A DNA stretch of 64,000 bases from Tamlana sp. I1. Its GTDB lineage: Bacteria > Bacteroidota > Bacteroidia > Flavobacteriales > Flavobacteriaceae. The stretch's first letter is position 1; each line of letters begins with the position of its first letter. Made by a program: the position numbers and the translations under genes. The stretch covers positions 1 to 64,000 of the forward strand of contig NZ_JACLAF010000015.1 in the NCBI RefSeq assembly GCF_015355625.1. The letters are read 5' to 3'. Positions 1 through 64,000 of the stretch are shown here, piece by piece. Under the pieces are notes generated by a model. It ran no database searches and had not been told where the DNA came from. It saw only the letters and a list, made by a program, of their open reading frames with translations.

Positions 1-106
1 AAAATACTTAATAAGTATTTCTGGAAGTAATAAATTGGCTATGGCTAATAATGAATCTGATGGCATTAAAAATTTTTATTCAAAGGTCTTGCTTTTTTAG
101 ATGCTC

Positions 107-127
107 CACAACTTTTGAGATTGACCC
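107..127. repeat. 21-bp sequence shared with 42404-42424
   Basis: These 21 bases recur identically, in the same orientation, at 42404-42424. Both copies lie between genes and neither has a transposase beside it. The sequence could be a solitary insertion-sequence end or an excision scar. That is inference; the identity is what the sequence shows. Confidence 0.5.
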
Positions 128-135
128 GTTTTTAT

Positions 136-1896
136 TTAAATAATTAACCGCAGACCACCTAATTCTTCAATTTTATATGAGAAATGATCTCCAGGAGAAC
201 TAATAAACATAAAATTGACTGGTATTTTCCACTCTTGAGATAATTTGGTAATGAGCTCTGGACCAAATTTTTCGTCTAATTCTATAAATTCAATACAAAT
301 TGAAGGGTATTCTCTATCAACAACTTGAATATCATTTCTAAATTGATCAGTAACCAAATTACCATCTTTAGTCGCTGTTACGACCTTTATCTTCTTAGTA
401 TGTTCATTTTTTTGAATGTAAAGCATGACTTTATTTAAAGTAGCAACATCATCATTTTTTGTAAAATAAACGAATTCTTGAGAGTTTATATCGTGAATTA
501 TAGATAGTATTTTTTTGTCTGTTTTAAACACCATATTTCTAAACGGATCAAAAACAGAATGTATTAATTTCAATAAGAATTTTAATAACACCGTTCTGTT
601 TAACATCACTAAAATAAATATGATTGAAGGGATGAAGTATTCTAGAAACACCGATAAATTACTAGGAACGCCTTCAGCAGGCTTCATTATTAAATTTCCT
701 ACTAAAGCGAGAAGTACGGCGAAAATAGCAAATAATATAGCGCCCCAACTGGCTTTTTCTGGTCGAGGTAAACGGTTTCTTCTTACTTTTAAAAGAATAT
801 TTCCAATGCCAAATAATGCCATTACCGATAGGAAAGAAATGGTATAAACACCAGCTAAAAGTTTTACATTACCTTCAGTAATTAATAGTACCGAAATAGT
901 TAAAACTAAGAAAATTAATATGATGCGATAGGAACTACCGCGTTTGTTTTTTTTCAAAAAGTATTGCGGTAAAATTCTATCTAGAGCCATGCGTTCTAAT
1001 AAACCAGAAACACCTACAAAACTGGTTAAAACAGCTCCACTTAGTACTAAAAAGGCATCAATTCCTATTACAATAGCCAACCAATCACCTCCAACATAAG
1101 AAGCCATTTCTATTAAAAGGGTATTTTGATAGGCATCGCTTTGCAATACGGGTAATGTAAATAAAGCCAATGCAAATATGGCTGTTAGCGGGTTAATAAC
1201 ACTTACAACAATCCACATGTTTTTAAGTGTTTTTGGAAATACGCCTTTTTGCTGTTCTTCAACAAAATTTGCCGAGCTTTCAAACCCAGAAACCCCTAAC
1301 ATAGATGCTGCAAACCCTAAAAAAATAGCATTAGTAATGCTTCCTCCTGTGGTTGGTAATTCCCAGTTTTCAAAAAATAAACCAAATCCGTTATTAATTA
1401 AGAAAAAGATGATAAAACCACTTAATAATATAAAGGATCCTAAATGAAAAAGAAAGATGCCAATGGCTACTTTAGCCGATTCTGAAACGCCGCCTATAGT
1501 AAGTAAACCAAAAAAACTTAATAAAACTATAGTTGCAATAATTATTGGAATGGCTGGAATTAAATGGTGCAAATAATGTATGGCTTCGTTAGCTGAAATA
1601 ACAGCCGTAGCCATATAGGAGAGCAGTGTTAAGGTGGCCGCAAATGATGCTACAGACTTGCTGGTTGTATTAAGTAAAGCGTTGTAGGCACCACCATTTA
1701 ATGGTAAAGCGCCAACAACTTCGCCGTATATTTTTCTAAAAAGAAAAAGTACTAAAGAAACTATTAGGAGGGTAATCCATGCATATTGACCAGCGAATGC
1801 TATGGCTAAAGCCGAAACATATAATACGGATGAACTGATGTCGTTTCCACAAATAGCAGTAGAAGCTAATTCAGATAGTTTTTTATGTTTTTTCAT
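136..1896 (-). CDS. APC-superfamily amino acid permease
   Basis: A 586-residue polytopic protein of the APC (amino acid/polyamine/organocation) superfamily, expected to carry amino acids or related amines across the inner membrane. Hydrophobic helices fill residues about 10-450. The N-terminal segment reads AICGNDISSSVLYVSALA, where APC carriers place the broken first helix that binds substrate, and GFESSANFVEEQ around residue 210 is also family-like. After the last helix there is a soluble tail of about 130 residues (455-586) with alternating strands and helices, absent from short APC carriers and possibly regulatory. The gene stands alone, divergent from the ClC gene. The substrate cannot be read from the sequence. 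Confidence 0.85.
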   Translation of the reverse strand: MKKHKKLSELASTAICGNDISSSVLYVSALAIAFAGQYAWITLLIVSLVLFLFRKIYGEVVGALPLNGGAYNALLNTTSKSVASFAATLTLLSYMATAVISANEAIHYLHHLIPAIPIIIATIVLLSFFGLLTIGGVSESAKVAIGIFLFHLGSFILLSGFIIFFLINNGFGLFFENWELPTTGGSITNAIFLGFAASMLGVSGFESSANFVEEQQKGVFPKTLKNMWIVVSVINPLTAIFALALFTLPVLQSDAYQNTLLIEMASYVGGDWLAIVIGIDAFLVLSGAVLTSFVGVSGLLERMALDRILPQYFLKKNKRGSSYRIILIFLVLTISVLLITEGNVKLLAGVYTISFLSVMALFGIGNILLKVRRNRLPRPEKASWGAILFAIFAVLLALVGNLIMKPAEGVPSNLSVFLEYFIPSIIFILVMLNRTVLLKFLLKLIHSVFDPFRNMVFKTDKKILSIIHDINSQEFVYFTKNDDVATLNKVMLYIQKNEHTKKIKVVTATKDGNLVTDQFRNDIQVVDREYPSICIEFIELDEKFGPELITKLSQEWKIPVNFMFISSPGDHFSYKIEELGGLRLII

Positions 1897-2264
1897 AAGT
1901 TTTTAGCCATTTAATATTTTATTTTCTGAGAGGTTCTAATTTCTTAATACTCTAAATCTGTTTAAATTCTCGTATTACAGAACTAAGATAGTAAAAGTAT
2001 GAAGAAATTACGACAGAAATGTATTTACTATTTTTAGAACCTTTTTAGCTTTTGAAGGATTAAAAGAAATAGATTTTCGATTGTTTTATTTTCTTGTGAA
2101 ATGTTAGGAATTCTATCTTTTTATAGTCTTTAGCTATGATTTGAACAGCTTCTTTTTTTATGGAAATTGATTACTTTTACAGCAATTCTGATAGCTACTT
2201 TTTTGTTGTTTTTTTATTGATAAATATGACAATCAATCCCGTGTGAATCAGTTAAAAAAAATGT
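1897..2264. other. intergenic region between divergent permease and ClC genes
   Basis: About 370 bases with no credible ORF. It must hold the promoters of both divergent genes, but I found no exact TAnnTTTG -7 element for either. An ATG at 2261-2263 is out of frame with the ClC gene. Confidence 0.5.
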
Positions 2265-3539
2265 TTGAAAGTGAAGTTAAAACAAAAAAGAAAACTAGTA
2301 ACTTACTTAAATATATTAGACCAACCTATCCGATTTAACCCTTTTGTATTTAGCAGAAATTTTATACTCTGGGCTTTTCTAGGATTATTAGGTGGACTGA
2401 TAGCCGGAATTTATTGGATTGGACTCGAATTTTTAACGCATAAATTAGCCTTTTTTGAAGGTTGGCATGTTATTCCTTTAATGGGAACTTGCGGTCTCCT
2501 TGCCGGGTTGATTATTCACTTTATTGGCGATCCTGGGGAGATTCATTTAATTGTTAATAATATCCGTTTTAATAAAGGCAAACTGGATCCTAAAAATAAT
2601 CCTTCAATGATTCTTTCTTCTTTATTGTGTGTGGCATCGGGAGGAAGTCTTGGTCCAGAAGCTCCTTTAGTTCAAGTAACGGGATCTACGGGGACTTGGA
2701 TTGGTAAATTATTCAGACTAAAAGGCGAAGCATTAAGGTCGCTTAGTATTGCTGGAATGGCCTCTGGTTTTACAGCGTTATTTGGTGCGCCATTAGGCGG
2801 TAGTTTATTTTCCTTAGAAATACTTCACCATAAACATGCTGTTGAATATTATCAAGCCATAATTCCAGCATTTGTAGCAAGTTGCTTTAGTTACTTAGTA
2901 TTTGCGATAATTATTCATTTAGGACTTGGGCCAACTTGGGATTTATCTGCTTATGAATATTCTGGAGTTTTTGATTTTGGTTATGCAGTCTTATTTGCAA
3001 TAGTTGGTGCGGCGTGCGGCTGGGGTTTTATTTTTTGCACTAAATTTTTAAAATCTATTTTCGAGATCAAACCGCTTCCCATTTATATAAAAACATTAAT
3101 AGGTGGTATCCTGCTTGGTGTTATAGCATTTTACCTTCCTATCACACGATACTTTGGACATCATGAGATTAACGAACTTTTAGCGAACAATTTTTCCTTA
3201 AGCCTGTTATTTGCGATTTTAATTTTTAAAATTTTAGCGATTTCTATAACGGTTACTTCAGGTTGGCGTGGCGGATTTATAATTCCTTTGTTTTTTGTTG
3301 GAGCTACATTAGGCTTAATTTTAAAGCAACTTTTTCCTGCAATAAATCTGACTTTAGCGATTGTTAGTTGTATGGCAGCCATAAATGCATGTGTGACTAG
3401 AACGCCTATGAGTACAACTATTTTACTGGCTACATTAACAGGTTTCGGGCATTTTATCCCAATTCTATTTGCAAGTTTAACAGGTTACTTTTTAGCACCA
3501 AGAATACCTTTTATTGGTTCTCAAATGGAAAAAGAATAA
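2265..3539 (+). CDS. ClC-family voltage-gated chloride channel / H+ antiporter
   Basis: A 424-residue ClC-type protein with about ten hydrophobic segments. GGSLGPEAPLVQ at residues 126-137 matches the ClC filter motif GxxGPE, with the gating glutamate in the usual place. SGWRGGFIIP near residue 335 matches GxFxP. It should move chloride or another halide across the inner membrane as channel or antiporter. No cytoplasmic CBS domains follow, as in other short bacterial ClCs. The start is uncertain: the frame opens just after a TAA at 2253 and its first start-like codon is TTG at 2265. An ATG four bases earlier is in another frame, and the first in-frame ATG lies about 70 codons in, inside the membrane domain. 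Confidence 0.88.
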   Translation: MKVKLKQKRKLVTYLNILDQPIRFNPFVFSRNFILWAFLGLLGGLIAGIYWIGLEFLTHKLAFFEGWHVIPLMGTCGLLAGLIIHFIGDPGEIHLIVNNIRFNKGKLDPKNNPSMILSSLLCVASGGSLGPEAPLVQVTGSTGTWIGKLFRLKGEALRSLSIAGMASGFTALFGAPLGGSLFSLEILHHKHAVEYYQAIIPAFVASCFSYLVFAIIIHLGLGPTWDLSAYEYSGVFDFGYAVLFAIVGAACGWGFIFCTKFLKSIFEIKPLPIYIKTLIGGILLGVIAFYLPITRYFGHHEINELLANNFSLSLLFAILIFKILAISITVTSGWRGGFIIPLFFVGATLGLILKQLFPAINLTLAIVSCMAAINACVTRTPMSTTILLATLTGFGHFIPILFASLTGYFLAPRIPFIGSQMEKE

Positions 3540-3573
3540 AAGTATTGACTTCGTTAATTAACAAATAAAGTAT

Positions 3574-4485
3574 TTAAAGCGGATTAGCATTAAAAGTATC
3601 GCCTTGCGAAATATCGCCAGTGTCGAATCCTTTTTTAAACCATCGCATACGTTGCTCTGATGTACCATGAGTAAACGAATCAGGTACAACTCTACCTGTT
3701 GAGTTTTTCTGTAAACGGTCGTCGCCAATGGCATTTGCAGCGTTTAAAGCTTCATTTAAATCACCTGTTTCCATCATTTGTGTCATTTCCTGAGAGTGGT
3801 TTGCCCAAACGCCTGCTAGAAAATCGGCTTGAAGTTCTAACCTAACAGAGTATTTATTGTATTCTGTTTGGCTCATCTGACCTCTTAATTGGTCCATTTT
3901 AGCTGTAATACCCATTATTTTTTGAATATGATGACCAACTTCATGGGCGATAACGTATGCTTGAGCAAAATCACCAGGCGCATTTAATTGGCGCTCCATA
4001 TCATTAAAAAAGCTTAAGTCAAGGTATAGTTTTTCATCTCCTGGGCAATAAAAAGGCCCCGTAGCACTAGAAGCTGTACCGCAAGCCGAGGAAACCGAAC
4101 CTGTAAAAAGTACTAAGGTTGGGTTGCGGTAATTGTCTAAGAGCGAGTTCCAAACATCTTCGGTATTTGCTAAAATGGTAGCACTAAATTCGGCTAATTC
4201 ATTTTCTTTTTCGGTACCCTGATAAGGCGCAGAAGTTTCCGTTTGTACAGGACCTCCTGTAAAAAACTGACTAATAATGGTTAGCGGATTATTACCTGTT
4301 AAAAAGGTAACCACCAAAAAGAGGCCTACAATTATTAAACCTACTTTAGAAAATAGGAGCTTAATTAATGGTGCTAATAACATCGGATTAAAACCGCCAA
4401 CACCACCAAATCTTGATCTTTGACTACCGCCTTGACCTCTACGGTCTTCAACATTAGAGCTTCGTCTTCTACCTTGCCATTTCAT
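3574..4485 (-). CDS. neutral zinc metallopeptidase, YpfJ family
   Basis: A 303-residue membrane-anchored peptidase of the YpfJ / 'putative neutral zinc metallopeptidase' family. Residues 1-30 are basic and glycine-rich, 33-62 form one membrane helix, and the rest should face the periplasm. The zinc motif HEVGHH lies at residues 181-186, with a downstream ELQADFLAGVW segment that fits the third ligand. CGTASSATGPFYCPGD around 125-140 is the conserved pair of cysteines preceding it. The biological substrate of the family is unknown. The gene is monocistronic and convergent with the ClC gene. Confidence 0.9.
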   Translation of the reverse strand: MKWQGRRRSSNVEDRRGQGGSQRSRFGGVGGFNPMLLAPLIKLLFSKVGLIIVGLFLVVTFLTGNNPLTIISQFFTGGPVQTETSAPYQGTEKENELAEFSATILANTEDVWNSLLDNYRNPTLVLFTGSVSSACGTASSATGPFYCPGDEKLYLDLSFFNDMERQLNAPGDFAQAYVIAHEVGHHIQKIMGITAKMDQLRGQMSQTEYNKYSVRLELQADFLAGVWANHSQEMTQMMETGDLNEALNAANAIGDDRLQKNSTGRVVPDSFTHGTSEQRMRWFKKGFDTGDISQGDTFNANPL

Positions 4486-4833
4486 AATACTACAGATTAA
4501 TTAATTTTTAAAGATTGAAGTTACTCATTATTTCATTAAATATAAATATGTAATTGAAAATAAATTTTTTAAACACTTGTGTTTAAATTCAATTATGAAG
4601 TTTAAGAATCCTTTAAATAAAGTTTTTTCTGTATTACTGTATTTGTATATAGCTTTAAAAAAATTGTCTCTTTCTTATTATGAAATATCACAAACTGGTC
4701 AGAGAATAAAAATTTACTTTTTGGAAGTTTCAATTAAAACAGGAGCATTTAAATAAAAAAAGCCTGAACAACTAAGTTATTCAGGCTTTACATTTTATAA
4801 TAAGTAGAATTTTATTCTCTAAAAGTATTGAAA
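4486..4833. other. intergenic region with ribB terminator
   Basis: About 350 AT-rich bases. Apart from the terminator hairpin at 4752-4787, I see no gene, repeat or RNA in this stretch. Confidence 0.5.
4752..4787 (-). terminator. rho-independent terminator of the ftsK-lolA-lptG-ribB operon
   Basis: AGCCTGAA (4761) pairs with TTCAGGCT (ending 4787), and an inner AACT/AGTT pair extends the stem. On the minus strand it is followed by a run of T (4760 down to 4754). It lies about 50 bases past the ribB stop. Confidence 0.88.
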
Positions 4834-6000
4834 TTAATACGATACATAATCTATTATTTCTAAACCATAGCCAATCAAACCTACGCGCTTGCTGTGTTGC
4901 TGAGAATTAGAAATTAAACGTAAATGATGTATGTTTAAATCGTGTAGAATTTGCGCACCAATACCAAAATCGCGGTCATCCATTTTAATCTTTGGAGCTT
5001 TAGTTACGTCGTTCTCTTTTTGGTTATCCTTTAAGAATGATAATCTTTTTAGAATATCCATAGATTGCGCTTCTTGATTGATGAAAATAATAGCGCCTTT
5101 TCCGGCTTTTGTTATTACTTTAAACATCGCGTTTAAGTCGTCGTCGGCCTTATTGGTTAAAGTACCTAAAATATCATTATTAACAAGTGTTGAGTTTATT
5201 CGAGTTAAAACAGGCTCGTTAGCTTTCCATGTCCCTTTTGTTAAAGCGATATGAATTTGGTTATTCGTAGTTTGCTTGTAAGCTCTTAATCTGAAACTAC
5301 CAAAACGTGTTTCTAGTTGAAAATCTTCTTTTTTCTCAATTAAAGAATCGTGTTGCATACGGTAAGCAACCAAATCTTCAATAGAAACAATTTTTATGTC
5401 ATGTTTTTTTGCTACTTCCATAAGTTGAGGAAGTCTAGCCATGGTGCCGTCTTCATTCATGATTTCTACAATCACACCAGCTGGTTTTAATCCTGCTAAT
5501 CTTGCGAAATCTATAGCAGCTTCGGTGTGGCCTGTACGTCTTAACACACCACCTTCTTTCGCTACTAAAGGGAAAATATGACCAGGTCTAGCCAAATCGA
5601 AAGGCTTGGTGTCATCATTCACTAATGCTTTAACAGTTAAAGCTCTATCGGCAGCCGAAATTCCTGTGGTAACACCTTTACCTTTTAAGTCGACTGAAAC
5701 CGTAAAAGCAGTTTCCATATGGTCGGTATTATTACTAACCATCATGGTTAAATCAAGTTCTTTACAACGGTTCTCGGTAAGTGGTGCACAAATAAGCCCT
5801 CTACCTTGAGTAGCCATAAAATTTATAATTTCTGGGGTAATTTTATCTGCAGCAGCTAAAAAGTCGCCTTCATTTTCACGGTTAGCATCATCAACAACAA
5901 TTATTACTTTTCCATTTCTAATATCTTCAATAGCTGAATGAATGGTGTTAAGTTCAAATTTAGGTGTTGTTGTATCTTGTGTCATAGGATCTAATATCAT
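4834..6000 (-). CDS. ribB: 3,4-dihydroxy-2-butanone-4-phosphate synthase with degenerate GTP cyclohydrolase II domain
   Basis: A 388-residue RibBA-type riboflavin enzyme. Residues about 17-215 are a complete RibB domain, which turns ribulose 5-phosphate into the four-carbon precursor of lumazine: ENEGDFLAAAD is the acidic metal site and RPGHIFPL...RTGHTEAAIDFARLAG the phosphate/catalytic segment. Residues about 227-388 have the RibA fold but lack the zinc cysteines of GTP cyclohydrolase II: the expected CLTGD...RCDCG region reads STLVNNDILGTLTNKADDD. The cyclohydrolase half is therefore probably inactive, and a separate RibA should exist elsewhere. It is last in a minus-strand run with 28 bases between it and the permease gene. 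An internal ATG five codons in is an alternative start. Confidence 0.92.
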   Translation of the reverse strand: MILDPMTQDTTTPKFELNTIHSAIEDIRNGKVIIVVDDANRENEGDFLAAADKITPEIINFMATQGRGLICAPLTENRCKELDLTMMVSNNTDHMETAFTVSVDLKGKGVTTGISAADRALTVKALVNDDTKPFDLARPGHIFPLVAKEGGVLRRTGHTEAAIDFARLAGLKPAGVIVEIMNEDGTMARLPQLMEVAKKHDIKIVSIEDLVAYRMQHDSLIEKKEDFQLETRFGSFRLRAYKQTTNNQIHIALTKGTWKANEPVLTRINSTLVNNDILGTLTNKADDDLNAMFKVITKAGKGAIIFINQEAQSMDILKRLSFLKDNQKENDVTKAPKIKMDDRDFGIGAQILHDLNIHHLRLISNSQQHSKRVGLIGYGLEIIDYVSY

Positions 6001-6028
6001 GGTGCAAAGATATTGCTTATTTTAAATA

Positions 6029-8401
6029 TTATAAACAATTTAACTTCAAGTCTTTTTTTAATTTATTGTTTGAAATAATAAACGAAATAGGGTAGAGCGG
6101 AAGACTTATAAAGATGAAAAATAATTTTATAGAATTGATTTTTTCATCCAGTTGTTTATAAAATTTTAAGAAATTTAAAATCGATTTTATAAAGTAAATA
6201 ACAAACAAGGTTAGAAGTATGAAACTTAATTCTGAAGCTGTTGAAGCTAAGGAAGGGAGTTTGTTATTTTTAAACACAAAGTGTAAAATCACTAAAATTA
6301 TACCAATACTGTATAAAACCATGGCATATCTAGCGTGGTCTTTGTAGTTTTTAGCTATGTTTTGTAATTTAATTGCAACTTCACTACTCTGTTTAGTAAC
6401 TTCTACTAATGGCGGTTCAATATCATCTTCAACTAAATCTTGTTTAAGCATTTTCTTTTGAACTACATAAACAATGAAAAACAACGGAAGACCAACAGCA
6501 ATATATAAAACAGAGTTTAGTAAGACTTCTTTTTTGACGTGCTTTTTAAAGTTTGAAAAACTTATAAATGAACGCCCTAAACCAATAATATAAATAAGTC
6601 CAATAGCAACACCTGTTATAAATAAAATTTTTCCGGTAAGTTCAAATTTGTTGTTTTCTAAAACTTTACCAATAACAATAAACGGTATAGAGCATATATA
6701 TAATATTAGAGCTAGTTTAGAATCTTCGTCGCAGGTTTCTTTTAGACGTAGCGATTCATCAAATTTTTCATCGGAATATTCGCCAGAAAATTTAAGTTGC
6801 TGTTTGGTAATGCCTCTCGAATTTAGAATGGCTAATGCAGTATTTTTGTACTTTATATCGTGACCGCTAAAATGTTTGTAGTTTTTAATAATGTCGATAA
6901 GCTTGGCTTGATCGTACGTTGTTAATGTAGTGTAAGCTTCACTATTAACATCAAAAGTAGAAAGATCCTTTTCGGTCGGAATTATTTTAATACCAAATAA
7001 TTTTTTTAATGGTTCTAAAATTCCTTCACTTTCAAATAGACCTCTGTCTGCAGTCGCTCTTTTAGTTAAAAATATTCCTAAAGGCAACATAATTAGCGTT
7101 GAAAACCAACTAGCTAAAACAGGGTTTACGCCGCCACTTTTAGCACTGTTTGTTGTGAATATCCCTATAAAATGATAGGTTAAAAACAAGAGTATGGCAA
7201 TAACCATTGGAAGTCCGATGCCTCCCTTACGGATTAAAGCCCCAAGAGGTGCCCCTACGAAAAATAAGATAATACAAGCAAAGCCTAAAGCGAATTTTTC
7301 ATGCAAAGAAATAATATGCTTGTTAAACCATGTTTTAGAAATTTTAAGGGAGCTTTCTTTAGTTGTTATGGCTTGTTTAGAATTAACTAGGTTTTTTGTG
7401 GCATTTTCTACCAATTGAATTTTGCCTTTGGTATCGAAAATATCGAGAACTTCTCCTGTATATAATGAGTCTTTTTCTATAGTTTTAGGCGGGTTAAATC
7501 GATTAAATCCAGAACGCTGGTACAGATTGTTTGTAAAAGCAGCATGATCTGTTTTGCTTTTATTAACTAAAGAATCAATCGCTTTATTAAGCCCAGGGAT
7601 ATCTAGCATGTTGTATTTGTCGGTCTGCGATTTTTCATCAAAATCGACATTGTTGAATTGTGACAAATCAATATTCATAACCTTTTTATCAAAAGCACTT
7701 TTAGCAAAAGGCTTTTTACTTTGAGCTTTATGTGTTTTGGTTGAAACATCGCTGTAGTAATGTCCCTCAGTTAAAATAAGTTTTAAAACATTCGAATCTT
7801 TTTCACTGGTAAGTTCGCCTAATTTTGCTTTTATAACGGTAGCATTTGTTCTGCCGTCGTTACCTTTTAAATGAATGGTAACGTTTTCTAAAAACTGATC
7901 GCGTTCACCACTTTTTTTATCAAATTTAATGTTGTAGGTGCCAATTTCATTAAACTGCCCTTCAGCTAATAACATGGCAGGTTTTAATTTGGCTATATTT
8001 CGTCTTAAATTGAAGGAATTAAATTCTGCCCAGGGAATTACATTGTTTGCAAAGAAAAAAGTAACAATACCTAAACCAACAATAAAAATACTTAAACCAG
8101 ACATAGCGCGTTGCAAAGAAATCCCTGTCGATTTCATGGCTGCGAATTCGTAATTTTCGGCAAAACTACCAAAAACCATAATGGATGCTAACAGAATGGT
8201 AAGCGGAATAACTAGTGGAATTAGCTTTGGCATAAAGTAAAGCAAAAACTTCACGATAACCATTATGTCTAAATCTTTTCCGGCTAACTCTTTGATGTAT
8301 AGCCAAATAGTTTGTAATATAAAAATCATCATGAGTATTAAAAATACACTGATGAAGGTTTTTAAGTAGGTGGTTAGTATGTAACGGTCTAGAATTTTCA
8401 C
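6029..8401 (-). CDS. LptF/LptG-family permease with long membrane C-terminal extension
   Basis: Residues 1-460 have the LptF/LptG (YjgP/YjgQ) layout: three N-terminal helices, with MKILDRYILTTYLKTF as the typical opening; a periplasmic jellyroll-like stretch about 120-365; and three C-terminal helices. These subunits pull lipopolysaccharide from the inner membrane in the LptB2FG complex. The family is usually 350-480 residues long, but this protein has 790. The extra 330 residues hold a soluble linker (about 460-560) and roughly six more hydrophobic segments, for example in 565-660 and 695-780, and end in a basic tail. Neighbours are lolA (9 bases away) and ribB (28 bases). LptF and LptG cannot be told apart here. 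Confidence 0.82.
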   Translation of the reverse strand: MKILDRYILTTYLKTFISVFLILMMIFILQTIWLYIKELAGKDLDIMVIVKFLLYFMPKLIPLVIPLTILLASIMVFGSFAENYEFAAMKSTGISLQRAMSGLSIFIVGLGIVTFFFANNVIPWAEFNSFNLRRNIAKLKPAMLLAEGQFNEIGTYNIKFDKKSGERDQFLENVTIHLKGNDGRTNATVIKAKLGELTSEKDSNVLKLILTEGHYYSDVSTKTHKAQSKKPFAKSAFDKKVMNIDLSQFNNVDFDEKSQTDKYNMLDIPGLNKAIDSLVNKSKTDHAAFTNNLYQRSGFNRFNPPKTIEKDSLYTGEVLDIFDTKGKIQLVENATKNLVNSKQAITTKESSLKISKTWFNKHIISLHEKFALGFACIILFFVGAPLGALIRKGGIGLPMVIAILLFLTYHFIGIFTTNSAKSGGVNPVLASWFSTLIMLPLGIFLTKRATADRGLFESEGILEPLKKLFGIKIIPTEKDLSTFDVNSEAYTTLTTYDQAKLIDIIKNYKHFSGHDIKYKNTALAILNSRGITKQQLKFSGEYSDEKFDESLRLKETCDEDSKLALILYICSIPFIVIGKVLENNKFELTGKILFITGVAIGLIYIIGLGRSFISFSNFKKHVKKEVLLNSVLYIAVGLPLFFIVYVVQKKMLKQDLVEDDIEPPLVEVTKQSSEVAIKLQNIAKNYKDHARYAMVLYSIGIILVILHFVFKNNKLPSLASTASELSFILLTLFVIYFIKSILNFLKFYKQLDEKINSIKLFFIFISLPLYPISFIISNNKLKKDLKLNCL

Positions 8402-8410
8402 TATTTAAGC

Positions 8411-9046
8411 TTAGTCAAGATTATTGATGTAATAATCTTTATATTTTGCAGCGTCAAAGGTAAACACGTTTTTTGGTAATTGCTCATTCGTATGGAATGA
8501 ATTTACAGTAAGTGTTGTTTTTGTTCCGTTTTCTCCAATTTGGATTAAATTATAAATGTGTTTCGTTTGCGCATCAATACCTAAAAGGATGTTTTTTATT
8601 TCAGAATTAGAATCAATAGGTGTTAATTTTACATATTGAATTTTTCGACCTTTAATGTCTTGTTTTATATCCATTTGGTAAGTATAGCCATCTTCATAAA
8701 AAGAAAGCATTTTACTAGGTGTAATGGCATCGCTGTCTTCTTCTAATTGTTTAGAGATGGTCACTTCTTCATCTTCATTGCTTATGCTGTATAATTTTTC
8801 ACCATCAAATAAACGTGTAACCCCAAGAATATTTAAACGGTACTTTTCACCTTGTAAAATAACATCGCCTTTGGTTTCTTGTTTGATGTTTTCAGAAACA
8901 TTTTCTAAAGTATATTTAAACTCTAAATTAATATTGTCGTAGCTCTTTATTTTTTCGGAAACTTGGTTTAATAACTCTTTAGCATCGTTTTGCCCAAAAG
9001 CATGAAAGGAAAGTGTAATTAATACTATAGTAATGAGTTTTTTCAT
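8411..9046 (-). CDS. lolA: LolA-like outer-membrane lipoprotein carrier
   Basis: A 211-residue periplasmic protein with a clear signal peptide (residues 1-18, MKKLITIVLITLSFHAFG). After it comes the LolA pattern of a short helix (AKELLNQVSEKIKSYDNINLEF begins it) and repeated amphipathic strands with GDVILQGEKYRL and VTRLFDGEKLYSI. LolA carries lipoproteins from the LolCDE complex to the outer membrane. It sits 11 bases after ftsK and 9 bases before the LptG-type permease, so lipoprotein and LPS transport factors share one transcript. Bacteroidota LolA proteins diverge from E. coli LolA, so the assignment rests on fold-level pattern and context. Confidence 0.82.
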   Translation of the reverse strand: MKKLITIVLITLSFHAFGQNDAKELLNQVSEKIKSYDNINLEFKYTLENVSENIKQETKGDVILQGEKYRLNILGVTRLFDGEKLYSISNEDEEVTISKQLEEDSDAITPSKMLSFYEDGYTYQMDIKQDIKGRKIQYVKLTPIDSNSEIKNILLGIDAQTKHIYNLIQIGENGTKTTLTVNSFHTNEQLPKNVFTFDAAKYKDYYINNLD

Positions 9047-9057
9047 TGGAATTAAAA

Positions 9058-11460
9058 TTATATTTCGTTTTCTAAATGTTGATCTAGAGCTATTAAATCG
9101 GTAATTAGAACTTGTCGGGCTTTACTGCCTTCAAACGGACCTACAATGCCAGCAGCTTCTAGTTGATCGATAATTCTTCCAGCTCTGTTATATCCTAATT
9201 TAAGTTTTCGTTGTAATAATGATGCCGAACCTTGTTGTGCTGTTACAATAACAACGGCAGCATCTTTAAACAATTTATCTCTGTCGGAGATATCTATATC
9301 AAGACTTGTGCCACTTTCTTCACCTACATATTCTGGTAACATGTAGGCGTCTGGGTAGGCTTTTTGTGACCCGATAAATTCGGTTATTTTTTCAACTTCT
9401 GGCGTGTCTACAAACGCACATTGTACACGAATTAAATCGTTACCTTGTGTGTAAAGCATATCACCACGACCAATAAGTTGGTCGGCTCCAGAACCATCTA
9501 AAATGGTGCGAGAATCTATTTTTGAGGTTACTCGAAATGCAATTCTAGCAGGGAAATTCGCTTTTATAATACCCGTAATAACGTTAACCGAAGGACGCTG
9601 GGTTGCAATAATTAAGTGAATACCAATGGCACGGGCTAACTGTGCTAAACGGGCTATTGGGGTTTCAACTTCTTTACCAGCCGTCATAATTAAATCGGCA
9701 AACTCATCAACCACCAAAACAATGTATGGTAAAAACTGATGCCCATCATTTGGGTTTAGTTTTCGTGCTTTAAACTTAACGTTATACTCTGCAATGTTTC
9801 TACACAAAGCATTTTTAAGCAGTTCGTAACGGTTGTCCATTTCAATACAAAGTGAATTTAATGTATTGATTACTTTGGCGTTATCTGTTATTATCGCGTC
9901 TTCACTATCAGGAAGTTTAGCTAAATAATGACGTTCAATTTTATTAAATAGCGTTAATTCAACCTTTTTAGGATCGACCAAAACAAACTTTACTTCTGCA
10001 GGATGCTTTTTATAAAGTAGCGAAGTTAATACGGCGTTTAATCCAACCGATTTACCTTGACCCGTTGCTCCTGCCATAAGTAAGTGAGGCATTTTAGCTA
10101 AATCGACTACAAAAGTTTCGTTGCTAATGGTTTTTCCTAAGGCGATAGGAAGCTGCATGTCTGAACTTTGAAACTTCTTCGATGCTATTACCGAGCGCAT
10201 AGATACAATAGTAGAATCTTTATTAGGAACCTCGATACCAATGGTACCTTTTCCTGGAATTGGTGCGATAATACGAATACCAAGTGCTGAAAGCGACAAG
10301 GCAATATCATCTTCTAAATTTTTAATTTTTGAAATTCGAACACCAGCTTCAGGAACAATTTCATACAGCGTAACTGTTGGTCCAATGGTGGCTTTTATAC
10401 TCGCAATTCCAATTTTGTAATTGTTTAAAGTATCAACAATTCTGTTTTTATTTTCTTCTAATTCTTCCTGATTTATTTTAATGCCTTCGGTATCGTATTT
10501 TTTTAATAAATCGAGGGTTGGGAATTGGAATTTAGCAAGTTCAAGTGTGGGGTCGAATTGCCCAAAATCTTCCACTAATTTATTAGCTAAATTATCAGAT
10601 TCTGATAGTTCTTCTTTAACTTCTTCAACCTTAATTTCTAATTCAGGATCCTCTTCATCATCTTCAGGGTCGGGTGTAGATACTTTAACCTCCAAAGGAG
10701 CAGATTCGGTTTTTGGTTGCGCTTTGGGTTGCGGTTCAGGATCGTTATTTTCTAAAGCAATTTCGTAAGCCGATTTTATGGCTTCGGCTTCTTCAGAAAA
10801 GCTATTGTCTATAGGTGCGATTGGTTCTTCATCACCTTTAATATTAGAAAGTTCATCTTTAATGTCCTTTTTGGCCGATTTAAAGAATCTAATAATACTT
10901 TCAAAAGTAACTTTAAAACGAATGGCTAAATAGGTAATTAGTCCGAAAACAAGTAAAAGTATGGTGCCTGTTTTGCCAATATAATCTTGTAAATAACTGT
11001 TTACTTCAAAACCAATGGTGCCGCCTAGCATGTCATTTTTATTTCCGAAGAATCCAAAAAGTACCGAAATCCAAATCACAATAAAAGTGCCCCAAAACCA
11101 ATGTTTACGAAGCTTGGACATGGTTAAATTCATTAAGACGAAAACGCCTGAAAGGCATATTAAGCCCGAGAATATAAAGGATGCGAGTCCGAAACCACGT
11201 TGAATGAGTAAATCGCTTATCCAGGCGCCAGATTTGCTTAACCAATTTTCTGTTTTTACTTGTCTTGAAGCAAATTCAGATAAGGCACTTTGGTCGATTT
11301 TTCCAGTAAATAAATGTGAAATAAAGGCAATAAAAATAAGGAAACCTAAAATTACCAAAAAGCTACCTAATACCAGTTTTTGCTGGCTAGATAACTTAAA
11401 ACTAGGCATTTTAATTTTTTTTCTAGGTGCTTTTTTAGTTTTGGGTTTGCTTTTAGCCAT
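9058..11460 (-). CDS. ftsK: DNA translocase FtsK/SpoIIIE
   Basis: An 800-residue chromosome-segregation translocase. The N-terminus is basic, followed by four membrane helices within residues 28-185, an acidic proline-rich linker (about 205-290, with a DDEEDPELE segment), then the alpha/beta motor. Walker A is GATGQGKS at 464-471, and IVLVVDEFADLIM carries Walker B. The C-terminal 70 residues (LLQRKLKLGYNRAGRIIDQLEAAGIVG) are the winged-helix gamma domain that reads polar KOPS-type sequences. FtsK anchors at the septum and pumps the terminus region toward dif. The linker is much shorter than in E. coli. It starts the ftsK-lolA-lptG-ribB run, with 111 bases between it and dgkA. Confidence 0.97.
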   Translation of the reverse strand: MAKSKPKTKKAPRKKIKMPSFKLSSQQKLVLGSFLVILGFLIFIAFISHLFTGKIDQSALSEFASRQVKTENWLSKSGAWISDLLIQRGFGLASFIFSGLICLSGVFVLMNLTMSKLRKHWFWGTFIVIWISVLFGFFGNKNDMLGGTIGFEVNSYLQDYIGKTGTILLLVFGLITYLAIRFKVTFESIIRFFKSAKKDIKDELSNIKGDEEPIAPIDNSFSEEAEAIKSAYEIALENNDPEPQPKAQPKTESAPLEVKVSTPDPEDDEEDPELEIKVEEVKEELSESDNLANKLVEDFGQFDPTLELAKFQFPTLDLLKKYDTEGIKINQEELEENKNRIVDTLNNYKIGIASIKATIGPTVTLYEIVPEAGVRISKIKNLEDDIALSLSALGIRIIAPIPGKGTIGIEVPNKDSTIVSMRSVIASKKFQSSDMQLPIALGKTISNETFVVDLAKMPHLLMAGATGQGKSVGLNAVLTSLLYKKHPAEVKFVLVDPKKVELTLFNKIERHYLAKLPDSEDAIITDNAKVINTLNSLCIEMDNRYELLKNALCRNIAEYNVKFKARKLNPNDGHQFLPYIVLVVDEFADLIMTAGKEVETPIARLAQLARAIGIHLIIATQRPSVNVITGIIKANFPARIAFRVTSKIDSRTILDGSGADQLIGRGDMLYTQGNDLIRVQCAFVDTPEVEKITEFIGSQKAYPDAYMLPEYVGEESGTSLDIDISDRDKLFKDAAVVIVTAQQGSASLLQRKLKLGYNRAGRIIDQLEAAGIVGPFEGSKARQVLITDLIALDQHLENEI

Positions 11461-11571
11461 TAATGAGTTGTTGATTCAAGTTGAAATACAAAAATTGGTG
11501 CTTCATTAAATTGATTTCACAAAGCAACAAAAATACAAATTACTAACGTTTATCCTAGAGGTAATAGTATT

Positions 11572-11940
11572 TTAAAAAATCTTTGGAAGATAGATAATAA
11601 AACCAACAAGACTAGCAAAAACAGAGGCTATAAAAACAGCCCCTGCCGCAATATCTTTAATTAAACCAATTTTAGGGTGTCGTTCAGGGTGCACAAAATT
11701 TGCCATTTCTTCAACCGCAGTATTCATGCCTTCTAGACTCATAACTAAACCAATAGCAAGCATTTGTGCTAGCCATTCGTTAGCCGAAATGTTGAAAAAA
11801 AATCCAGCAGCAGTAACGATTAATGCGATAATGAACTGAAATTTTATGCTCGATTCTGTTTTAATTAATAAAAACGCACCTTTAAAGGCGAACCCTACAC
11901 TTTTTATACGATTTACTAAAATTGATTCTTTTTTAGGCAT
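11572..11940 (-). CDS. dgkA: diacylglycerol kinase family protein (probable undecaprenol kinase)
   Basis: A 122-residue three-helix membrane kinase. The catalytic stretch SLEGMNTAVEEMANFVHPE matches the DgkA signature ExxNTAxE, and KDIAAGAVFIAS is the second conserved block (K-D-x-A-A-A/G-V). Gram-negative DgkA recycles diacylglycerol; most homologues outside Enterobacteria phosphorylate undecaprenol, and either activity would fit here. Only one base separates its start from the tpx stop, so the two genes should be co-transcribed. Two DUF368 carriers at 59.3-61.2 kb may belong to the same lipid-carrier economy. Confidence 0.9.
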   Translation of the reverse strand: MPKKESILVNRIKSVGFAFKGAFLLIKTESSIKFQFIIALIVTAAGFFFNISANEWLAQMLAIGLVMSLEGMNTAVEEMANFVHPERHPKIGLIKDIAAGAVFIASVFASLVGFIIYLPKIF

Positions 11941-11941
11941 A

Positions 11942-12439
11942 CTATAGCGCTGCTATGGCTGCTTTATAATCTGGCTCGTTAACGGTTTCGCTAACTTGTT
12001 CGGTGTGCTTTACAATACCATTTTCATCTAACACAACTATGCAACGCGAGTGTAAAGCTTCTAACGGGCCGTCAACAAAGTTTAAACCGTATGCTTTTCC
12101 GAAGCTACCATCTTTATAATCAGATAAACTAACAACATTTTCTAAGCCTTCAGCACCACAAAAACGACCTTGGGCAAATGGTAAATCGTGAGAAATACAA
12201 AGTACTTTTGTGTTTTCTAGATTACTTGCTTCTTTATTGAAGGTTCTTACAGATTGTGCACAAGTGCCAGTGTCTACACTTGGGAATATGTTTAAAACTA
12301 CTTTGCTTCCTGCAAAATCGCTTAAGCTTTTAGAAGATAGGTCGGTTCCTGTTAATGTGAAATCTGGAGCTTTTGTTCCAACTTCTGGTAAATTTCCAGA
12401 GGTATTTATTTTGTTTCCTTTTAATGTTACTGTGGCCAT
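11942..12439 (-). CDS. tpx: thiol peroxidase Tpx (atypical 2-Cys peroxiredoxin)
   Basis: A 165-residue Tpx. The peroxidatic cysteine lies in SVDTGTCAQSVRTFN (residues about 54-68), and the resolving cysteine about 33 residues later in KVLCISHDLPFAQGRFCGAEG, where Tpx uses the second-helix cysteine (FCGAEG). It reduces lipid and hydrogen peroxides with electrons from thioredoxin. It is divergent from katG across a 196-base gap, so both peroxide-defence genes may share a control region. dgkA follows after one base. Confidence 0.96.
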   Translation of the reverse strand: MATVTLKGNKINTSGNLPEVGTKAPDFTLTGTDLSSKSLSDFAGSKVVLNIFPSVDTGTCAQSVRTFNKEASNLENTKVLCISHDLPFAQGRFCGAEGLENVVSLSDYKDGSFGKAYGLNFVDGPLEALHSRCIVVLDENGIVKHTEQVSETVNEPDYKAAIAAL

Positions 12440-12596
12440 TTTTTTAATTTTAAAAATTTAGATAAAATTATGAAAATAAAAGCGAACCCATATAAGAATT
12501 TGATTTTTCTATAACATTTTAATTTTCTATTGATTTTGTTGATGATTAAAGCCTTTATTAACATTTGTTTGTGAACTTTTTAGACGACTTTTTTGG

Positions 12597-14843
<2,247 letters not shown>

Positions 14844-14865
14844 AAGCGGTTTAAAAATAAAATAG

Positions 14866-14902
14866 AAAAAGGGATAAGTGTAAAATGCTTGTTCCTTTTT
14901 TT
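14866..14902 (+). terminator. katG terminator
   Basis: AAGGGATAAG pairs with CTTGTTCCTT (10 pairs including two G-U) around a short loop and runs into seven T on the plus strand. It begins about 25 bases after the katG stop. Confidence 0.72.
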
Positions 14903-15020
14903 GTGATTTGTTTTTTTCAAGTATTGAATAATACGTTTTTAAGTCGCTTCCAAATCAACTATAAAAGAAGAAGGAAACAGTAGAGAGTTAAAAAAAGTAT
15001 GCCTTAGGAAGCATCAAAAA

Positions 15021-15053
15021 AAAGCAGTCTAGAAAAGTTTTCTAGACTGCTTT
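15021..15053 (-). terminator. terminator of the ahpC-trx operon
   Basis: A near-perfect hairpin, AAAGCAGTCTAGAAA against TTTCTAGACTGCTTT, with a long T run on the minus strand (15023 down to 15016). It lies about 35 bases past the DUF6952 gene and may also back up katG termination. Confidence 0.85.
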
Positions 15054-15085
15054 GTGGTTCAAATAAAAGTTTGGTTACTCTAAAA

Positions 15086-15343
15086 CTAGGTGTCAATCGA
15101 TCCCATGACACGCTTCATAAAAGCATTTAAAGCTTCTTTTTTAGGGGTGCCATCTTTAATCATTTTGTTCACTTCTACGGCGCCGTACATATTCGAAATA
15201 AGTTCGCCAATAACATCTAATTCTTCATCTTTTAAAGAAGGTAGTTCTGTTAAAGCTTCCAACGTTTCGATGGTTTCAATTACGAAATCTTCGTCGTTCT
15301 CCTCAATAAATTGAGTAAGATGTTTAATTACTGGTAGCTTCAT
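15086..15343 (-). CDS. small acidic protein, DUF6952-like
   Basis: An 85-residue acidic, all-helical soluble protein with no signal peptide, membrane segment or catalytic motif. Its opening (MKLPVIKHLTQFIEENDEDF) matches what I remember of the DUF6952 family, small proteins coupled to thioredoxin genes in Flavobacteriia; that name is from memory. Its ATG lies inside the end of the thioredoxin gene (20-base overlap), so translation is probably coupled. By context it may serve the AhpC-thioredoxin peroxide pathway, but no function is established here. Confidence 0.75.
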   Translation of the reverse strand: MKLPVIKHLTQFIEENDEDFVIETIETLEALTELPSLKDEELDVIGELISNMYGAVEVNKMIKDGTPKKEALNAFMKRVMGSIDT

Positions 15344-15638
15344 CTACTAAATCTTTTAAAACTTCAAATTTATTGGTTTGTACTTGGTCTAAAAACGTTC
15401 CGTTTTTAAAAGTGGCAAAAGTTGGTAAATTGTCAACATTTGCTAATTTTCTCGATTCTGGAAATTTTTCAGCATCAGCGATAACAAAAGAAACATTTTC
15501 GTTTTCGGTTGCTAACTTTTTGAATTTAGGTTTCATAATACGGCAATTTCCGCACCATGTAGCAGCATATTGTACCACTACAATGTTATTGTTTGAAACC
15601 AATTCAGCCAAATTATCTTTATCTAATTCTTGAACCAT
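15324..15638 (-). CDS. thioredoxin-family protein (CGNC active site)
   Basis: A 104-residue single thioredoxin domain without signal peptide. The active site is WCGNC in QYAATWCGNCRIMKPKF (residues about 28-32), and the cis-proline loop reads NLPTFATFKNG. CGNC differs from the classical CGPC, which should shift its redox potential. It lies 15 bases after ahpC and overlaps the DUF6952 gene, so it is the natural candidate to keep the peroxiredoxin reduced, in place of the AhpF absent here. That role is inference from operon structure. Confidence 0.92.
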   Translation of the reverse strand: MVQELDKDNLAELVSNNNIVVVQYAATWCGNCRIMKPKFKKLATENENVSFVIADAEKFPESRKLANVDNLPTFATFKNGTFLDQVQTNKFEVLKDLVDEATSN

Positions 15639-15653
15639 AACTTTTTGTTTTTA

Positions 15654-16292
15654 TTAGTGAGTTGCTAAATATGCAGCAGTACCTTTCGCGTTAGCTTGCA
15701 TAGCTTCTTTTCCTTCTTCCCAGTTTGCAGGACATACTTCTCCTTTTTCTTGAACGTGAGTTAAAGCATCAACTAAACGAATATACTCTCCAACATTTCT
15801 ACCTAATGGCATGTTGTTTACACTTTCGTGTTGTACAATACCGTCTTCATCAATAATATAAGTCGCTCTGTAAGTTACATTATCACCTACAACTTGTACA
15901 GTTCCTGTAGCTTCGTCGTAAATTTCTTCTGTAATATCTAAAATACCTAAAACGCTAGAAAGGTTTCTGTTGCTATCAGCAAGGATTGGATAAGTAACAC
16001 CTTCAATACCACCGTTATCTTTTGGAGTACTTAACCATGCAAAGTGTACTTCTGGAGTATCACAAGATGCACCAATAACTACTGTGTTACGTTTTTCAAA
16101 TTCTGGTAATGCTGCTTGGAAAGCGTGTAATTCCGTAGGGCAAACAAATGTGAAGTCTTTTGGGTACCAAAAAAGAACAACTTTTTTCTTGTTATCTTTT
16201 GCTGCTTCAAGAACGTTTACTTTAAAAGTATCGCCCATTTCATTCATAGCGTCTACGTTTAAATCTGGGAATTTTTTTCCTACTAATGACAT
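15654..16292 (-). CDS. ahpC: typical 2-Cys peroxiredoxin AhpC/Prx
   Basis: A 212-residue Prx1/AhpC-type peroxiredoxin. The peroxidatic cysteine is in DFTFVCPTEL (about residue 50), and the resolving cysteine in GEVCPANWEEG (about 190) with a C-terminal extension. Each subunit reduces H2O2 and alkyl hydroperoxides, then forms an intersubunit disulfide. It leads an operon with a CGNC thioredoxin and a DUF6952 protein. A TAAATTTG -7 element lies about 35 bases upstream on the minus strand, predicting a leader of about 28 bases. Confidence 0.95.
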   Translation of the reverse strand: MSLVGKKFPDLNVDAMNEMGDTFKVNVLEAAKDNKKKVVLFWYPKDFTFVCPTELHAFQAALPEFEKRNTVVIGASCDTPEVHFAWLSTPKDNGGIEGVTYPILADSNRNLSSVLGILDITEEIYDEATGTVQVVGDNVTYRATYIIDEDGIVQHESVNNMPLGRNVGEYIRLVDALTHVQEKGEVCPANWEEGKEAMQANAKGTAAYLATH

Positions 16293-16326
16293 ATTTTTAT
16301 ATTTAAATTATTGTTTATTTCTGATG

Positions 16327-16334
16327 CAAATTTA
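16327..16334 (-). promoter_or_regulatory. -7 element of the ahpC promoter
   Basis: On the minus strand this reads TAAATTTG, an exact TAnnTTTG match, 35 bases before the ahpC ATG. No clear upstream TTG is visible at the usual spacing. Confidence 0.55.
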
Positions 16335-16429
16335 GCATAGATTTTAAAGTATTTAGGAAAATGAAATCCTAAAAATTTATTAGCGTATAGATTTTTGTTA
16401 TAGTTATTTTTAAACTGAATAGTTTTCAG

Positions 16430-17896
16430 TTATTTAGAGCTAAGTTGTCTGATTTTAATATTCAATGCTGCGAATAATAATGTGGTAAAAGGGCTAAGCC
16501 AATTGAAAATGGCATAGATAAAATATTCGCCAACACCAACACCTAAAACGCCAGATTGGTAGGCTCCGCAGGTGTTCCAAGGAATTAAAACAGAAGTTAC
16601 TGTGCCAGAATCTTCTAAAGTTCTACTTAAGTTTTCTGGCGCTAATTGTTTGTCTTCAAACGCTTTTTTAAACATTTTTCCAGGGATAACAATTGCTAAA
16701 TATTGATCGGAAGCAATAATATTTAAACCCAAACAACTTATAACGGTACTAGCAAATAATCCGAAAATAGATGAAGCGACCGATAATAAAGCCTTTGTAA
16801 TTCTAGCTAAAGCACCAATACCATCCATAACACCGCCAAAAATCATGGCACAAATAATTAAAAAGATGGTCCATAACATGCCTTTCATGCCGCCTGCAGC
16901 AAAAAGGTCGTTTAGTTTTTCGTTATCGGTAGTAATTTGAGTATCGGTTAAAATAGACGTTATAATGCTGTTAATTTTAGATTCTCCCAAACCATTTAAA
17001 ATATCCGCCTGAAAAACGAAAGCAAAAACAGCAGCTAATAAAACACCAACTCCTAATGCGATTAGTGGTTTTGTTTTTAATAAAATTAATCCAATAACGA
17101 CCAAAGGAACGGTAAATAACCATGGTGTAATATTAAAAGTGTTATTTATAGTGTTTAATAAATTGCTCACATCGGCACTTCCTGATGTTTCTATGCTCGC
17201 ACTTAAAACAGCAAATACAATTAATGTAAGCACGATTGTAGGCACGGTGGTAATGGCCATGTAACGAATGTGTGTAAATAAATCGGTGCCAGCCATAGCG
17301 GGAGCTAGATTTGTGGTATCGCTTAAAGGCGACATTTTATCACCAAAATAGGCGCCAGAAATTACGGCGCCAGCTATCATTCCCGGGTTAATGCCTAATG
17401 CAGTGCCTATGCCTACAAGCGCAATACCAACGGTTGCCGAAGTGGTCCAAGAGCTTCCTGTGGCAATAGAAATTACTGCAGCAATAACGACTGAAGCTGG
17501 TAAAAATATTTCGGGACTTAAAACCTGTAGACCATAATAAACCATAGCAGGAATAACACCGCTTATAAGCCAGGTGCCTGCAAGTGCGCCTACCAAAAAT
17601 AATATCATAATGGGAATGAAAACACTTTTTAAATTCTCCCAAATTTCTAAAAGCATACGGTTGTAAGTCACTTTGTTAAAAAAGCCAACAGTTGCAGCCA
17701 CTAAAGCTCCAATTAAAAGAATGATTTGGTTGGAATATTCTCCAAACATTTCGCCTTCAGCAAAAAAGATGTTATAGGCTAGAAAACTCATTAAAATCCC
17801 CACCGGAATTAAGGCTTCTGTAAAATTTAAGGCTTTATTTTCTATGATATGCTGGGTGTCTGCTTTAAATTCAGAAATGTTTTTGTCGTCGTGCAT
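16430..17896 (-). CDS. nhaC: Na+/H+ antiporter, NhaC family
   Basis: A 488-residue polytopic carrier with about 11-12 hydrophobic helices and no signal peptide. The signature GAYFGDKMSPLSDTTNLAPA (about residue 190) is diagnostic of NhaC-type antiporters. IPWNTCGAYQSGVLGVG near the C-terminus is the second conserved block. It should extrude sodium in exchange for protons, fitting a marine lifestyle. Some NhaC-like proteins exchange malate/lactate or amino acids, so the cation assignment is by family. Single gene with no obvious operon partner. Confidence 0.9.
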   Translation of the reverse strand: MHDDKNISEFKADTQHIIENKALNFTEALIPVGILMSFLAYNIFFAEGEMFGEYSNQIILLIGALVAATVGFFNKVTYNRMLLEIWENLKSVFIPIMILFLVGALAGTWLISGVIPAMVYYGLQVLSPEIFLPASVVIAAVISIATGSSWTTSATVGIALVGIGTALGINPGMIAGAVISGAYFGDKMSPLSDTTNLAPAMAGTDLFTHIRYMAITTVPTIVLTLIVFAVLSASIETSGSADVSNLLNTINNTFNITPWLFTVPLVVIGLILLKTKPLIALGVGVLLAAVFAFVFQADILNGLGESKINSIITSILTDTQITTDNEKLNDLFAAGGMKGMLWTIFLIICAMIFGGVMDGIGALARITKALLSVASSIFGLFASTVISCLGLNIIASDQYLAIVIPGKMFKKAFEDKQLAPENLSRTLEDSGTVTSVLIPWNTCGAYQSGVLGVGVGEYFIYAIFNWLSPFTTLLFAALNIKIRQLSSK

Positions 17897-18082
17897 AAGG
17901 GGGATTTTACAATGGTAATGTTACGATTTTCGTGGTTGTTATGCAAATTCTAAATAACTGTTGGCATTTAAATAATACACCTATACTGAAGATTGATAGG
18001 GAGGAACTGTTTCTATTTTTAACAGTTAAGAATTCTGTCAGGTTGGCGCTTTCCTATTGCTGTACATCCTTCATCTAAACAA

Positions 18083-18110
18083 AAACAGCCTTGCAATTGC
18101 AAAGCTGTTT
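18083..18110 (-). terminator. terminator after the DUF4369 lipoprotein gene
   Basis: AAACAGC pairs with GCTGTTT around an inner TTGCAATTGCAA palindrome. On the minus strand it ends in TGTTTTTG. It lies 30 bases past the stop of the 18141 gene. Confidence 0.72.
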
Positions 18111-18140
18111 AGTTTATTGTTTAAGCGGAACTTTAAAGAT

Positions 18141-18842
18141 TTATTCTTTTTCCGTTTCCTTAATTTTTTCGATAAAGCTATTAAGTTCTTTACCATATTT
18201 AGAAGCTTTAACTTTAGGGGTTAAAACTTGATTAATGGTATCTAATAAATTTAGGCGAGCATTATAAATTTCGGATAGTGCTAAATAAGGTGCCACTTCG
18301 CTATCGTTATTTTGTATGGCAAAATTTACTGTATATAAATAGCGTCTTTTTAGTGCGCTTCTTTCTTCTTTTTCAAGGGCTTGAATTTTTATAGTGTCTT
18401 GGGCTACTTGTGCATCAAACTTTTCTTTTATGCGATCAAGGTTTCTGTTGTTTAATCTAGTAATAAACGCTTGGTATTTTTCTAATATTTTTTGTTGTTC
18501 AGAGCCTTTAATTTTAGCATCAAGCACAAAGTTTTTAACTGTTGTGTTAATTTCTGTAACACCACGGTCTGCAAAAAAGCCAATCCTGTCTTGTTCTGTA
18601 CTATTTTTGTCTAAGTCTAAGTAAAACATTTCGGGAGATTCAATTTTACTATGTAACTCAAAACTTGAATTGCCATTTACAACTATAGAATCGACCGTTA
18701 CTAAAGTTGTATCTTCTATCTTCTTTAAATATACTGTTCCTTTTTTTAATCCTTTAATGTTTGTTTTTACGGTTAAATCGTTTTGCTCTCCACCACAAGA
18801 AAGCATTAATACGGATAAAAGAAATATAGATAGTTTTTTCAT
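18141..18842 (-). CDS. DUF4369-domain lipoprotein
   Basis: A 233-residue lipoprotein with signal peptide and lipobox LSCGG (cysteine at residue 16). Residues about 22-125 show the DUF4369 beta-rich pattern (LKKGTVYLKKIEDTTLVTVDSI), which in Bacteroidota often precedes a TlpA/thioredoxin domain. Here no thioredoxin domain follows. Instead there is a charged helical region (about 120-230) rich in K, E and R. It is probably anchored in the periplasm or outer membrane; function unknown. It has its own terminator and stands alone. Confidence 0.78.
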   Translation of the reverse strand: MKKLSIFLLSVLMLSCGGEQNDLTVKTNIKGLKKGTVYLKKIEDTTLVTVDSIVVNGNSSFELHSKIESPEMFYLDLDKNSTEQDRIGFFADRGVTEINTTVKNFVLDAKIKGSEQQKILEKYQAFITRLNNRNLDRIKEKFDAQVAQDTIKIQALEKEERSALKRRYLYTVNFAIQNNDSEVAPYLALSEIYNARLNLLDTINQVLTPKVKASKYGKELNSFIEKIKETEKE

Positions 18843-19085
18843 GAATGGGTTTATTTAGTGAATCGCAAATATCTTATAATTAATTTTTAAAAACCAAAGG
18901 GGAGGAGAGATTTTAACCGATTAATAGGCTTTATTTTCTGTTAAATGTATCATAAAAGGAAATGACACGATTTACTTTGGCATAGGTATTGCTATTTGTT
19001 ATTCGAATACATTTATGTTAAAGTTTATTGAGTGGTTACTTTAAACTAGTAAGTGTAAATCATATTTTTGGTTGGTTAGTAAGTG

Positions 19086-19115
19086 AAAAAGCACCTTTTT
19101 ATAAAGGTGCTTTTT
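19086..19115 (+). terminator. hairpin with T run, orphan
   Basis: AAAAAGCACCTTT pairs with AAAGGTGCTTTTT around four bases. TATTTTTG at 19063-19070 resembles a -7 element just upstream, but a transcript from there would hold little besides the hairpin. The hairpin can work in both directions. Confidence 0.6.
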
Positions 19116-19289
19116 CCGTTTATGATGGTTTTTTGTTTTTAATATACCTTTTGAAAATCACACTTAATTTGTAGTATTTTTCATTGTATCTGAGGCTTGT
19201 GAAGCTCTAAATGTTAATAAAATATGTATTTTATCGAAAATAGCTGTATTTAGTCGTTTTTATTTGTTTATTATAATATATTTGAAACG

Positions 19290-19430
19290 TACTAAATAAT
19301 ACACTTTTTAGTTCAATGGATTAATTAATTAATATTTGCAATGTGTTGTTGATATGGTTACCCCAAATCTAACATCATAAAACAAAAAGCAAATTAAAAG
19401 AAACCGAGTTTGAGGGAGCTCGGTTTTTTT
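19290..19430 (+). ncRNA. candidate orphan small RNA with promoter and terminator
   Basis: TATATTTG at 19277-19284 is an exact -7 element. A transcript starting near 19290 would run about 140 bases to a hairpin AAACCGAG/CTCGGTTT followed by seven T (19401-19430). Both flanking genes lie on the other strand, so this transcript belongs to neither. The only ORF is eight codons (ATG at about 19355), so an RNA is likelier than a peptide. No family recognised. Confidence 0.45.
19401..19430 (+). terminator. terminator of the 19290 candidate RNA
   Basis: AAACCGAG (19401) pairs with CTCGGTTT (19419-19426) and continues into T7 on the plus strand. Confidence 0.8.
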
Positions 19431-19478
19431 GTGCGCTAAATTTAGATGCATTCAACAACTTTTTGACAGTGATTCCCG

Positions 19479-20225
19479 TTAGTCTTGAATTTTCATTTTT
19501 ATTTTAAAAGCTGTTTTAGATGCATTCAGGTTTTCTCCATAAAAAAATAGTTCGTTTCTTGGAGTTTCATCAATATGACTGTAAAGCGCTATGTTATCTC
19601 CGAGCAAGGATTCATTCAGAAAATTAATTTCATATTCGTTTAGTTGGTGTTTTGAGTGGTATTCAAAAGGAATTAAATCCAGTGCCCATTGTGAATATTT
19701 AGTATTGTTTACATGGTTGTTCATGTCCAAATCGCTATTCTTTACTTTTATGGTTTGTACAATTTGTAAATCTTCTGGAGTTATAATTTTAGAGCATGAA
19801 AAATCTAGAGTGTAATCGGTTCGGGGCGAGAAAGAGTGGTCTAAATCTGTTATCTTTCTTGGTCGGCGAGATTTGCTGTCTAAAATTATCCATGTGGTAG
19901 AGCAAGCACCTATTTTTTCACCATTAAGAAATATTTCAAATTCACGCGTCGCATTAAAGCCATTAATAGGAAGTGTCCATGTTTTTATAGTAATCGTGTC
20001 ATGCCAAAGTGGCCAAACCTTCATTTTTAGTTTCTGACGAATTAATACCCAGATGAATCCTTGTTTAATCATGCTTTCGTAACCAAAGTCTAGTTTGTGA
20101 GCATGCTCTGAAGTGGTGTCTTCAAGCAAACCAAGAAGTCCGTATAAACCTAGTTTTTTATTCGCATTTATGTTAATGCTTCTAATGTTATAATCTTGTT
20201 CAAATACAATATTATTTAATGGCAT
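19479..20225 (-). CDS. acyl-ACP thioesterase
   Basis: A 248-residue double hot-dog protein of the acyl-ACP thioesterase family (PF01643). The first hot-dog (about 1-140) holds DTTSEHAHKLDFGYE and the tandem WVLIRQKLKMKVWP...ATREFEIF core. The second (about 150-245) begins NSDLDMNNHVNNTKYSQWA, the catalytic Asn/His region found in plant Fat and bacterial homologues. It should release free fatty acids from acyl carrier protein in the cytoplasm. Single gene; a reading frame without signal peptide starts at the first ATG. Confidence 0.88.
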   Translation of the reverse strand: MPLNNIVFEQDYNIRSININANKKLGLYGLLGLLEDTTSEHAHKLDFGYESMIKQGFIWVLIRQKLKMKVWPLWHDTITIKTWTLPINGFNATREFEIFLNGEKIGACSTTWIILDSKSRRPRKITDLDHSFSPRTDYTLDFSCSKIITPEDLQIVQTIKVKNSDLDMNNHVNNTKYSQWALDLIPFEYHSKHQLNEYEINFLNESLLGDNIALYSHIDETPRNELFFYGENLNASKTAFKIKMKIQD

Positions 20226-20392
20226 GCTTAAATAGATTATTCTGAAAGAGTTAAATTGTAATTAAAATGTCTACGCATCAAGAACTAAAGATGATATCTT
20301 TTTCAATGAAGCTATCTATGTAAAGTTACTAAAGTGTATTCATTTTTATGCTTTATAGAGAGTGATTTCAGTTGATATAGAAGTATAAAAAA

Positions 20393-20416
20393 AGCCTCAA
20401 CAGAAATGTTAAGGCT
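20393..20416 (-). terminator. rho gene terminator
   Basis: AGCCT...AACA pairs with TGTT...AGGCT with one mismatch, and a T7 run follows on the minus strand. It lies 26 bases after the rho stop. Confidence 0.75.
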
Positions 20417-20441
20417 AATTATAAATTGTTATGCTTAATTT

Positions 20442-22130
20442 TTATCCATTCATAGAAATTAAGAACTCTTCATTGTTTTTTGTTTGTTTGAAGCGTTCGT
20501 TAATAAACTCCATGGCTTCAACAGGATTCATATCCGCAAGGTATTTACGCATTACCCACATACGTTGTACGGTGGTTTCGTCTAATAAAATATCGTCTCG
20601 ACGTGTACTTGATGAAGTTAAATCGATAGCAGGGAAAATTCTACGGTTAGAAATTTTTCTATCCAATTGAAGTTCCATATTACCAGTTCCTTTAAACTCT
20701 TCGAAAATAACTTCGTCCATTTTAGAACCAGTTTCGGTAAGTGCTGTAGCGATAATGGTTAAAGAACCACCATTTTCAATATTACGAGCTGCACCAAAGA
20801 AACGTTTTGGTTTGTGTAAAGCATTCGCATCCACACCACCACTTAATATTTTTCCAGATGCTGGTTGAACGGTGTTATAAGCTCTAGCTAAACGCGTGAT
20901 AGAATCTAGTAAAATAACCACATCATGACCACATTCAACCAATCGTTTTGCTTTTTCAAGAACGATATTTGCAATTTTAACGTGTTCGTGAGCTTCTTTA
21001 TCAAAGGTAGAAGCAATCACTTCGCCACGTACATTACGTTGCATGTCTGTTACCTCTTCCGGACGTTCATCAATTAATAAAATCATTTGGTAAACTTCAG
21101 GATGATTTGCAGCGATAGCATTCGCAACATCCTTAAGTAACATGGTTTTACCTGTTTTTGGTTGCGAAACAATCATACCACGTTGCCCTTTTCCGATAGG
21201 AGAAAATAAATCCATGATACGTGTAGAAATCGTGCTTTGTTTTTCTGCAAGATTAAACTTTTCATCAGGGAACAATGGGGTTAAATGCTCAAAAGATACA
21301 CGGTCTCTAACAACATTAGGGTTTTGACCGTTAATTTTACTCACCTTAATTAAAGGGAAATATTTTTCGCCTTCTTTTGGCGGACGTACATGACCTAAAA
21401 CCGTATCGCCAGTTTTTAAACCAAACAAACGAATTTGCGATTGCGATACATAAATATCATCAGGTGACGATAAATAGTTGTAATCTGAAGATCGTAAAAA
21501 CCCATAACCATCTTGCATGATGTCTAGAACACCTTCACTTTCAATAATGGCATCAAATTCAAAATCAGGTTCGCGATAACGGTTTCTGTTGTCTTTATTG
21601 CCTTTATCAACATTACCATTTTTTTGGTTTTTATGCTGATTTTTATTTTGGTTCGGATTATTTTGACTTCTAGGATTTGGTTTATTTGGTCCTTCGTTTT
21701 GGTTTTTGGCCTTTGGCGAATTCGTTTTTTTAGGCGCTTCCTTTTGTGCTTTTTTAGGCGCTTCAGTTGGAGCAGTCTCTGCTTTTGGTGCTTCGATACT
21801 TTGCTCAACTTGTTGAGGTTCTGTTGTTGTTTTCTCCTCTGCTTTTGGCGGGGTGTTTCTAACAGGCTTTTGTACGCGCTGTCTAGGTTTTCTAGCAGGC
21901 TTTACGTCTTTAGTTTCTTTGTTTTCTGTTGCTTTTTCAGCTTCAACAGGCGCTGAAGGTGTTGGTGCAACGGCAGCTTTAACAGCCTTAGGGTCTGCAG
22001 CCTGCTGATCTAATATTTGATATACTAAATCTAACTTTTTAAGTGAACGGTATTTAGAAACGTTCAGTTTTTTAGCAATCTCCTGTAAATCAGCGAGTTT
22101 CTTTTCTTTTAATTGTGAAATTTCAAACAT
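20442..22130 (-). CDS. rho: transcription termination factor Rho with disordered insert
   Basis: A 562-residue Rho, about 140 residues longer than E. coli Rho. Residues 1-45 are the Rho-N helical domain ([21 protein letters not shown]). Residues 45-190 are a low-complexity insert rich in K, P, Q and N, with runs such as [13 protein letters not shown]. The RNA-binding cold-shock domain follows ([20 protein letters not shown]), then the ATPase with P-loop [11 protein letters not shown] and the Q/R-loop region. Rho ends untranslated RNAs as a hexamer. Bacteroidota Rho proteins with such inserts have been reported to phase-separate; whether this one does is inference. Convergent with nothing; divergent from the DUF4293 gene. 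Confidence 0.97.
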
Positions 22131-22284
22131 TGATGTTTAATTGAATATATTGTTGAGAACACTTACTTGAGTTATTCTGAAAAATTGAATTTTATTCTGA
22201 AGATTTAATCGCTTGTTTTTGCGACTGTTGAGAATTATTACTGCAATTATACAACTTTATTTTATTTTTCTGCATTAATTCTTT

Positions 22285-22292
22285 TATTTTTG
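22285..22292 (+). promoter_or_regulatory. -7 element of the DUF4293 gene
   Basis: TATTTTTG, an exact TAnnTTTG match, 24 bases before the ATG at 22316. Confidence 0.5.
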
Positions 22293-22315
22293 CTGTCTAG
22301 AATTAAAAAATAAAT

Positions 22316-22726
22316 ATGCTACAACGTATTCAAACCATCTACCTTTTATTAGCCGCAGGAGTATCTGGCGGATTAATTTTTGCGTTTGAATTATGGACAA
22401 CAGAAGCAGGTGTAAAAGTTTTTGCAGCCGATACCAGTTATGTGTTTGCCGCTTTTTTAACTTCGGCTTTGTTTTCGGTAGTTTCTATATTTCGATACAA
22501 AAACAGGAAGTCCCAATTTATGTTGGGGCGACTTAATATCATATTAAACTTTATTTTATTAGGCTTTTTTGTGTATTTATCTCTAAATGTATCTGGAGAA
22601 ACGGCGGTTTCTGAGAAAGGTATTGGGATGCTTCTCCCCATTGTTTCTATCGTGTTTTTGGCTTTAGCCAATAAGGCCATCAAGAAGGATGAAGACCTCG
22701 TAAAATCTGTAGATAGATTACGTTAA
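22316..22726 (+). CDS. DUF4293 family membrane protein
   Basis: A 136-residue protein with four membrane helices (about 7-26, 40-60, 73-92 and 102-120) that opens with MLQRIQTIYLLLAAGVSG, the hallmark opening of the DUF4293 family restricted to Bacteroidota. Its charged tail (KKDEDLVKSVDRLR) is also typical, with the conserved SVDRLR end. Function unknown. In this phylum the gene is commonly found next to rho, as here (divergent, 185 bases apart). It has its own promoter and a terminator at 22755. Confidence 0.85.
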   Translation: MLQRIQTIYLLLAAGVSGGLIFAFELWTTEAGVKVFAADTSYVFAAFLTSALFSVVSIFRYKNRKSQFMLGRLNIILNFILLGFFVYLSLNVSGETAVSEKGIGMLLPIVSIVFLALANKAIKKDEDLVKSVDRLR

Positions 22727-22754
22727 ACCTAAAATCTTAGTAGTATTAGTGCGT

Positions 22755-22785
22755 AAACCCAAGGTGAAGATCTTGGGTTTTTTTA
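22755..22785 (+). terminator. terminator of the DUF4293 gene
   Basis: AAACCCAAG pairs with CTTGGGTTT and is followed by a T7 run on the plus strand, about 30 bases past the stop. Confidence 0.85.
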
Positions 22786-23040
22786 TATCTAATAGCCTTC
22801 CCTAATCCCTCCAACCGAGGAAATACTCGATTCTAAATAGATCCTGCAATTTGCACTCCTAAATAGAAGCTAAGTGCTTAAATAGGAGTCTGATATGTCG
22901 CTTAGTTTTTTTTGTTTCTTTGAGCAGTATCGAAATGTTAATGTGTTTTTGTTGAAGGTCTTTAGTGTAGGGTATAAGGAGTGTTTTTACTTAATCTCTA
23001 ATTGAATAAAATAGTTAGCCCTGAATAACTTTTATAAACA

Positions 23041-23071
23041 AAAAAAGCCTGGAATAGTTCCAGACTTTTTA
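23041..23071 (-). terminator. terminator downstream of the FKBP gene
   Basis: AGCCTGGAA pairs with TTCCAGACT (one mismatch) around three bases. A runs to the left and T runs to the right, so it could stop transcription in both directions. Confidence 0.65.
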
Positions 23072-23175
23072 TAATTTTTCCTGTTTTAGTTTCTCTAGAA
23101 GTGAGAAACACTTAATTACTTTTAGTTGTAATTAAGTCCTTCACAACTGGGAAGGATTTAGGAAGGGCTTTTGCC

Positions 23176-23604
23176 TTATTTTATTTCAACAAGTTCTAGG
23201 TCGAACGTTAAATCGTGTCCTGCTAAAGGGTGGTTAGCATCAACAACAATAAAATCGTCGTGAACTTCGGCCACTCTAAATTGAACTTCTCTTCCTTCTG
23301 GATCTTTTGAAGCTAATCCCATGCCAACTTCAGGAGTCATTTCTGGTGGTAATTGTTCTTTTTTTACTTCATACAACAATTCTTGTCTCACATCGCCGTA
23401 AGCTTCGGCAACAGGAATATTAATTGTTTTTTTCTCGTTTACTTTCATGTCAATCATACCTTTTTCAAAACCAGGAATAAGCATCCCTTGACCAAGAGTA
23501 ACTTCTAAAGGTTCTCTCTCTAAAGAGCTGTCAAAAATTTGACCATCTGCTAATTTTCCTGTGTAATGTACTTTTACGGTATCATTTTCTTTTACTTGAC
23601 TCAT
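23176..23604 (-). CDS. FKBP-type peptidyl-prolyl isomerase, SlyD-like
   Basis: A 142-residue cytoplasmic FKBP with the SlyD layout. The opening VKENDTVKVHYTGKLADGQ and FDSSLEREPL form the FKBP core. LIPGFEKGMIDMKVNEKK is the loop before the insert-in-flap domain (about residues 70-125, PVAEAYGD...MGLASKD), and FIVVDANHPLAGHDLTFDLEL closes the core. SlyD proteins isomerise proline bonds and act as folding helpers, some also binding metal. The histidine-rich metal tail of E. coli SlyD is absent. Single gene. Confidence 0.93.
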   Translation of the reverse strand: MSQVKENDTVKVHYTGKLADGQIFDSSLEREPLEVTLGQGMLIPGFEKGMIDMKVNEKKTINIPVAEAYGDVRQELLYEVKKEQLPPEMTPEVGMGLASKDPEGREVQFRVAEVHDDFIVVDANHPLAGHDLTFDLELVEIK

Positions 23605-23996
23605 AAATATAATTATGTTTACTTTTTTATAAGTGGGCTAAATTACGATTTATGGATTTAAAGCGGCAATTTTATACGTTAAATACTGTTAATTTGGAGA
23701 AGATTCAAAGTTACAGAGTTAGAACCTTAGAAGTTAGAAAGTAAAAAAAATCACAAAGAGGCAAGTTTAAAAGACATATTAGCCTAGAGTTTATAGTTTA
23801 ATGCTAAAGGTTTAGAGTTTGAAAGCTCCAAATTTTCAAAGATGGAATTACGTATAGCCAATGGCTACTTCCTCTGTATACATTCTACTGGAGTTTAGTT
23901 GTTAAGATGGTTTGTTGTGTAATACGATTCGTGATAATTTGTGGAATTTATGTTTTTTATTTCTAGTTTCAAGACGAAGTACAACTTACCAAAAAC
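23605..23996. other. intergenic region, no feature seen
   Basis: About 390 bases between two minus-strand genes. I see no ORF, convincing hairpin or member of the repeat families found elsewhere in the window. Confidence 0.4.
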
Positions 23997-24500
23997 TTAC
24001 CTCGGATGACGCACCGGAAATTCAATAACTTCCAGATTCTCTATTTTTTTTCCGTCTATAGTAAAACGCAGCATGGTTCTAACTTTATGGAAGCCATGTT
24101 TTCCAACTGCGCCAGGATTCATATGAATTAAGTTTAACTTTTTGTCGGGCATCACTTTTAAAATATGGGAATGACCTGAAATGAATATTCGTGGCGGATT
24201 TTGTTTAATATCATCTAAAACGCGTAAGTTGTATTTAGGAGGGTAGCCGCCAATATGCGTAATCCAAACATCGACATCTTCACATTTAAAACGGTTGTGT
24301 TCAGGGAATTCACCACGTATTTTGGCTTCGTCAATATTACCATAAACGCCGCGAAGTGGTTTTAGTGCTTTAATAGCATCGGTGACTTTTAAATCGCCAA
24401 TATCGCCAGCATGCCAAACCTCGTCTACTTGCTTTACGTATTTTAAAATGTCGTCGTCTATATAACTGTGGGTATCAGAAAGGAGTAATATTTTTGTCAT
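23997..24500 (-). CDS. metallophosphoesterase, YfcE/MJ0936 family
   Basis: A 167-residue calcineurin-like phosphoesterase with the five family motifs in order: SDTHSYID (about 8-15), HAGDIGD (about 30-36), YGNIDE (about 55), THIGGYP (about 81) and SGHSHI (about 109). These bind two divalent metals. Small members hydrolyse phosphodiesters such as bis-pNPP; the physiological substrate is unknown. Cytoplasmic, single gene, with divergent truA upstream across a 404-base gap that carries a structured repeat. Confidence 0.9.
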   Translation of the reverse strand: MTKILLLSDTHSYIDDDILKYVKQVDEVWHAGDIGDLKVTDAIKALKPLRGVYGNIDEAKIRGEFPEHNRFKCEDVDVWITHIGGYPPKYNLRVLDDIKQNPPRIFISGHSHILKVMPDKKLNLIHMNPGAVGKHGFHKVRTMLRFTIDGKKIENLEVIEFPVRHPR

Positions 24501-24677
24501 TTCGTGTGGTTTCGGCTTGTAAAGTTATGGATTATTGCCTTAATTTATTGACTTCGCTATAGCGCATTAAACTTTATTTTTGGTTTTATTATGTTAGTTT
24601 TAAAACTTCACGTATTTACAATAACAACTTGTTTGCTTAAATGGTAAATGTTTATTTTGAAGGAAAGATAAATGCTG

Positions 24678-24770
24678 GTTGGGCACTGCGTTAGGGATTG
24701 CAGCGGCATCCTTTTTTGAGGTAGGAAAAAAAGATATAGCGGAAAGCCCGACCCTTAGGGGAACGCCCAA
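24678..24770 (+). ncRNA. structured intergenic element, possibly Flavo-1-like
   Basis: About 90 bases, markedly more GC-rich than their surroundings. GGTTGGGC (24678) pairs with GCCCGACC (24746-24753) with one G-U/A exception, and an inner ATCCTTTTTT/AAAAAAGAT stem lies between. Elements with this GGGCACTGCGTTAGGG...GCGGAAAGCCCGACCC pattern recur between genes in Flavobacteriaceae; I believe they correspond to, or resemble, the published Flavo-1 RNA motif, but this is from memory. It could equally be a mobile repeat. The transcribed strand is uncertain. Confidence 0.45.
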
Positions 24771-24873
24771 ATTTTAGACATCATTATATTTGAAGTTTTC
24801 GGTGCTTGATTTTGCCTTAAAATCTTTTAATATAGAATTAAGATTCGGACTTCTTAACATGCTTAAAACTGCC

Positions 24874-24881
24874 TATCTTTG
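24874..24881 (+). promoter_or_regulatory. -7 element that fixes the truA start
   Basis: TATCTTTG, an exact TAnnTTTG match. Transcription from it would begin near 24887, downstream of the GTG at 24881. That GTG therefore cannot be the start, and TTG at 24905 is favoured. Confidence 0.55.
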
Positions 24882-24904
24882 TGGTTTTAATAAATAGAGC
24901 AGAA

Positions 24905-25648
24905 TTGAGGTATTTTATTGAACTTTCTTATAACGGACAAGCTTATCACGGTTGGCAAAACCAGCCCAACGCGATTTCTGTACAGGAGGTTTTAGAAAAA
25001 GCATTGTCTACTATTTTAGGAGAAAATATTGCCATAATGGGCGCAGGACGTACGGATGCAGGCGTACATGCTAGCCAGATGTTTGCTCATTTTGATACCG
25101 ATGCTGCGTTTAATAATGATAAATTACTGTATAAACTCAATTCGTTTTTGCCGGTTGATGTGGCTGTGCATTCGGTTTTTAAAGTGAAACCTGAAGCGCA
25201 TACACGTTTTGATGCGCTTAGCAGACAGTATTTATATAGGGTGACTTTAAAGAAAAATGTGTTTAATTTTGAACACACCTATTTTGTGAAGAAAGCGCTT
25301 GATGTAGATAAAATGAATGAAGCTTCGAAAATTTTATTAACGTATAAAGATTTTCAATGCTTTTCGAAAAGTAATACCGACGTAAAAACGTATAATTGTG
25401 ATATTATGAAAGCAGAATGGTTTTTTAAAGACGAAGAACTTCATTTTGTGATTAAAGCCAATCGGTTTTTACGAAATATGGTGCGAGCCATTGTGGGCAC
25501 GATGATTAATATAGGATTGGGGAAAATGGAAGTTGAAGCTTTGCACAACATCATCCAATCTAAAAGTAGAGGAGAAGCTGGATTTTCGGTTCCGGCGCAT
25601 GGCTTATTTTTAACACATATTGAATATCCAGAAGATATAAAACTATAA
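24905..25648 (+). CDS. truA: tRNA pseudouridine synthase A
   Basis: TruA isomerises uridines 38-40 in the tRNA anticodon arm. The catalytic aspartate is in GAGRTDAGVHA. The opening LRYFIELSYNGQAYHGWQ and closing GLFLTHIEYPE are typical, and the length of 247 residues is normal. The frame is open from GTG 24881, but family members begin with (M)RYFIELSYNG, and a -7 element overlaps that GTG, so I take TTG at 24905 as the start. The stop is directly followed by the ATG of the ABC exporter gene, so the two are co-transcribed. Confidence 0.92.
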   Translation: MRYFIELSYNGQAYHGWQNQPNAISVQEVLEKALSTILGENIAIMGAGRTDAGVHASQMFAHFDTDAAFNNDKLLYKLNSFLPVDVAVHSVFKVKPEAHTRFDALSRQYLYRVTLKKNVFNFEHTYFVKKALDVDKMNEASKILLTYKDFQCFSKSNTDVKTYNCDIMKAEWFFKDEELHFVIKANRFLRNMVRAIVGTMINIGLGKMEVEALHNIIQSKSRGEAGFSVPAHGLFLTHIEYPEDIKL

Positions 25649-27418
25649 ATGAGTAAACCAAAAGAAAATATTTTTGACATTCAGCTTTTTAAGCGTCTTT
25701 TTGAATACATAAAACCCTATAAAATTGTTTTTTACAGTTTGATTGTTTTGGTGATTTTATTAGCTGCATTAAGTGCTGCTACGCCTTATTTAACCAAGTT
25801 TGCAATAGACGATAGTATTACAAATAAAGCAGAAAAGGACTTTTTGTTTTACATTGTTTTAATGTTGGGCGTACTAATTGTTTCAACGGTTTTTCAGCTT
25901 TTATTTATTTATTATGCCACGTGGTTGGGGCAAAATTTGGTAGTTGATGTACGTGTTAAACTATTCAACCATTTGCTGAAGTTTAAAATGAAGTATTACG
26001 ATAATTCTTCGGTAGGGGTTTTAATTACACGAGCCGTAACCGATATGGAACGTATTGCCGATATTTTTGGACAAGGGCTTTTTATGATTGTACGCGATTT
26101 ACTGACTATGGTGGTGGTTTTTGGTGTTATGGTGTACATCAATTTAAAATTAAGCCTGATTGTATTTGCCATGTTACCGCTTTTACTTTATGCTACGCGA
26201 TTGTTTCAAAAATACATGAAAAAGGCTTTTGAGGAAGTTAGAACCGAAGTATCAAACTTAAATTCTTTTGTTCAAGAGCGTTTAACAGGGATGAAAATTT
26301 TACAGCTGTTTACACGCGAAAAAATTGAATATGATAATTTTAAAGCCATAAACGCCCGCCATAAAAAAGGCTGGCTAAAAACGGTTTGGTACAACTCGAT
26401 TTTCTTTCCGTTAGCCGATTTGTCGGCATCCATAACCATTGGTTTGGTGGCTTGGTATGGTGGTTTAAATGTGGTTTTAAAAGGTGGCGCCGTGTCGCAA
26501 GGTGATTTAATTGCCTTTATCATGTTTATTCCCATGCTTTTTAGACCATTACGACAAATTGCCGATAAGTTTAATACACTGCAAATGGGGATGGTTGCTG
26601 CAACCAGAGTTTTTAAAGTGATTGATACGACATCGCAAATTGATGATCACGGCACCAAAGTAGCAACCCATTTTAAAGGGGATATAGCATTTGAAAAAGT
26701 CCATTTTAATTATGTTGAAGATGAAGCTGTTTTAAAAGGGATTTCTTTTGAAGTAAAAGCTGGAGAAACCGTTGCCATTGTTGGTGCAACAGGAGCAGGA
26801 AAATCGACAATAATTAATTTATTGAATCGTTTTTACGAAATTAAATCGGGCGCTATTTTAGTTGATGGGCTTAATATAAAAGAAGTCACTTTAGCGTCGT
26901 TAAGAACACAAATAGCTGTGGTTTTGCAAGATGTATTTTTGTTTGCAGACACCATCATGAATAACATTACATTGAATCATCCAGAAATTACTGAAGCTCA
27001 AGTGTATCAAGCGGCCAAAGATATTGGGATTCATGATTTTATTATGACACTTCCAAACGGCTACAATTATAATGTTAAAGAACGTGGTATTATGTTGTCT
27101 TCTGGTCAGCGCCAATTAATTTCGTTTTTAAGAGCTTATGTTACCAACCCGAGTATTTTGGTTTTAGATGAAGCGACTTCTTCTGTCGATTCGTATTCTG
27201 AGCAACTAATTCAAAATGCCACCGATAAAATCACAAAAGGGCGTACTTCGATTGTAATTGCCCACAGACTAGCAACCATCCAGAAAGCAGATAAAATTAT
27301 TGTTATGGATTTGGGTGAAATTGTAGAACAAGGCACCCATGAGGAACTTCTTAAAAAAGAAAATGGCTACTATAAAAACTTGTATGAAGTACAGTTTTTG
27401 AAGGAGCATGTGGCTTAG
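25649..27418 (+). CDS. ABC exporter, fused permease-ATPase (MdlB-like)
   Basis: A 589-residue half-transporter. Six helices occupy residues about 20-310, and the nucleotide-binding domain about 340-580. Walker A is VGATGAGKST, the signature LSSGQRQL, and Walker B ILVLDEATSSVDS, followed by the switch histidine in IVIAHRLATI. It should work as a homodimer or heterodimer exporting lipids, drugs or peptides; the substrate is not readable. The ATG follows the truA stop with no gap. The repeat array at 27434 begins 16 bases after its stop. Confidence 0.94.
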   Translation: MSKPKENIFDIQLFKRLFEYIKPYKIVFYSLIVLVILLAALSAATPYLTKFAIDDSITNKAEKDFLFYIVLMLGVLIVSTVFQLLFIYYATWLGQNLVVDVRVKLFNHLLKFKMKYYDNSSVGVLITRAVTDMERIADIFGQGLFMIVRDLLTMVVVFGVMVYINLKLSLIVFAMLPLLLYATRLFQKYMKKAFEEVRTEVSNLNSFVQERLTGMKILQLFTREKIEYDNFKAINARHKKGWLKTVWYNSIFFPLADLSASITIGLVAWYGGLNVVLKGGAVSQGDLIAFIMFIPMLFRPLRQIADKFNTLQMGMVAATRVFKVIDTTSQIDDHGTKVATHFKGDIAFEKVHFNYVEDEAVLKGISFEVKAGETVAIVGATGAGKSTIINLLNRFYEIKSGAILVDGLNIKEVTLASLRTQIAVVLQDVFLFADTIMNNITLNHPEITEAQVYQAAKDIGIHDFIMTLPNGYNYNVKERGIMLSSGQRQLISFLRAYVTNPSILVLDEATSSVDSYSEQLIQNATDKITKGRTSIVIAHRLATIQKADKIIVMDLGEIVEQGTHEELLKKENGYYKNLYEVQFLKEHVA

Positions 27419-27433
27419 GTTTTTACGGCAGAC

Positions 27434-28490
27434 TTCTCGATACAATTTTCTATTGAAAATCACTCGAAGTCACAAAAGCACGATGTCAGTTCGAGTGATG
27501 CGACCTTAGGAGTATTGTATCGAGAACAGTTTTTTAATAGGACACATTAATTGTTTTAAAGCTTCTCGATACAATTCCGAAAAAAAATCGGAATCACTCG
27601 AAGTGACAAAAAAAAGCACGATGTCGGTTCGAGTGATGCGACCATAGGAGCGTCGTATCGAGAACAGATTTTTAATAGGTTACTTTAATTATTTTAAAGC
27701 TTCTCGATACAATTCCGAAAAAAAATCGAAAATCACTCGAAGTGACAAAAAACACGATGTCAGTTCGAGTGATGCGACCTTAGGAGCGTTGTGTCGAGAA
27801 CAGATTTTTAAAAGGATACATTAATTTTTTTAAAGCTTCTCGATACAATTCCGAAGAAAAATCGGAATCACTCGAAGCGACAAAAAGCACGATGTCGGTT
27901 CGAGTGATGCGACCTTAGGAGCATTGTATCGAGAACAGTTTTTTGAAATAGAACATATTAATTGTTTTAAAGCTTCTCGATACAATTCCGAAGAAAAATC
28001 GGAATCACTCGAAGTGACAAAAAGAAACAGGTTGTCAGTTCGAGTGATGCGACCTTAGGAGCATTGTGTCGAGAACAGTTTTTTGAAATAGAATATATTA
28101 ATTGTTTTAAAGCTTCTCGATACAATTCCGAAGAAAAATGAGGAACCATTCGAAGTGACAAAAAGCACGATGTCAGTTCGAGTGATGCGACTTTAGGGGC
28201 ATTGTACCGAGAACAGTTTTTTGGAATAGGATATATTAATTGCGCTAAAGCTTCTCAATACAATTCCGAAAAAAAATCGGAATTACTCGAAGTGACAAAA
28301 GCACGATGTCGGTTCGAGTGATGCAACCTTAGGAGCATCGTATCGAGAACAGTTTTTTGAAATAGAATATATTAATTGCACTAAAGCTTCTCGATACAAT
28401 TCCGAAAAAAAATCGGAATTACTCGAAGTAACAAAAAGCACGATGTCAGTTCGAGTGGTGCGACCATAGGAGCATCGTATCGAGAACAGT
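27434..28490. repeat. tandem array of eight ~136-bp palindromic repeats
   Basis: Eight units begin with TTCTCGATACAAT or a variant at 27434, 27563, 27701, 27837, 27974, 28114, 28252 and 28388. Each unit has two half-elements facing opposite ways. Half A reads TTCTCGATACAATTCCGA...ACTCGAAGTGACA, then a short spacer with GCACGATG, then half B GTCAGTTCGAGTG...GTATCGAGAA, then a ~38-base AT-rich spacer. The ends of A and B are reverse complements, and the middles differ, each with its own small hairpin. No ORF within it is credible. Confidence 0.95.
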
Positions 28491-28508
28491 TTTCATTCAA
28501 ATTAAAAA

Positions 28509-29294
28509 CTATGCCAAATCCTTTCGTATTAAAGCATTCAGCTCGTTTGTATCTTCGTAAACCACAAAATCACCATCTTTAAAATAAGAAATATGTCCAG
28601 TTTCTTCACTAACCACTAAAGCTAAAGCATCTGTTTTTTCAGAAACACCAATGGCTGCTCTGTGGCGTAAACCAAAGCGTTTTGGGATGTTTTTCTCGTT
28701 ATTTACAGGAAGAATTACACGGGTGGCTTTTACTGTATTATGGTTAACTATAATGGCGCCATCGTGCAACGGGCTATTTTTAAAAAAGATACTTTCAATA
28801 ATAGGTTGAGTGACTTTAATATTCATTTCGTCGCCAGACTCTGAAAGGAAATCGAGGTTGTTGTTGCGTTCAAAAACAATTAATGCGCCTGTTTTAGACA
28901 TCGACATTTTATTGCAAGCCGAAATTATAGCATCTACATCGGTGTCGTTCGTGTCTTCTGTTTTTAGAAAATTAAATTGTTTTAATAATTTACCACGACG
29001 TCCAAAATTGGTGGAGCCTACCATGAGTAGAAACTTTCTTATTTCGGGTTGAAAAACCACTATAAGCGCAATAATTCCCACCTTCATAAACCCTCCGAAA
29101 ATGCTAGTAAGCAGTTCCATGTTCAGGAAATCGGTTAATCGCCAAGCCCCATAAATTATAATTATTCCAATAAAAATATTGATGGCTACCGTGCCTTTTA
29201 CCAAGCGGTACAAATAATAGAGGAGTAGAGCAACAAGAATAACATCGATAATATCTACGACGGTAAATTTTAGAATGTCTTTAAAAATATCCAA
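28509..29294 (-). CDS. cdaA: diadenylate cyclase CdaA
   Basis: A 261-residue c-di-AMP synthase. Three N-terminal helices (about 12-90) anchor it, and the DAC domain spans about 100-250. SPLHDGAIIV carries the DGA motif and FGLRHRAAIGVSE the RHR motif, both required for joining two ATP molecules. c-di-AMP governs potassium uptake, osmotic balance and cell-wall state. It follows a lipoprotein gene and folP on the same strand; the folP-cdaA pairing is common in Bacteroidota. No CdaR-type regulator is next to it. The repeat array lies directly downstream. Confidence 0.96.
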   Translation of the reverse strand: MDIFKDILKFTVVDIIDVILVALLLYYLYRLVKGTVAINIFIGIIIIYGAWRLTDFLNMELLTSIFGGFMKVGIIALIVVFQPEIRKFLLMVGSTNFGRRGKLLKQFNFLKTEDTNDTDVDAIISACNKMSMSKTGALIVFERNNNLDFLSESGDEMNIKVTQPIIESIFFKNSPLHDGAIIVNHNTVKATRVILPVNNEKNIPKRFGLRHRAAIGVSEKTDALALVVSEETGHISYFKDGDFVVYEDTNELNALIRKDLA

Positions 29295-29331
29295 TGGTGG
29301 CGGGGTTTTTGGTAAATTTAGTAAATTAAGG

Positions 29332-30000
29332 TTAATTATCGAGAAACTCTTCTTTTGATATTTTTGCTTGCTTTAGTTCGGCTTTTGCAATTAAAGATTT
29401 GTAGCTAATATACTCTTGAAAACTTAAATTTTTATGAAAGCGTAAGACTAAAATAAACCCTGTGGAATCTACTTTTTTTAAATCGTTTAAAAGTGTGTTT
29501 TTAGTTGATTTAGTTACAAATGGCTCCGCATTCGGATTTAAAATATAGATAGAACCATCTTGATTAAAATTTATAAACTTGGTTTTATTTGATGCTTCTA
29601 AATCTGGAGACGCATCCGTTTTTTCGGTATAAACAACCTCTGTAAATTCTATAAAACCCAGTTGCTTTTCGCTGGTGTTATTGCAGGTATAATAGTTTCT
29701 TGCGTTTTCATTTTTATGACTCGAGTTGTTTTTTTTCTCTTGTAAAAATTTTATGTGTGGGATAACCTGATTTAAAGTTAGGCGTTTGTCAACATTAATC
29801 AACCAGTTGGTAGAAACAATTAAGTTTTTTCTATTTAGCTCAACACTATCTTTTTGGGTTTCATCGTAAAATAAATAACCTGGGGAGACATCGTTAATTT
29901 TAGAAATTTCAGAATAATCTATTTCAGGTAATTCTACCACTTTTTTATTTCCGCAGGAAAACACGGCACAGCATAAAAGTAAAATAATTTTGTTTTTCAT
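29332..30000 (-). CDS. lipoprotein of unknown function between folP and cdaA
   Basis: The start is placed at ATG 30000, giving MKNKIILLLCCAVFSCGNKK with a lipobox cysteine at about residue 16. A longer frame opens at 30036 but would put 12 non-signal residues in front and overlap folP. The 222-residue mature protein is soluble, with mixed charged strands and helices. NYYTCNNTSEKQLGF holds one further cysteine, and no domain is recognised. It should be anchored in the periplasm or outer membrane. It lies 37 bases from cdaA and 22 from folP, so one transcript is likely. Confidence 0.72.
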   Translation of the reverse strand: MKNKIILLLCCAVFSCGNKKVVELPEIDYSEISKINDVSPGYLFYDETQKDSVELNRKNLIVSTNWLINVDKRLTLNQVIPHIKFLQEKKNNSSHKNENARNYYTCNNTSEKQLGFIEFTEVVYTEKTDASPDLEASNKTKFINFNQDGSIYILNPNAEPFVTKSTKNTLLNDLKKVDSTGFILVLRFHKNLSFQEYISYKSLIAKAELKQAKISKEEFLDN

Positions 30001-30022
30001 ATTTTTAACCAATATCCAATAA

Positions 30023-30853
30023 CTAACAACCAGCAATCAAAGCCTCAGTTAATTTAACACATTCCATAGCTTCTTTTACATCGTGAACTCTTAAAATAGA
30101 AGCGCCTTTTTGTAAGGCAACGGTATTTAAAACCGATGTGCCGTTTAGGGCTTTATCGGCTGTGGTTTCTAAAGTTTTATAAATCATAGATTTTCTTGAA
30201 ACCCCTACTAATAGCGGTTTTTCAATCATTTTAAAAAGTTCTAGTTGGTTTAGCAATTCGAAATTTTGTTCTAAAGTTTTTGCAAAACCAAATCCAGGAT
30301 CAACAATAATATCGATAATCCCTAAAGCTTTTGCTGCAGCGATGCGTTCGGAAAAATAAAACAAAACATCCTTTGTTAAATTGTTGTATTCGGTTAGCTG
30401 TTGCATGGTTTTAGGCGTACCTCGCATGTGCATCATAATATAAGGAACATGTAAATTAGCAACCGTTTGCAGTATGTTAGCATCTAGTTTTCCTGCCGAA
30501 ATATCGTTAACCATAGCTGCTCCAGCTTCAATACATTGTTTAGCAACTTCGCTTCTAAAGGTGTCGATAGATAATAAAATATCTGGAAATGTTTTTAAAA
30601 GCGATTTCACCACGGGTAAAATGCGGTTTAGCTCTTCGATTTCGCTTACATGGTCGGCGTTTGGTCTAGAGCTGTACGCACCAATATCGATAAAAGTAGC
30701 GCCGTCTTTTAGCATTTTTTCAACAGCTAAAAGCATTTCTTTTTCGTTTTTATGGGCGCCACCATCGTAAAAAGAATCGGGTGTCATATTTAAAATCCCC
30801 ATCACTTTTGGCGTTGATAAATCGATGAGTTGCCCTTTGCAATTAATAGTCAT
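30023..30853 (-). CDS. folP: dihydropteroate synthase
   Basis: A 276-residue TIM-barrel enzyme of folate synthesis that joins p-aminobenzoate to dihydropterin pyrophosphate. Motifs follow in order: VMGILNMTPDSFYDGG (about 14-29), GAYSSRPNADHV, LLSIDTFR, MVNDISAGKLD, YIMMHMRGTP, DPGFGFAKT and GVSRKSMI (about 220). All pterin and pABA contact segments are intact. It heads a minus-strand group with a lipoprotein gene and cdaA and is divergent from the DUF1599 gene. Confidence 0.97.
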   Translation of the reverse strand: MTINCKGQLIDLSTPKVMGILNMTPDSFYDGGAHKNEKEMLLAVEKMLKDGATFIDIGAYSSRPNADHVSEIEELNRILPVVKSLLKTFPDILLSIDTFRSEVAKQCIEAGAAMVNDISAGKLDANILQTVANLHVPYIMMHMRGTPKTMQQLTEYNNLTKDVLFYFSERIAAAKALGIIDIIVDPGFGFAKTLEQNFELLNQLELFKMIEKPLLVGVSRKSMIYKTLETTADKALNGTSVLNTVALQKGASILRVHDVKEAMECVKLTEALIAGC

Positions 30854-30946
30854 TTATACGGTTTTGTAATATGTTAGAACTTTAGGCCCTAAACCTTTGA
30901 ACATTCTAATAAAATATGCGAAATTTACGCAAAATTCAATTTATTC

Positions 30947-31492
30947 ATGCAAGATACTTCAAAACAATACGATGCCGTAATAGATACCTGTAAAAGTTTA
31001 TTTATAAAGAAAATGAGTGACTACGGAAGTGCTTGGAGAATTTTAAGATTACCATCGCTTACCGATCAAATATTTATTAAAGCGCAACGTATTCGTGGCT
31101 TGCAGCAAAACGATGTTAGAAAGGTTGATGAAGGAGAAGTTAGCGAGTTTATCGGGATTATTAATTACAGCATTATGGCTTTAATCCAATTGGAAAAAGG
31201 CGTGGTAGAACAACCTGATTTATCGACTGAAGAAGCTACCGAGTTGTATGAGAAAATGGCTGCTCGCACCAAAAAATTAATGGAAGATAAAAACCACGAT
31301 TATGGCGAAGCCTGGCGCGATATGCGTGTAAGCAGTTTAACCGATTTAATTCTTCAGAAATTATTACGTGTAAAACAAATTGAAGATAACCAAGGAAAAA
31401 CATTAGTTAGCGAAGGTATTGATGCCAATTATCAAGACATGATTAATTATGGTATCTTCGCGATGATTCACTTAAATGAGGACAACGCATGA
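30947..31492 (+). CDS. DUF1599 family protein
   Basis: A 181-residue soluble protein made of two related halves: KKMSDYGSAWRILRLPSLTDQIFIKAQRIRGL (split across about 22-53) and the later DKNHDYGEAWRDMRVSSLTDLILQKLLRVKQI. Each carries the DUF1599 pattern (DYG-x-AWR-x-MR-x-SL-TD). This family has been grouped with nucleotide-modification-associated domains, but I know of no proven reaction. The ATGA overlap with the DoxX-type gene (stop 31492, start 31489) shows translational coupling. It leads the operon that ends with tpiA. Confidence 0.87.
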   Translation: MQDTSKQYDAVIDTCKSLFIKKMSDYGSAWRILRLPSLTDQIFIKAQRIRGLQQNDVRKVDEGEVSEFIGIINYSIMALIQLEKGVVEQPDLSTEEATELYEKMAARTKKLMEDKNHDYGEAWRDMRVSSLTDLILQKLLRVKQIEDNQGKTLVSEGIDANYQDMINYGIFAMIHLNEDNA

Positions 31493-32583
31493 GAGTATTA
31501 GTAGCCATTTCTAGAATTTTTGTAGGGGTATTATTTATTATTTCAGGATTTATAAAACTGAATGATCCCTTAGGTTTTTCATATAAATTACAAGAATATT
31601 TTAGTGTCGATGTGCTTAATATTCCAGCTTTAGAGCCTTATGCACTCGGAATTTCAATATTAGTCGTTGTTTTTGAAGTCGTTTTAGGTGTCTTTTTATT
31701 AATAGGTTACAAGCCCAAATTTACGGTTTGGAGTTTACTGTTAATGATTGTCTTTTTTACCTTTTTAACCTTCTATTCTGCTTATTTTGATAAAGTAAAA
31801 GACTGTGGTTGCTTTGGTGATGCGCTTAAATTAACCCCATGGGAAAGTTTTACAAAAGATCTGGTGCTGCTTATTTTTATTCTGATTTTATTTGTTGGCT
31901 TAAAATATATTCATCCTGTTTTCGGGAAATTACAAACAACCATTTTTGCTCTGTTAAGTTTTATTTTGAGTTTATGGTTTGGTTTTCATGTATTAGAACA
32001 TTTGCCTGCAATAGACTTTAGAGCCTATAAAATAGGAAACAATATTTCTGAAGGTATGACGATTCCTGAAGATGCCCCAAAACCCATTCAAGAGTACAGT
32101 TGGACGTTTAACTTAAATGGAGAAAACAAAGTTTTTAAAACCAATGGCTCGTATCCAAAAGTAGATGGCGACTATGTAAGTGTAGAAACCAAAGTGATTC
32201 AAGAAGGGTACCAACCTCCAATTTACGATTTCTCTATTGAAAGTGAAGATGGCGATTTAACTGCCCAATTTTTAAATGAAGATAAGTTAATCGTTGTAGT
32301 TTCATATAGCTTAGAGCATATCGAACGTAACGGCGCACTAAAGTTAAAAGCACTTCAAGATGAAGCCAGACGTCATGGGTATAAAATTATAGGCTTAACA
32401 GCTTCTGGTGAAGATGCAAAACAGCACATTAAAGAAACGTACAACATCGATTTCGAATTTTATTTGTGCGACGAAAAAGCTTTAAAAACAGTAGTACGAT
32501 CAAATCCAGGTGTTTTAGAATTAGATAAAGGCACAATAAAACAAAAAGTACATTGGAACGATATTGAAGATTTAAAATTCTAA
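31489..32583 (+). CDS. DoxX/MauE-type membrane protein with C-terminal soluble domain (BT_3928-like)
   Basis: A 364-residue protein. Four helices lie in residues about 1-130: SGFIKLNDPLGFSYKLQEYF is the DoxX/MauE opening, and KDCGCFGDALKLTPWESFTKD holds the vicinal cysteines. A fifth segment follows (about 147-165). The last 200 residues are soluble, and the part from LIVVVSYSLEHIERNG has a thioredoxin-like fold pattern without a CxxC. The family resembles 'BT_3928' proteins of Bacteroidota and may take part in thiol or quinone redox chemistry at the membrane. It overlaps DUF1599 by four bases. Confidence 0.8.
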   Translation: MRVLVAISRIFVGVLFIISGFIKLNDPLGFSYKLQEYFSVDVLNIPALEPYALGISILVVVFEVVLGVFLLIGYKPKFTVWSLLLMIVFFTFLTFYSAYFDKVKDCGCFGDALKLTPWESFTKDLVLLIFILILFVGLKYIHPVFGKLQTTIFALLSFILSLWFGFHVLEHLPAIDFRAYKIGNNISEGMTIPEDAPKPIQEYSWTFNLNGENKVFKTNGSYPKVDGDYVSVETKVIQEGYQPPIYDFSIESEDGDLTAQFLNEDKLIVVVSYSLEHIERNGALKLKALQDEARRHGYKIIGLTASGEDAKQHIKETYNIDFEFYLCDEKALKTVVRSNPGVLELDKGTIKQKVHWNDIEDLKF

Positions 32584-32625
32584 ATTCATTGTCTTTTCAG
32601 TTAAACAAATCAATTTAAAAACTAT

Positions 32626-33702
32626 TTGATAGGTTATTTATTAAATAAAATTTTCTACGCTATTCTCACGCTTTTTGGGGTAGTTACTGTGATATTCTTT
32701 TTATTTAGCGTCCTGCCGGGCGACCCAGCACAAATGATGCTTGGGCAAAATGAAGATAGCGAACAATTAGCCTTAGTAAAAAAGAAGTACGGTTTCGATA
32801 AACCCATAAGTACACAGTATTTATATTATATAAACGATTTATCGCCACTGTCATTTCACTCAAATAACCCCGAAGATTATACCTTTTTAAGAGACGGAAA
32901 ATACAAGGAAACCACGTTGTTTTCCATAGGAAATACTACAGCCGTATTGAAGTTGCCTTATTTAAGAGAATCCTTTACTAAACAAGGGAAATTGGTAAGT
33001 CAGGTTTTAGGCGAAACTTTGCCAAATACTTTTGTTTTAGCAGTTACAGCCATAATAATTGCCATGCTTTTAGGTGTTTTTCTTGGCATTATTTCAGCAT
33101 TAAATAAAGACACTTGGTTAGACAAAGTCATTCAAATATTAAGCACATTTGGTATGAGTATACCATCCTTTTTCAGCGCTATTTTATTCGCTTGGTTTTT
33201 TGGATATATTCTTCATGAATACACGCATTTAGAAATGACCGGGAGTTTATACGAGATGGACGATTTTGGTGAAGGCATGCACATCCGTTGGAAAAATTTA
33301 ATCCTTCCAGCCGTAGTTTTAGGCATTCGTCCTTTAGCCGTTGTTATTCAACTCATGCGAAATTCGCTATTAGAAGTTTTCAACCAAGACTATATAAGAA
33401 CCGCACGAGCAAAAGGTTTGAGTGAGTTTCAAATAATAAAAAGACACGCCGTTAAAAACGCTTTAAACCCTGTGGTTACAGCAATTTCGGGTTGGTTTGC
33501 TTCCATGTTGGCAGGTGCCGTGTTTGTAGAATATATTTTTGGCTGGAACGGTTTAGGAAAAGAAATTGTAAATGCTTTAAACACTTTAGATTTGCCTGTA
33601 ATTATGGGCGCCGTGTTAATTATAGCCTTATTGTTTATAATTATTAATATTTTTGTGGATCTTATTTACGTGTGGTTAGACCCAAAAGTAAAATTAGAAT
33701 AA
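32626..33702 (+). CDS. ABC transporter permease, DppB/OppB type
   Basis: A 358-residue binding-protein-dependent permease. The opening IGYLLNKIFYAILTLFGVVT and FFLFSVLPGDPAQMMLGQN are typical of dipeptide/oligopeptide permeases. The EAA-like loop that contacts the ATPase is YIRTARAKGLSEFQIIKRHAVKNALNPV. The start codon is TTG at 32626: the family starts right there, and the frame has no closer ATG. No ATPase or binding protein gene is adjacent, so partners must lie elsewhere. It sits 42 bases after the DoxX-type gene in the operon. Confidence 0.88.
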   Translation: MIGYLLNKIFYAILTLFGVVTVIFFLFSVLPGDPAQMMLGQNEDSEQLALVKKKYGFDKPISTQYLYYINDLSPLSFHSNNPEDYTFLRDGKYKETTLFSIGNTTAVLKLPYLRESFTKQGKLVSQVLGETLPNTFVLAVTAIIIAMLLGVFLGIISALNKDTWLDKVIQILSTFGMSIPSFFSAILFAWFFGYILHEYTHLEMTGSLYEMDDFGEGMHIRWKNLILPAVVLGIRPLAVVIQLMRNSLLEVFNQDYIRTARAKGLSEFQIIKRHAVKNALNPVVTAISGWFASMLAGAVFVEYIFGWNGLGKEIVNALNTLDLPVIMGAVLIIALLFIIINIFVDLIYVWLDPKVKLE

Positions 33703-33723
33703 TTCCTGCAAACGCAGGAGTCT
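33702..33723. repeat. small dispersed palindrome TCCTGC/GCAGGA
   Basis: TCCTGC-AAAC-GCAGGA immediately after the permease stop and before the TlpA-like start. It resembles a short palindrome I recall as frequent between genes in this family of bacteria. It also explains why a longer upstream frame of the next gene is not a real N-terminus. Confidence 0.5.
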
Positions 33724-33743
33724 CATGCGTCATGTCTAAAACT

Positions 33744-34235
33744 ATGAAAAAATTAAAATACTTAGCGATACTTCTTTTTACAGTTTTTAGCTGTAATTCC
33801 CAAGTGCCTACTAAATTTTCGGAAGCGGCTTTAAATGATGAGTTTTTAAACTTAAACGGTGAATCTGTCGCTTTTAAAACCATTCTAGAAGCCCATAAAG
33901 GAAAAACCATCGTGATAGATATTTGGGCATCTTGGTGCAGCGATTGTATTAAAGGCATGCCAAAAGTAAAGGCTTTACAGAAAAAACATCCCGAAGCCGC
34001 TTATGTATTTTTGTCTTTAGACAGAGCTGAAAAAGCATGGAAAAACGGCATTAAAAAATACCAAGTTGAAGGAGATCATTATTATTTGCCTAACGGAAAA
34101 AAGAGTGCCTTTGGCGATTTTGTAAATATCGATTGGATCCCAAGATATATTGTGGTTGATGCCGAAGGAAACATTAAACTTTTCAAGGCTGTTGAAGCCG
34201 ATGATAACAATATTGAGATTAATATAACTAAATAA
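33744..34235 (+). CDS. TlpA-like thioredoxin-fold lipoprotein
   Basis: The start is placed at ATG 33744 (MKKLKYLAILLFTVFSCNSQ), giving a signal peptide with lipobox cysteine at about residue 17. The open frame reaches back to 33672 through the permease gene and a palindrome and is not credible there. The mature protein is a thioredoxin fold with DIWASWCSDCIKGMPKVKALQ as active site (WCSDC) and IPRYIVVDAEGNI near the cis-proline loop. It should act as a periplasmic thiol-disulfide oxidoreductase. It sits in the operon before tpiA, near another redox-type membrane protein. Confidence 0.88.
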   Translation: MKKLKYLAILLFTVFSCNSQVPTKFSEAALNDEFLNLNGESVAFKTILEAHKGKTIVIDIWASWCSDCIKGMPKVKALQKKHPEAAYVFLSLDRAEKAWKNGIKKYQVEGDHYYLPNGKKSAFGDFVNIDWIPRYIVVDAEGNIKLFKAVEADDNNIEINITK

Positions 34236-34268
34236 AATCCCTAAATATTAGGGTGTAATACTACTATT

Positions 34269-35018
34269 ATGAGAAAACAAATTGTAGCCGGAAACTGGAA
34301 ACTAAATAATGATTTAGCGCAAACTGAAACATTAATTACAAGCTTAAAAGCACAGGTTAAAACATCTGCTGCCGAAGTGATGATTGCACCAACAGCAACA
34401 AACTTATGGCATGCTTACAACAGCACAAAAGGCTCAGGAATCGAGGTAATCGCACAAAACATGCACTTTGCAGAAAATGGTGCTTACACAGGAGAAATTA
34501 GCGCAAGCATGTTAAAAAGTGTTGGCATAAACACAGTAATTTTAGGTCATAGCGAGCGTCGTGAGTATTTTAACGAAACCGACGAAACATTAGCTAAAAA
34601 AGTAGATGCTGCTTTAGCAAAAGGCATGCGTGTTATTTTCTGTTTTGGTGAAGAATTAGCCGATAGAAAATCTGGAAACGAAGAAACTGTTGTTGGAAAT
34701 CAAATTAAAAACGCGTTGTTTCATTTAAAATCAGCCGATTTTCAAAACATCGTTTTAGCTTACGAACCTGTTTGGGCCATAGGAACTGGCGAAACTGCAA
34801 GTCCAGAGCAAGCACAAGACATGCACGCTTTCATTAGAAAAACACTAGCCGATGCTTATGGAAATGATGTTGCCGATGAGGTTTCAATCCTTTACGGAGG
34901 TAGTGTAAAACCAGCAAATGCTGAAGAAATTTTCTCTAAACCAGATGTAGATGGTGGTTTAATTGGCGGAGCTTCACTAAATGCTGAAGATTTTTTCGCT
35001 ATTGTAAATGCATTTTAA
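34269..35018 (+). CDS. tpiA: triose-phosphate isomerase
   Basis: A 249-residue glycolytic enzyme. The opening RKQIVAGNWKLNND holds N and K of the active site, LGHSERREYF the catalytic histidine, YEPVWAIGTG the catalytic glutamate, and YGGSVKPANAEEIF the phosphate-binding loop. All are intact. It ends the operon that starts with DUF1599 and is followed by a strong hairpin. Confidence 0.98.
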   Translation: MRKQIVAGNWKLNNDLAQTETLITSLKAQVKTSAAEVMIAPTATNLWHAYNSTKGSGIEVIAQNMHFAENGAYTGEISASMLKSVGINTVILGHSERREYFNETDETLAKKVDAALAKGMRVIFCFGEELADRKSGNEETVVGNQIKNALFHLKSADFQNIVLAYEPVWAIGTGETASPEQAQDMHAFIRKTLADAYGNDVADEVSILYGGSVKPANAEEIFSKPDVDGGLIGGASLNAEDFFAIVNAF

Positions 35019-35042
35019 TTAAACGTATTTATTAAAATATTC

Positions 35043-35074
35043 AAGCGCGACCCTGATTATTTAGGGTCGCGCTT
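35043..35074 (+). terminator. hairpin after tpiA
   Basis: AAGCGCGACCCT pairs with AGGGTCGCGCTT (12 perfect pairs) around seven bases, 25 bases after the stop. The T run is weak (GTAGTTT), so termination may be partly Rho-aided. Confidence 0.75.
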
Positions 35075-35122
35075 GTAGTTTACAGGCTGTACAGATAAAA
35101 AAGGAGGTTTAATTATTGTGCG

Positions 35123-35246
35123 CTTCGACAAGCTCAGCGTGACCGAGTAACTACGATTTGTGTTTTGAATTTAAATGATATTAGGAAATTTGTTTTTTGT
35201 AACAAATACAATTATTAGCTGTAATGTCAGGCTGAGCTTGTCGAAG
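35123..35246. repeat. inverted-repeat element with 21-bp arms (CTTCGACAAGCTCAGC type)
   Basis: The left arm 35123-35143 and right arm 35226-35246 are reverse complements with one mismatch in 21. The arm sequence is one I recognise as a widespread intergenic palindrome in Bacteroidota. The inner ~80 bases are AT-rich and non-coding. Confidence 0.75.
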
Positions 35247-35289
35247 TCTTTTCTCGTGCCTTAAAAAGGGATGCCACTTTAGTATCCTT

Positions 35290-35589
35290 TCATCCATATA
35301 CCAATTCTTTGTTTTTTTCTATGGATTTTATAAGGATAGGGTTTTTAAGAGTCTGTTCTTCAACGAGGTCAACTTCTCTTTGGAAAATTTTTTTAAGTTT
35401 TTCTTTTAGAGATAGATAGTTGTCAAAATATTTCTCTAATTCAATTTTTTGAAACTTTACTAAAAAATCAATGTCACTATTTTTTGAGAAATGATTTCCA
35501 GTAGCTGAACCAAATAAATAAAGCTTTTCTACGAGATGAGTTTCGCAGAGTGATTTTATTAAATTTTTATTTTGTTCAGTTATAATCAT
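35290..35589 (-). CDS. MNT-type nucleotidyltransferase domain protein
   Basis: A 99-residue minimal nucleotidyltransferase. LYLFGSATGNHFSKNSDIDF (GS...DxD, residues about 24-43) is the catalytic motif, and VDLVEEQTL carries a third acidic residue. Such proteins usually act as antitoxins that AMPylate a HEPN partner encoded next to them. No HEPN-type gene lies on either side here (a repeat element downstream, divergent prmA upstream), so it is either an orphan or has lost its partner. It lies alone on the minus strand. Confidence 0.85.
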   Translation of the reverse strand: MIITEQNKNLIKSLCETHLVEKLYLFGSATGNHFSKNSDIDFLVKFQKIELEKYFDNYLSLKEKLKKIFQREVDLVEEQTLKNPILIKSIEKNKELVYG

Positions 35590-35732
35590 ATATCAAATTT
35601 AAACCATTTAATTTTAAGTTCACAATTTTTGTCATAAATGAATGAATGCCAACGAAACACTATCACATTAAACTTCCGTTAAGTTTAAGAACTCTTTATG
35701 AGAACAATTCGTATAATTTAGAGATTAACCTC

Positions 35733-35740
35733 TATCTTTG
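35733..35740 (+). promoter_or_regulatory. -7 element of the prmA-clpS promoter
   Basis: TATCTTTG, an exact TAnnTTTG match, 21 bases before the prmA ATG at 35761. The predicted leader is short. Confidence 0.55.
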
Positions 35741-35760
35741 TCGACCGAAAAAAAATAACT

Positions 35761-36597
35761 ATGTCAAATATCATTTATATAGGCTACGAATTTAAAGTAT
35801 CGCCTTTACAACCAGGGGTTGAAATTCTTATTGCCGAATTAGGTTACGCTGGTTTTGAAAGCTTTGTTGAAACCGAAAACGGTGTTACAGCATACATTCA
35901 AAAGGAAGAATGGCACGGCGATATTCTTGATGATATTCAAATTTTAGAATCTGATGAATTTGACATTTCATTCGAATTTAATGAAATCGAACAAACCAAC
36001 TGGAACGAAGAATGGGAGAAAAATTTTAGTCCGATTGTAGTCGATGATGTTTGTGCTGTTCGTGCCCCATTTCATGATAAGTTCGATACCCAATACGATA
36101 TTATAATTGAACCTAAAATGAGTTTTGGAACTGGGCACCATGAAACCACGCACATGATGATTGAGCATATTTTAAAAAACGATTTCACCAATAAATCGGT
36201 TTTAGATATGGGCTGCGGCACAGGAGTTTTGGCGATTCTAGCCGAAATGAAAGGTGCCAAACCCATTGATGCTGTCGATTATGACAACTGGTGTTATTTA
36301 AACAGTTTGGAAAATGTAGAACGTAATAATTGCGAACATATCACGGTTATTGAAGGTGATGCTTCAGTACTTCAAAATAAAAAATACGACGTGATAATTG
36401 CTAATATTAACCGCAATATCTTGTTACAAGATTTAAAAACTTACGCGTCTTGTTTAAATGAAAACGGGACTCTATTTTTAAGTGGATTTTACAACGATGA
36501 CATTCCAACTATTCAAGCCGAATGTGAGAAGTATTTGTTAAAGTTTGAAGAAAAACTTGAACGAAACAATTGGGTTGCTCTAAAATTTTTAAATTAG
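35761..36597 (+). CDS. prmA: ribosomal protein L11 methyltransferase
   Basis: A 278-residue SAM-dependent enzyme that trimethylates ribosomal protein L11. The N-terminal substrate-recognition domain (about 1-70) ends in EQTNWNEEWEKNFSPIVV. FGTGHHETTHMM and the SAM motif DMGCGTGVLAILAEMKGA (about 147-164) follow, then the family motif ANINRNIL. It is followed by clpS 49 bases later. Confidence 0.95.
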   Translation: MSNIIYIGYEFKVSPLQPGVEILIAELGYAGFESFVETENGVTAYIQKEEWHGDILDDIQILESDEFDISFEFNEIEQTNWNEEWEKNFSPIVVDDVCAVRAPFHDKFDTQYDIIIEPKMSFGTGHHETTHMMIEHILKNDFTNKSVLDMGCGTGVLAILAEMKGAKPIDAVDYDNWCYLNSLENVERNNCEHITVIEGDASVLQNKKYDVIIANINRNILLQDLKTYASCLNENGTLFLSGFYNDDIPTIQAECEKYLLKFEEKLERNNWVALKFLN

Positions 36598-36646
36598 TAA
36601 ATAAATTGATGGTTTCTGTGTGAACTGTCTGAAACACAATAGGATT

Positions 36647-36922
36647 ATGAGTACTAAAGAAAAAACATCCGAAGAAGTTTTACTTCAGGAAGCGGTTTCA
36701 ACTCAAAACGAAATAGTGGTTTATAATGATGATGTAAATACTTTTGATCATGTTATAGAAACACTTATTTATGCCTGCGATCATACTGCCGAACAAGCAG
36801 AGCAATGTTCGTTAATCGTGCACTACAACGGGAAATGTACGGTTAAAACAGGCGATTACGACGATTTAAAACCGCGATGCTCTATGCTTTTAGAAGCAGG
36901 ATTGAGTGCGGAAATTGTGTAG
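36647..36922 (+). CDS. clpS: ATP-dependent Clp protease adaptor ClpS
   Basis: ClpS passes N-degron substrates to the ClpAP/ClpCP protease. The core reads EIVVYNDDVNTFDHVIETL with the NDDxNTxxxV substrate-pocket motif, then AEQCSLIVHYNGKCTVKTG. I place the start at ATG 36647 (MSTKEKTSEEVLL, 91 residues), because the frame opening at 36620 adds nine residues not usual for the family. Co-transcribed with prmA. Confidence 0.92.
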   Translation: MSTKEKTSEEVLLQEAVSTQNEIVVYNDDVNTFDHVIETLIYACDHTAEQAEQCSLIVHYNGKCTVKTGDYDDLKPRCSMLLEAGLSAEIV

Positions 36923-37028
36923 TTTAAACAGATTTCTTCATTAATATGTAAGTTCTGGAAATTAGGTAAGTGTATAATCTCTAATTTCAGGGCGTTCGAG
37001 TAGAGGTAGAGTGCTGATTTTCATAAAC

Positions 37029-37131
37029 TTCTCGACTCCGCTCGAAGACCATTATCTTCTAGAGTTTAGAGTGAAAACTAAGAAATTTAATTAAAGCTTT
37101 AATATCAGGGTGTTCGAGCGGAGTCGAGAAC
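37029..37131. repeat. inverted repeat with 18-bp perfect arms (CTCGACTCCGCTCGA type)
   Basis: TTCTCGACTCCGCTCGAA at 37029-37046 is the exact reverse complement of 37114-37131. A related degenerate copy precedes it at 36993. Similar half-elements recur at 53663, 55680 and 56094. Non-coding. Confidence 0.75.
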
Positions 37132-37154
37132 ATAGAACGTTGATATGTAATATT

Positions 37155-37970
37155 TTATGGTTAAACTCGAATTGACAAAGCGTTTTTTTTGTCACTTCGA
37201 GTGATTCCGATTTTTCTTCGGAATTGTATCGAGAAGTTGATAACGTTGTAATATTTCTTCGTAATAGTATTTTGACTCGTATAAGATTCTCGATACAATG
37301 CTCCTAAGGTCGCATCACTCGAACTGACGTAGCGTTTTTTTGTCACTTCGAGTGATTCCGATTTTTCTTCGGAATTGTATCGAGAAGTTGATAACGTTGT
37401 AATATTTCTTCGTAATAGTATTTTGACTCGTATAAGATTCTCGATACAATGCTCCTAAGGTCGCATCACTCGAATTGACATAGGATTAGCTACTGCAGCA
37501 CATTTATGGTATCTAAGGTTAATTTTTGAATAAGAAATTGATTGCCGAAAAGTAGGGGTTTGAGTTTTGAATTGTCACTTCGAGTGATTCCGATTTTTCT
37601 TCGGAATTGTATCGAGAAGTTGATAACGCTGTAATTTTTCTTCGTAGTAGTATTTTAACAAGTATAAGATTCTCGATACAATGCTCCTAAGGTCGCATCA
37701 CTCGAATTGACATAGGATTAGCTACCGCAGCACATTTATTGTCCCTGAGGTTTTATTTTTTGAATAAGAAATTGATTGCCGAAAAGTAGGGCTTGGATTT
37801 TTGAATTGTCACTTCGAGTGATTCCAATTTTTCTTCGGAATTGTATCGAGAAGTTGATAACGTTGTAATTTTTCTTCGTAATAGTTTTTAACAAGTATAA
37901 GATTCTCGATACAATGCTCCTAATCTCGCATCACTCGAATTGACATAGGATTAGCTACCGCAGCCATTTA
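37155..37970. repeat. second array of the palindromic repeat family, inverted relative to the first
   Basis: Half A' (GTCACTTCGAGTGATTCCGA...GTATCGAGAA) starts at 37191, 37342, 37573 and 37808. Each is followed by a ~50-base spacer and half B' (TTCTCGATACAATGCTCC...CGAATTGACA). These are the reverse complements of the half-elements in the 27434-28490 array, so the two arrays form long inverted repeats around 28.5-37.1 kb. Longer AT-rich spacers containing GATTGCCGAAAAGTAGGG separate the later units. Confidence 0.92.
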
Positions 37971-38063
37971 TTGTATCTAAGGTTTTATTTTTTGAAGTCG
38001 AGAACATACAGTGTTGATTTTTACATTACTGTATTTACTTAACCACAACCTTTAGAGTGATAC

Positions 38064-39476
38064 CTACAAAGTCGATGGGCAAACAAAATCGGTAGTAGTT
38101 AAATCGGTGTTTTTTATAGCAGCAAAGCCACCCGAAATATCAACTAAATTATCAAATCCGCGAGCTTTTAAAATGGAAGCCGCAATTACCGAGCGGTAAC
38201 CACCAGCGCAGTGTAAAAAATAGGTTTTATTTTTATCAATAGCATTCATATTGTTATTGATATAGTCTAGAGCAAAATGTTTCACATTTTCACCTTCTAA
38301 ATGCTCCGATTGGTATTCTCCATCTTTTCTAACATCTAAAACCTGTATGGGTTCCTTTTTAAATTGTTTAGAAAATTCTTCCGCAGAAATCGTTTCGATG
38401 CTTTCAATATCTTTTCCAGTATTTTTCCAAGCTTCCATACCGCCTTCCAAATACCCTAAAGTATTGTCGTATCCAACGCGCGATAGTCTTGTTACGGTTT
38501 CCTGTTCTTTACCTTTTGGGGTAATTAATAAAATAGGTTGTTTTAAATCGGTTATTAATGCACCAACCCAAGGTGCAAATCCGCCATGAATTCCAATAAA
38601 AATGGAGTTAGGAATATGGGCTTTTACAAAGTCTTTTTCAGTTCTCACATCTAACACTAAAGCGCCTTCTTCATTAGCGAGATGTTCGAAAGTTTCAGGA
38701 CTTAAAGCAGTGTTACCTTGTTTTAAAACATCTTCAAATTTATCGTAGCCTAATTTATTCATTAAGGCATTTTTTGCAAAATATTGAGGAGGAGGCGCCA
38801 TGCCATCTAAAACTTCTTTTATAAACTCGGCCTTTGTCATATCAGCTCTCAAGGCATAGTTTGTCTTTTTTTGTTCACCTAAAACACCTACAGTTTCTTT
38901 GCTCAGGTTTTTTCCGCAAGCAGACCCCGCACCATGGGCAGGATAAACAATAATGTCATCAGATAGCGTCATGATTTTGTTTCTAAGCGAATCAAATAAC
39001 ATGCCTGCTAAATCTTCTTTTGTTAAATCGGATTTAATAGCCAAATCTGGCCGGCCAACATCGCCTAAAAACAAGGTGTCTCCAGAGAAAAGCGCATGGT
39101 TTTTTCCGTTTTCATCAATCAATAAAAAGCACGACGACTCTAAAGTATGACCAGGTGTATGTAGCACTTTGATGGTGATGTTTCCTAGTTTAAATTCTTC
39201 ATTATCTTTTGCCGTATGGATGTTGTAATCAGTTTCAGCACCAGGGCCAAAAACAATTGTTGCTCCCGTTTTTTTAGCTAAATCGACATGTCCAGAAACA
39301 AAATCGGCATGAAAATGAGTTTCAAAAATATATTTGATTTTAGCGTTTTCAGCTTCAGCTTTATCAACATACTGCTGTGTTTCACGTAGTGGGTCGATAA
39401 TTGCAACTTCGCCGTTAGATTCTATGTAATATGCGCCTTGGGCGAGGCATCCTGTATATATTTGTTCTATTTTCAT
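38064..39476 (-). CDS. MBL-fold hydrolase with two rhodanese domains (persulfide dioxygenase-like)
   Basis: A 470-residue protein starting at ATG 39476; an eight-residue longer frame is less likely, since MKIEQIYTGCLAQGAYYI is the usual opening. Residues about 1-230 are an ETHE1-type metallo-beta-lactamase fold with HFHADFVSGH, HTPGHTLESSCFL, FSGDTLFLGDVGRPD and YPAHGAGSACG. The first rhodanese-like domain (about 265-355) lacks the active cysteine (LLITPKGKEQE). The second (about 370-460) has it in FLHCAGGYRS. Such proteins oxidise glutathione persulfide or shuttle sulfane sulfur. It is last in the operon with TauE/SafE and YeeE/YedE genes, which supports a sulfur role. Confidence 0.9.
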   Translation of the reverse strand: MKIEQIYTGCLAQGAYYIESNGEVAIIDPLRETQQYVDKAEAENAKIKYIFETHFHADFVSGHVDLAKKTGATIVFGPGAETDYNIHTAKDNEEFKLGNITIKVLHTPGHTLESSCFLLIDENGKNHALFSGDTLFLGDVGRPDLAIKSDLTKEDLAGMLFDSLRNKIMTLSDDIIVYPAHGAGSACGKNLSKETVGVLGEQKKTNYALRADMTKAEFIKEVLDGMAPPPQYFAKNALMNKLGYDKFEDVLKQGNTALSPETFEHLANEEGALVLDVRTEKDFVKAHIPNSIFIGIHGGFAPWVGALITDLKQPILLITPKGKEQETVTRLSRVGYDNTLGYLEGGMEAWKNTGKDIESIETISAEEFSKQFKKEPIQVLDVRKDGEYQSEHLEGENVKHFALDYINNNMNAIDKNKTYFLHCAGGYRSVIAASILKARGFDNLVDISGGFAAIKNTDLTTTDFVCPSTL

Positions 39477-39576
39477 CGTAAATTTTTTTAGTTCCTTCAA
39501 GAAGGAAAACTTTTCATTATTAATTCAAAATTACAAAACGGGTTTACTTTGGTTTGTAACTAATATCACATTTGGA

Positions 39577-40368
39577 TTAGTAAAGTTCCTTGTAAATTAT
39601 GTAGGTAGCCATGATTAGCACAAAATACCCGAAGCTTTTTTTTAGTTTTTCACCACTAATAAATTTGGAGAAAAATACCCCAATCACTATTCCTAATACA
39701 GAAATTAATGTGAAGATTAAAAGGAAGTCCCATTCGATATTTAAGGTTTGTACATCGCCTAGAAATCCTATAAGTGAATTTATAGTAACGATAATTAGCG
39801 AGGTTCCTACGGCCTTTTTCATTGGGATATTAGCCCAAAGTACTAAGGCTGGAACATATAAAAACCCGCCACCAGCACCTATTAATCCTGTAATGGTTCC
39901 AATGGTTAGCCCTTGAATAAATGTTTTATAATAAGGTTGCTTTGCGGTAAACTGTTCTTGAGGATTTCCTTTTTTTATCATTGAAAAGGCCGCAATAATC
40001 ATAATAGCCGCAAAAAACACCATAATGGCCATGTCTTTGGTGAGCTCGTAATTTCCGAAACTAACAAGTGTTTCCGGTATGCCGGGCACTACAAATCGCC
40101 TTGAAAGATAAACGGCAAGGAAAGAAGGAAACGAAAACGCTAAGCCTACTTTAAAATCTACAAGGCCTTTTTTGTACTTCTGATAGGTGCCCACCATAGA
40201 GGATACACCTACCACAAAAAGCGAATATGCCGTAGCCATTACAGGATTGTAGCCTAAAAGGTAAACCAATAAAGGCACGGTGAGTATAGAACCTCCGCCA
40301 CCAATAAGTCCTAAAACAAGACCAACAATAAGAGCACCTAAATAGCCTAAAATTTGGATGCTATCCAT
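39577..40368 (-). CDS. sulfite exporter TauE/SafE (TSUP) family
   Basis: A 263-residue membrane protein with about eight helices in two repeats. LVLGLIGGGGSILTVPLLVY (about 17-36) and TGLIGAGGGFLYVPALVLW (about 150-168) are the duplicated TSUP motifs. It probably moves sulfite, thiosulfate or another sulfur anion across the inner membrane. Only one base separates it from the upstream YeeE-type gene, so the two are coupled. Confidence 0.92.
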   Translation of the reverse strand: MDSIQILGYLGALIVGLVLGLIGGGGSILTVPLLVYLLGYNPVMATAYSLFVVGVSSMVGTYQKYKKGLVDFKVGLAFSFPSFLAVYLSRRFVVPGIPETLVSFGNYELTKDMAIMVFFAAIMIIAAFSMIKKGNPQEQFTAKQPYYKTFIQGLTIGTITGLIGAGGGFLYVPALVLWANIPMKKAVGTSLIIVTINSLIGFLGDVQTLNIEWDFLLIFTLISVLGIVIGVFFSKFISGEKLKKSFGYFVLIMATYIIYKELY

Positions 40369-40369
40369 A

Positions 40370-40783
40370 TTAATGCGGTAGTTTATTTTTTAAAACACCG
40401 TATAAAAAAGTACCTAAAATGGCTGCTGCAATAACAATTATCATGCTCCAAACCCCTGTGCCTAAAAGAATATACATGGGGCCAGGGCAAGCGCCTATAA
40501 GTGCCCAACCTAAGCCGAAAATTATACCGCCAACAATATATCTGGTAATGCCTTTGTCTTTTTTAGGAACATAAATATCGGCACCTTCAATGCTTTTTAT
40601 ACCACCTCTTTTTGAAAGTTGTAAAAACAAGATTCCTGATGCAATGGCAGTGCCTATGATGCCATACATGTGAAAGGATTGAAATCGGAACATCTCGTAA
40701 ATACGGTACCATGAAACGGCTTCAGACTTTACTAAAACAATGCCGAAGAAAATTCCAACTAATAAAAATTTTATAAATTTCAT
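40370..40783 (-). CDS. YeeE/YedE-type sulfur transport half-protein (second half, DUF6691-like)
   Basis: A 137-residue membrane protein with four helices. GLGWALIGACPGPMYILLGTG (from about residue 85) holds the conserved cysteine motif of YeeE/YedE proteins. In E. coli-type YeeE, which takes up thiosulfate, one chain carries two such motifs; here this chain and the 185-residue neighbour each carry one. The two probably assemble as a pair. It lies 27 bases after the neighbour and one base before the TSUP gene. Confidence 0.9.
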   Translation of the reverse strand: MKFIKFLLVGIFFGIVLVKSEAVSWYRIYEMFRFQSFHMYGIIGTAIASGILFLQLSKRGGIKSIEGADIYVPKKDKGITRYIVGGIIFGLGWALIGACPGPMYILLGTGVWSMIIVIAAAILGTFLYGVLKNKLPH

Positions 40784-40810
40784 TTGATTATTTTTTTAGA
40801 GTGAGCTGTT

Positions 40811-41368
40811 TTAGAAGATGAGCGGTAATATGAAATTGGTCATAATTAATCCGCCAATAAAAAATCCGATCACAGCAATTAGCGATGGTTTTTGTAAACT
40901 ACTAAGTCCAGTAATGGCATGACCAGAAGTACAACCGCCCGCGTAACGGGTGCCAAAACCTACTAGAAGCCCACCAATAATTAATAAAAGCAATCCTTTA
41001 GGCGTTGTTAAAACATCTAAATTATACATTTCTTGAGGGACTAATGTGGCTCCAGGTTTATCAAATCCCATGTTTTGAAGTTCGGAAATCGTGCTTGGGT
41101 TAAGCTGCGTACCACTGTCGTTTGATAAATAATGAACGGCTATAAACCCACCAATTATAGCACCTAAAACTACGGTTAGGTTCCAGATTTGATCTTTCCA
41201 GTTAAATTTAAAAAAATCGGCAAATTTCCCAGCGCCTCCAATAGCACAAAGGGTGCGAAGGTTAGAGGACATGCCAAAAGTTTTACCAAAGTAGAGTAGG
41301 AGCGCCATAACAATGGCGATAAGTGGACCTGAAATGTACCAAGGCCACGGATTTAAAATGTGTTCCAT
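40811..41368 (-). CDS. YeeE/YedE-type sulfur transport half-protein (first half)
   Basis: A 185-residue membrane protein with about five helices. GFGTRYAGGCTSGHAITGLS (about 140-159) is the first YeeE cysteine motif (GGCTSGH). Together with the following 137-residue chain it makes up a split YeeE/YedE carrier, likely for thiosulfate or another sulfane-sulfur compound. Its promoter overlaps a perfect 10-bp inverted repeat (41379-41421), a probable regulator site. Confidence 0.92.
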   Translation of the reverse strand: MEHILNPWPWYISGPLIAIVMALLLYFGKTFGMSSNLRTLCAIGGAGKFADFFKFNWKDQIWNLTVVLGAIIGGFIAVHYLSNDSGTQLNPSTISELQNMGFDKPGATLVPQEMYNLDVLTTPKGLLLLIIGGLLVGFGTRYAGGCTSGHAITGLSSLQKPSLIAVIGFFIGGLIMTNFILPLIF

Positions 41369-41378
41369 GCTATTAATT

Positions 41379-41421
41379 TTATCACAAAAGTATGGTGTAT
41401 GGTATACTAACTTTGTGATAA
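41379..41421 (-). promoter_or_regulatory. inverted-repeat operator over the sulfur-operon promoter
   Basis: TTATCACAAA (41379-41388) and TTTGTGATAA (41412-41421) are perfect inverted repeats. On the minus strand TACTTTTG (41391 down to 41384) is an exact -7 element, 15 bases before the YeeE start, and its TTTG lies in one arm. On the plus strand TAACTTTG (41408-41415) is a second -7 element whose TTTG lies in the other arm. The Crp/Fnr gene just upstream is the natural candidate regulator. Confidence 0.65.
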
Positions 41422-41456
41422 ATGTTACCTAAGTAGGGATAGGTGGTGGAATACTA

Positions 41457-42086
41457 TTATAAAATTTTTATTTTGTTTCGGCTTAGTACAATCTTTTTTT
41501 CGTTTTCCAATTGCTTTAAAAGTCTGGAAACCACCACGCGAGAGGTGTGTAAATCTTCGGCGATTTCTTGATGTTTAATAATGATGTTTTTAGATTCATG
41601 GAGTACCGTTTTATTTACAAGGTATTTGTATAAACGTTCGTCCATTTTCATAAAAGCAAGATTGTCTATAGCTTCTAAAAGTTCTTCGAAGCGGTTTTGA
41701 TAACTTTCTAAAATAAAATTTCGCCAGCTTTCATTATTCTGAAACCATTTTTGCATGTATGAAACCGGAATTAAAATTAAGCTAGAATCACTTTCGGCAA
41801 CTGCCCTAATTTTACTTTTGGTTGTGCCAATGCAGCATGTTAAGGACATGGTGCAGGTTTCGCCAGCTTCTAAAAAATAAATAAGAAGTTCGTTGCCATC
41901 CTGATCTTCACGCAGAATTTTAATATTTCCACTTAATAAGAGTGGAATAAATTTTAAAGTTTGATTAATATCTATAATAATATCATCTTTTTTGAAAGTT
42001 TTAAATGAACCAATTTCAAAAATTTCTTCAATGAGGTTTTTATCTAAAACATGACTGTACATATCTTTTAATAGATTCGCTTTCAT
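41457..42086 (-). CDS. Crp/Fnr-family transcriptional regulator
   Basis: A 209-residue regulator. Residues about 20-130 form the cyclic-nucleotide-like sensor barrel (IPLLLSGNIKILREDQDGNELLIYFL is its core), with two adjacent cysteines in MSLTCCIGTT. A long dimer helix follows, then a winged helix with IAEDLHTSRVVVSRLLKQLE as recognition helix (about 175-195). There is no FNR-type N-terminal cysteine cluster, so the Cys-Cys pair could sense sulfur or redox state; that is inference. It lies upstream of, and in line with, the YeeE/TauE/MBL genes. Confidence 0.93.
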   Translation of the reverse strand: MKANLLKDMYSHVLDKNLIEEIFEIGSFKTFKKDDIIIDINQTLKFIPLLLSGNIKILREDQDGNELLIYFLEAGETCTMSLTCCIGTTKSKIRAVAESDSSLILIPVSYMQKWFQNNESWRNFILESYQNRFEELLEAIDNLAFMKMDERLYKYLVNKTVLHESKNIIIKHQEIAEDLHTSRVVVSRLLKQLENEKKIVLSRNKIKIL

Positions 42087-42201
42087 AGTATTATAGAATA
42101 AATTATTTATGATGCCTTTTGTTTAGTTTGAAGTTAAATCAAATTATAATGAGCAATTGCTTTATTCATCAAAAGTAATGAATTAGAAATTTGAAATAAA
42201 A

Positions 42202-42234
42202 TTTGCATATGTTTTAAATAAAAATGTATATTTG
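42202..42234 (+). promoter_or_regulatory. promoter of tRNA-Arg
   Basis: TTTG (42202-42205), 21 bases, then TATATTTG (42227-42234) match both elements of the Bacteroidota sigma-factor consensus at the expected spacing. Transcription should begin near 42240, just before the tRNA. Confidence 0.75.
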
Positions 42235-42248
42235 CACCCACAAAATAA

Positions 42249-42322
42249 GGCCATGTGGCGCAACTGAATAGCGCACTTGATTACGGCTCAAGAGGTTCCA
42301 GGTTTGAATCCTGGCATGGTCA
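42249..42322 (+). tRNA. tRNA-Arg (anticodon ACG)
   Basis: A 74-base cloverleaf. The acceptor stem GGCCATG pairs with CATGGTC (one G-U) and discriminator A. The D stem is GCGC/GCGC, the anticodon stem CTTGA/TCAAG with loop TTACGGC (anticodon ACG, read as ICG), and the T arm CCAGG-TTTGAAT-CCTGG. CCA is not encoded. A promoter and terminator frame it. Confidence 0.96.
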
Positions 42323-42330
42323 CTAAAGTT

Positions 42331-42364
42331 AAAAAAGCTTCCAAGAAATTGGGAGCTTTTTTTT
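42331..42364 (+). terminator. terminator of tRNA-Arg
   Basis: AAAAAGCTTCC pairs with GGGAGCTTTTT (one G-U) around eight bases and runs into T8, ten bases after the tRNA. Confidence 0.85.
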
Positions 42365-42403
42365 GTTTGATTTTTTTGGAAAACGAATCTTAATTAATTT
42401 ACA

Positions 42404-42424
42404 CACAACTTTTGAGATTGACCC
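42404..42424. repeat. second copy of the 21-bp sequence at 107-127
   Basis: Identical to 107-127 over 21 bases, here between tRNA-Arg and the sialidase-like gene. tRNA-flanking DNA is a common insertion target, so a remnant of a mobile element is plausible but unproven. Confidence 0.5.
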
Positions 42425-42527
42425 CAAAAACTTTGGATTAGAAGAACAAAAATAGTTACTTACAAAGCCTAATTTTTTCAAAATAAGCATTAAAATATAT
42501 TCACTGAATGCTAAGCTTTTATTTCCC

Positions 42528-43703
42528 ATGATGTCATATCAAAATAAAATCAGTTTTTTGGCGATAGCCTTTCTATGTATAGTATTACATGGACAAGAAC
42601 ATATTAAGCCTTTTAAGGTAGATTCGCTTTTTAATATGAACAAACCAGAAACACTGGGGCTATCTTATGCCAAAGGCTTGGAAACAATTACAGTTTTTTT
42701 ACCTAAAAACCGAGATAATAAATACAATCATGGTGTTGTTTTATTTCCGTTTAAGGGTATGCTTTATGCGCAATGGCAAAGCTCTGCTGTTGATGAAGAT
42801 GGCGCAGATACACAAGTTTTTTATAGCAGAAGTCGTAATGGTGTAGATTGGGAAGCTCCAAAAAAATTAACCGAAAAGTGGGAGCATGGTATAAAAACAA
42901 GTGGAGGATGGTGGTGTAATGGAGATACTCTTGTAGCTTATATTTGTGTATGGCCAAATAATACTAGTAAATTAAAACAGGGGTACACAGAGTTTGTTTC
43001 ATCAGCCGATGGAATTCATTGGGAGAAACCAGTGCCTATAAAAAACAGTGAAGGTCAGCCTGTTTTAGGAATTATAGAACAGGATGTACATGCATTGCCT
43101 AATGGTAGAATTTTAACAGCTTTTCACATGCAACCTGGGTTAATTGTAACGCCATTTTATACCGATGATCCTAGTGGTGTAACGGGTTGGAAATCTGGAA
43201 AAATGAAGAATATGCCCACAACAAAAGAAGGCATGAGTAGGGCTATAGAACCCAGTTGGTTTTATAGAAAAGATGGCGCAATTGTGATGGTTTTTAGAGA
43301 TCAAGAAAGCACATTTAAAAAACTCGCTTCCATGAGTTTTGATAATGGAGAAACCTGGACCACTCCTCAAATTATTAATACACCAGATTCTAGAGCAAAA
43401 CAAAGCGCTGGAAATTTACCCAATGGCATGGCTTACATGGTGAATAATCCTTCGGGAAATAAAAGTAGATTTCCATTGGTAATAACATTAAGTAAAGATG
43501 GCTGGTTGTTTGATAAAGCGTATTTATTGAGAGGTGGTGGTGATAATCTTCAGAAATTAAGATTTCCTGGAAAATACAAACGTGTAGGCTATAGTTATCC
43601 TAAAAGTGTTGTTTGGGGTAATTATTTGTACGTTTCTTATGCAACCAATAAAGAAGATGTCGAGTTAACTAGAATACCTCTTGAAAGTCTTCAATACGAA
43701 TAG
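42528..43703 (+). CDS. secreted BNR-repeat protein, exo-alpha-sialidase-like
   Basis: A 391-residue protein with a signal peptide (residues about 1-22, cleaved near LHGQEH). The rest has a repeated beta pattern of the sialidase superfamily: FYSRSRNGVDWEAPKKLTE, VSSADGIHWEKP and MSFDNGETWTTPQ are Asp-box-like repeats, and IEPSWFYRKDGAIVMVFRD resembles a central propeller blade. It probably binds or cleaves a glycan outside the cell, but catalytic Arg, Asp and Tyr residues were not confirmed by alignment. Single gene with no neighbouring glycan genes. Confidence 0.78.
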   Translation: MMSYQNKISFLAIAFLCIVLHGQEHIKPFKVDSLFNMNKPETLGLSYAKGLETITVFLPKNRDNKYNHGVVLFPFKGMLYAQWQSSAVDEDGADTQVFYSRSRNGVDWEAPKKLTEKWEHGIKTSGGWWCNGDTLVAYICVWPNNTSKLKQGYTEFVSSADGIHWEKPVPIKNSEGQPVLGIIEQDVHALPNGRILTAFHMQPGLIVTPFYTDDPSGVTGWKSGKMKNMPTTKEGMSRAIEPSWFYRKDGAIVMVFRDQESTFKKLASMSFDNGETWTTPQIINTPDSRAKQSAGNLPNGMAYMVNNPSGNKSRFPLVITLSKDGWLFDKAYLLRGGGDNLQKLRFPGKYKRVGYSYPKSVVWGNYLYVSYATNKEDVELTRIPLESLQYE

Positions 43704-43847
43704 TAAATTTTTATAGCGCTTGTTAATGTTATTCTATCGCAATAGAAAGCGTTAAAAGTTGTTCCTTAAAATTCCTATAAATCAATTTTTGAAAGCTCAA
43801 AAAGGCCTTACCTTTAGATGAAATTTTGATTTTATAAAAAGGATACT

Positions 43848-44465
43848 ATGGACTTATACGATTGTATTTATAAACGTAGAGATACTCGTCATTTTACAGA
43901 CAATGAAGTTCCGGAAGCGGTACTACTTAAAGCCTTAGATGCGGCTCATGCAGCGCCTTCGGTAGGACTTTCAGAACCGTGGCGCTTTGTTGTTGTTAAA
44001 TCTACAGCAAAGAAAAAAGAAATTAAAGCCTTGTTTAATGCTTCGAACGAACAGGCTAAACTGGGAATAACCGACAAAAATCAGTCTACACTTTATAATA
44101 CGTTTAAGCTTGAGGCTATTGAAGAAACACCACTTGGCATTGCCATTTTTTGCGATAGTAGCACCTTAGATAATTTTACAATTGGCACCATTGGCACCAT
44201 TGGCAACACAAGCACTTTAGAGTGGAGTTGTGCCTGTGCGGTTCAAAACCTTTGGCTTTCACTTACCGAACAAGGTTTTGGGGCAGGCTGGGTTTCTATT
44301 TTAGATTATTCAAAATTTGAAAACCTCTTTGATGTGCCTAAAGCATGGAAAAGTCTAGGATATATGTGTATTGGCCAACCTGCCACCGATTATGGCGGAC
44401 AACCCATGCTGCAAAAGGAAAAATGGAAAAATAGAAGTGAAAAACCACATGTTGAGTATGTGTAA
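43848..44465 (+). CDS. bluB: nitroreductase-fold protein, BluB-like (5,6-dimethylbenzimidazole synthase)
   Basis: A 205-residue flavoprotein. YKRRDTRHFTDNEVPEAVL, HAAPSVGLSEPWRFVVVKS and CAVQNLWLSLTEQGFGAGWVSILD are BluB/nitroreductase FMN-pocket segments, and GQPATDYGGQPMLQKEKWK closes the fold. BluB breaks down FMN to make the lower ligand of vitamin B12. A plain nitroreductase cannot be excluded, and no cobalamin genes adjoin. Odd feature: a 9-base direct repeat at 44181-44207 encodes GTIGTIGN in a loop. The last 72 bases recur, diverged, at 48087-48158. Confidence 0.8.
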   Translation: MDLYDCIYKRRDTRHFTDNEVPEAVLLKALDAAHAAPSVGLSEPWRFVVVKSTAKKKEIKALFNASNEQAKLGITDKNQSTLYNTFKLEAIEETPLGIAIFCDSSTLDNFTIGTIGTIGNTSTLEWSCACAVQNLWLSLTEQGFGAGWVSILDYSKFENLFDVPKAWKSLGYMCIGQPATDYGGQPMLQKEKWKNRSEKPHVEYV

Positions 44466-44540
44466 ATAATGGTGGCTCAATGCTGAGTTACATTTTTATA
44501 ATCTTCAAATTGGTATATTTAGTCTTTAATTTTACTAGAA

Positions 44541-44888
44541 ATGACAAAAGAAACAACCATTGATATAAACGAATTTTTAATAAAAAAGTATATAGAATCT
44601 ATACGTCCAGAAAACGAGGCGTTGAGAAAACAAATTGATTATGGGTATTCTTATGACGGAAAAATTGTTATTCTGTATGAAATTCGTCCAGCTTGGGACA
44701 ACCCAAATGAATTAGAACATTTTGAGTTTGCTAAAATCAGGTTTTATAAATCACGAGGAGAATGGAACCTTTATTGGATGCGTGCAAGTGGTAAATGGGC
44801 ACTTTACGATCCGTTTCCGATATCGACAAATTTGGATGAAATGATTGAGACTATAAAAAATGATAAATTCGGATGTTTTTTTGGATAG
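44541..44888 (+). CDS. DUF3024 family protein
   Basis: A 115-residue soluble protein with the DUF3024 pattern: Y-D-G-K-IVILYEIRPAW near residue 40, then AKIRFYKSRGEWNLYWMRASGKWALYDP (split by the conserved W-x-LYW-x-R-x-x-G-x-W core at about 78-97). Members are scattered in accessory DNA and often near restriction or toxin loci; no function is known to me. It lies 76 bases after bluB, at the left end of the accessory patch. Confidence 0.8.
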   Translation: MTKETTIDINEFLIKKYIESIRPENEALRKQIDYGYSYDGKIVILYEIRPAWDNPNELEHFEFAKIRFYKSRGEWNLYWMRASGKWALYDPFPISTNLDEMIETIKNDKFGCFFG

Positions 44889-44985
44889 AATAAACGAACA
44901 TATAATTCATCAAATGGAACAAGAAATGGATTGTGCTAATGATTGATGTTTTGACAGAGAAACACAAGACATTATTGCTATTTCC

Positions 44986-45025
44986 GCTAGCATAGATTTA
45001 AGTTACAAGTCCGCGCTAGCGGGTT
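44986..45025. repeat. partial copy of the CGCTAGCGCGGAC palindrome
   Basis: CCGCTAGC ... ACAAGTCCGCGCTAGCGG is a degenerate, shortened relative of the terminal repeats of the 46231 and 47495 elements. Confidence 0.6.
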
Positions 45026-45071
45026 AACTGGTTTTCATGTTTGAAGGAAGAAGGACTATATAATGTTGTAA

Positions 45072-45137
45072 AGACTTTGGAAACACCTCATAACTGATTT
45101 TAGTAAGCAAATAGACCAATTTAAATTCTGTAAATAA
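45072..45137 (+). pseudogene. 3' remnant of a possible polymorphic-toxin gene
   Basis: An open stretch of 21 codons ends in DFSKQIDQFKFCK and a stop directly abutting the ATG of the 45138 gene. The same ending (DFSKQLDHFKFCK) recurs at 45733-45774, again abutting the next gene. The repeated 3' ends with different downstream genes are what decayed toxin-immunity cassettes look like. The upstream part of the gene is gone. Confidence 0.5.
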
Positions 45138-45632
45138 ATGAAGGTTATTAAATATTTTAAATACAAGGAAGCATTATTAGAAAATGATAGTATCAAGACA
45201 GGAGAAATTGGTAATGAATTTAAACGTCCAAAAATATTTTTACTCAATGAAAATGATGTATTAACTCCTATAGATAGGAAAAAAATGGATATATACACTA
45301 AAAGATTAATAGTAAACTCTTTTGCCAAAGGCTATTTTGATTTTAATGATTTAGATTTTTTATCAAACACCTATCAATTTAATTATTGTGAAAGTAAAGC
45401 GTATAAAGGTTATTATACAGCCAATATAAATACAACTTATGGGCAAAACGGAAATTTAACATTAATTAATTTTAAAGAAAAGGAATATCTAATTATTGAG
45501 TTTTACAGAGATAATCCTGATGAAACAGCACAAATGAACGACCAATTGGGTCCGGGTTTCACCTACATACATGGTATTTGGGAGCAACCAATTTTAACAG
45601 AAAGTATAAGGGAAAAACTAGAAAAATTATAA
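45138..45632 (+). CDS. hypothetical protein, possible orphan immunity protein
   Basis: A 164-residue soluble protein without signal peptide, membrane segment or recognised motif. It is rich in Asn, Asp, Tyr and Lys. GYYTANINTTYGQNGNLTLINFKEKEYL (across about 95-122) looks like successive beta strands. Its ATG directly follows a toxin-like 3' remnant, the position of an immunity gene in polymorphic toxin loci. That role is inference from position only. Confidence 0.6.
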   Translation: MKVIKYFKYKEALLENDSIKTGEIGNEFKRPKIFLLNENDVLTPIDRKKMDIYTKRLIVNSFAKGYFDFNDLDFLSNTYQFNYCESKAYKGYYTANINTTYGQNGNLTLINFKEKEYLIIEFYRDNPDETAQMNDQLGPGFTYIHGIWEQPILTESIREKLEKL

Positions 45633-45669
45633 TAATTACTTTCAATGAATTTTATAATGAAACAAAAAA

Positions 45670-45774
45670 ATGATTGCGAAATACTTCAGTGCTATGCTAA
45701 AAGAGGAACAAATTGGAAATATGAAAATAGAAGATTTTAGTAAACAATTAGATCATTTTAAGTTTTGTAAATAA
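45670..45774 (+). pseudogene. second toxin-like 3' remnant
   Basis: 34 codons from ATG 45670, ending IEDFSKQLDHFKFCK. It shares its C-terminus with the remnant at 45072-45137 (11 of the last 13 residues). Its TAA overlaps the next ATG (TAATG), as in a coupled toxin-immunity pair. Too short to be a whole toxin. Confidence 0.5.
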
Positions 45775-46069
45775 TGAAATTAATAAATAATTTTGAATGT
45801 ATAGAGGCTGAAGCCTTTACTGAAGGTAGTTTGCCTGAAAAAGTTGAGATGAAACATATAAAACAAGAAACGATTAGACCGCATCAAATAACTTTTAAAG
45901 ACAGGATGGTAAACTTACCTTGTTGAATACCAATCGTAATGTTAATTTAAATAAAGAAAAATATTATACTAAATTAATATTTATAATTATCTCCTTATTA
46001 CTGATTAACACAACGGCAGGAATGATCTTTTATAAATTAAAAAAAAACAAAAATGATAACAAATTTTAG
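45774..46069 (+). pseudogene. frameshifted small membrane protein, possible broken immunity gene
   Basis: The first frame (45774-45926, 50 codons, MKLINNFECIEAEAFTEGS onward) stops at TGA. A second frame (45899-46069, 56 codons) continues with QDGKLTLLNTNRN, then a hydrophobic helix IFIIISLLLINTTAGMIFY and a lysine tail. Joining the two by one frameshift near 45896-45902 would give a ~98-residue single-pass protein. Its ATG overlaps the stop of the preceding remnant. Function unrecognised. Confidence 0.45.
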
Positions 46070-46230
46070 ATTTTTACCTTGGGCAATACTTATAACACTA
46101 TTTCTTTATTTGGTCAAGAATATCAGAATATAAATATTGATTGTATTAAAACGTTAGTATTAAGGTTTACAATCCTATTTTCAAAGCAAAAATGATTTAC
46201 AAGGACACACTTGAAGTAAGAAATTCTAAC

Positions 46231-46474
46231 CCGCTAGCGCGGACTTGTAGTCCGTGCCCGCTCTAATAAGTGATAAACAAGAAAGCTTTAACAAAGATGT
46301 AGTGTCTTTTTTTATTAACTGACGATAGTCATAACAAGGTTTAAAGAAAGTAAGGTGTTTTTTTAGTTGAATTTAATAGATCTATTTACTTTTAAGTTTT
46401 TAAGGGTGTTTGGGGTTAAATGAGTGTTATAGAGGTGTGGATTTTAGGCACGGACTGCAAGTCCGCGCTAGCGG
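46231..46474. mobile_element. 244-bp MITE-like element, copy 1
   Basis: The ends 46231-46257 and 46447-46474 are inverted repeats (CGCTAGCGCGGAC core, 26 of 27 positions matching). A ~240-bp relative with the same ends and the same internal sequence lies at 47495-47734. The interior encodes nothing. It looks like a non-autonomous mobile palindromic element; no transposase is in the window and no target duplication is obvious. Confidence 0.7.
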
Positions 46475-46763
46475 AGAGATTGTTTCAAGAAAATACACTC
46501 AATTTTCTGACATACAAGAGTCAACAGGAATAAAATATATTCAAGAATTAAAAGATAAGTACCCACCAGGAACAAAGATTGCTGATGTGCCTTCAAACAA
46601 AGCAGGAGGTTCTAATGCTTCTTTGGAGAATATTATAGAGATAGATGGACAAATGATTTTAGAGGTTCCTGTACAAAATAACCCAATACCACAAAGCTTA
46701 CTGGATGAAGCTACCAAATGGGATATAGATATTAGGGACGTGCAAGGAACAGTTTATAATTGA
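46410..46763 (+). CDS. possible toxin C-terminal domain fragment
   Basis: A 117-codon frame from TTG 46410. The first ~25 codons (RHGLQVRASGE) are encoded by the right end of the MITE-like element, so the true protein start is unknown and the gene is probably truncated at its 5' end. From about residue 25 it reads as a compact soluble domain: TQFSDIQESTGIKYIQELKD, PPGTKIADVPSNKAGG, LENIIEIDGQMILEVPV, then a helical end. The four-base overlap with the next gene (ATGA-type) fits a toxin tip with its immunity gene. No toxin family recognised. Confidence 0.5.
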   Translation: MGLNECYRGVDFRHGLQVRASGEIVSRKYTQFSDIQESTGIKYIQELKDKYPPGTKIADVPSNKAGGSNASLENIIEIDGQMILEVPVQNNPIPQSLLDEATKWDIDIRDVQGTVYN

Positions 46764-47353
46764 TTATGAGGAGATATTTATATCAGCGTTGGACTAGAAG
46801 AAAAAAAATACAGAGTGTGCCATTATCTATAGAGGTGCTAGATGGGTATAACAAAACTGTTTTCAATAAAAGAAAAGAAAAAAATGAAGCTCTTTTAGAA
46901 GAATCAGCCAAATACGCTCATGATAATAATTTAATTTATTTCGTTACTGTTTTTGATAATGAAACCCCTATATCTCATATTGAAACGAACAAGGGCTTTT
47001 TTAGAGTTCATTTTTTAGATAATTTAAAAAGAACTTATATGTCTTATGCTTTTAATGGATTTGATGATTCGTCAAAATGGCAAAAAGAAATACCTGAAAA
47101 CAAGCTTTTTTTATCGACAGTAAACATTTGGGAATTTAAAGATGATAATGAAAAAGCGTATAAAACTGTCAGTTATGTTTTTACTATTGATGGGCAGTTA
47201 ACAATTATAGAAAGAAATACCCAAACAAATGAACAAATAGAGAAACAATCTAAAAGTAAAGTTGATATCTCATCTAATTGGGAAGATTACCCCAAGTTTG
47301 GTTATTACGAAGGTCTTATAGAAAAAGAGAGAGGTATCACACCAGCCCTTTAA
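46760..47353 (+). CDS. hypothetical protein, possible immunity protein
   Basis: A 197-residue soluble protein with no signal peptide or membrane helix. A basic opening (RRYLYQRWTRRKK) precedes a mixed alpha/beta domain with aromatic-rich strands (NLIYFVTVFDNETP, GFFRVHFLDNLKRTYMSYAF, KAYKTVSYVFTIDGQL). No family recognised. It overlaps the toxin-like fragment by four bases, so the two were translated together, which suggests an immunity role; this is inference. The second MITE-like copy lies about 140 bases downstream. Confidence 0.6.
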   Translation: MIMRRYLYQRWTRRKKIQSVPLSIEVLDGYNKTVFNKRKEKNEALLEESAKYAHDNNLIYFVTVFDNETPISHIETNKGFFRVHFLDNLKRTYMSYAFNGFDDSSKWQKEIPENKLFLSTVNIWEFKDDNEKAYKTVSYVFTIDGQLTIIERNTQTNEQIEKQSKSKVDISSNWEDYPKFGYYEGLIEKERGITPAL

Positions 47354-47494
47354 GTTTATTTTTAGCGATAAAAGCATCAATTAAAGGATAGACATTAGAC
47401 ATAATCCTTGGCTTTATCAGTCATACGTGCCACCTTTTTAATTATATTCATAGTTTGTCAGTCAATTCTAAATCAGTATGCCAACCAAGTAACC

Positions 47495-47734
47495 CCGCTA
47501 GCGCGGACTTGTAGTCCGTGCCCGCTCTAATAAGTGATAAACAAGAAAGCTTTAACTAAGATGTAGTAGCTTTTTTATTAACTGAGGATAGTCATAAGAA
47601 AGTTTAAAGAAAGTAAAGTGTTTTTTAGTTGAATTTAATAGATCTATTTACTTTTAAGCTTTATTGGTATTTGGGGTAAAATGAGTGTTATAGAGGTATG
47701 GATTTAGGCATGGACTACAAGTTCGCGCTAATAG
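47495..47734. mobile_element. 240-bp MITE-like element, copy 2
   Basis: Same left end as copy 1 (47495-47522) and a more degenerate right end (47707-47734). The interior aligns with 46258-46446 with scattered differences and small gaps, so this is the older or more decayed copy. Same orientation as copy 1; together they bracket the toxin-like fragment and its partner. Confidence 0.7.
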
Positions 47735-47817
47735 GATAATATAGAAAAATGTGGCTTCTCCTAATTATACCAGTTTCATAAGTTGGGGTTGCGACTCAAA
47801 GAAGTATTTTCGAAAAA

Positions 47818-48038
47818 GACCTTTCAGGTTTTTAAAAATAAGTGTATTGAATACAAAATTTTAATTAAAATAGATTAATAAGATTTAGTTTGTTCTAGAA
47901 AACATTAATAAAACTTGCTCCTCCTTTCGTTTTGAAGGGAGGAAAATTTCGATTTCATCGAAATTAGGAGGGTTAAAACTATAAAAACATAAGAGCTTTC
48001 AATTTCCGAAAAATAGTGTTTTAAAAACCTGAAAGGTC
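47818..48038. repeat. ~220-bp element with 20-bp perfect inverted ends
   Basis: GACCTTTCAGGTTTTTAAAA (47818-47837) is the exact reverse complement of 48019-48038. Between them lie further stems (CCTCC...GGAGG, and AATTTCG/CGAAATT). Non-coding. It belongs to a different family from the neighbouring MITE-like elements. Confidence 0.65.
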
Positions 48039-48086
48039 TGTAAAATATATCGAAATGAAGGTTCAAAGTTTTGAATTTCATTCAGA

Positions 48087-48158
48087 ACAACCCATGCAGC
48101 TAAAAGAAAAATGGAAAAACAGAAGTAAAAAACCACATGTTGAGTATGTGTAAATAAT
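48087..48158 (+). pseudogene. diverged copy of the bluB 3' end
   Basis: 72 bases matching 44399-44470 at 67 positions, including the stop codon. They encode QPMQLKEKWKNRSKKPHVEYV against bluB's QPMLQKEKWKNRSEKPHVEYV. The rest of the gene is missing. It marks the right end of the 44.5-48.1 kb patch. Confidence 0.75.
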
Positions 48159-48288
48159 ACAAACTCAATTCCCAGTTCCTATTTTTTTAGTAAATATGAA
48201 AGCGATATATTTAATCCTTTACTTATTTTGGTTATGCTAAAAGAAATAGTACCATTAGTAAGAAATTGATTAAGCAGTAAAACCTCCT

Positions 48289-49050
48289 ATGAAAATTATA
48301 GATTTATCGAAACCCATACAGTACAATAAGTCGGACCCATGGTTTATGAAAGTTAAAATAAAACATAAACCACACCGAAAATCGAAATTACTAATCCGTT
48401 TTTTAGGGCTTCCGCTTAAATTGTTTCCGAAACATTTTAATGGTTGGGCCGATGATACGATCGAAAAAATGGGTGTTCATGCGACCACACATATCGATGC
48501 ACCGTGGCATTATTCGCCAACTACAAATGGCAAGAAATCGAAAACCATTGATGAGGTTCCGCTAGAATGGTGTTTTGGTGACGGATTGGTTATTGATATG
48601 ACCCATAAAGCAGATTTCGACCCCATTACCAAAATGGATATTGAAGATTTTTTGAAGCTAAATAATTTAACGGTTAAACCCGGAATGATTGTACTAATTA
48701 AAACAGGACGGGATAAATTTAATGGCACCAAAGATTTTCATAAAATAGGAACGGGCATGTCTGCCGAAGCTACGGCTTTGTTAATCGATCAAGGAATAAA
48801 GGTAATGGGCATTGATGCTTGGGGATGGGATTTACCCTTGCCCTATATGCTGAAAAAAGCTAAAGAAACTAACAATTCTGAACTGTTTTGGGAAGCTCAT
48901 TTAGTAGGTAGAGATAAAGAATATTGCCACATGGAACAACTTGTAAATTTAGATGCCCTGCCGTATGAAGGTTTTAAAATTGCTGTTTTTCCATTAAAAA
49001 TAGTTGGAGCTTCGGCGGCTCCTGCACGCGTGGTTGCTATGTTCGAATAG
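48289..49050 (+). CDS. cyclase-family hydrolase (kynurenine formamidase-like)
   Basis: A 253-residue cytoplasmic protein of the cyclase/KynB family. GVHATTHIDAPWHYSP (about 63-78) carries the metal-binding HxxTHxDxPxH motif, and EAHLVGRDKEYCHMEQLVNLD supplies later ligands. Family members hydrolyse N-formylkynurenine, isatin or related amides; the substrate here is unknown. It starts 130 bases past the bluB fragment, outside the repeat-rich patch. Confidence 0.88.
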   Translation: MKIIDLSKPIQYNKSDPWFMKVKIKHKPHRKSKLLIRFLGLPLKLFPKHFNGWADDTIEKMGVHATTHIDAPWHYSPTTNGKKSKTIDEVPLEWCFGDGLVIDMTHKADFDPITKMDIEDFLKLNNLTVKPGMIVLIKTGRDKFNGTKDFHKIGTGMSAEATALLIDQGIKVMGIDAWGWDLPLPYMLKKAKETNNSELFWEAHLVGRDKEYCHMEQLVNLDALPYEGFKIAVFPLKIVGASAAPARVVAMFE

Positions 49051-49167
49051 GTAATACTTTTGGCTTGTAGAATGTTTACATGCTGTTTTTTTGTTTTGTA
49101 TCTTTATAAGCGGTAGGTTTTTATATAGAAAACTTCAGAAATTTAATCATTTTCAATCCCTCATAAC

Positions 49168-49632
49168 ATGAATACACCTAAAGGCATTAAAAGAGTAAAA
49201 GCACTGCAACCACTTAGCAGAGAACATCATCATGGCCTGCTATTGTCTTGGAAAATTAAAACAGGCTTAGCTAAAAATGTTTCTCCAAAAAGAATTAACG
49301 CTTACGCCAATTGGTTTTATAACACGCATCTTTGTCCGCACTTCAAAATTGAAGAAAATCATGTTTTTCCAATATTGGGAAACTCCAACGAATTAGTTAA
49401 AAAAGCTCTAGATCAACATACTGAACTTAGAGCGCTATTCTCGAAAAACGAAGCTTCTAAAAGCACTTTACAACATATTGAAAAAGCCTTAATTAAACAT
49501 ATTCGTTTTGAAGAACGCGAACTTTTTAACGACATCCAAAAAGTAGCAACACAGGAACAACTCGATTTTATTGAATCTGTGCACCAAACGCATGATTTTA
49601 AAGATAATATTTCAGATGAGTTTTGGGTTTAA
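49168..49632 (+). CDS. hemerythrin-domain protein
   Basis: A 154-residue four-helix protein with spaced ligands of a non-haem di-iron site: LSREHHHGLLLSWKI (helix 1), HFKIEENHVFPIL (helix 2), DQHTELRALF (helix 3) and KHIRFEERELFNDI (helix 4). Such cytoplasmic hemerythrins bind oxygen or nitric oxide and act in sensing or storage. It lies 117 bases after the cyclase gene and 101 before the AraC-type regulator. Confidence 0.9.
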   Translation: MNTPKGIKRVKALQPLSREHHHGLLLSWKIKTGLAKNVSPKRINAYANWFYNTHLCPHFKIEENHVFPILGNSNELVKKALDQHTELRALFSKNEASKSTLQHIEKALIKHIRFEERELFNDIQKVATQEQLDFIESVHQTHDFKDNISDEFWV

Positions 49633-49733
49633 CACCTGTTTAAAATATAACAGATTTTTAATTTTCAATTTTATAATAATCATAAGTATATTACGCTTTA
49701 TAAACCTAGAAAGGTTAAATAAATAACGGTTAA

Positions 49734-50822
49734 ATGATTATAAATACAATAAATACTTACTTTGTAATTATTGCTTATGGAGCGTTAGTATTACTCTCCT
49801 TTTTGTTGATATCGAACCCTTTAAGGGTAAATAAAAAGGCTAATTTGTGGTTTGGGTTATTTTTGTTTCTCTGGTCTATGTTTTGGATCGAAGAAATTTT
49901 CATCCTTATTAAGAGCGACTTATTAAATTATAATTTGCTTACCTGTATTCGTTTTCTTCGATTTTTAACACCTATATTTTTCTATTTTAGTGTCGTTTAT
50001 TACACAAATCCAGATTTTAAATTTAAGACCTCAGATTTTAAATATTTAATATTTCCTCTAATTTTCCTTGTCGGTTTAATGGTTCAGCAAGATGCGGTGT
50101 ATGGTAATCTTATTGCCGTTTCACTAAATGTGTTAATTATAATACAGGCCATTTATTTTATTGTAGCGTCTTATTTAAAAATTAAACGCTACAAAGTAGA
50201 AATAGAGTTATTCGCTTCAAACACAAGCGAAATAAACCTTAATTGGATAGAATATATCATTATATCATTATTTGTACTTAGTATTTTTATTGGCGTATAT
50301 AATATATTATTTGTTGATGCCGATTTAAACTTATTTGCCAATATTGTTTCTTTCGTTATTATCATTTTTGTGGCCTACAATGCACTAAAGCAAAAGGAAA
50401 TATTTATAATAAAAGACAATCAAATAACTGCTGATGATTCTGATATTTCAAAGCGAAAACTTATTTCCGATCAAGATTTAGATGCTTTAAAAACCAAGCT
50501 TCTTCAACTAATGGAGAGTCAAAAACCATATTTAGATCCAGAATTAAATCTTGTTAAATTAGCTCAACAAATTAATATACCAGCACACCAACTTTCCTAT
50601 GTGATTAATTCCGGATTTAATGAAAACTTTTTCATGTTTGTAAATAGGTATAGAGTTGAAAAAGTTAAAGAATTACTTCTATCCGAAGAAAAAAATCACT
50701 TATCTATAATGGGAATCGCTTTTGAAGCTGGATTTAACTCGAAAACCTCATTCAATACAACTTTTAAAAAAATTAGTTCTCAAACACCTTCAGAGTTTAA
50801 AAAAAGAAGTTCTACTTTATAA
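49734..50822 (+). CDS. AraC-family regulator with seven-helix membrane N-terminus
   Basis: A 362-residue protein. Seven hydrophobic helices span residues about 5-225. The C-terminal AraC domain (about 245-360) has two helix-turn-helix units: NLVKLAQQINIPAHQLSYVIN and IMGIAFEAGFNSKTSFNTTF, ending in QTPSEFKKRS. Membrane-bound AraC regulators of this type are frequent in Bacteroidota and typically control an adjacent TonB-dependent transporter; such a gene follows 137 bases downstream. A strong hairpin separates them. The signal is unknown. Confidence 0.9.
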   Translation: MIINTINTYFVIIAYGALVLLSFLLISNPLRVNKKANLWFGLFLFLWSMFWIEEIFILIKSDLLNYNLLTCIRFLRFLTPIFFYFSVVYYTNPDFKFKTSDFKYLIFPLIFLVGLMVQQDAVYGNLIAVSLNVLIIIQAIYFIVASYLKIKRYKVEIELFASNTSEINLNWIEYIIISLFVLSIFIGVYNILFVDADLNLFANIVSFVIIIFVAYNALKQKEIFIIKDNQITADDSDISKRKLISDQDLDALKTKLLQLMESQKPYLDPELNLVKLAQQINIPAHQLSYVINSGFNENFFMFVNRYRVEKVKELLLSEEKNHLSIMGIAFEAGFNSKTSFNTTFKKISSQTPSEFKKRSSTL

Positions 50823-50873
50823 AATCAAACTTATCAATCGTTTTAATTGATTGATAATCAATAGTTTGATTTT
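50821..50873 (+). terminator. long composite hairpin between regulator and TonB receptor genes
   Basis: An outer stem AAAATCAAACT/AGTTTGATTTT (11 perfect pairs) and an inner stem TATCAATC/GATTGATA (8 perfect pairs) are separated on one side by a six-base bulge. It overlaps the regulator stop codon and is followed by TTTTATTT. It may act as terminator or as a control element for the receptor gene. Confidence 0.65.
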
Positions 50874-50959
50874 ATTTATCAAATTTGTTCTTATATATAA
50901 GCAAGAACGCCTAAAGCAGCCTTAATATCTAGTTTTGCTATTCATTTTAAAACTTAGCT

Positions 50960-53296
50960 ATGAAAAGGTTTCTTTTATTTCAATTATTTTCATTAACGTC
51001 ATTTGTTATTTTTTCTCAAAATTTAACACAAACCATAAAGGGAAGAATTATTGATGAGGCTTCTCGAGAGCCTCTTGCTTTTGCAACCATTATAATTCTG
51101 GATACGAATCCAGTTATTGGCACAACCTCTAATAGTGATGGATATTATACTATTGAAAACGTTTCGGTTGGAAGATATGACTTGGAGATTTCATTTTTAG
51201 GCTATCAGTCTGTAATACAACCAGAAGTTGTAGTTACTTCTGCAAAAGAAGTTGTTTTAAATGTTAGGCTTGAAGAGAACGCCTATTCGCTAAATGAAAT
51301 TGTTATTAAACCTAGAGTTATAAAGGAAAAGCCCTTAAACCCTATGGCAACGGTAAGTGCAAGAATGTTAAGTGTTGAAGAAGCTAAACGTTACGCAGGT
51401 GCGTTTGACGATCCAGCACGTTTAGCAGCCTCTTTTCCTGGTGTTGCAAGTAGTGTAGGTAACAATGCACTAGTAATTCGAGGAAATGCCCCAAAATTTA
51501 TGCAATGGAAAATTGAAGGTGTAGAAATACCTAACCCCAATCATTTTGCAGATTTGGGCGCTTTTGGTGGCGGCGGATTAACAGCTTTAAGTAGTAATTT
51601 GTTAGCAAATTCCGACTTTTATACCGGCGCCTTTCCAGCTGAATATAATAATGCGCTTTCTGGGGTTTTCGATATAAATATGAGAAGCGGAAATAGTACA
51701 GAGTTTGAACACAGTGTTGGGATTGGACTTATAGGAATTGATGTTGCTTCTGAAGGCCCTTTGAGTAAAAAAAGTAATGCGTCTTACTTAGTAAATTACC
51801 GTTATTCTACCTTAGGCCTTGTGTCTAGTTTACTTCCTGAAGATGCTCAAGGAACGAATTATCAAGATTTATCATTTAAGCTAAAATTACCTTCAAAAAA
51901 TGCTGGTTTGTTCGAGCTTTGGGGAATTGGGTTAATGGATAAATCTGGAGCAATTCCAGAGACCGAAATCGATAATCAAAACTATTATCAAGATACTGAA
52001 AAGCAAGACGTTAAGCAATTTATGGGCGCTTTTGGTTTAAACCATAAGTTAGTGTTTAAAAACTCGGCCTACTTAAACAGTACCATGGCATACTCTACAA
52101 ACGGGATTGATTTATACACAGAAAGGCTAGATAACGCTTCAAATTTACAACCCGAAAATAAAATTAAAAGCACAAATTATAACGTCACGTTTAAGTCTTT
52201 TTATAATAAAAAAATTAACGCCAACCACACTAATAAAACGGGAATCCTAGTGAGAGGAATAGGGTATAATTTGGATATTAAAGACGCAGACAAATCTGCA
52301 AATCATTTAAATACAGTAGTTGCAGAAAATGGTATGAGTGCTTTGTTATCTGCGTATTCGGCGTCTTCCATATCCCTTAAAAAATGGAAAATCAATTTGG
52401 GATTGAATGCCCAACTCTTTACGCTAAATAATAATTACACCATCGAACCACGTTTAGGTGTAAGTCATCAGTTGAATGCAACTAATGCATTAAGTTTTGG
52501 CTATGGCTTACATAGTAGAATAGAACCTATAAATATTTATTTTGCAAATACAAGTCCAGATGATTATGCGCAGGCAAATAAAAATTTAGATTTCTCGAAA
52601 GCGCATCATTTTGTTCTCGCTTACGATTTAAATATCACAGAAAAAACACATCTTAAAATTGAACCTTATTTTCAATATTTATTCAACATTCCTGTTATAG
52701 AAAATTCAACAACCTCCCTTTTAAATTTACAAAATGATTGGTTTATAAATGAAACCTACGTGAATAATGGTGTAGGACAAAATTATGGAGTAGACTTAAC
52801 CTTAGAGCAATATGTAACTCATGGTTTTTATTATTTAGTTTCTGCTTCAATTTTCGATTCTAAATATAAAACAGATACCAATACTTGGTATAACACGAGA
52901 TTTAATAAAAATTTTATTGTTAATGCATTAATTGGAAAAGAGTTTAAAATTGGTAAAAAAGTACCAAAACTACTCAGTTTAAACTTTAAATCTAGCATTT
53001 TAGGAGGGGATAGGTATTCTATTATTGATGATTCGGCATCTTCAATAGAACAAGATGTGGTTTACAATGAAACAACCCCTTTTACAGAACAATTAGAACC
53101 TGCTCTCATTTTAAATTTTACAGCAAATTACGAATGGAATAAGAAGAAAACGAGCAGCCAACTTTCTTTTAAAATTTTAAATGCCACTAGTTTTGAAGAA
53201 TTTCAAGGACACAGGTTTAATATTAAAACCAATCGTGTTGAAGCCTATAGAGAAGCCTTAGTAATTCCTAATATCAGTTATAAAATATCATTTTAG
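50960..53296 (+). CDS. TonB-dependent outer-membrane receptor
   Basis: A 778-residue receptor. Signal peptide 1-20, then a carboxypeptidase-regulatory-like beta sandwich (about 25-110: GRIIDEASREPLAFATIIIL, TTSNSDGYYTIENV). The plug follows (about 120-260: FDDPARLAASFPGV, IRGNAPKFMQWKIEGVEIPN), then a beta barrel ending in NISYKISF with the terminal phenylalanine for BAM insertion. It imports a ligand using TonB energy. The barrel is short, and no SusD-type gene is adjacent, so the substrate is more likely a metal chelate or small nutrient than a glycan. It is probably controlled by the upstream AraC-type regulator. Confidence 0.93.
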   Translation: MKRFLLFQLFSLTSFVIFSQNLTQTIKGRIIDEASREPLAFATIIILDTNPVIGTTSNSDGYYTIENVSVGRYDLEISFLGYQSVIQPEVVVTSAKEVVLNVRLEENAYSLNEIVIKPRVIKEKPLNPMATVSARMLSVEEAKRYAGAFDDPARLAASFPGVASSVGNNALVIRGNAPKFMQWKIEGVEIPNPNHFADLGAFGGGGLTALSSNLLANSDFYTGAFPAEYNNALSGVFDINMRSGNSTEFEHSVGIGLIGIDVASEGPLSKKSNASYLVNYRYSTLGLVSSLLPEDAQGTNYQDLSFKLKLPSKNAGLFELWGIGLMDKSGAIPETEIDNQNYYQDTEKQDVKQFMGAFGLNHKLVFKNSAYLNSTMAYSTNGIDLYTERLDNASNLQPENKIKSTNYNVTFKSFYNKKINANHTNKTGILVRGIGYNLDIKDADKSANHLNTVVAENGMSALLSAYSASSISLKKWKINLGLNAQLFTLNNNYTIEPRLGVSHQLNATNALSFGYGLHSRIEPINIYFANTSPDDYAQANKNLDFSKAHHFVLAYDLNITEKTHLKIEPYFQYLFNIPVIENSTTSLLNLQNDWFINETYVNNGVGQNYGVDLTLEQYVTHGFYYLVSASIFDSKYKTDTNTWYNTRFNKNFIVNALIGKEFKIGKKVPKLLSLNFKSSILGGDRYSIIDDSASSIEQDVVYNETTPFTEQLEPALILNFTANYEWNKKKTSSQLSFKILNATSFEEFQGHRFNIKTNRVEAYREALVIPNISYKISF

Positions 53297-53369
53297 ATTA
53301 TTTCTTATTGATAATGAGTTTATTACAGTGTTGTTCTGTTCAAAATAATTATAGATAAAAATTTGTTAT

Positions 53370-53414
53370 GACATAGCATGTCGCAAGTTTTTGTTTTAAT
53401 CCGCCGTAAATTTG
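53370..53414 (+). promoter_or_regulatory. operator-promoter of small-RNA unit A
   Basis: The palindrome GACAT-AGC-ATGTC (53370-53382) is followed 24 bases later by the -7 element TAAATTTG (53407-53414). The palindrome centre lies about 41-42 bases before the predicted start. Confidence 0.65.
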
Positions 53415-53419
53415 TAGAG

Positions 53420-53509
53420 TAATTGAAACAGATTACAGTTTTTCATATAGTTTGGTTTAAGGTTAGTAAAGCTGCTGATGGGTTTCAGAACAAATCAGTA
53501 GCTTTTTTT
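53420..53509 (+). ncRNA. candidate small RNA, unit A
   Basis: About 90 bases from the predicted start to a terminator hairpin AAAGCTGCTGAT/ATCAGTAGCTTT plus T run (53468-53509). The 5' part GTAGAGTAATTGAAACAG and the central CATATAGTTTGGTTTAAG are conserved in all four units. There is no useful ORF. The promoter, body and terminator are copied as a unit. No family recognised. Confidence 0.6.
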
Positions 53510-53558
53510 ACAAACAATAGGAAATTTAAAGTTGCCCAAGTAGATCATTATATATAGT

Positions 53559-53602
53559 AAAACCCTGTAGATATTCGTTATTTACAGGGTTTTCGTTTTT
53601 TT
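53559..53602 (+). terminator. second terminator of unit A
   Basis: AAAACCCTGTA pairs with TACAGGGTTTT (11 pairs) and is followed by CG and T7. It is conserved in all four units ~50 bases after the first hairpin. Confidence 0.8.
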
Positions 53603-53797
53603 ACAAAGATTAAATGAACTGTTTTTAGTTGCTTTAAAAAGAATGTAAAATTCAAATTTAAGGGTGTTCGAGCGCAGCCGAGAACCTATCATCGTGATTT
53701 AAATTCTATTTCTCAATTCCACTCAAATCCTACGGAACAACTAAATCATCAAATAATACAATTCCAATTATGTTTTGAAAATATAGGAGTCACCACA

Positions 53798-53843
53798 CGA
53801 CATAGCATGTCGCAATATTTTCTAGTAATCAGTCGTAAATTTG
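53798..53843 (+). promoter_or_regulatory. operator-promoter of small-RNA unit B
   Basis: CGACAT-AGC-ATGTCG (53798-53812) and -7 element TAAATTTG (53836-53843) at the same 23-base spacing as the other units, although the bases between differ. Confidence 0.65.
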
Positions 53844-53848
53844 TAGAG

Positions 53849-53938
53849 TAATTGATACAGATTACAGTTTTTCATATAGTTTGGTTTAAGGTTAGTAAAG
53901 CTGCTGATGGGTTTCAGAACAAATCAGTAGCTTTTTTT
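53849..53938 (+). ncRNA. candidate small RNA, unit B
   Basis: Nearly identical to unit A from the -7 element to the terminator (one change in the first 20 transcribed bases). Hairpin at 53897-53932 with T7. Same strand as unit A, 429 bases further on. Confidence 0.6.
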
Positions 53939-53987
53939 ACAAACAATAGGAAATTTAAAGTAGCCCAAGTAGATCATTATATATAGT

Positions 53988-54029
53988 AAAACCCTGTAGA
54001 TATTCGTTATTTACAGGGTTTTCGTTTTT
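53988..54029 (+). terminator. second terminator of unit B
   Basis: AAAACCCTGTA/TACAGGGTTTT followed by CGTTTTTG. It also faces the 3' end of the convergent gene at 54100. Confidence 0.8.
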
Positions 54030-54099
54030 GTAACAAACAGTAATACGGGAACAACTCGATCTTATTGAATTTATAATTTAAGACTGAACACAAAAAGAT

Positions 54100-55317
54100 T
54101 TACGCTGTTGATTTCTTCGATATATTTTTCTGAAAAACATAAAAAATACTCAAAAACAGCATGATACTAGCAATTAACAAGCCTTCATTATAATAATCGG
54201 GAATACTAAATTTTCCAGACCAAACGTCAATGCCTTTATAAATGATGAGTCCTTCGGTAAGTATAAAGCCTAGGAGGTAAAACTTAAATGCGTTTGAAGT
54301 AATGTTGAACAGTTTTGATACACTCAAAATTAAGAATAAACTCATGCTTATTAGTCCTAAAAAAATCCAATGTAAATAAGCAATGGTTAACTCGATAATT
54401 GTCGCGCTTAGATTTGAAAAATAGGGGATGGCTCCTAAAAATTGTATAATTAGTTTTAAGCCTAAAACACACATAACAGTTTTAAACATAAAAATTTCAG
54501 TAGAAGTAAAAGCAGCTTGTAGATTAGCCCACTTCATTTTTATATAACCAAGCGCATACATAAAGCAAACCAGTTGTAATAACCCACCTGCGCCACTTAA
54601 TACATATACAAAACCGATTGGTTTAGTCCATAATGCCGATAAAAACAAGGTAAGCAACACACTTATATTTAGTGCTATAAAAAAGCGTTTGTTTTGCTTC
54701 CGCGGAAGCGTAGCACCTTTGTTTTCAAATATATAAATGAAGATTCCGATTAAGGCCAATAGCATCCAGCCGTTATACTGAAAGTGCAAATAAAAGTAAA
54801 TGGCCAGACGGTACCAAATAGATCCAGGTCCTAAGATAGTCATAATGCCCCCTAATGCCCACGGACCAATACTCGATAAAACAAGATAATAAAGCGATGC
54901 TTTTATGTAAGGATAACATGCTGATTTTTTAAGTGTTGAAGATGAATTTTTCACAAAAAACCATGTGAACCAATAAGAAGCAAATAGAAAAAGTGTTGAA
55001 AATATAATTGAAAACAAGGCATAACCTTGAAACGGGAACGTGAGCATCATACCAACCAAAGTACATTGTGTAAAAATGAAAATACGTTGGTGCTTTTGGT
55101 TTAAATCCTCATTTTTTGAAATGAAAAAATGATAAAGCAAAGTGGTTAAACAAAGGTATACCCAACCTAGTAAAGCAATATGCGAATGCCCATGAACGAT
55201 GTGTCTATAATTAACATCAAAATCAAAAACGTGAAGTGCTCTTAAAAAAACACCAAACACTGCTGCTATTAAAAAATAGATATAGGCAATGGTTGTTTGG
55301 GATTTAATTGAAATCAT
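54100..55317 (-). CDS. 12-TM membrane protein with conserved-type histidines, possibly haem-copper-oxidase- or NnrS-like
   Basis: A 405-residue protein with about twelve hydrophobic helices and almost no soluble part. Histidines sit where a haem protein would use them: HIVHGHSHIALLGW (helix 2), FYLHFQYNGWMLL (helix 6) and AYLHWIFLG (helix 10). Subunit I of haem-copper oxidases and NO reductases also has twelve helices with histidines in helices 2, 6 and 10, but the helix-7 copper histidine pair is missing. NnrS proteins, linked to NO stress, are another possibility. Function unproven. Its -7 element lies so close to the ATG that the mRNA may be leaderless. Duplicated small-RNA blocks flank it on both sides. 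Confidence 0.6.
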   Translation of the reverse strand: MISIKSQTTIAYIYFLIAAVFGVFLRALHVFDFDVNYRHIVHGHSHIALLGWVYLCLTTLLYHFFISKNEDLNQKHQRIFIFTQCTLVGMMLTFPFQGYALFSIIFSTLFLFASYWFTWFFVKNSSSTLKKSACYPYIKASLYYLVLSSIGPWALGGIMTILGPGSIWYRLAIYFYLHFQYNGWMLLALIGIFIYIFENKGATLPRKQNKRFFIALNISVLLTLFLSALWTKPIGFVYVLSGAGGLLQLVCFMYALGYIKMKWANLQAAFTSTEIFMFKTVMCVLGLKLIIQFLGAIPYFSNLSATIIELTIAYLHWIFLGLISMSLFLILSVSKLFNITSNAFKFYLLGFILTEGLIIYKGIDVWSGKFSIPDYYNEGLLIASIMLFLSIFYVFQKNISKKSTA

Positions 55318-55321
55318 AATA

Positions 55322-55329
55322 CAAAAATA
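55322..55329 (-). promoter_or_regulatory. -7 element directly before the 54100-55317 gene
   Basis: On the minus strand TATTTTTG ends five bases before the ATG at 55317. Transcription would begin at or next to the start codon, giving a leaderless mRNA. Confidence 0.5.
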
Positions 55330-55559
55330 TAGTATTGCTTTCTAAAAATGATTATTTCAGTATCCCTGTAGTTGATTTTATACCATTAATTTGTGATAAA
55401 AAACATAAGCGATTTATTTTCAGTGTATTATGTAGCTTTGTAGTTTGAAATTATAATTTAGAACCTGCTTTTTTATAACGCTCCTTTTAACTTTCTAAGC
55501 TTGTAATCTTCTTTACTTTTAAACGCTATTAACACAGCTCTTAATCTTCTCTTTATAAA

Positions 55560-55620
55560 GGAGAAACTCATACGCAACAGTTTCCCTCCTAATAAGGAGG
55601 GATTAAGGGAGGTGTTCTAC
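55560..55620. repeat. CCCTCCT/AGGAGGG hairpin element
   Basis: CCCTCCT-AATA-AGGAGGG followed by GGGAGG, with TTTATAAAGGAG just before. It is similar in style to the CCTCC/GGAGG stems at 47930-47970. A dispersed intergenic element; no coding capacity. Confidence 0.5.
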
Positions 55621-55793
55621 AATACTTGTGTTTTTTAATGCTTTACAGAATGCAAACAAGTTTAAAGCATTCTATAATAGGAGCGCAGCCGAGAACAAAT
55701 GCTTTTGATTTAAGTATAACTTTTCGACTTAGTTAGAAGTAGCAGCTAACAATTTAGTTCCAATTATGTTTTGAAAATACATGAGTCACCACA

Positions 55794-55839
55794 CGACATA
55801 GCATGTCGCAAGTTTTTGTTTTAATCAGCCGTAAATTTG
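55794..55839 (+). promoter_or_regulatory. operator-promoter of small-RNA unit C
   Basis: CGACAT-AGC-ATGTCG (55794-55808), 23 bases, TAAATTTG (55832-55839). The spacer matches unit A rather than B or D. Confidence 0.65.
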
Positions 55840-55844
55840 TAGAG

Positions 55845-55935
55845 TAATTGAAACAGATTACAGTTTTTCATATAGTTTGGTTTAATGTTAATAAAACTGC
55901 TGATGGGTTTCAGTACGAATCAGTAGCTTTTTTTT
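55845..55935 (+). ncRNA. candidate small RNA, unit C
   Basis: Same layout as units A and B. The stem has one change (AAAACTGCTGAT against ATCAGTAGCTTT) that introduces a mismatch, and the loop has two changes. T8 follows. The conserved 5' segment is unchanged. Confidence 0.58.
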
Positions 55936-55984
55936 ACAAACAATAGGAAATTTAAAGTCGCCCAAGTAGATCATTATATATAGT

Positions 55985-56029
55985 AAAACCCTGTAGATAT
56001 TCATTATTTACAGGGTTTTCGGTTTTTTT
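55985..56029 (+). terminator. second terminator of unit C
   Basis: AAAACCCTGTA/TACAGGGTTTT stem intact, followed by CGG and T7. Confidence 0.8.
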
Positions 56030-56224
56030 CAGAGATTAAAAGAACTGTTTTTAGTTACTTTAAAAAAGAAAGTATATTTCAAATATAAGAGTGTTCGAGC
56101 GCAGACGAGAACCTATCATCGTGATTTAAATTCTATTTCTCAATTCCTCTGAAATCCTACGGAACAATTGAATCATCAAATAATACAATTCCAATTATGT
56201 TTTGAAAATATAGGAGTCACCACA

Positions 56225-56270
56225 CGACATAGCATGTCGCAATATTTTCTAGTAATCAGTCGTAAATTTG
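56225..56270 (+). promoter_or_regulatory. operator-promoter of small-RNA unit D
   Basis: CGACAT-AGC-ATGTCG (56225-56239), 23 bases, TAAATTTG (56263-56270). Confidence 0.65.
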
Positions 56271-56275
56271 TAGAG

Positions 56276-56365
56276 TAATTATAACAGATTACAGTTTTTC
56301 ATATAGTTTGGTTTAAGGTTAATAAAGCTGCTGATGGGTTTCAGTACGTATCGGTAGCTCTTTTT
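56276..56365 (+). ncRNA. candidate small RNA, unit D
   Basis: The most diverged copy. The terminator 3' arm reads ATCGGTAGCT, where the A-to-G change turns a U-A pair into U-G, so the stem survives. The T run is interrupted (CTTTTT). The 5' and central conserved segments remain. Confidence 0.55.
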
Positions 56366-56417
56366 AAACAAACAATTGAAAATTTAATGCGCCCCCAACT
56401 AAATCATTATATATAGT

Positions 56418-56459
56418 AAAACCCTGTAGATATTTAATATTTACAGGGTTTTCGGTTTT
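56418..56459 (+). terminator. second terminator of unit D
   Basis: AAAACCCTGTA/TACAGGGTTTT intact with a different loop (GATATTTAATATT), followed by CGGTTTT. It also lies just past the stop of the convergent DUF349 gene and can serve it. Confidence 0.75.
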
Positions 56460-56476
56460 ATAAAAAGTTTAAATAT

Positions 56477-58453
56477 CTAATAGAGATCTTTAATTTTTCT
56501 AAGTTTCGTTTTCCATAAATCTAAAGATTCTTGATGGATTTTTATGTTGTTACGCACTTCTTTTACAAGCGGATTATCATCTTCAACATTAGTGAAAAAC
56601 TGTAGGTTATTTTGCAATTGAATAATTTGACTTTTAACTTCTGCTATTTTTTTTCTGATAAATACACGTTCATTATCTAAATTTCGGTTATCATCATCGG
56701 CAGCGTTAAGCGTGTCTAATTTATTTTCGTATTTAATAATTTCAGCTTCGTTTTTATCTAAATTTAAAGTGGCTAATAAATTATCAATCACTTTTTGGAA
56801 TTTCCCATCAATATAACGCTTGTCGCTTGGCACGCGACCTATAGCTTGCCAATCTTTTATTTGTTGCTTAATCGCCTCAACACCATCTTCAACATCTTCA
56901 GGAAGTTTAAACTCTTTTAAGCTGTTTAACAACTCGTTTTTCTTGTTGTATGCTTCAGTTTGTTCGCTATTGGCAGCATTTCTTTTAGCATGAATTCTAT
57001 CGAAATAGTGATTGCAAGCGGCTTTAAACTGTTTCCAAATTTTATCGCTATCTTTTCTAGGAACATGCCCAATTTTTTTCCACTCGCTCTGAATTTTTTT
57101 CATCAAAGGTGTAACGGTTTCAAAATCGTCACTCTCTTTATTATCCTCGGCAATTTTGATTAAATCTAATTTTAATTGCAGGTTTTTATATTGTTCCTTT
57201 TTTAAATCTTTGTAAAAAGAATTTTTTTGTCTGTTAAAGGTTCTTACGGCATCTTTAAATTTAGCCCAAGTGCTTTCGTTAACTTTAATAGGGACTTTTC
57301 CCGCATTAAAAAAATCGTCGCGTAAAGCTTCAATTTGTTTTATTCTTTTTTGCCATACGCCATGAGAACCATTTCCTTGTGCGCTCACAGCTTCAATACG
57401 CGCGATAATATCAAGTTTTTTCTCTAAGTTTTTCTCGTAAACTTTATCAATTTCTTGATAGTATGTATGGCGTTTATCGTTTATTATTTTTGTGGCGGCT
57501 TTAAAACGTTCCCAAATTTCTTCACGGTGTTCTTTGCCAACAGGGCCGAGTTCTTCTTTCCACATTTTGTGTAATTCTTGAAGTTCTCTAAAGGCACGCA
57601 TCACATTATCGTCTTTTGCTAATTCTTCAGCACGCTCGATAATTAGTAATTTTTTCTCTAAATTATGTTTAAAATCTAAATCGCGTAGATCTCTATTTAA
57701 GTGTAAGAAATCGTAAAAAAGTTCCACATGGTGGTGGTAACTATTCCAGGCATTATTGTATTTATCTCGAGGAATAGGTCCCGTATTTCGCCAACGTTCT
57801 TGAAGTTCTTTAAAATGTTTATAAGTGGTGTTTATGTTTTCTTCAACGTTTATTAATCCCTTTAATTCTTCAATAATTTCGAGCTTATCGGCTAAGTTTT
57901 GTTTTAAGTTTTTCTCTAAACTTTGGTAGTGCTCGTTAAGTTTATTACGGTAGTTTTTATAGGCTTCTTTGTATCTTTTTTGAACTGGAGATACATAATA
58001 AAAATCAATTTCGTTGCCACCTTCACTTAAAAAATCCTCTTTCTTTTCATCTATTATAGACTGTAATTTAAGCTTAAACTCAGTATTAATAGCATTAACA
58101 TGGGTGCGAATGGCTTGAATTTTCTCAGTAGCCAGAAGTCTTTCTAATTCGATAGCCAATGCCTCTAAAGACATGGTGTCGTAATCTTTAACTTCTATTT
58201 TATGACGGTCTTTATTGCCTTCATCTTCAGCGTCTTCGGCATTAGACTCTTCAATTTCGTTAAGAACTTCATCATGCTCGTCTGTAGTTTTTGCGGCCTC
58301 ACTTTTGTCTTCTTCAACAACAGAATTTACAGTGTCTTCTACTTCATTGGACGTGGTTTCAATCGCTTGATTTTCATTTAATTCTATTGATTTTTCATTA
58401 GAATTATTAGCATCAACTTCTTCTACTTTTTGTATTTTATTGTTGTCAGACAT
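56477..58453 (-). CDS. DUF349-repeat protein
   Basis: A 658-residue cytoplasmic protein. Residues about 1-95 are acidic and low-complexity (EESNAEDAEDEGNKD). The rest is a chain of DUF349 helical repeats of ~70 residues, each with a W-x-x-x-G-x-x-P/V core: LQERWRNTGPIPRDKYNNAW, LHKMWKEELGPVGKEHREEIW, FFNAGKVPIKVNESTWAKF, QSEWKKIGHVPRKDSDKIW and WQAIGRVPSDKRYID. The function of the family is unknown; long charged helices suggest a scaffold. Single gene, convergent with small-RNA unit D. Confidence 0.9.
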   Translation of the reverse strand: MSDNNKIQKVEEVDANNSNEKSIELNENQAIETTSNEVEDTVNSVVEEDKSEAAKTTDEHDEVLNEIEESNAEDAEDEGNKDRHKIEVKDYDTMSLEALAIELERLLATEKIQAIRTHVNAINTEFKLKLQSIIDEKKEDFLSEGGNEIDFYYVSPVQKRYKEAYKNYRNKLNEHYQSLEKNLKQNLADKLEIIEELKGLINVEENINTTYKHFKELQERWRNTGPIPRDKYNNAWNSYHHHVELFYDFLHLNRDLRDLDFKHNLEKKLLIIERAEELAKDDNVMRAFRELQELHKMWKEELGPVGKEHREEIWERFKAATKIINDKRHTYYQEIDKVYEKNLEKKLDIIARIEAVSAQGNGSHGVWQKRIKQIEALRDDFFNAGKVPIKVNESTWAKFKDAVRTFNRQKNSFYKDLKKEQYKNLQLKLDLIKIAEDNKESDDFETVTPLMKKIQSEWKKIGHVPRKDSDKIWKQFKAACNHYFDRIHAKRNAANSEQTEAYNKKNELLNSLKEFKLPEDVEDGVEAIKQQIKDWQAIGRVPSDKRYIDGKFQKVIDNLLATLNLDKNEAEIIKYENKLDTLNAADDDNRNLDNERVFIRKKIAEVKSQIIQLQNNLQFFTNVEDDNPLVKEVRNNIKIHQESLDLWKTKLRKIKDLY

Positions 58454-58556
58454 TTTGAAAAATGTTAAGGTTCGTCAAATTACTTTTGACTTTAAAGATA
58501 CTAACAAGAATAGTATAAACAAAGTACAAGCCATGGATTTAACGTAATTAGTGGTT

Positions 58557-59297
58557 TTATTTAAGTCCCCAAATAGACCAAGCTTTTTCGGCTTGAAGTT
58601 TTAGCATGTTTGCGCCATTAATTATGGTAGCTCCATGATTTTTTCCATGAGTTAAAAACGTGGTTTCTTCTGGATTATATATTAAATCAAAAAGCAAGTG
58701 CTTATCGGTTATGCCTTTGTAAGGAATATTTGGACACTCTTCAACATTTGGAAATGTGCCTAATGGCGTGCTATTAATAATGATTTCATGATTTTTAACG
58801 TCTTCTTCAGTTAAGGTATCATAAGAAAATTGAACATGTTCAGAGAGCTTTCTTGAGACATAGGCATAAGAAATATTCAATTCTTTAAGGCTGTAAGCAA
58901 TGGCTTTACTAGCACCACCAGTTCCCAAAATAAGGGCTTTTTTATGATGCTTTTTTATAAAAGGTTCAATGGTTTTTTTGAATCCGTAACAATCTGTATT
59001 ATAACCAACTAGTTTTCCTTTTTTAGTAATTCTGATCGTGTTTACAGCGCCAATGGCTTTAGCTTTTTTGTTTATTTTATCAAGAAAAGGCATCACGGCT
59101 TCCTTGTATGGAATGGTGACGTTTAAACCTTTTAGGTTTTCTGTGTTTTCTATAATATCTTGAAATTTACTAATGTCTTCAATATCAAAATTTACATAAG
59201 TGGTGTCTTCAATATGTTCGTCCTGAAATTTTTGTTTGAAGTAGGCTCTCGAGAATGAGTATGAAATGTTTTTACCTAAAAGTCCTAATTTGTTCAT
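58557..59297 (-). CDS. aroE: shikimate dehydrogenase
   Basis: A 246-residue enzyme of aromatic amino acid synthesis that reduces 3-dehydroshikimate with NADPH. LGLLGKNISYSFSRAYF is the substrate-binding opening, and LNVTIPYKEAVMPFLD carries the catalytic lysine. GAVNTI, the Rossmann loop LGTGGASKAIAYSL and NSTPLGTFP follow. It overlaps the stop of the upstream DUF368 gene by four bases and is last in a run with two DUF368 genes and the TPR gene. Confidence 0.95.
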   Translation of the reverse strand: MNKLGLLGKNISYSFSRAYFKQKFQDEHIEDTTYVNFDIEDISKFQDIIENTENLKGLNVTIPYKEAVMPFLDKINKKAKAIGAVNTIRITKKGKLVGYNTDCYGFKKTIEPFIKKHHKKALILGTGGASKAIAYSLKELNISYAYVSRKLSEHVQFSYDTLTEEDVKNHEIIINSTPLGTFPNVEECPNIPYKGITDKHLLFDLIYNPEETTFLTHGKNHGATIINGANMLKLQAEKAWSIWGLK

Positions 59298-60310
59298 GTA
59301 GTTTTTTTGTTTTTTTGTTCAAACCATACTAAGGCTAATACAATAGTGATTCCTAAAATAATATAGCCCATGGCTAAGTAGGTTTCTAGTACTAATTCTG
59401 GGATAAAGCGTTCGTAATTATGAATTATTTTCTGACCTCTAGAGTCTAATAATACTTCGCCATTTTCGTGAATTTTGTAAATAGTCGTTTTCCAGGGCCA
59501 CACAACACCTAACGAGCCAACTATAAAACCAATTATGGATGATAATGTAATGCTTTTATAACGTTTTAATATGTAGCTGAGGACGTGTGAAAATGAAACT
59601 AAACCAGTTAGCGATCCTAAAGTGAAAACCGCTAATATTTTAAGCATTATAATGCGTTCTTCGTTTTGAATGAAACTGAAATCGCCTGTAAATACTTCGG
59701 AAGCTGTATCGTATAATGCGTTTACCGAGTCGACTAAAAGTAATACATAATTTCCTAAAAGGATGAGAATAAAAGAACCTGAGAATCCAGGGAGCGTCAT
59801 TCCTGAAACACTAATAATACCGCATAAAAATACAAACCAGAGGTTGTCGTTTTCGGTTGCCGGACTTAAAAAACTAATACTCACACCAAGTAGAATACCA
59901 ATAATAAGGGCGATATAAGTTTTATGTTTCCAGTCGTTAAAATCTCTATAGATATAGTAAATCGAGCCGATAATCATTCCAAAGAAAACACTCCAAACAT
60001 ACAATTCGTAATGCTTTATTAAATAGTCTAAAACCTTTGAAATACTAAAGAAACTAATTACCATGCCTAAGAAAAGCAGACTTAAAAAAGGACCATTTAT
60101 ATAGCGATAAAAACTTTTAAATCGGCCGTTTAAAAGCAAACCAAAAGCCTTTTTGTTTACTTTTTTTAAGGAATAAATAAACTCTTCGTAAAACCCCGCC
60201 ACAAAAGCAACAACCCCACCAGAAACGCCAGGCACTTTATTGGCTGCTCCCATGCCTAATCCTTTTAGAACTAGAAAAAGTTTATCGGTAATTGTTCTGG
60301 TACGCTGCAT
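59294..60310 (-). CDS. DUF368 (PopT-type) membrane protein, copy 2
   Basis: A 338-residue protein with about nine to ten helices. It has an internal repeat with GAANKVPGVSGGVVAFVAGF near residue 20 and MTLPGFSGSFILILLGNY near 170, the family's two SG loops. DUF368 proteins have been identified as undecaprenyl phosphate translocases (PopT) that return the cell-wall lipid carrier across the inner membrane. Two bases separate it from its paralogue (59294-60310 and 60313-61230), and the ATGA overlap with aroE couples it downstream. Confidence 0.9.
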   Translation of the reverse strand: MQRTRTITDKLFLVLKGLGMGAANKVPGVSGGVVAFVAGFYEEFIYSLKKVNKKAFGLLLNGRFKSFYRYINGPFLSLLFLGMVISFFSISKVLDYLIKHYELYVWSVFFGMIIGSIYYIYRDFNDWKHKTYIALIIGILLGVSISFLSPATENDNLWFVFLCGIISVSGMTLPGFSGSFILILLGNYVLLLVDSVNALYDTASEVFTGDFSFIQNEERIIMLKILAVFTLGSLTGLVSFSHVLSYILKRYKSITLSSIIGFIVGSLGVVWPWKTTIYKIHENGEVLLDSRGQKIIHNYERFIPELVLETYLAMGYIILGITIVLALVWFEQKNKKTT

Positions 60311-60312
60311 TT

Positions 60313-61230
60313 TTATTTTTTTGAACCTAGTTTCTCAAGAATAAAAATAGTTAAAAATCCAATAATCATTAAAATGACTGCAAATAACAATTGGTTATCG
60401 CCTTGGAAGGCAAAAGGGGAAACGCTTTCTTGTAATAAAGGTGTTTTAATGCCTTTTGAATTGGTGTGCCAGGTTAAAGTTTCTTTCCAGGGCCAAACTT
60501 TATTTAATGAACCAAATATAAACCCCGTTAATATGGCTAATGTCAAGTTGTGATAGTTTTTAAACAACCATTTTAAAACATGACTAAAACTTAGTAAACC
60601 TAAAACAGCACCACTTCCAAAGATGATAATTTTTTTAATATCTACATCGTGAATAGCTGCACTAAGGGTTTTGTAGGCACCAAGAATAATAAGTATGAAT
60701 GAACCGGAAATACCTGGGAGAATCATGGCGCAAATGGCGATGGCACCAGCAATAAATAAAAACCAATCGCTATCGTTTGTACCTAATGAAGGTAATTTGC
60801 TAATATAAAAAGCAACTGCGGCTCCAAGAATTAAAGCGATAATTGATGATGCTGTCCATTTTGTAATTTGTTTTCCAACAAAATAAATACTGGCAATTAT
60901 GAGTCCGAAAAAGAAGGACCAAATTAAAACAGGATGAAACTCTAATAGGTAGTTTGCAATCCTCATAAAAGTAACAAAACTAACAACGATTCCCGATAAC
61001 AGCGCTACAATAAAATTACCGTTTAATTGCTGCCAAAAGGCTTTAAATCCCTTGCTAAAAAGTGTTTTAAAAAGTGATGCGTTTACATTGCTTATGGTTG
61101 AAATTAATTCTTCGTAAATTCCAGAAATAAAGGCAATTGTACCACCAGAAACTCCAGGAACGGCATCGGCAGCGCCCATCGCTAATCCTTTAAAAGCAAT
61201 GATAAAATAATCTTTTAAACGTCTTTGCAT
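60313..61230 (-). CDS. DUF368 (PopT-type) membrane protein, copy 1
   Basis: A 305-residue paralogue of the next gene. The start is set at ATG 61230 because MQRRLKDYFIIAFKGLAMG aligns with the start of its neighbour; an upstream in-frame ATG at 61263 would add 11 residues. Motifs GAADAVPGVSGGTIAFISGI and MILPGISGSFILIILGAY are intact. Probable undecaprenyl phosphate carrier, by family. Having two adjacent copies is notable: they may form a heterodimer or work under different conditions. Confidence 0.9.
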   Translation of the reverse strand: MQRRLKDYFIIAFKGLAMGAADAVPGVSGGTIAFISGIYEELISTISNVNASLFKTLFSKGFKAFWQQLNGNFIVALLSGIVVSFVTFMRIANYLLEFHPVLIWSFFFGLIIASIYFVGKQITKWTASSIIALILGAAVAFYISKLPSLGTNDSDWFLFIAGAIAICAMILPGISGSFILIILGAYKTLSAAIHDVDIKKIIIFGSGAVLGLLSFSHVLKWLFKNYHNLTLAILTGFIFGSLNKVWPWKETLTWHTNSKGIKTPLLQESVSPFAFQGDNQLLFAVILMIIGFLTIFILEKLGSKK

Positions 61231-61280
61231 GCTTGATTTTTTAAGAAAACCAAAGGTATACAAATTAATTAAACGTTTCC

Positions 61281-62669
61281 TTACAGATTTGTTTTTAGTA
61301 TGTTCTTAACTAATCTTTTTTTAGAGACTTTTGGAAAGAGTTCATCGATGATAAAAACGTAGTCTTCGTTGAGTTTTAAACCGTTTTTTAAATGAAAAAT
61401 CCCTTTATCATTTTCATTTAATTGAAAGTATAAACCAGCTAATCTGTATTCAATTTCAGCATTATCAGGATAAAATTCGATGGCTTGCTCAAAATTATAA
61501 ATAGCGGCTTCAGGCTCTCCTAGTTTGATTAAAATATCGCCGCGAGATAACCAAGTATTTAATTCGTAATTGCCTAATTCTAAGGTTTTTTTGAAACCGC
61601 GTTCGGCTTCTTCAAAATGGCTTAATCGATGGTTAATTTGCGAATATAATTTCCAATAGATAACGTTTTCAGAATCTATATTTATGGCTTTATTGATGTA
61701 GTATAAAGCTTTATGATAATCGTGTTTTTTGTTGTAAAACTTGGTAATTGCAATCCAGCCCTTGTCTAATAATGGGTCTTCATGAACCGTTCTGTCGAAG
61801 TACTGAATGGCCAATTCTTCATTATTTAGTTTTTCGTAGCAATGCCCAATGCGTAGTAATGCGAATGATGTTGGATCGTCTAATTTTAAGGTTATGGTGT
61901 AATTTTCAATAGCATCTTTGTAGCGTTTTAGTTTTTCTAAAACTTTACCACGCTCTAAATAAGCACCAACAAAAGTATCATCAGAAATAATTGCAAAATC
62001 ATAAGCTGCTAATGCTTTTTTGTAATCTTTTAAATGATAATATTGCTTGCCTAATTGATGCCAAGCTACTTCACAATAAGGATTTTTATCTAAAAACACG
62101 TTTAAATATGAAATCGCATCTTCATTTTGTTCTAAAAATTCAAAACAATAAATAACATTGTATAAGGAAGAATAGTCGTCGATATCGGTTTCAAGACATT
62201 TCATGAAGTAGATTTTAGCTTCTTCAAAATTATCTAGAAATAAATATTCCATACCAATAAGCGAATATAAATCGACCACATCATCGGTTAATTTAATGGC
62301 TTTTTTAAGTACAGATATGGCTTGTTCGTGGTCGTCTTTTTTTGAAAAAATATTGGCTTTTTGAATGTATATTTCTTCATTCATAGGATCTAAACTGTAA
62401 AGCTCGTTTAATAGGGTGTCGGCTTCAACGAGTTTGTCTTCAAAAACAAATATTTCAACTTTAAAAAGGCGGAGATTTATGGAGGTTGGATGCTGATCTA
62501 AGCCTAGCTTTATCGCTTTTTTTGCAAGCGCAATTTTACCAAGGTTAAGATAGTGATGAATTATATTTTCAAACTCCTCTGAATCGAAAAACAAAACATG
62601 GTTTGTTTTAAGCATGGATTCAAACTTGGTAAGCGGCAAATTTTTGTTGTCATCATGACTAAACTCCAT
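61281..62669 (-). CDS. tetratricopeptide-repeat protein
   Basis: A 462-residue cytoplasmic protein made of about eleven TPR units from residue 40 to the end. Examples are ISVLKKAIKLTDDVVDLYSL, ALAAYDFAIISDDTFVGAYL and AIYNFEQAIEFYPDNAEIEY, with the usual W/L-G-Y-A-F-A-P spacing. It has no signal peptide or enzymatic domain, so it is a protein-protein adaptor. It lies 50 bases upstream of the first DUF368 gene on the same strand. Partner unknown. Confidence 0.9.
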   Translation of the reverse strand: MEFSHDDNKNLPLTKFESMLKTNHVLFFDSEEFENIIHHYLNLGKIALAKKAIKLGLDQHPTSINLRLFKVEIFVFEDKLVEADTLLNELYSLDPMNEEIYIQKANIFSKKDDHEQAISVLKKAIKLTDDVVDLYSLIGMEYLFLDNFEEAKIYFMKCLETDIDDYSSLYNVIYCFEFLEQNEDAISYLNVFLDKNPYCEVAWHQLGKQYYHLKDYKKALAAYDFAIISDDTFVGAYLERGKVLEKLKRYKDAIENYTITLKLDDPTSFALLRIGHCYEKLNNEELAIQYFDRTVHEDPLLDKGWIAITKFYNKKHDYHKALYYINKAINIDSENVIYWKLYSQINHRLSHFEEAERGFKKTLELGNYELNTWLSRGDILIKLGEPEAAIYNFEQAIEFYPDNAEIEYRLAGLYFQLNENDKGIFHLKNGLKLNEDYVFIIDELFPKVSKKRLVKNILKTNL

Positions 62670-62822
62670 AAGCTCATTTGTGAGGTTCTACTTGATTAAA
62701 TTTAGTAATCTATTTACTGATTAGTCGTTAAAATGATAAATGTTTTCAACAAAGTAATGAACAGGCATTGTTTTTGTTGCTTGTTTTTCTTTTTAAAAGC
62801 TGTAAATCAGTGTTTTAATATT

Positions 62823-64000
62823 TTATTGATTTTTGTGGATTTCTTCTAAAATCTCTAAAATTATAGCACAACCTTCTATAATTTCGCTGTTAGAAATGGT
62901 TAAGGGTGGTGTAATTCTTACCGCTTTCGGCTCGAAGAGTAGCCAGAATAAAATTAAACCTTTGTCTTGAGCGGTTAATATTAATTGATTTGTAATAGCA
63001 TCAGAAGGCGTAATTAATGCTAACATGAGTCCTCTTCCTCTAATTTCGGTAATTAATGGATGTACGAGTTGCTCACGAAAAAGTTGTTCTTTTTCTAAGC
63101 TTTGTTGCATTAAATCACTTTCTGTAATTTCTTTTAACGTGGCTAACGCCGAAGCCGCTATAATTGGATGGCCGCCAAAAGTTGTGATGTGACCTAACTT
63201 GGGTTTGTCTTGTAACAAGTCCATAAGTTCGCTAGAGGCTGTAAATGCGCCAATAGGCATGCCACCGCCTAAACCTTTTCCTGTAACTAAAATATCTGGA
63301 ATGCAATTGTAGTTTTCAAAACCAAAAAGCTTTCCAGTTCTTCCCATACCAGGCTGAATTTCATCTAATATTAAAAGTGCCCCAACTTTTGAGCATTGGG
63401 TTCTTACTTTTTCTAAAAACCCATTTTTGGGTTCTATAAAACCAGCACCACCTTGAATGGTTTCTAGAATAACACAGGCTGTTTTAGTGGTTATTAGGTT
63501 TAAATCATTCTCGTTATTGAAGCTAATAAATTTAACATCTGGTAATAAGGGTCTAAAAGCTTGTTTGCGTTCTTCAACCCCCATAACACTCATCGATCCC
63601 ATGGTATTTCCGTGGTAAGCTTTGTTTGCTGCAATTATTTCACTGCGTCCTGTAGCGCGTTTTGCTAATTTTAAGGCGCCTTCAATGGCTTCGGTACCCG
63701 AGTTTGTTAAATAGGTTTTTCCAAGCGAAGTAGGCAAGTGGCTAGCTAAAAGCTTTGCAAGTTCTACAGCTGGTTTTTGAGCGTATTCCCCATAAACCAT
63801 CACGTGCATATATTTATCCAACTGCGCCTTAATGGCATGAACAACTTTGGGGTGATTATGCCCTAACGGACAAGCAGAGACGCCTGCAACAAAATCTAAA
63901 TAGCCTTTGTTGTTGGTGTCGTATATGTATGAACCACGCGCATGAGAGATTTCCAAACCCAATGGATGTGGTGAGGTTTGTGCTTGATATTTAAGGAATT
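62823..64000 (-). CDS. class III PLP-dependent aminotransferase (5' end beyond the window)
   Basis: About 390 residues are visible, and the frame stays open to the window edge: QAQTSPHPLGLEI precedes the part starting at 63962, as in family members, so the true start lies past 64000. GYLDFVAGVSACPLGHNHPKV, NSGTEAIEGALKLAKRATG, LILDEIQPGMGRTGKLF (cofactor aspartate) and TGKGLGGGMPIGAF (PLP lysine) are all present. It resembles acetylornithine/ornithine-type aminotransferases; substrate unassigned. Stop at 62823. Confidence 0.9.
   Translation of the reverse strand, partial: FLKYQAQTSPHPLGLEISHARGSYIYDTNNKGYLDFVAGVSACPLGHNHPKVVHAIKAQLDKYMHVMVYGEYAQKPAVELAKLLASHLPTSLGKTYLTNSGTEAIEGALKLAKRATGRSEIIAANKAYHGNTMGSMSVMGVEERKQAFRPLLPDVKFISFNNENDLNLITTKTACVILETIQGGAGFIEPKNGFLEKVRTQCSKVGALLILDEIQPGMGRTGKLFGFENYNCIPDILVTGKGLGGGMPIGAFTASSELMDLLQDKPKLGHITTFGGHPIIAASALATLKEITESDLMQQSLEKEQLFREQLVHPLITEIRGRGLMLALITPSDAITNQLILTAQDKGLILFWLLFEPKAVRITPPLTISNSEIIEGCAIILEILEEIHKNQ

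Follow-up and report, generated by a model that had tools for sequence, protein, structure and literature searches.

The stretch of DNA analysed here (the window, 64,000 nucleotides of Tamlana sp. I1) carries four related units, A to D, on its plus strand, which are 90-96% identical. As the first-pass annotation had reported, every unit has a palindrome; this operator, GACATAGCATGTC, is identical in all four copies and stands at the start of the unit. It is followed by the promoter element TAAATTTG, a body of ~92 bases closed by a terminator-like hairpin, and then another hairpin with a T run (Table 1). The positions given earlier for the four -7 elements proved correct on direct reading and alignment. 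Taking unit B as the reference (window 53780-54035), identity to the other three units was 96, 93 and 90% over 234-257 bases. The block formed by A and B, with a period of 429 bases, recurs as C and D, with a period of 431 bases, across a gene at 54100-55317. A search of the whole 4.04-Mb genome yielded no fifth unit, the sole extra match being a weak one, on the reverse strand, to a terminator.

Table 1. Coordinates of the features of the four units in the window.
Feature	Position	Strand	Basis and remarks
Operator GACATAGCATGTC, unit A	53370..53382	+	identical in 4 copies; fixed-spacing consensus GACAYNNNRTGTC
-7 element TAAATTTG, unit A	53407..53414	+	read directly; spacing
Predicted sRNA (module 1), unit A	53419..53509	+	fold; R1 49.1 bits, E 9.5e-7; RF04319 27.7 bits, below cut-off
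Possible 5' stem GTAAT/ATTAC, module 1, unit A	53419-53436	+	absent from its MFE fold
TTTTTCAT, module 1, unit A	53439-53446	+	
Terminator hairpin, then U run, module 1, unit A	53468-53505	+	fold
Module 2, unit A	53535..53593	+	conserved CCCAAGTAGATCATTATATATAG, then terminator hairpin 53559-53593; alignment A4, pair counts
Operator, unit B	53799..53811	+	identical copies; spacing
-7 element, unit B	53836..53843	+	read directly; spacing
Predicted sRNA (module 1), unit B	53848..53938	+	terminator hairpin 53897-53934 and U run; R1 47.5 bits
Module 2, unit B	53964..54022	+	terminator hairpin 53988-54022; alignment, pair counts
Operator, unit C	55795..55807	+	identical copies; spacing
-7 element, unit C	55832..55839	+	read directly; spacing
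Predicted sRNA (module 1), unit C	55844..55935	+	stem 55897-55926, weakest of four; R1 40.8 bits
Module 2, unit C	55961..56019	+	terminator hairpin 55985-56019; alignment, pair counts
Operator, unit D	56226..56238	+	identical copies; spacing
-7 element, unit D	56263..56270	+	read directly; spacing
Predicted sRNA (module 1), unit D	56275..56365	+	terminator stem 56326-56359 with U-A to U-G change; R1 47.8 bits
Module 2, unit D	56394..56452	+	terminator hairpin 56418-56452; alignment, pair counts

The first hairpin, as had been proposed, folds in all four units, with minimum free energies (MFE) of -22.9, -23.9, -17.4 and -22.0 kcal/mol and z-scores of -3.1, -3.9, -1.7 and -3.4 for A, B, C and D, respectively. 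Copy C has lost the outer pairs of this hairpin, and the U-A to U-G change described in unit D was confirmed (ATCAG to ATCGG). All four units likewise have the second hairpin, AAAACCCTGTA...TACAGGGTTTT. The earlier statement that the units have two terminators holds for the four window units, but no module 2 was seen in 7 of the 24 related units; where aligned, module 2 contains a very conserved unpaired stretch. As for the 5' stem, it appears in the single-sequence MFE fold of unit D only, where the seed region is unpaired; in the folds of A to C the seed region is partly and weakly paired instead. The consensus structure of the 24 units leaves UUUUUCAU unpaired, and the 5' stem is invariant among the units compared, so that covariation is uninformative about it. 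A coding function was rejected, the plus-strand frames being just 44 aa (with a TTG start) in A and B and 32 aa in C, with none of at least 12 aa in D. Rfam matches of the second hairpin to mir-454 and Plastid-ccsA-ndhD were judged to be chance, an AT-rich hairpin having been matched to eukaryotic and plastid families.

Comparison with related genomes establishes that the units are a real RNA-gene family. Units of the same type (type 1) occur in all six Tamlana genomes examined, 24 in total (23 by filter and one, L158:5041, added by hand), with four in the genome of the window and two to five in each of the other five, where the kind of operator and its spacing are alike. Among the 20 units from outside the window, double changes were found in 10 of 25 pairs, a level reached by none of 500 shuffles. 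When 424 kb were searched with a covariance model built from these 20 units, with the window copies excluded (R1), the top four matches were the window units (E 9.5e-7 to 4.7e-5; scores in Table 1). Next came one unit from a different genus (L148, E 0.0017) and then type-3 units (L166, E 0.005 and 0.012). Furthermore, two other genera (G142 and G253) have units with the same core behind the same switch. Of the earlier description as a multicopy regulatory RNA family, the multicopy RNA family stands, while the regulatory role rests on analogy. We found no description of this flavobacterial RNA family or of its operator in open-licence PMC papers.

Multiple copies at several genomic places, together with the local duplication, would also be expected of a dispersed repeat or mobile element devoid of RNA function, an explanation that we regard as most improbable given that the stems covary and that the promoter spacing is kept despite drift of the spacer sequence. 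The longer between-genome matches begin at the operator and extend through the second terminator (query about 8-10 to 239-244); four places that match in part, and to this terminator alone, were left out of the counts. There was no match to the unit in 50,697 phage and 72,556 plasmid records, and a phage or plasmid origin is accordingly unsupported. It is also very unlikely that the units serve neighbouring genes as 5' leaders or attenuators. One module 1 of L080, with a weak U run, lies 171 bases before a same-strand secreted-protein gene, and L078:5197 is 289 bases before such a gene, as a leader would be; against this, the window units are followed by genes of 405 and 658 aa on the opposite strand, as is the next gene (at least 80 aa) for 16 of the 23 type-1 units, out of 24, that have one within the sequence covered, a same-strand gene start falls within 200 bases of just one type-1 unit, and each window unit ends in a pair of terminator-like hairpins.

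The palindrome had been taken for an operator of the units' own. It is instead the operator of a regulon, for it also precedes protein genes, among them those of GH25 lysozyme and other surface proteins, and it comes with a candidate regulator. A search of the six Tamlana genomes that permitted gaps of 18-30 bases gave 65 operator-promoter matches, and in 64 of them the gap from GACAYNNNRTGTC to TAnnTTTG is exactly 24 (the backwards control gave 3 matches); this spacing is constant while the spacer sequence drifts. The operator-promoter combination is present in 19 of 249 Flavobacteriaceae genomes. TTTTTCAT or a close variant starts 20-27 bases past TTTG in 32 of 95 extracted sites, a set that leaves out 12 of the 43 non-Tamlana operator sites. 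The -33 region downstream of the operator has no TTTG-like consensus; its columns 16-19 hold 0.25-0.67 bits each and are A/T-rich.

The candidate is a helix-turn-helix (HTH) protein of ~291 aa, encoded in the window's own genome at another place (G000:C26, L073:8887-9762). It was matched in 16 of the 249 Flavobacteriaceae genomes, all 16 being among the 19 with the operator-promoter (Fisher p 1.5e-22, uncorrected for kinship); weak cases among the 16 are G253, which is without the HTH part, G232, which is incomplete, and G143, a fragment of 41 residues. With one gene counted for each genome (the G143 fragment and the second genes of G014 and G030 being omitted), the nearest operator site lies 1-93 bases from the HTH gene in 17 of 19 genomes examined; the gap in G004 is 1 by the longest frame and 46 by the start used in alignment A2. 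Because it co-occurs with the operator and its gene is mostly within 100 bases of a site, this protein is the likely activator of the operator-bearing units. It matched no family in NCBIfam, and its matches are weak both in PHROGs (HTH) and among solved structures, where an HTH protein was the best at E 0.01. In a phylum-wide sample of 395 genomes, drawn evenly and hence with few genomes of the carrier genera, the full-length protein was found in the window's own genome alone, other matches covering little beyond the HTH. None of 82 pattern matches to viral proteins was confirmed as a relative.

Small HTH_3/XRE-like proteins are often repressors, and in most loci the HTH gene runs divergently from the nearby site, as is the case for autoregulated repressors and activators alike. 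The HTH protein might thus act at the palindrome as a repressor, or a different regulator might bind there, the units otherwise being ordinary sRNA genes; the retention of the site in G253, whose protein lacks the HTH part, would agree with this. We consider it unlikely, as the constant spacing in 64 of the 65 matches is not demanded by repression and no TTTG-like -33 consensus was seen. Moreover, a start 4-6 bases after TTTG, which we infer, would put the operator centre 42-44 bases before the start, a usual position for an activator.

The first-pass annotation had not recognised the units as any described RNA. A described relative does exist, FopS (RF04319), whose model, over its own full length, matches all four units at 25.3-27.7 bits, below the gathering score of 56 bits; no match at or above 56 bits was found in the window or in the six Tamlana genomes, and none at E<=5 in seven loci with related flavobacterial units. 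The four units are also the top ungapped FopS-like places in the 64 kb (26-27 of 35, the next 23), and when the letters of one unit were shuffled 5000 times, 26 was never reached (best 25). In 19 viral loci, a core profile made without the window copies placed FopS sites at ranks 1 to 5 and at 11 of the top 15 ranks, with a best E of just 4.8; R1, run on 13 of these loci, matched no Bacteroides FopS at E<=5. According to the FopS report, FopS is a paralogous sRNA family of Bacteroides thetaiotaomicron that blocks SusC translation at the start codon, is conserved within Bacteroidaceae plus one phage, has as its partner RbpB, of RRM_1 fold, and is possibly induced with the contribution of an unidentified transcriptional regulator (PMC11697453). 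Both families are multicopy in their genome, with a TAnnTTTG-type promoter (found before all the Tamlana type-1 units), GUUUUUCAU then UUUAAGGUUA near the 5' end (unit C has UUUAAUGUUA) and a Rho-independent terminator immediately after the seed region. They differ in length (~92 nt in the window, 65-70 nt for FopS) and in the promoter box. The window family also has a longer 5' end, which may form a stem-loop, and 17 of its 24 units carry the second module. No RRM_1 (PF00076) protein was detected at E<=0.001 in the six Tamlana genomes, with a positive control in Bacteroides ihuae, and no Hfq protein was detected in any of the six. Compared by description alone, Rfp18 of Flavobacterium psychrophilum is likewise a flavobacterial, genus-conserved sRNA, with a measured regulatory effect, but its pairing region lies in a third stem-loop, and neither a copy family nor an operator is mentioned in the accessible text (PMC9723704).

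On the side of targets, the complement of the core 20-mer, with at most 3 mismatches, occurs nowhere in the genome outside the units, a bipartite target pattern had 4 further matches, at 3 places, compared with 2 in the control, and duplex energies to the 53 gene starts of the window equalled those to shuffled starts. Outside the units in Tamlana, 8 of 16 inspected RF04319 matches were antisense over translation starts beginning ATGAA, which agrees with a start-codon seed without a common function emerging. The high copy number would suit titration, and the very conserved unpaired stretch of module 2, as well as the inter-hairpin TATGAAAA of several Tamlana units, the complement of TTTTCATA within the same RNA, would fit sponges or decoys in which, for example, module 2 or the start-codon complement titrates a protein or another RNA of the same regulon, with no repression of mRNAs. 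We think this improbable, somewhat more so than repression at the operator, since the TATGAAAA-type complement is missing in some units, including those of the window, and the 7 of 24 units for which no module 2 was seen also retain the TTTTTCAT-type core.

We believe that the window units are probably FopS-like anti-start-codon sRNAs under a newly found candidate regulator, judging from sequence comparison and analogy. The four units would be paralogous small-RNA genes, each with a Bacteroidota-type promoter requiring an activator, most likely the HTH protein, at GACAYNNNRTGTC, just upstream of the would-be -33 element. The main product would be an RNA of ~92 nt whose 5' end may fold into a stem-loop, followed by the mostly single-stranded stretch UUUUUCAU...GUUUGGUUUAAGGUUA and a terminator. 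By analogy with FopS, UUUUUCAU would pair with target mRNAs at their start region AUGAAAAA and block translation. Transcription past the first hairpin would give a form of ~185 nt that ends at the second terminator and includes the second conserved stretch. Comparison shows the family, its terminator structure, the operator, the constant spacing and the co-occurrence with the protein; the transcription start, activation in place of repression and the base-pairing function are inferred.

Sets of sRNAs controlled and co-activated by an activator or sigma factor include Qrr, OmrA/B and MicA/RybB, some of which repress outer-membrane proteins near the start codon; they have other promoters and depend on Hfq. 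The likeness to the window family lies, by description, in the shared regulator, whereas Tamlana is without detected Hfq. More tentatively, we would entertain the broader idea that the HTH activator, with its uncharacterised C-terminal domain, might control a surface-and-wall regulon in part of the Flavobacteriaceae, jointly with several FopS-like sRNA families that block start codons and operate without recognisable Hfq or RRM chaperones, as a Bacteroidota counterpart of the sigma-E/MicA-RybB circuit. The FopS-like family of the window belongs to another order of the phylum than FopS and is accompanied by a candidate regulator, a precise operator and a list of genes behind that operator. With the Tamlana family, regulation and action without known RNA chaperones would become directly testable in a marine genus.

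The four units proposed in the first-pass annotation were borne out, both in existence and in position, by direct reading and alignment, and we conclude that they are a genuine, conserved, multicopy sRNA-like family. The palindrome GACATAGCATGTC is the same sequence in all four and is separated in each by a spacer of 24 bases from TAAATTTG, after which come a body of ~92 bases closed by a stable hairpin and T run (module 1), a linker of ~25 bases, and the conserved CCCAAGTAGATCATTATATATAG with a second hairpin and T run (module 2); in unit D the 5' end of CCCAAGTAGATCATTATATATAG is changed. Folding of the body gave z < -3 in three units and -1.7 in copy C. Units A-B and C-D form a duplicated pair flanking a gene for a 405-aa protein, which matched neither Pfam nor NCBIfam at E<=0.01, and a whole-genome search of the same strain revealed no fifth unit.

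Searching the named genomes for the operator-promoter-RNA pattern gave 12 matching stretches, every one from Tamlana (Flavobacteriaceae), namely Tamlana sp. 2_MG-2023, T. agarivorans JW-26, T. agarivorans I2M19 and T. haliotis. Among 60 relatives, a DNA search found matches in seven: the window's genome, all five other Tamlana genomes and G011, the last in the terminator alone. We extracted 95 operator-promoter sites (64/64 fixed-spacing Tamlana sites and 31/43 from outside the genus), which contained 24 units of the window's kind (type 1), four in the window's genome and 20 in others; one, L158:5041, was entered by hand. Across the 20 non-window units, the 25 pairs of three helices were 94.6% paired and 10 showed double changes, covariation of the kind named in the first-pass annotation as support for an RNA family. 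Neither value was matched in 500 shuffles, which ignore kinship, and pairing fell to 30-53% in slid versions of the alignment. The 5' stem GTAAT/ATTAC lacks covariation support because it never varies in these 20 units; single-sequence folding of the window units forms it in unit D alone. A covariance model built from the 20 units (R1) returned as its top matches the four window units, with E from 9.5e-7 to 4.7e-5. Next came a unit from another genus, in L148 (E 0.0017), and third-kind Tamlana units in L166 (E 0.005 and 0.012), with a mixture of units and non-units below. Module 2 occurred 17 times, always after module 1, in stretches that had been fetched for an operator; its hairpin has double changes at 5 of 14 pairs, and the stretch preceding it shows almost no variation.

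In an Rfam scan of the window units no family reached its cut-off. Elsewhere in the window, a Flavo-1 RNA (RF01705) scored 51 bits, over its cut-off. At a permissive threshold the sole bacterial match to the units was FopS (RF04319), with the full model covered at 25.3-27.7 bits (cut-off 56; E 0.25-0.74). No described RNA had been recognised in these units at first, and formal FopS membership fails, but FopS is the nearest known kind. The likeness of the window copies to FopS is firm: the best four ungapped FopS-like places in the 64 kb are the window units (26-27/35; next 23), and when the letters of one unit were shuffled 5000 times, no shuffle attained 26. Common descent with FopS is likely. 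A flavobacterial core profile made without the window copies placed FopS sites at ranks 1-5 in viral loci (best E 4.8), the comparison set being 19 FopS copies out of viral contigs; RF04319 had no match at E<=5 in any of seven loci that carry other flavobacterial units, and R1 found no FopS at that threshold in 13 of the viral loci. The FopS study (PMC11697453) describes 14 paralogous B. thetaiotaomicron sRNAs, about 65-70 nt in length and bearing an unpaired seed at the 5' end as well as a terminator, which repress SusC-like transporters at the start codon, are induced by bile salts and are counteracted by the RRM protein RbpB, and its authors allow for a contribution from an additional unidentified regulator. 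In comparison, the window family adds a longer 5' end and a second module. Bacteroides FopS promoters in the viral loci carry a box, TAAACCATGTTATAA (TAATCAATGTTATAA in two copies), exactly 75 bases upstream of GTTTTTCAT in 10/19 loci; a -7 element was seen in 12 loci, of which 10 have the box and one lacks it, and the sequence of L224 is cut off short of its position. This box is a candidate site for the proposed FopS regulator.

UUUUUCAU is complementary to AUGAAAAA, with which genes commonly begin, and the same stretch belongs to the seed in FopS; by analogy with FopS, window-type RNAs may therefore cover start codons. Searches for their targets by sequence pattern and by duplex energy found none. 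Of 16 RF04319 matches examined outside units in Tamlana, eight lie antisense across ATGAA-initial gene starts. RRM_1 and Hfq proteins were not found in the six Tamlana genomes searched, so that any chaperone would be of another kind.

Positions of units, neighbouring genes and related RNA features
Feature	Location	Strand
Units A, B, C, D (operator starts)	window 53370, 53799, 55795, 56226	plus
405-aa gene	window 54100-55317	
Flavo-1 RNA	window 24685-24757	
AATAGCRA-marked units	L073:8176, L155:4179, L156:4636, L142:3439, L143:2869, L144:3475	minus
AATAGCRA-marked units	L077:7792, L079:14439, L154:10914, L146:3162	
Third-kind tandem pairs	L081:3702 + 3893; L164:2869 + 3061; L166:3193 + 3374	
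Truncated candidate regulator gene, G253	L148:2133-2753	
Antisense RF04319 matches, ATGAA starts	L195-L198, L200, L202, L208, L211	
Viral FopS loci with box	L223, L225, L227-L230, L235, L238-L240	

The units had been credited with their own operator; it does stand at a fixed distance, but it is not exclusive to them, being common to envelope genes. With gaps of 18-30 bases permitted, the six Tamlana genomes gave 65 operator-promoter matches, 64 with a gap of 24 (three matches in a backwards control), and with the gap fixed at 24 matches occurred in 19/249 Flavobacteriaceae genomes. The downstream half of the operator adjoins the expected -33 position, where no TTTG-like consensus is visible in the extracted sites; the simplest reading is a putative class-II-like activator at the operator. 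A TTTTTCAT-type core lies 20-27 bases after TTTG in 32 of the 95 sites. Ten sites precede RNA-like units of a second kind, which bear the mark AATAGCRA with a terminator-like hairpin downstream of it and have the same operator as type 1; these come from ten genomes of four genera, each with one such unit close to the candidate regulator gene. A third kind is a tandem pair behind the same operator, adjoining a 169-aa gene whose product we take to resemble lipoprotein signal peptidase. Furthermore, a gene of ~312-326 aa stands directly behind a site in 6/6 Tamlana; the three scanned (L075, L171, L172) match GH25 lysozyme, and the others were so classed by likeness. Also directly behind sites are a small protein, called by eye as a putative lipoprotein and present in four genomes from three genera, and a secreted protein whose sorting-domain match is under cut-off; a Pfam scan of the small proteins there gave no family over its cut-off. 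Together, these genes suggest a cell-envelope regulon.

Genes beside clustered sites include one for a ~291-aa protein with an HTH_3-type helix-turn-helix (best E 2.6e-6 among 19 members; weak, E 0.0064, in the window genome's own copy), which is likely the activator of the units. When the 249 genomes were searched independently for this protein, 16 gave a match, all within the 19 operator-bearing genomes (Fisher p 1.5e-22, uncorrected for kinship); by genus, protein and operator-promoter occur in 14/235 and 17/235. G084, G091 and G269 have one site apiece without a protein match, and the match is incomplete in G232 and a 41-residue fragment in G143. Among 19 genomes (six Tamlana and thirteen others), the candidate regulator gene lies 1-93 bases from the nearest site in 17; in the remaining two the distances are 378 and 533 bases. 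In G253 the gene lacks the first ~100 residues, the helix-turn-helix among them, and starts with an unrelated ~20-residue stretch; one operator with a related RNA unit is retained 93 bases away.

This sRNA-like family thus has a fixed-distance operator common to envelope genes. What is new is the distribution of the family, its longer 5' end and its second module, together with the regulator candidate and the regulon.
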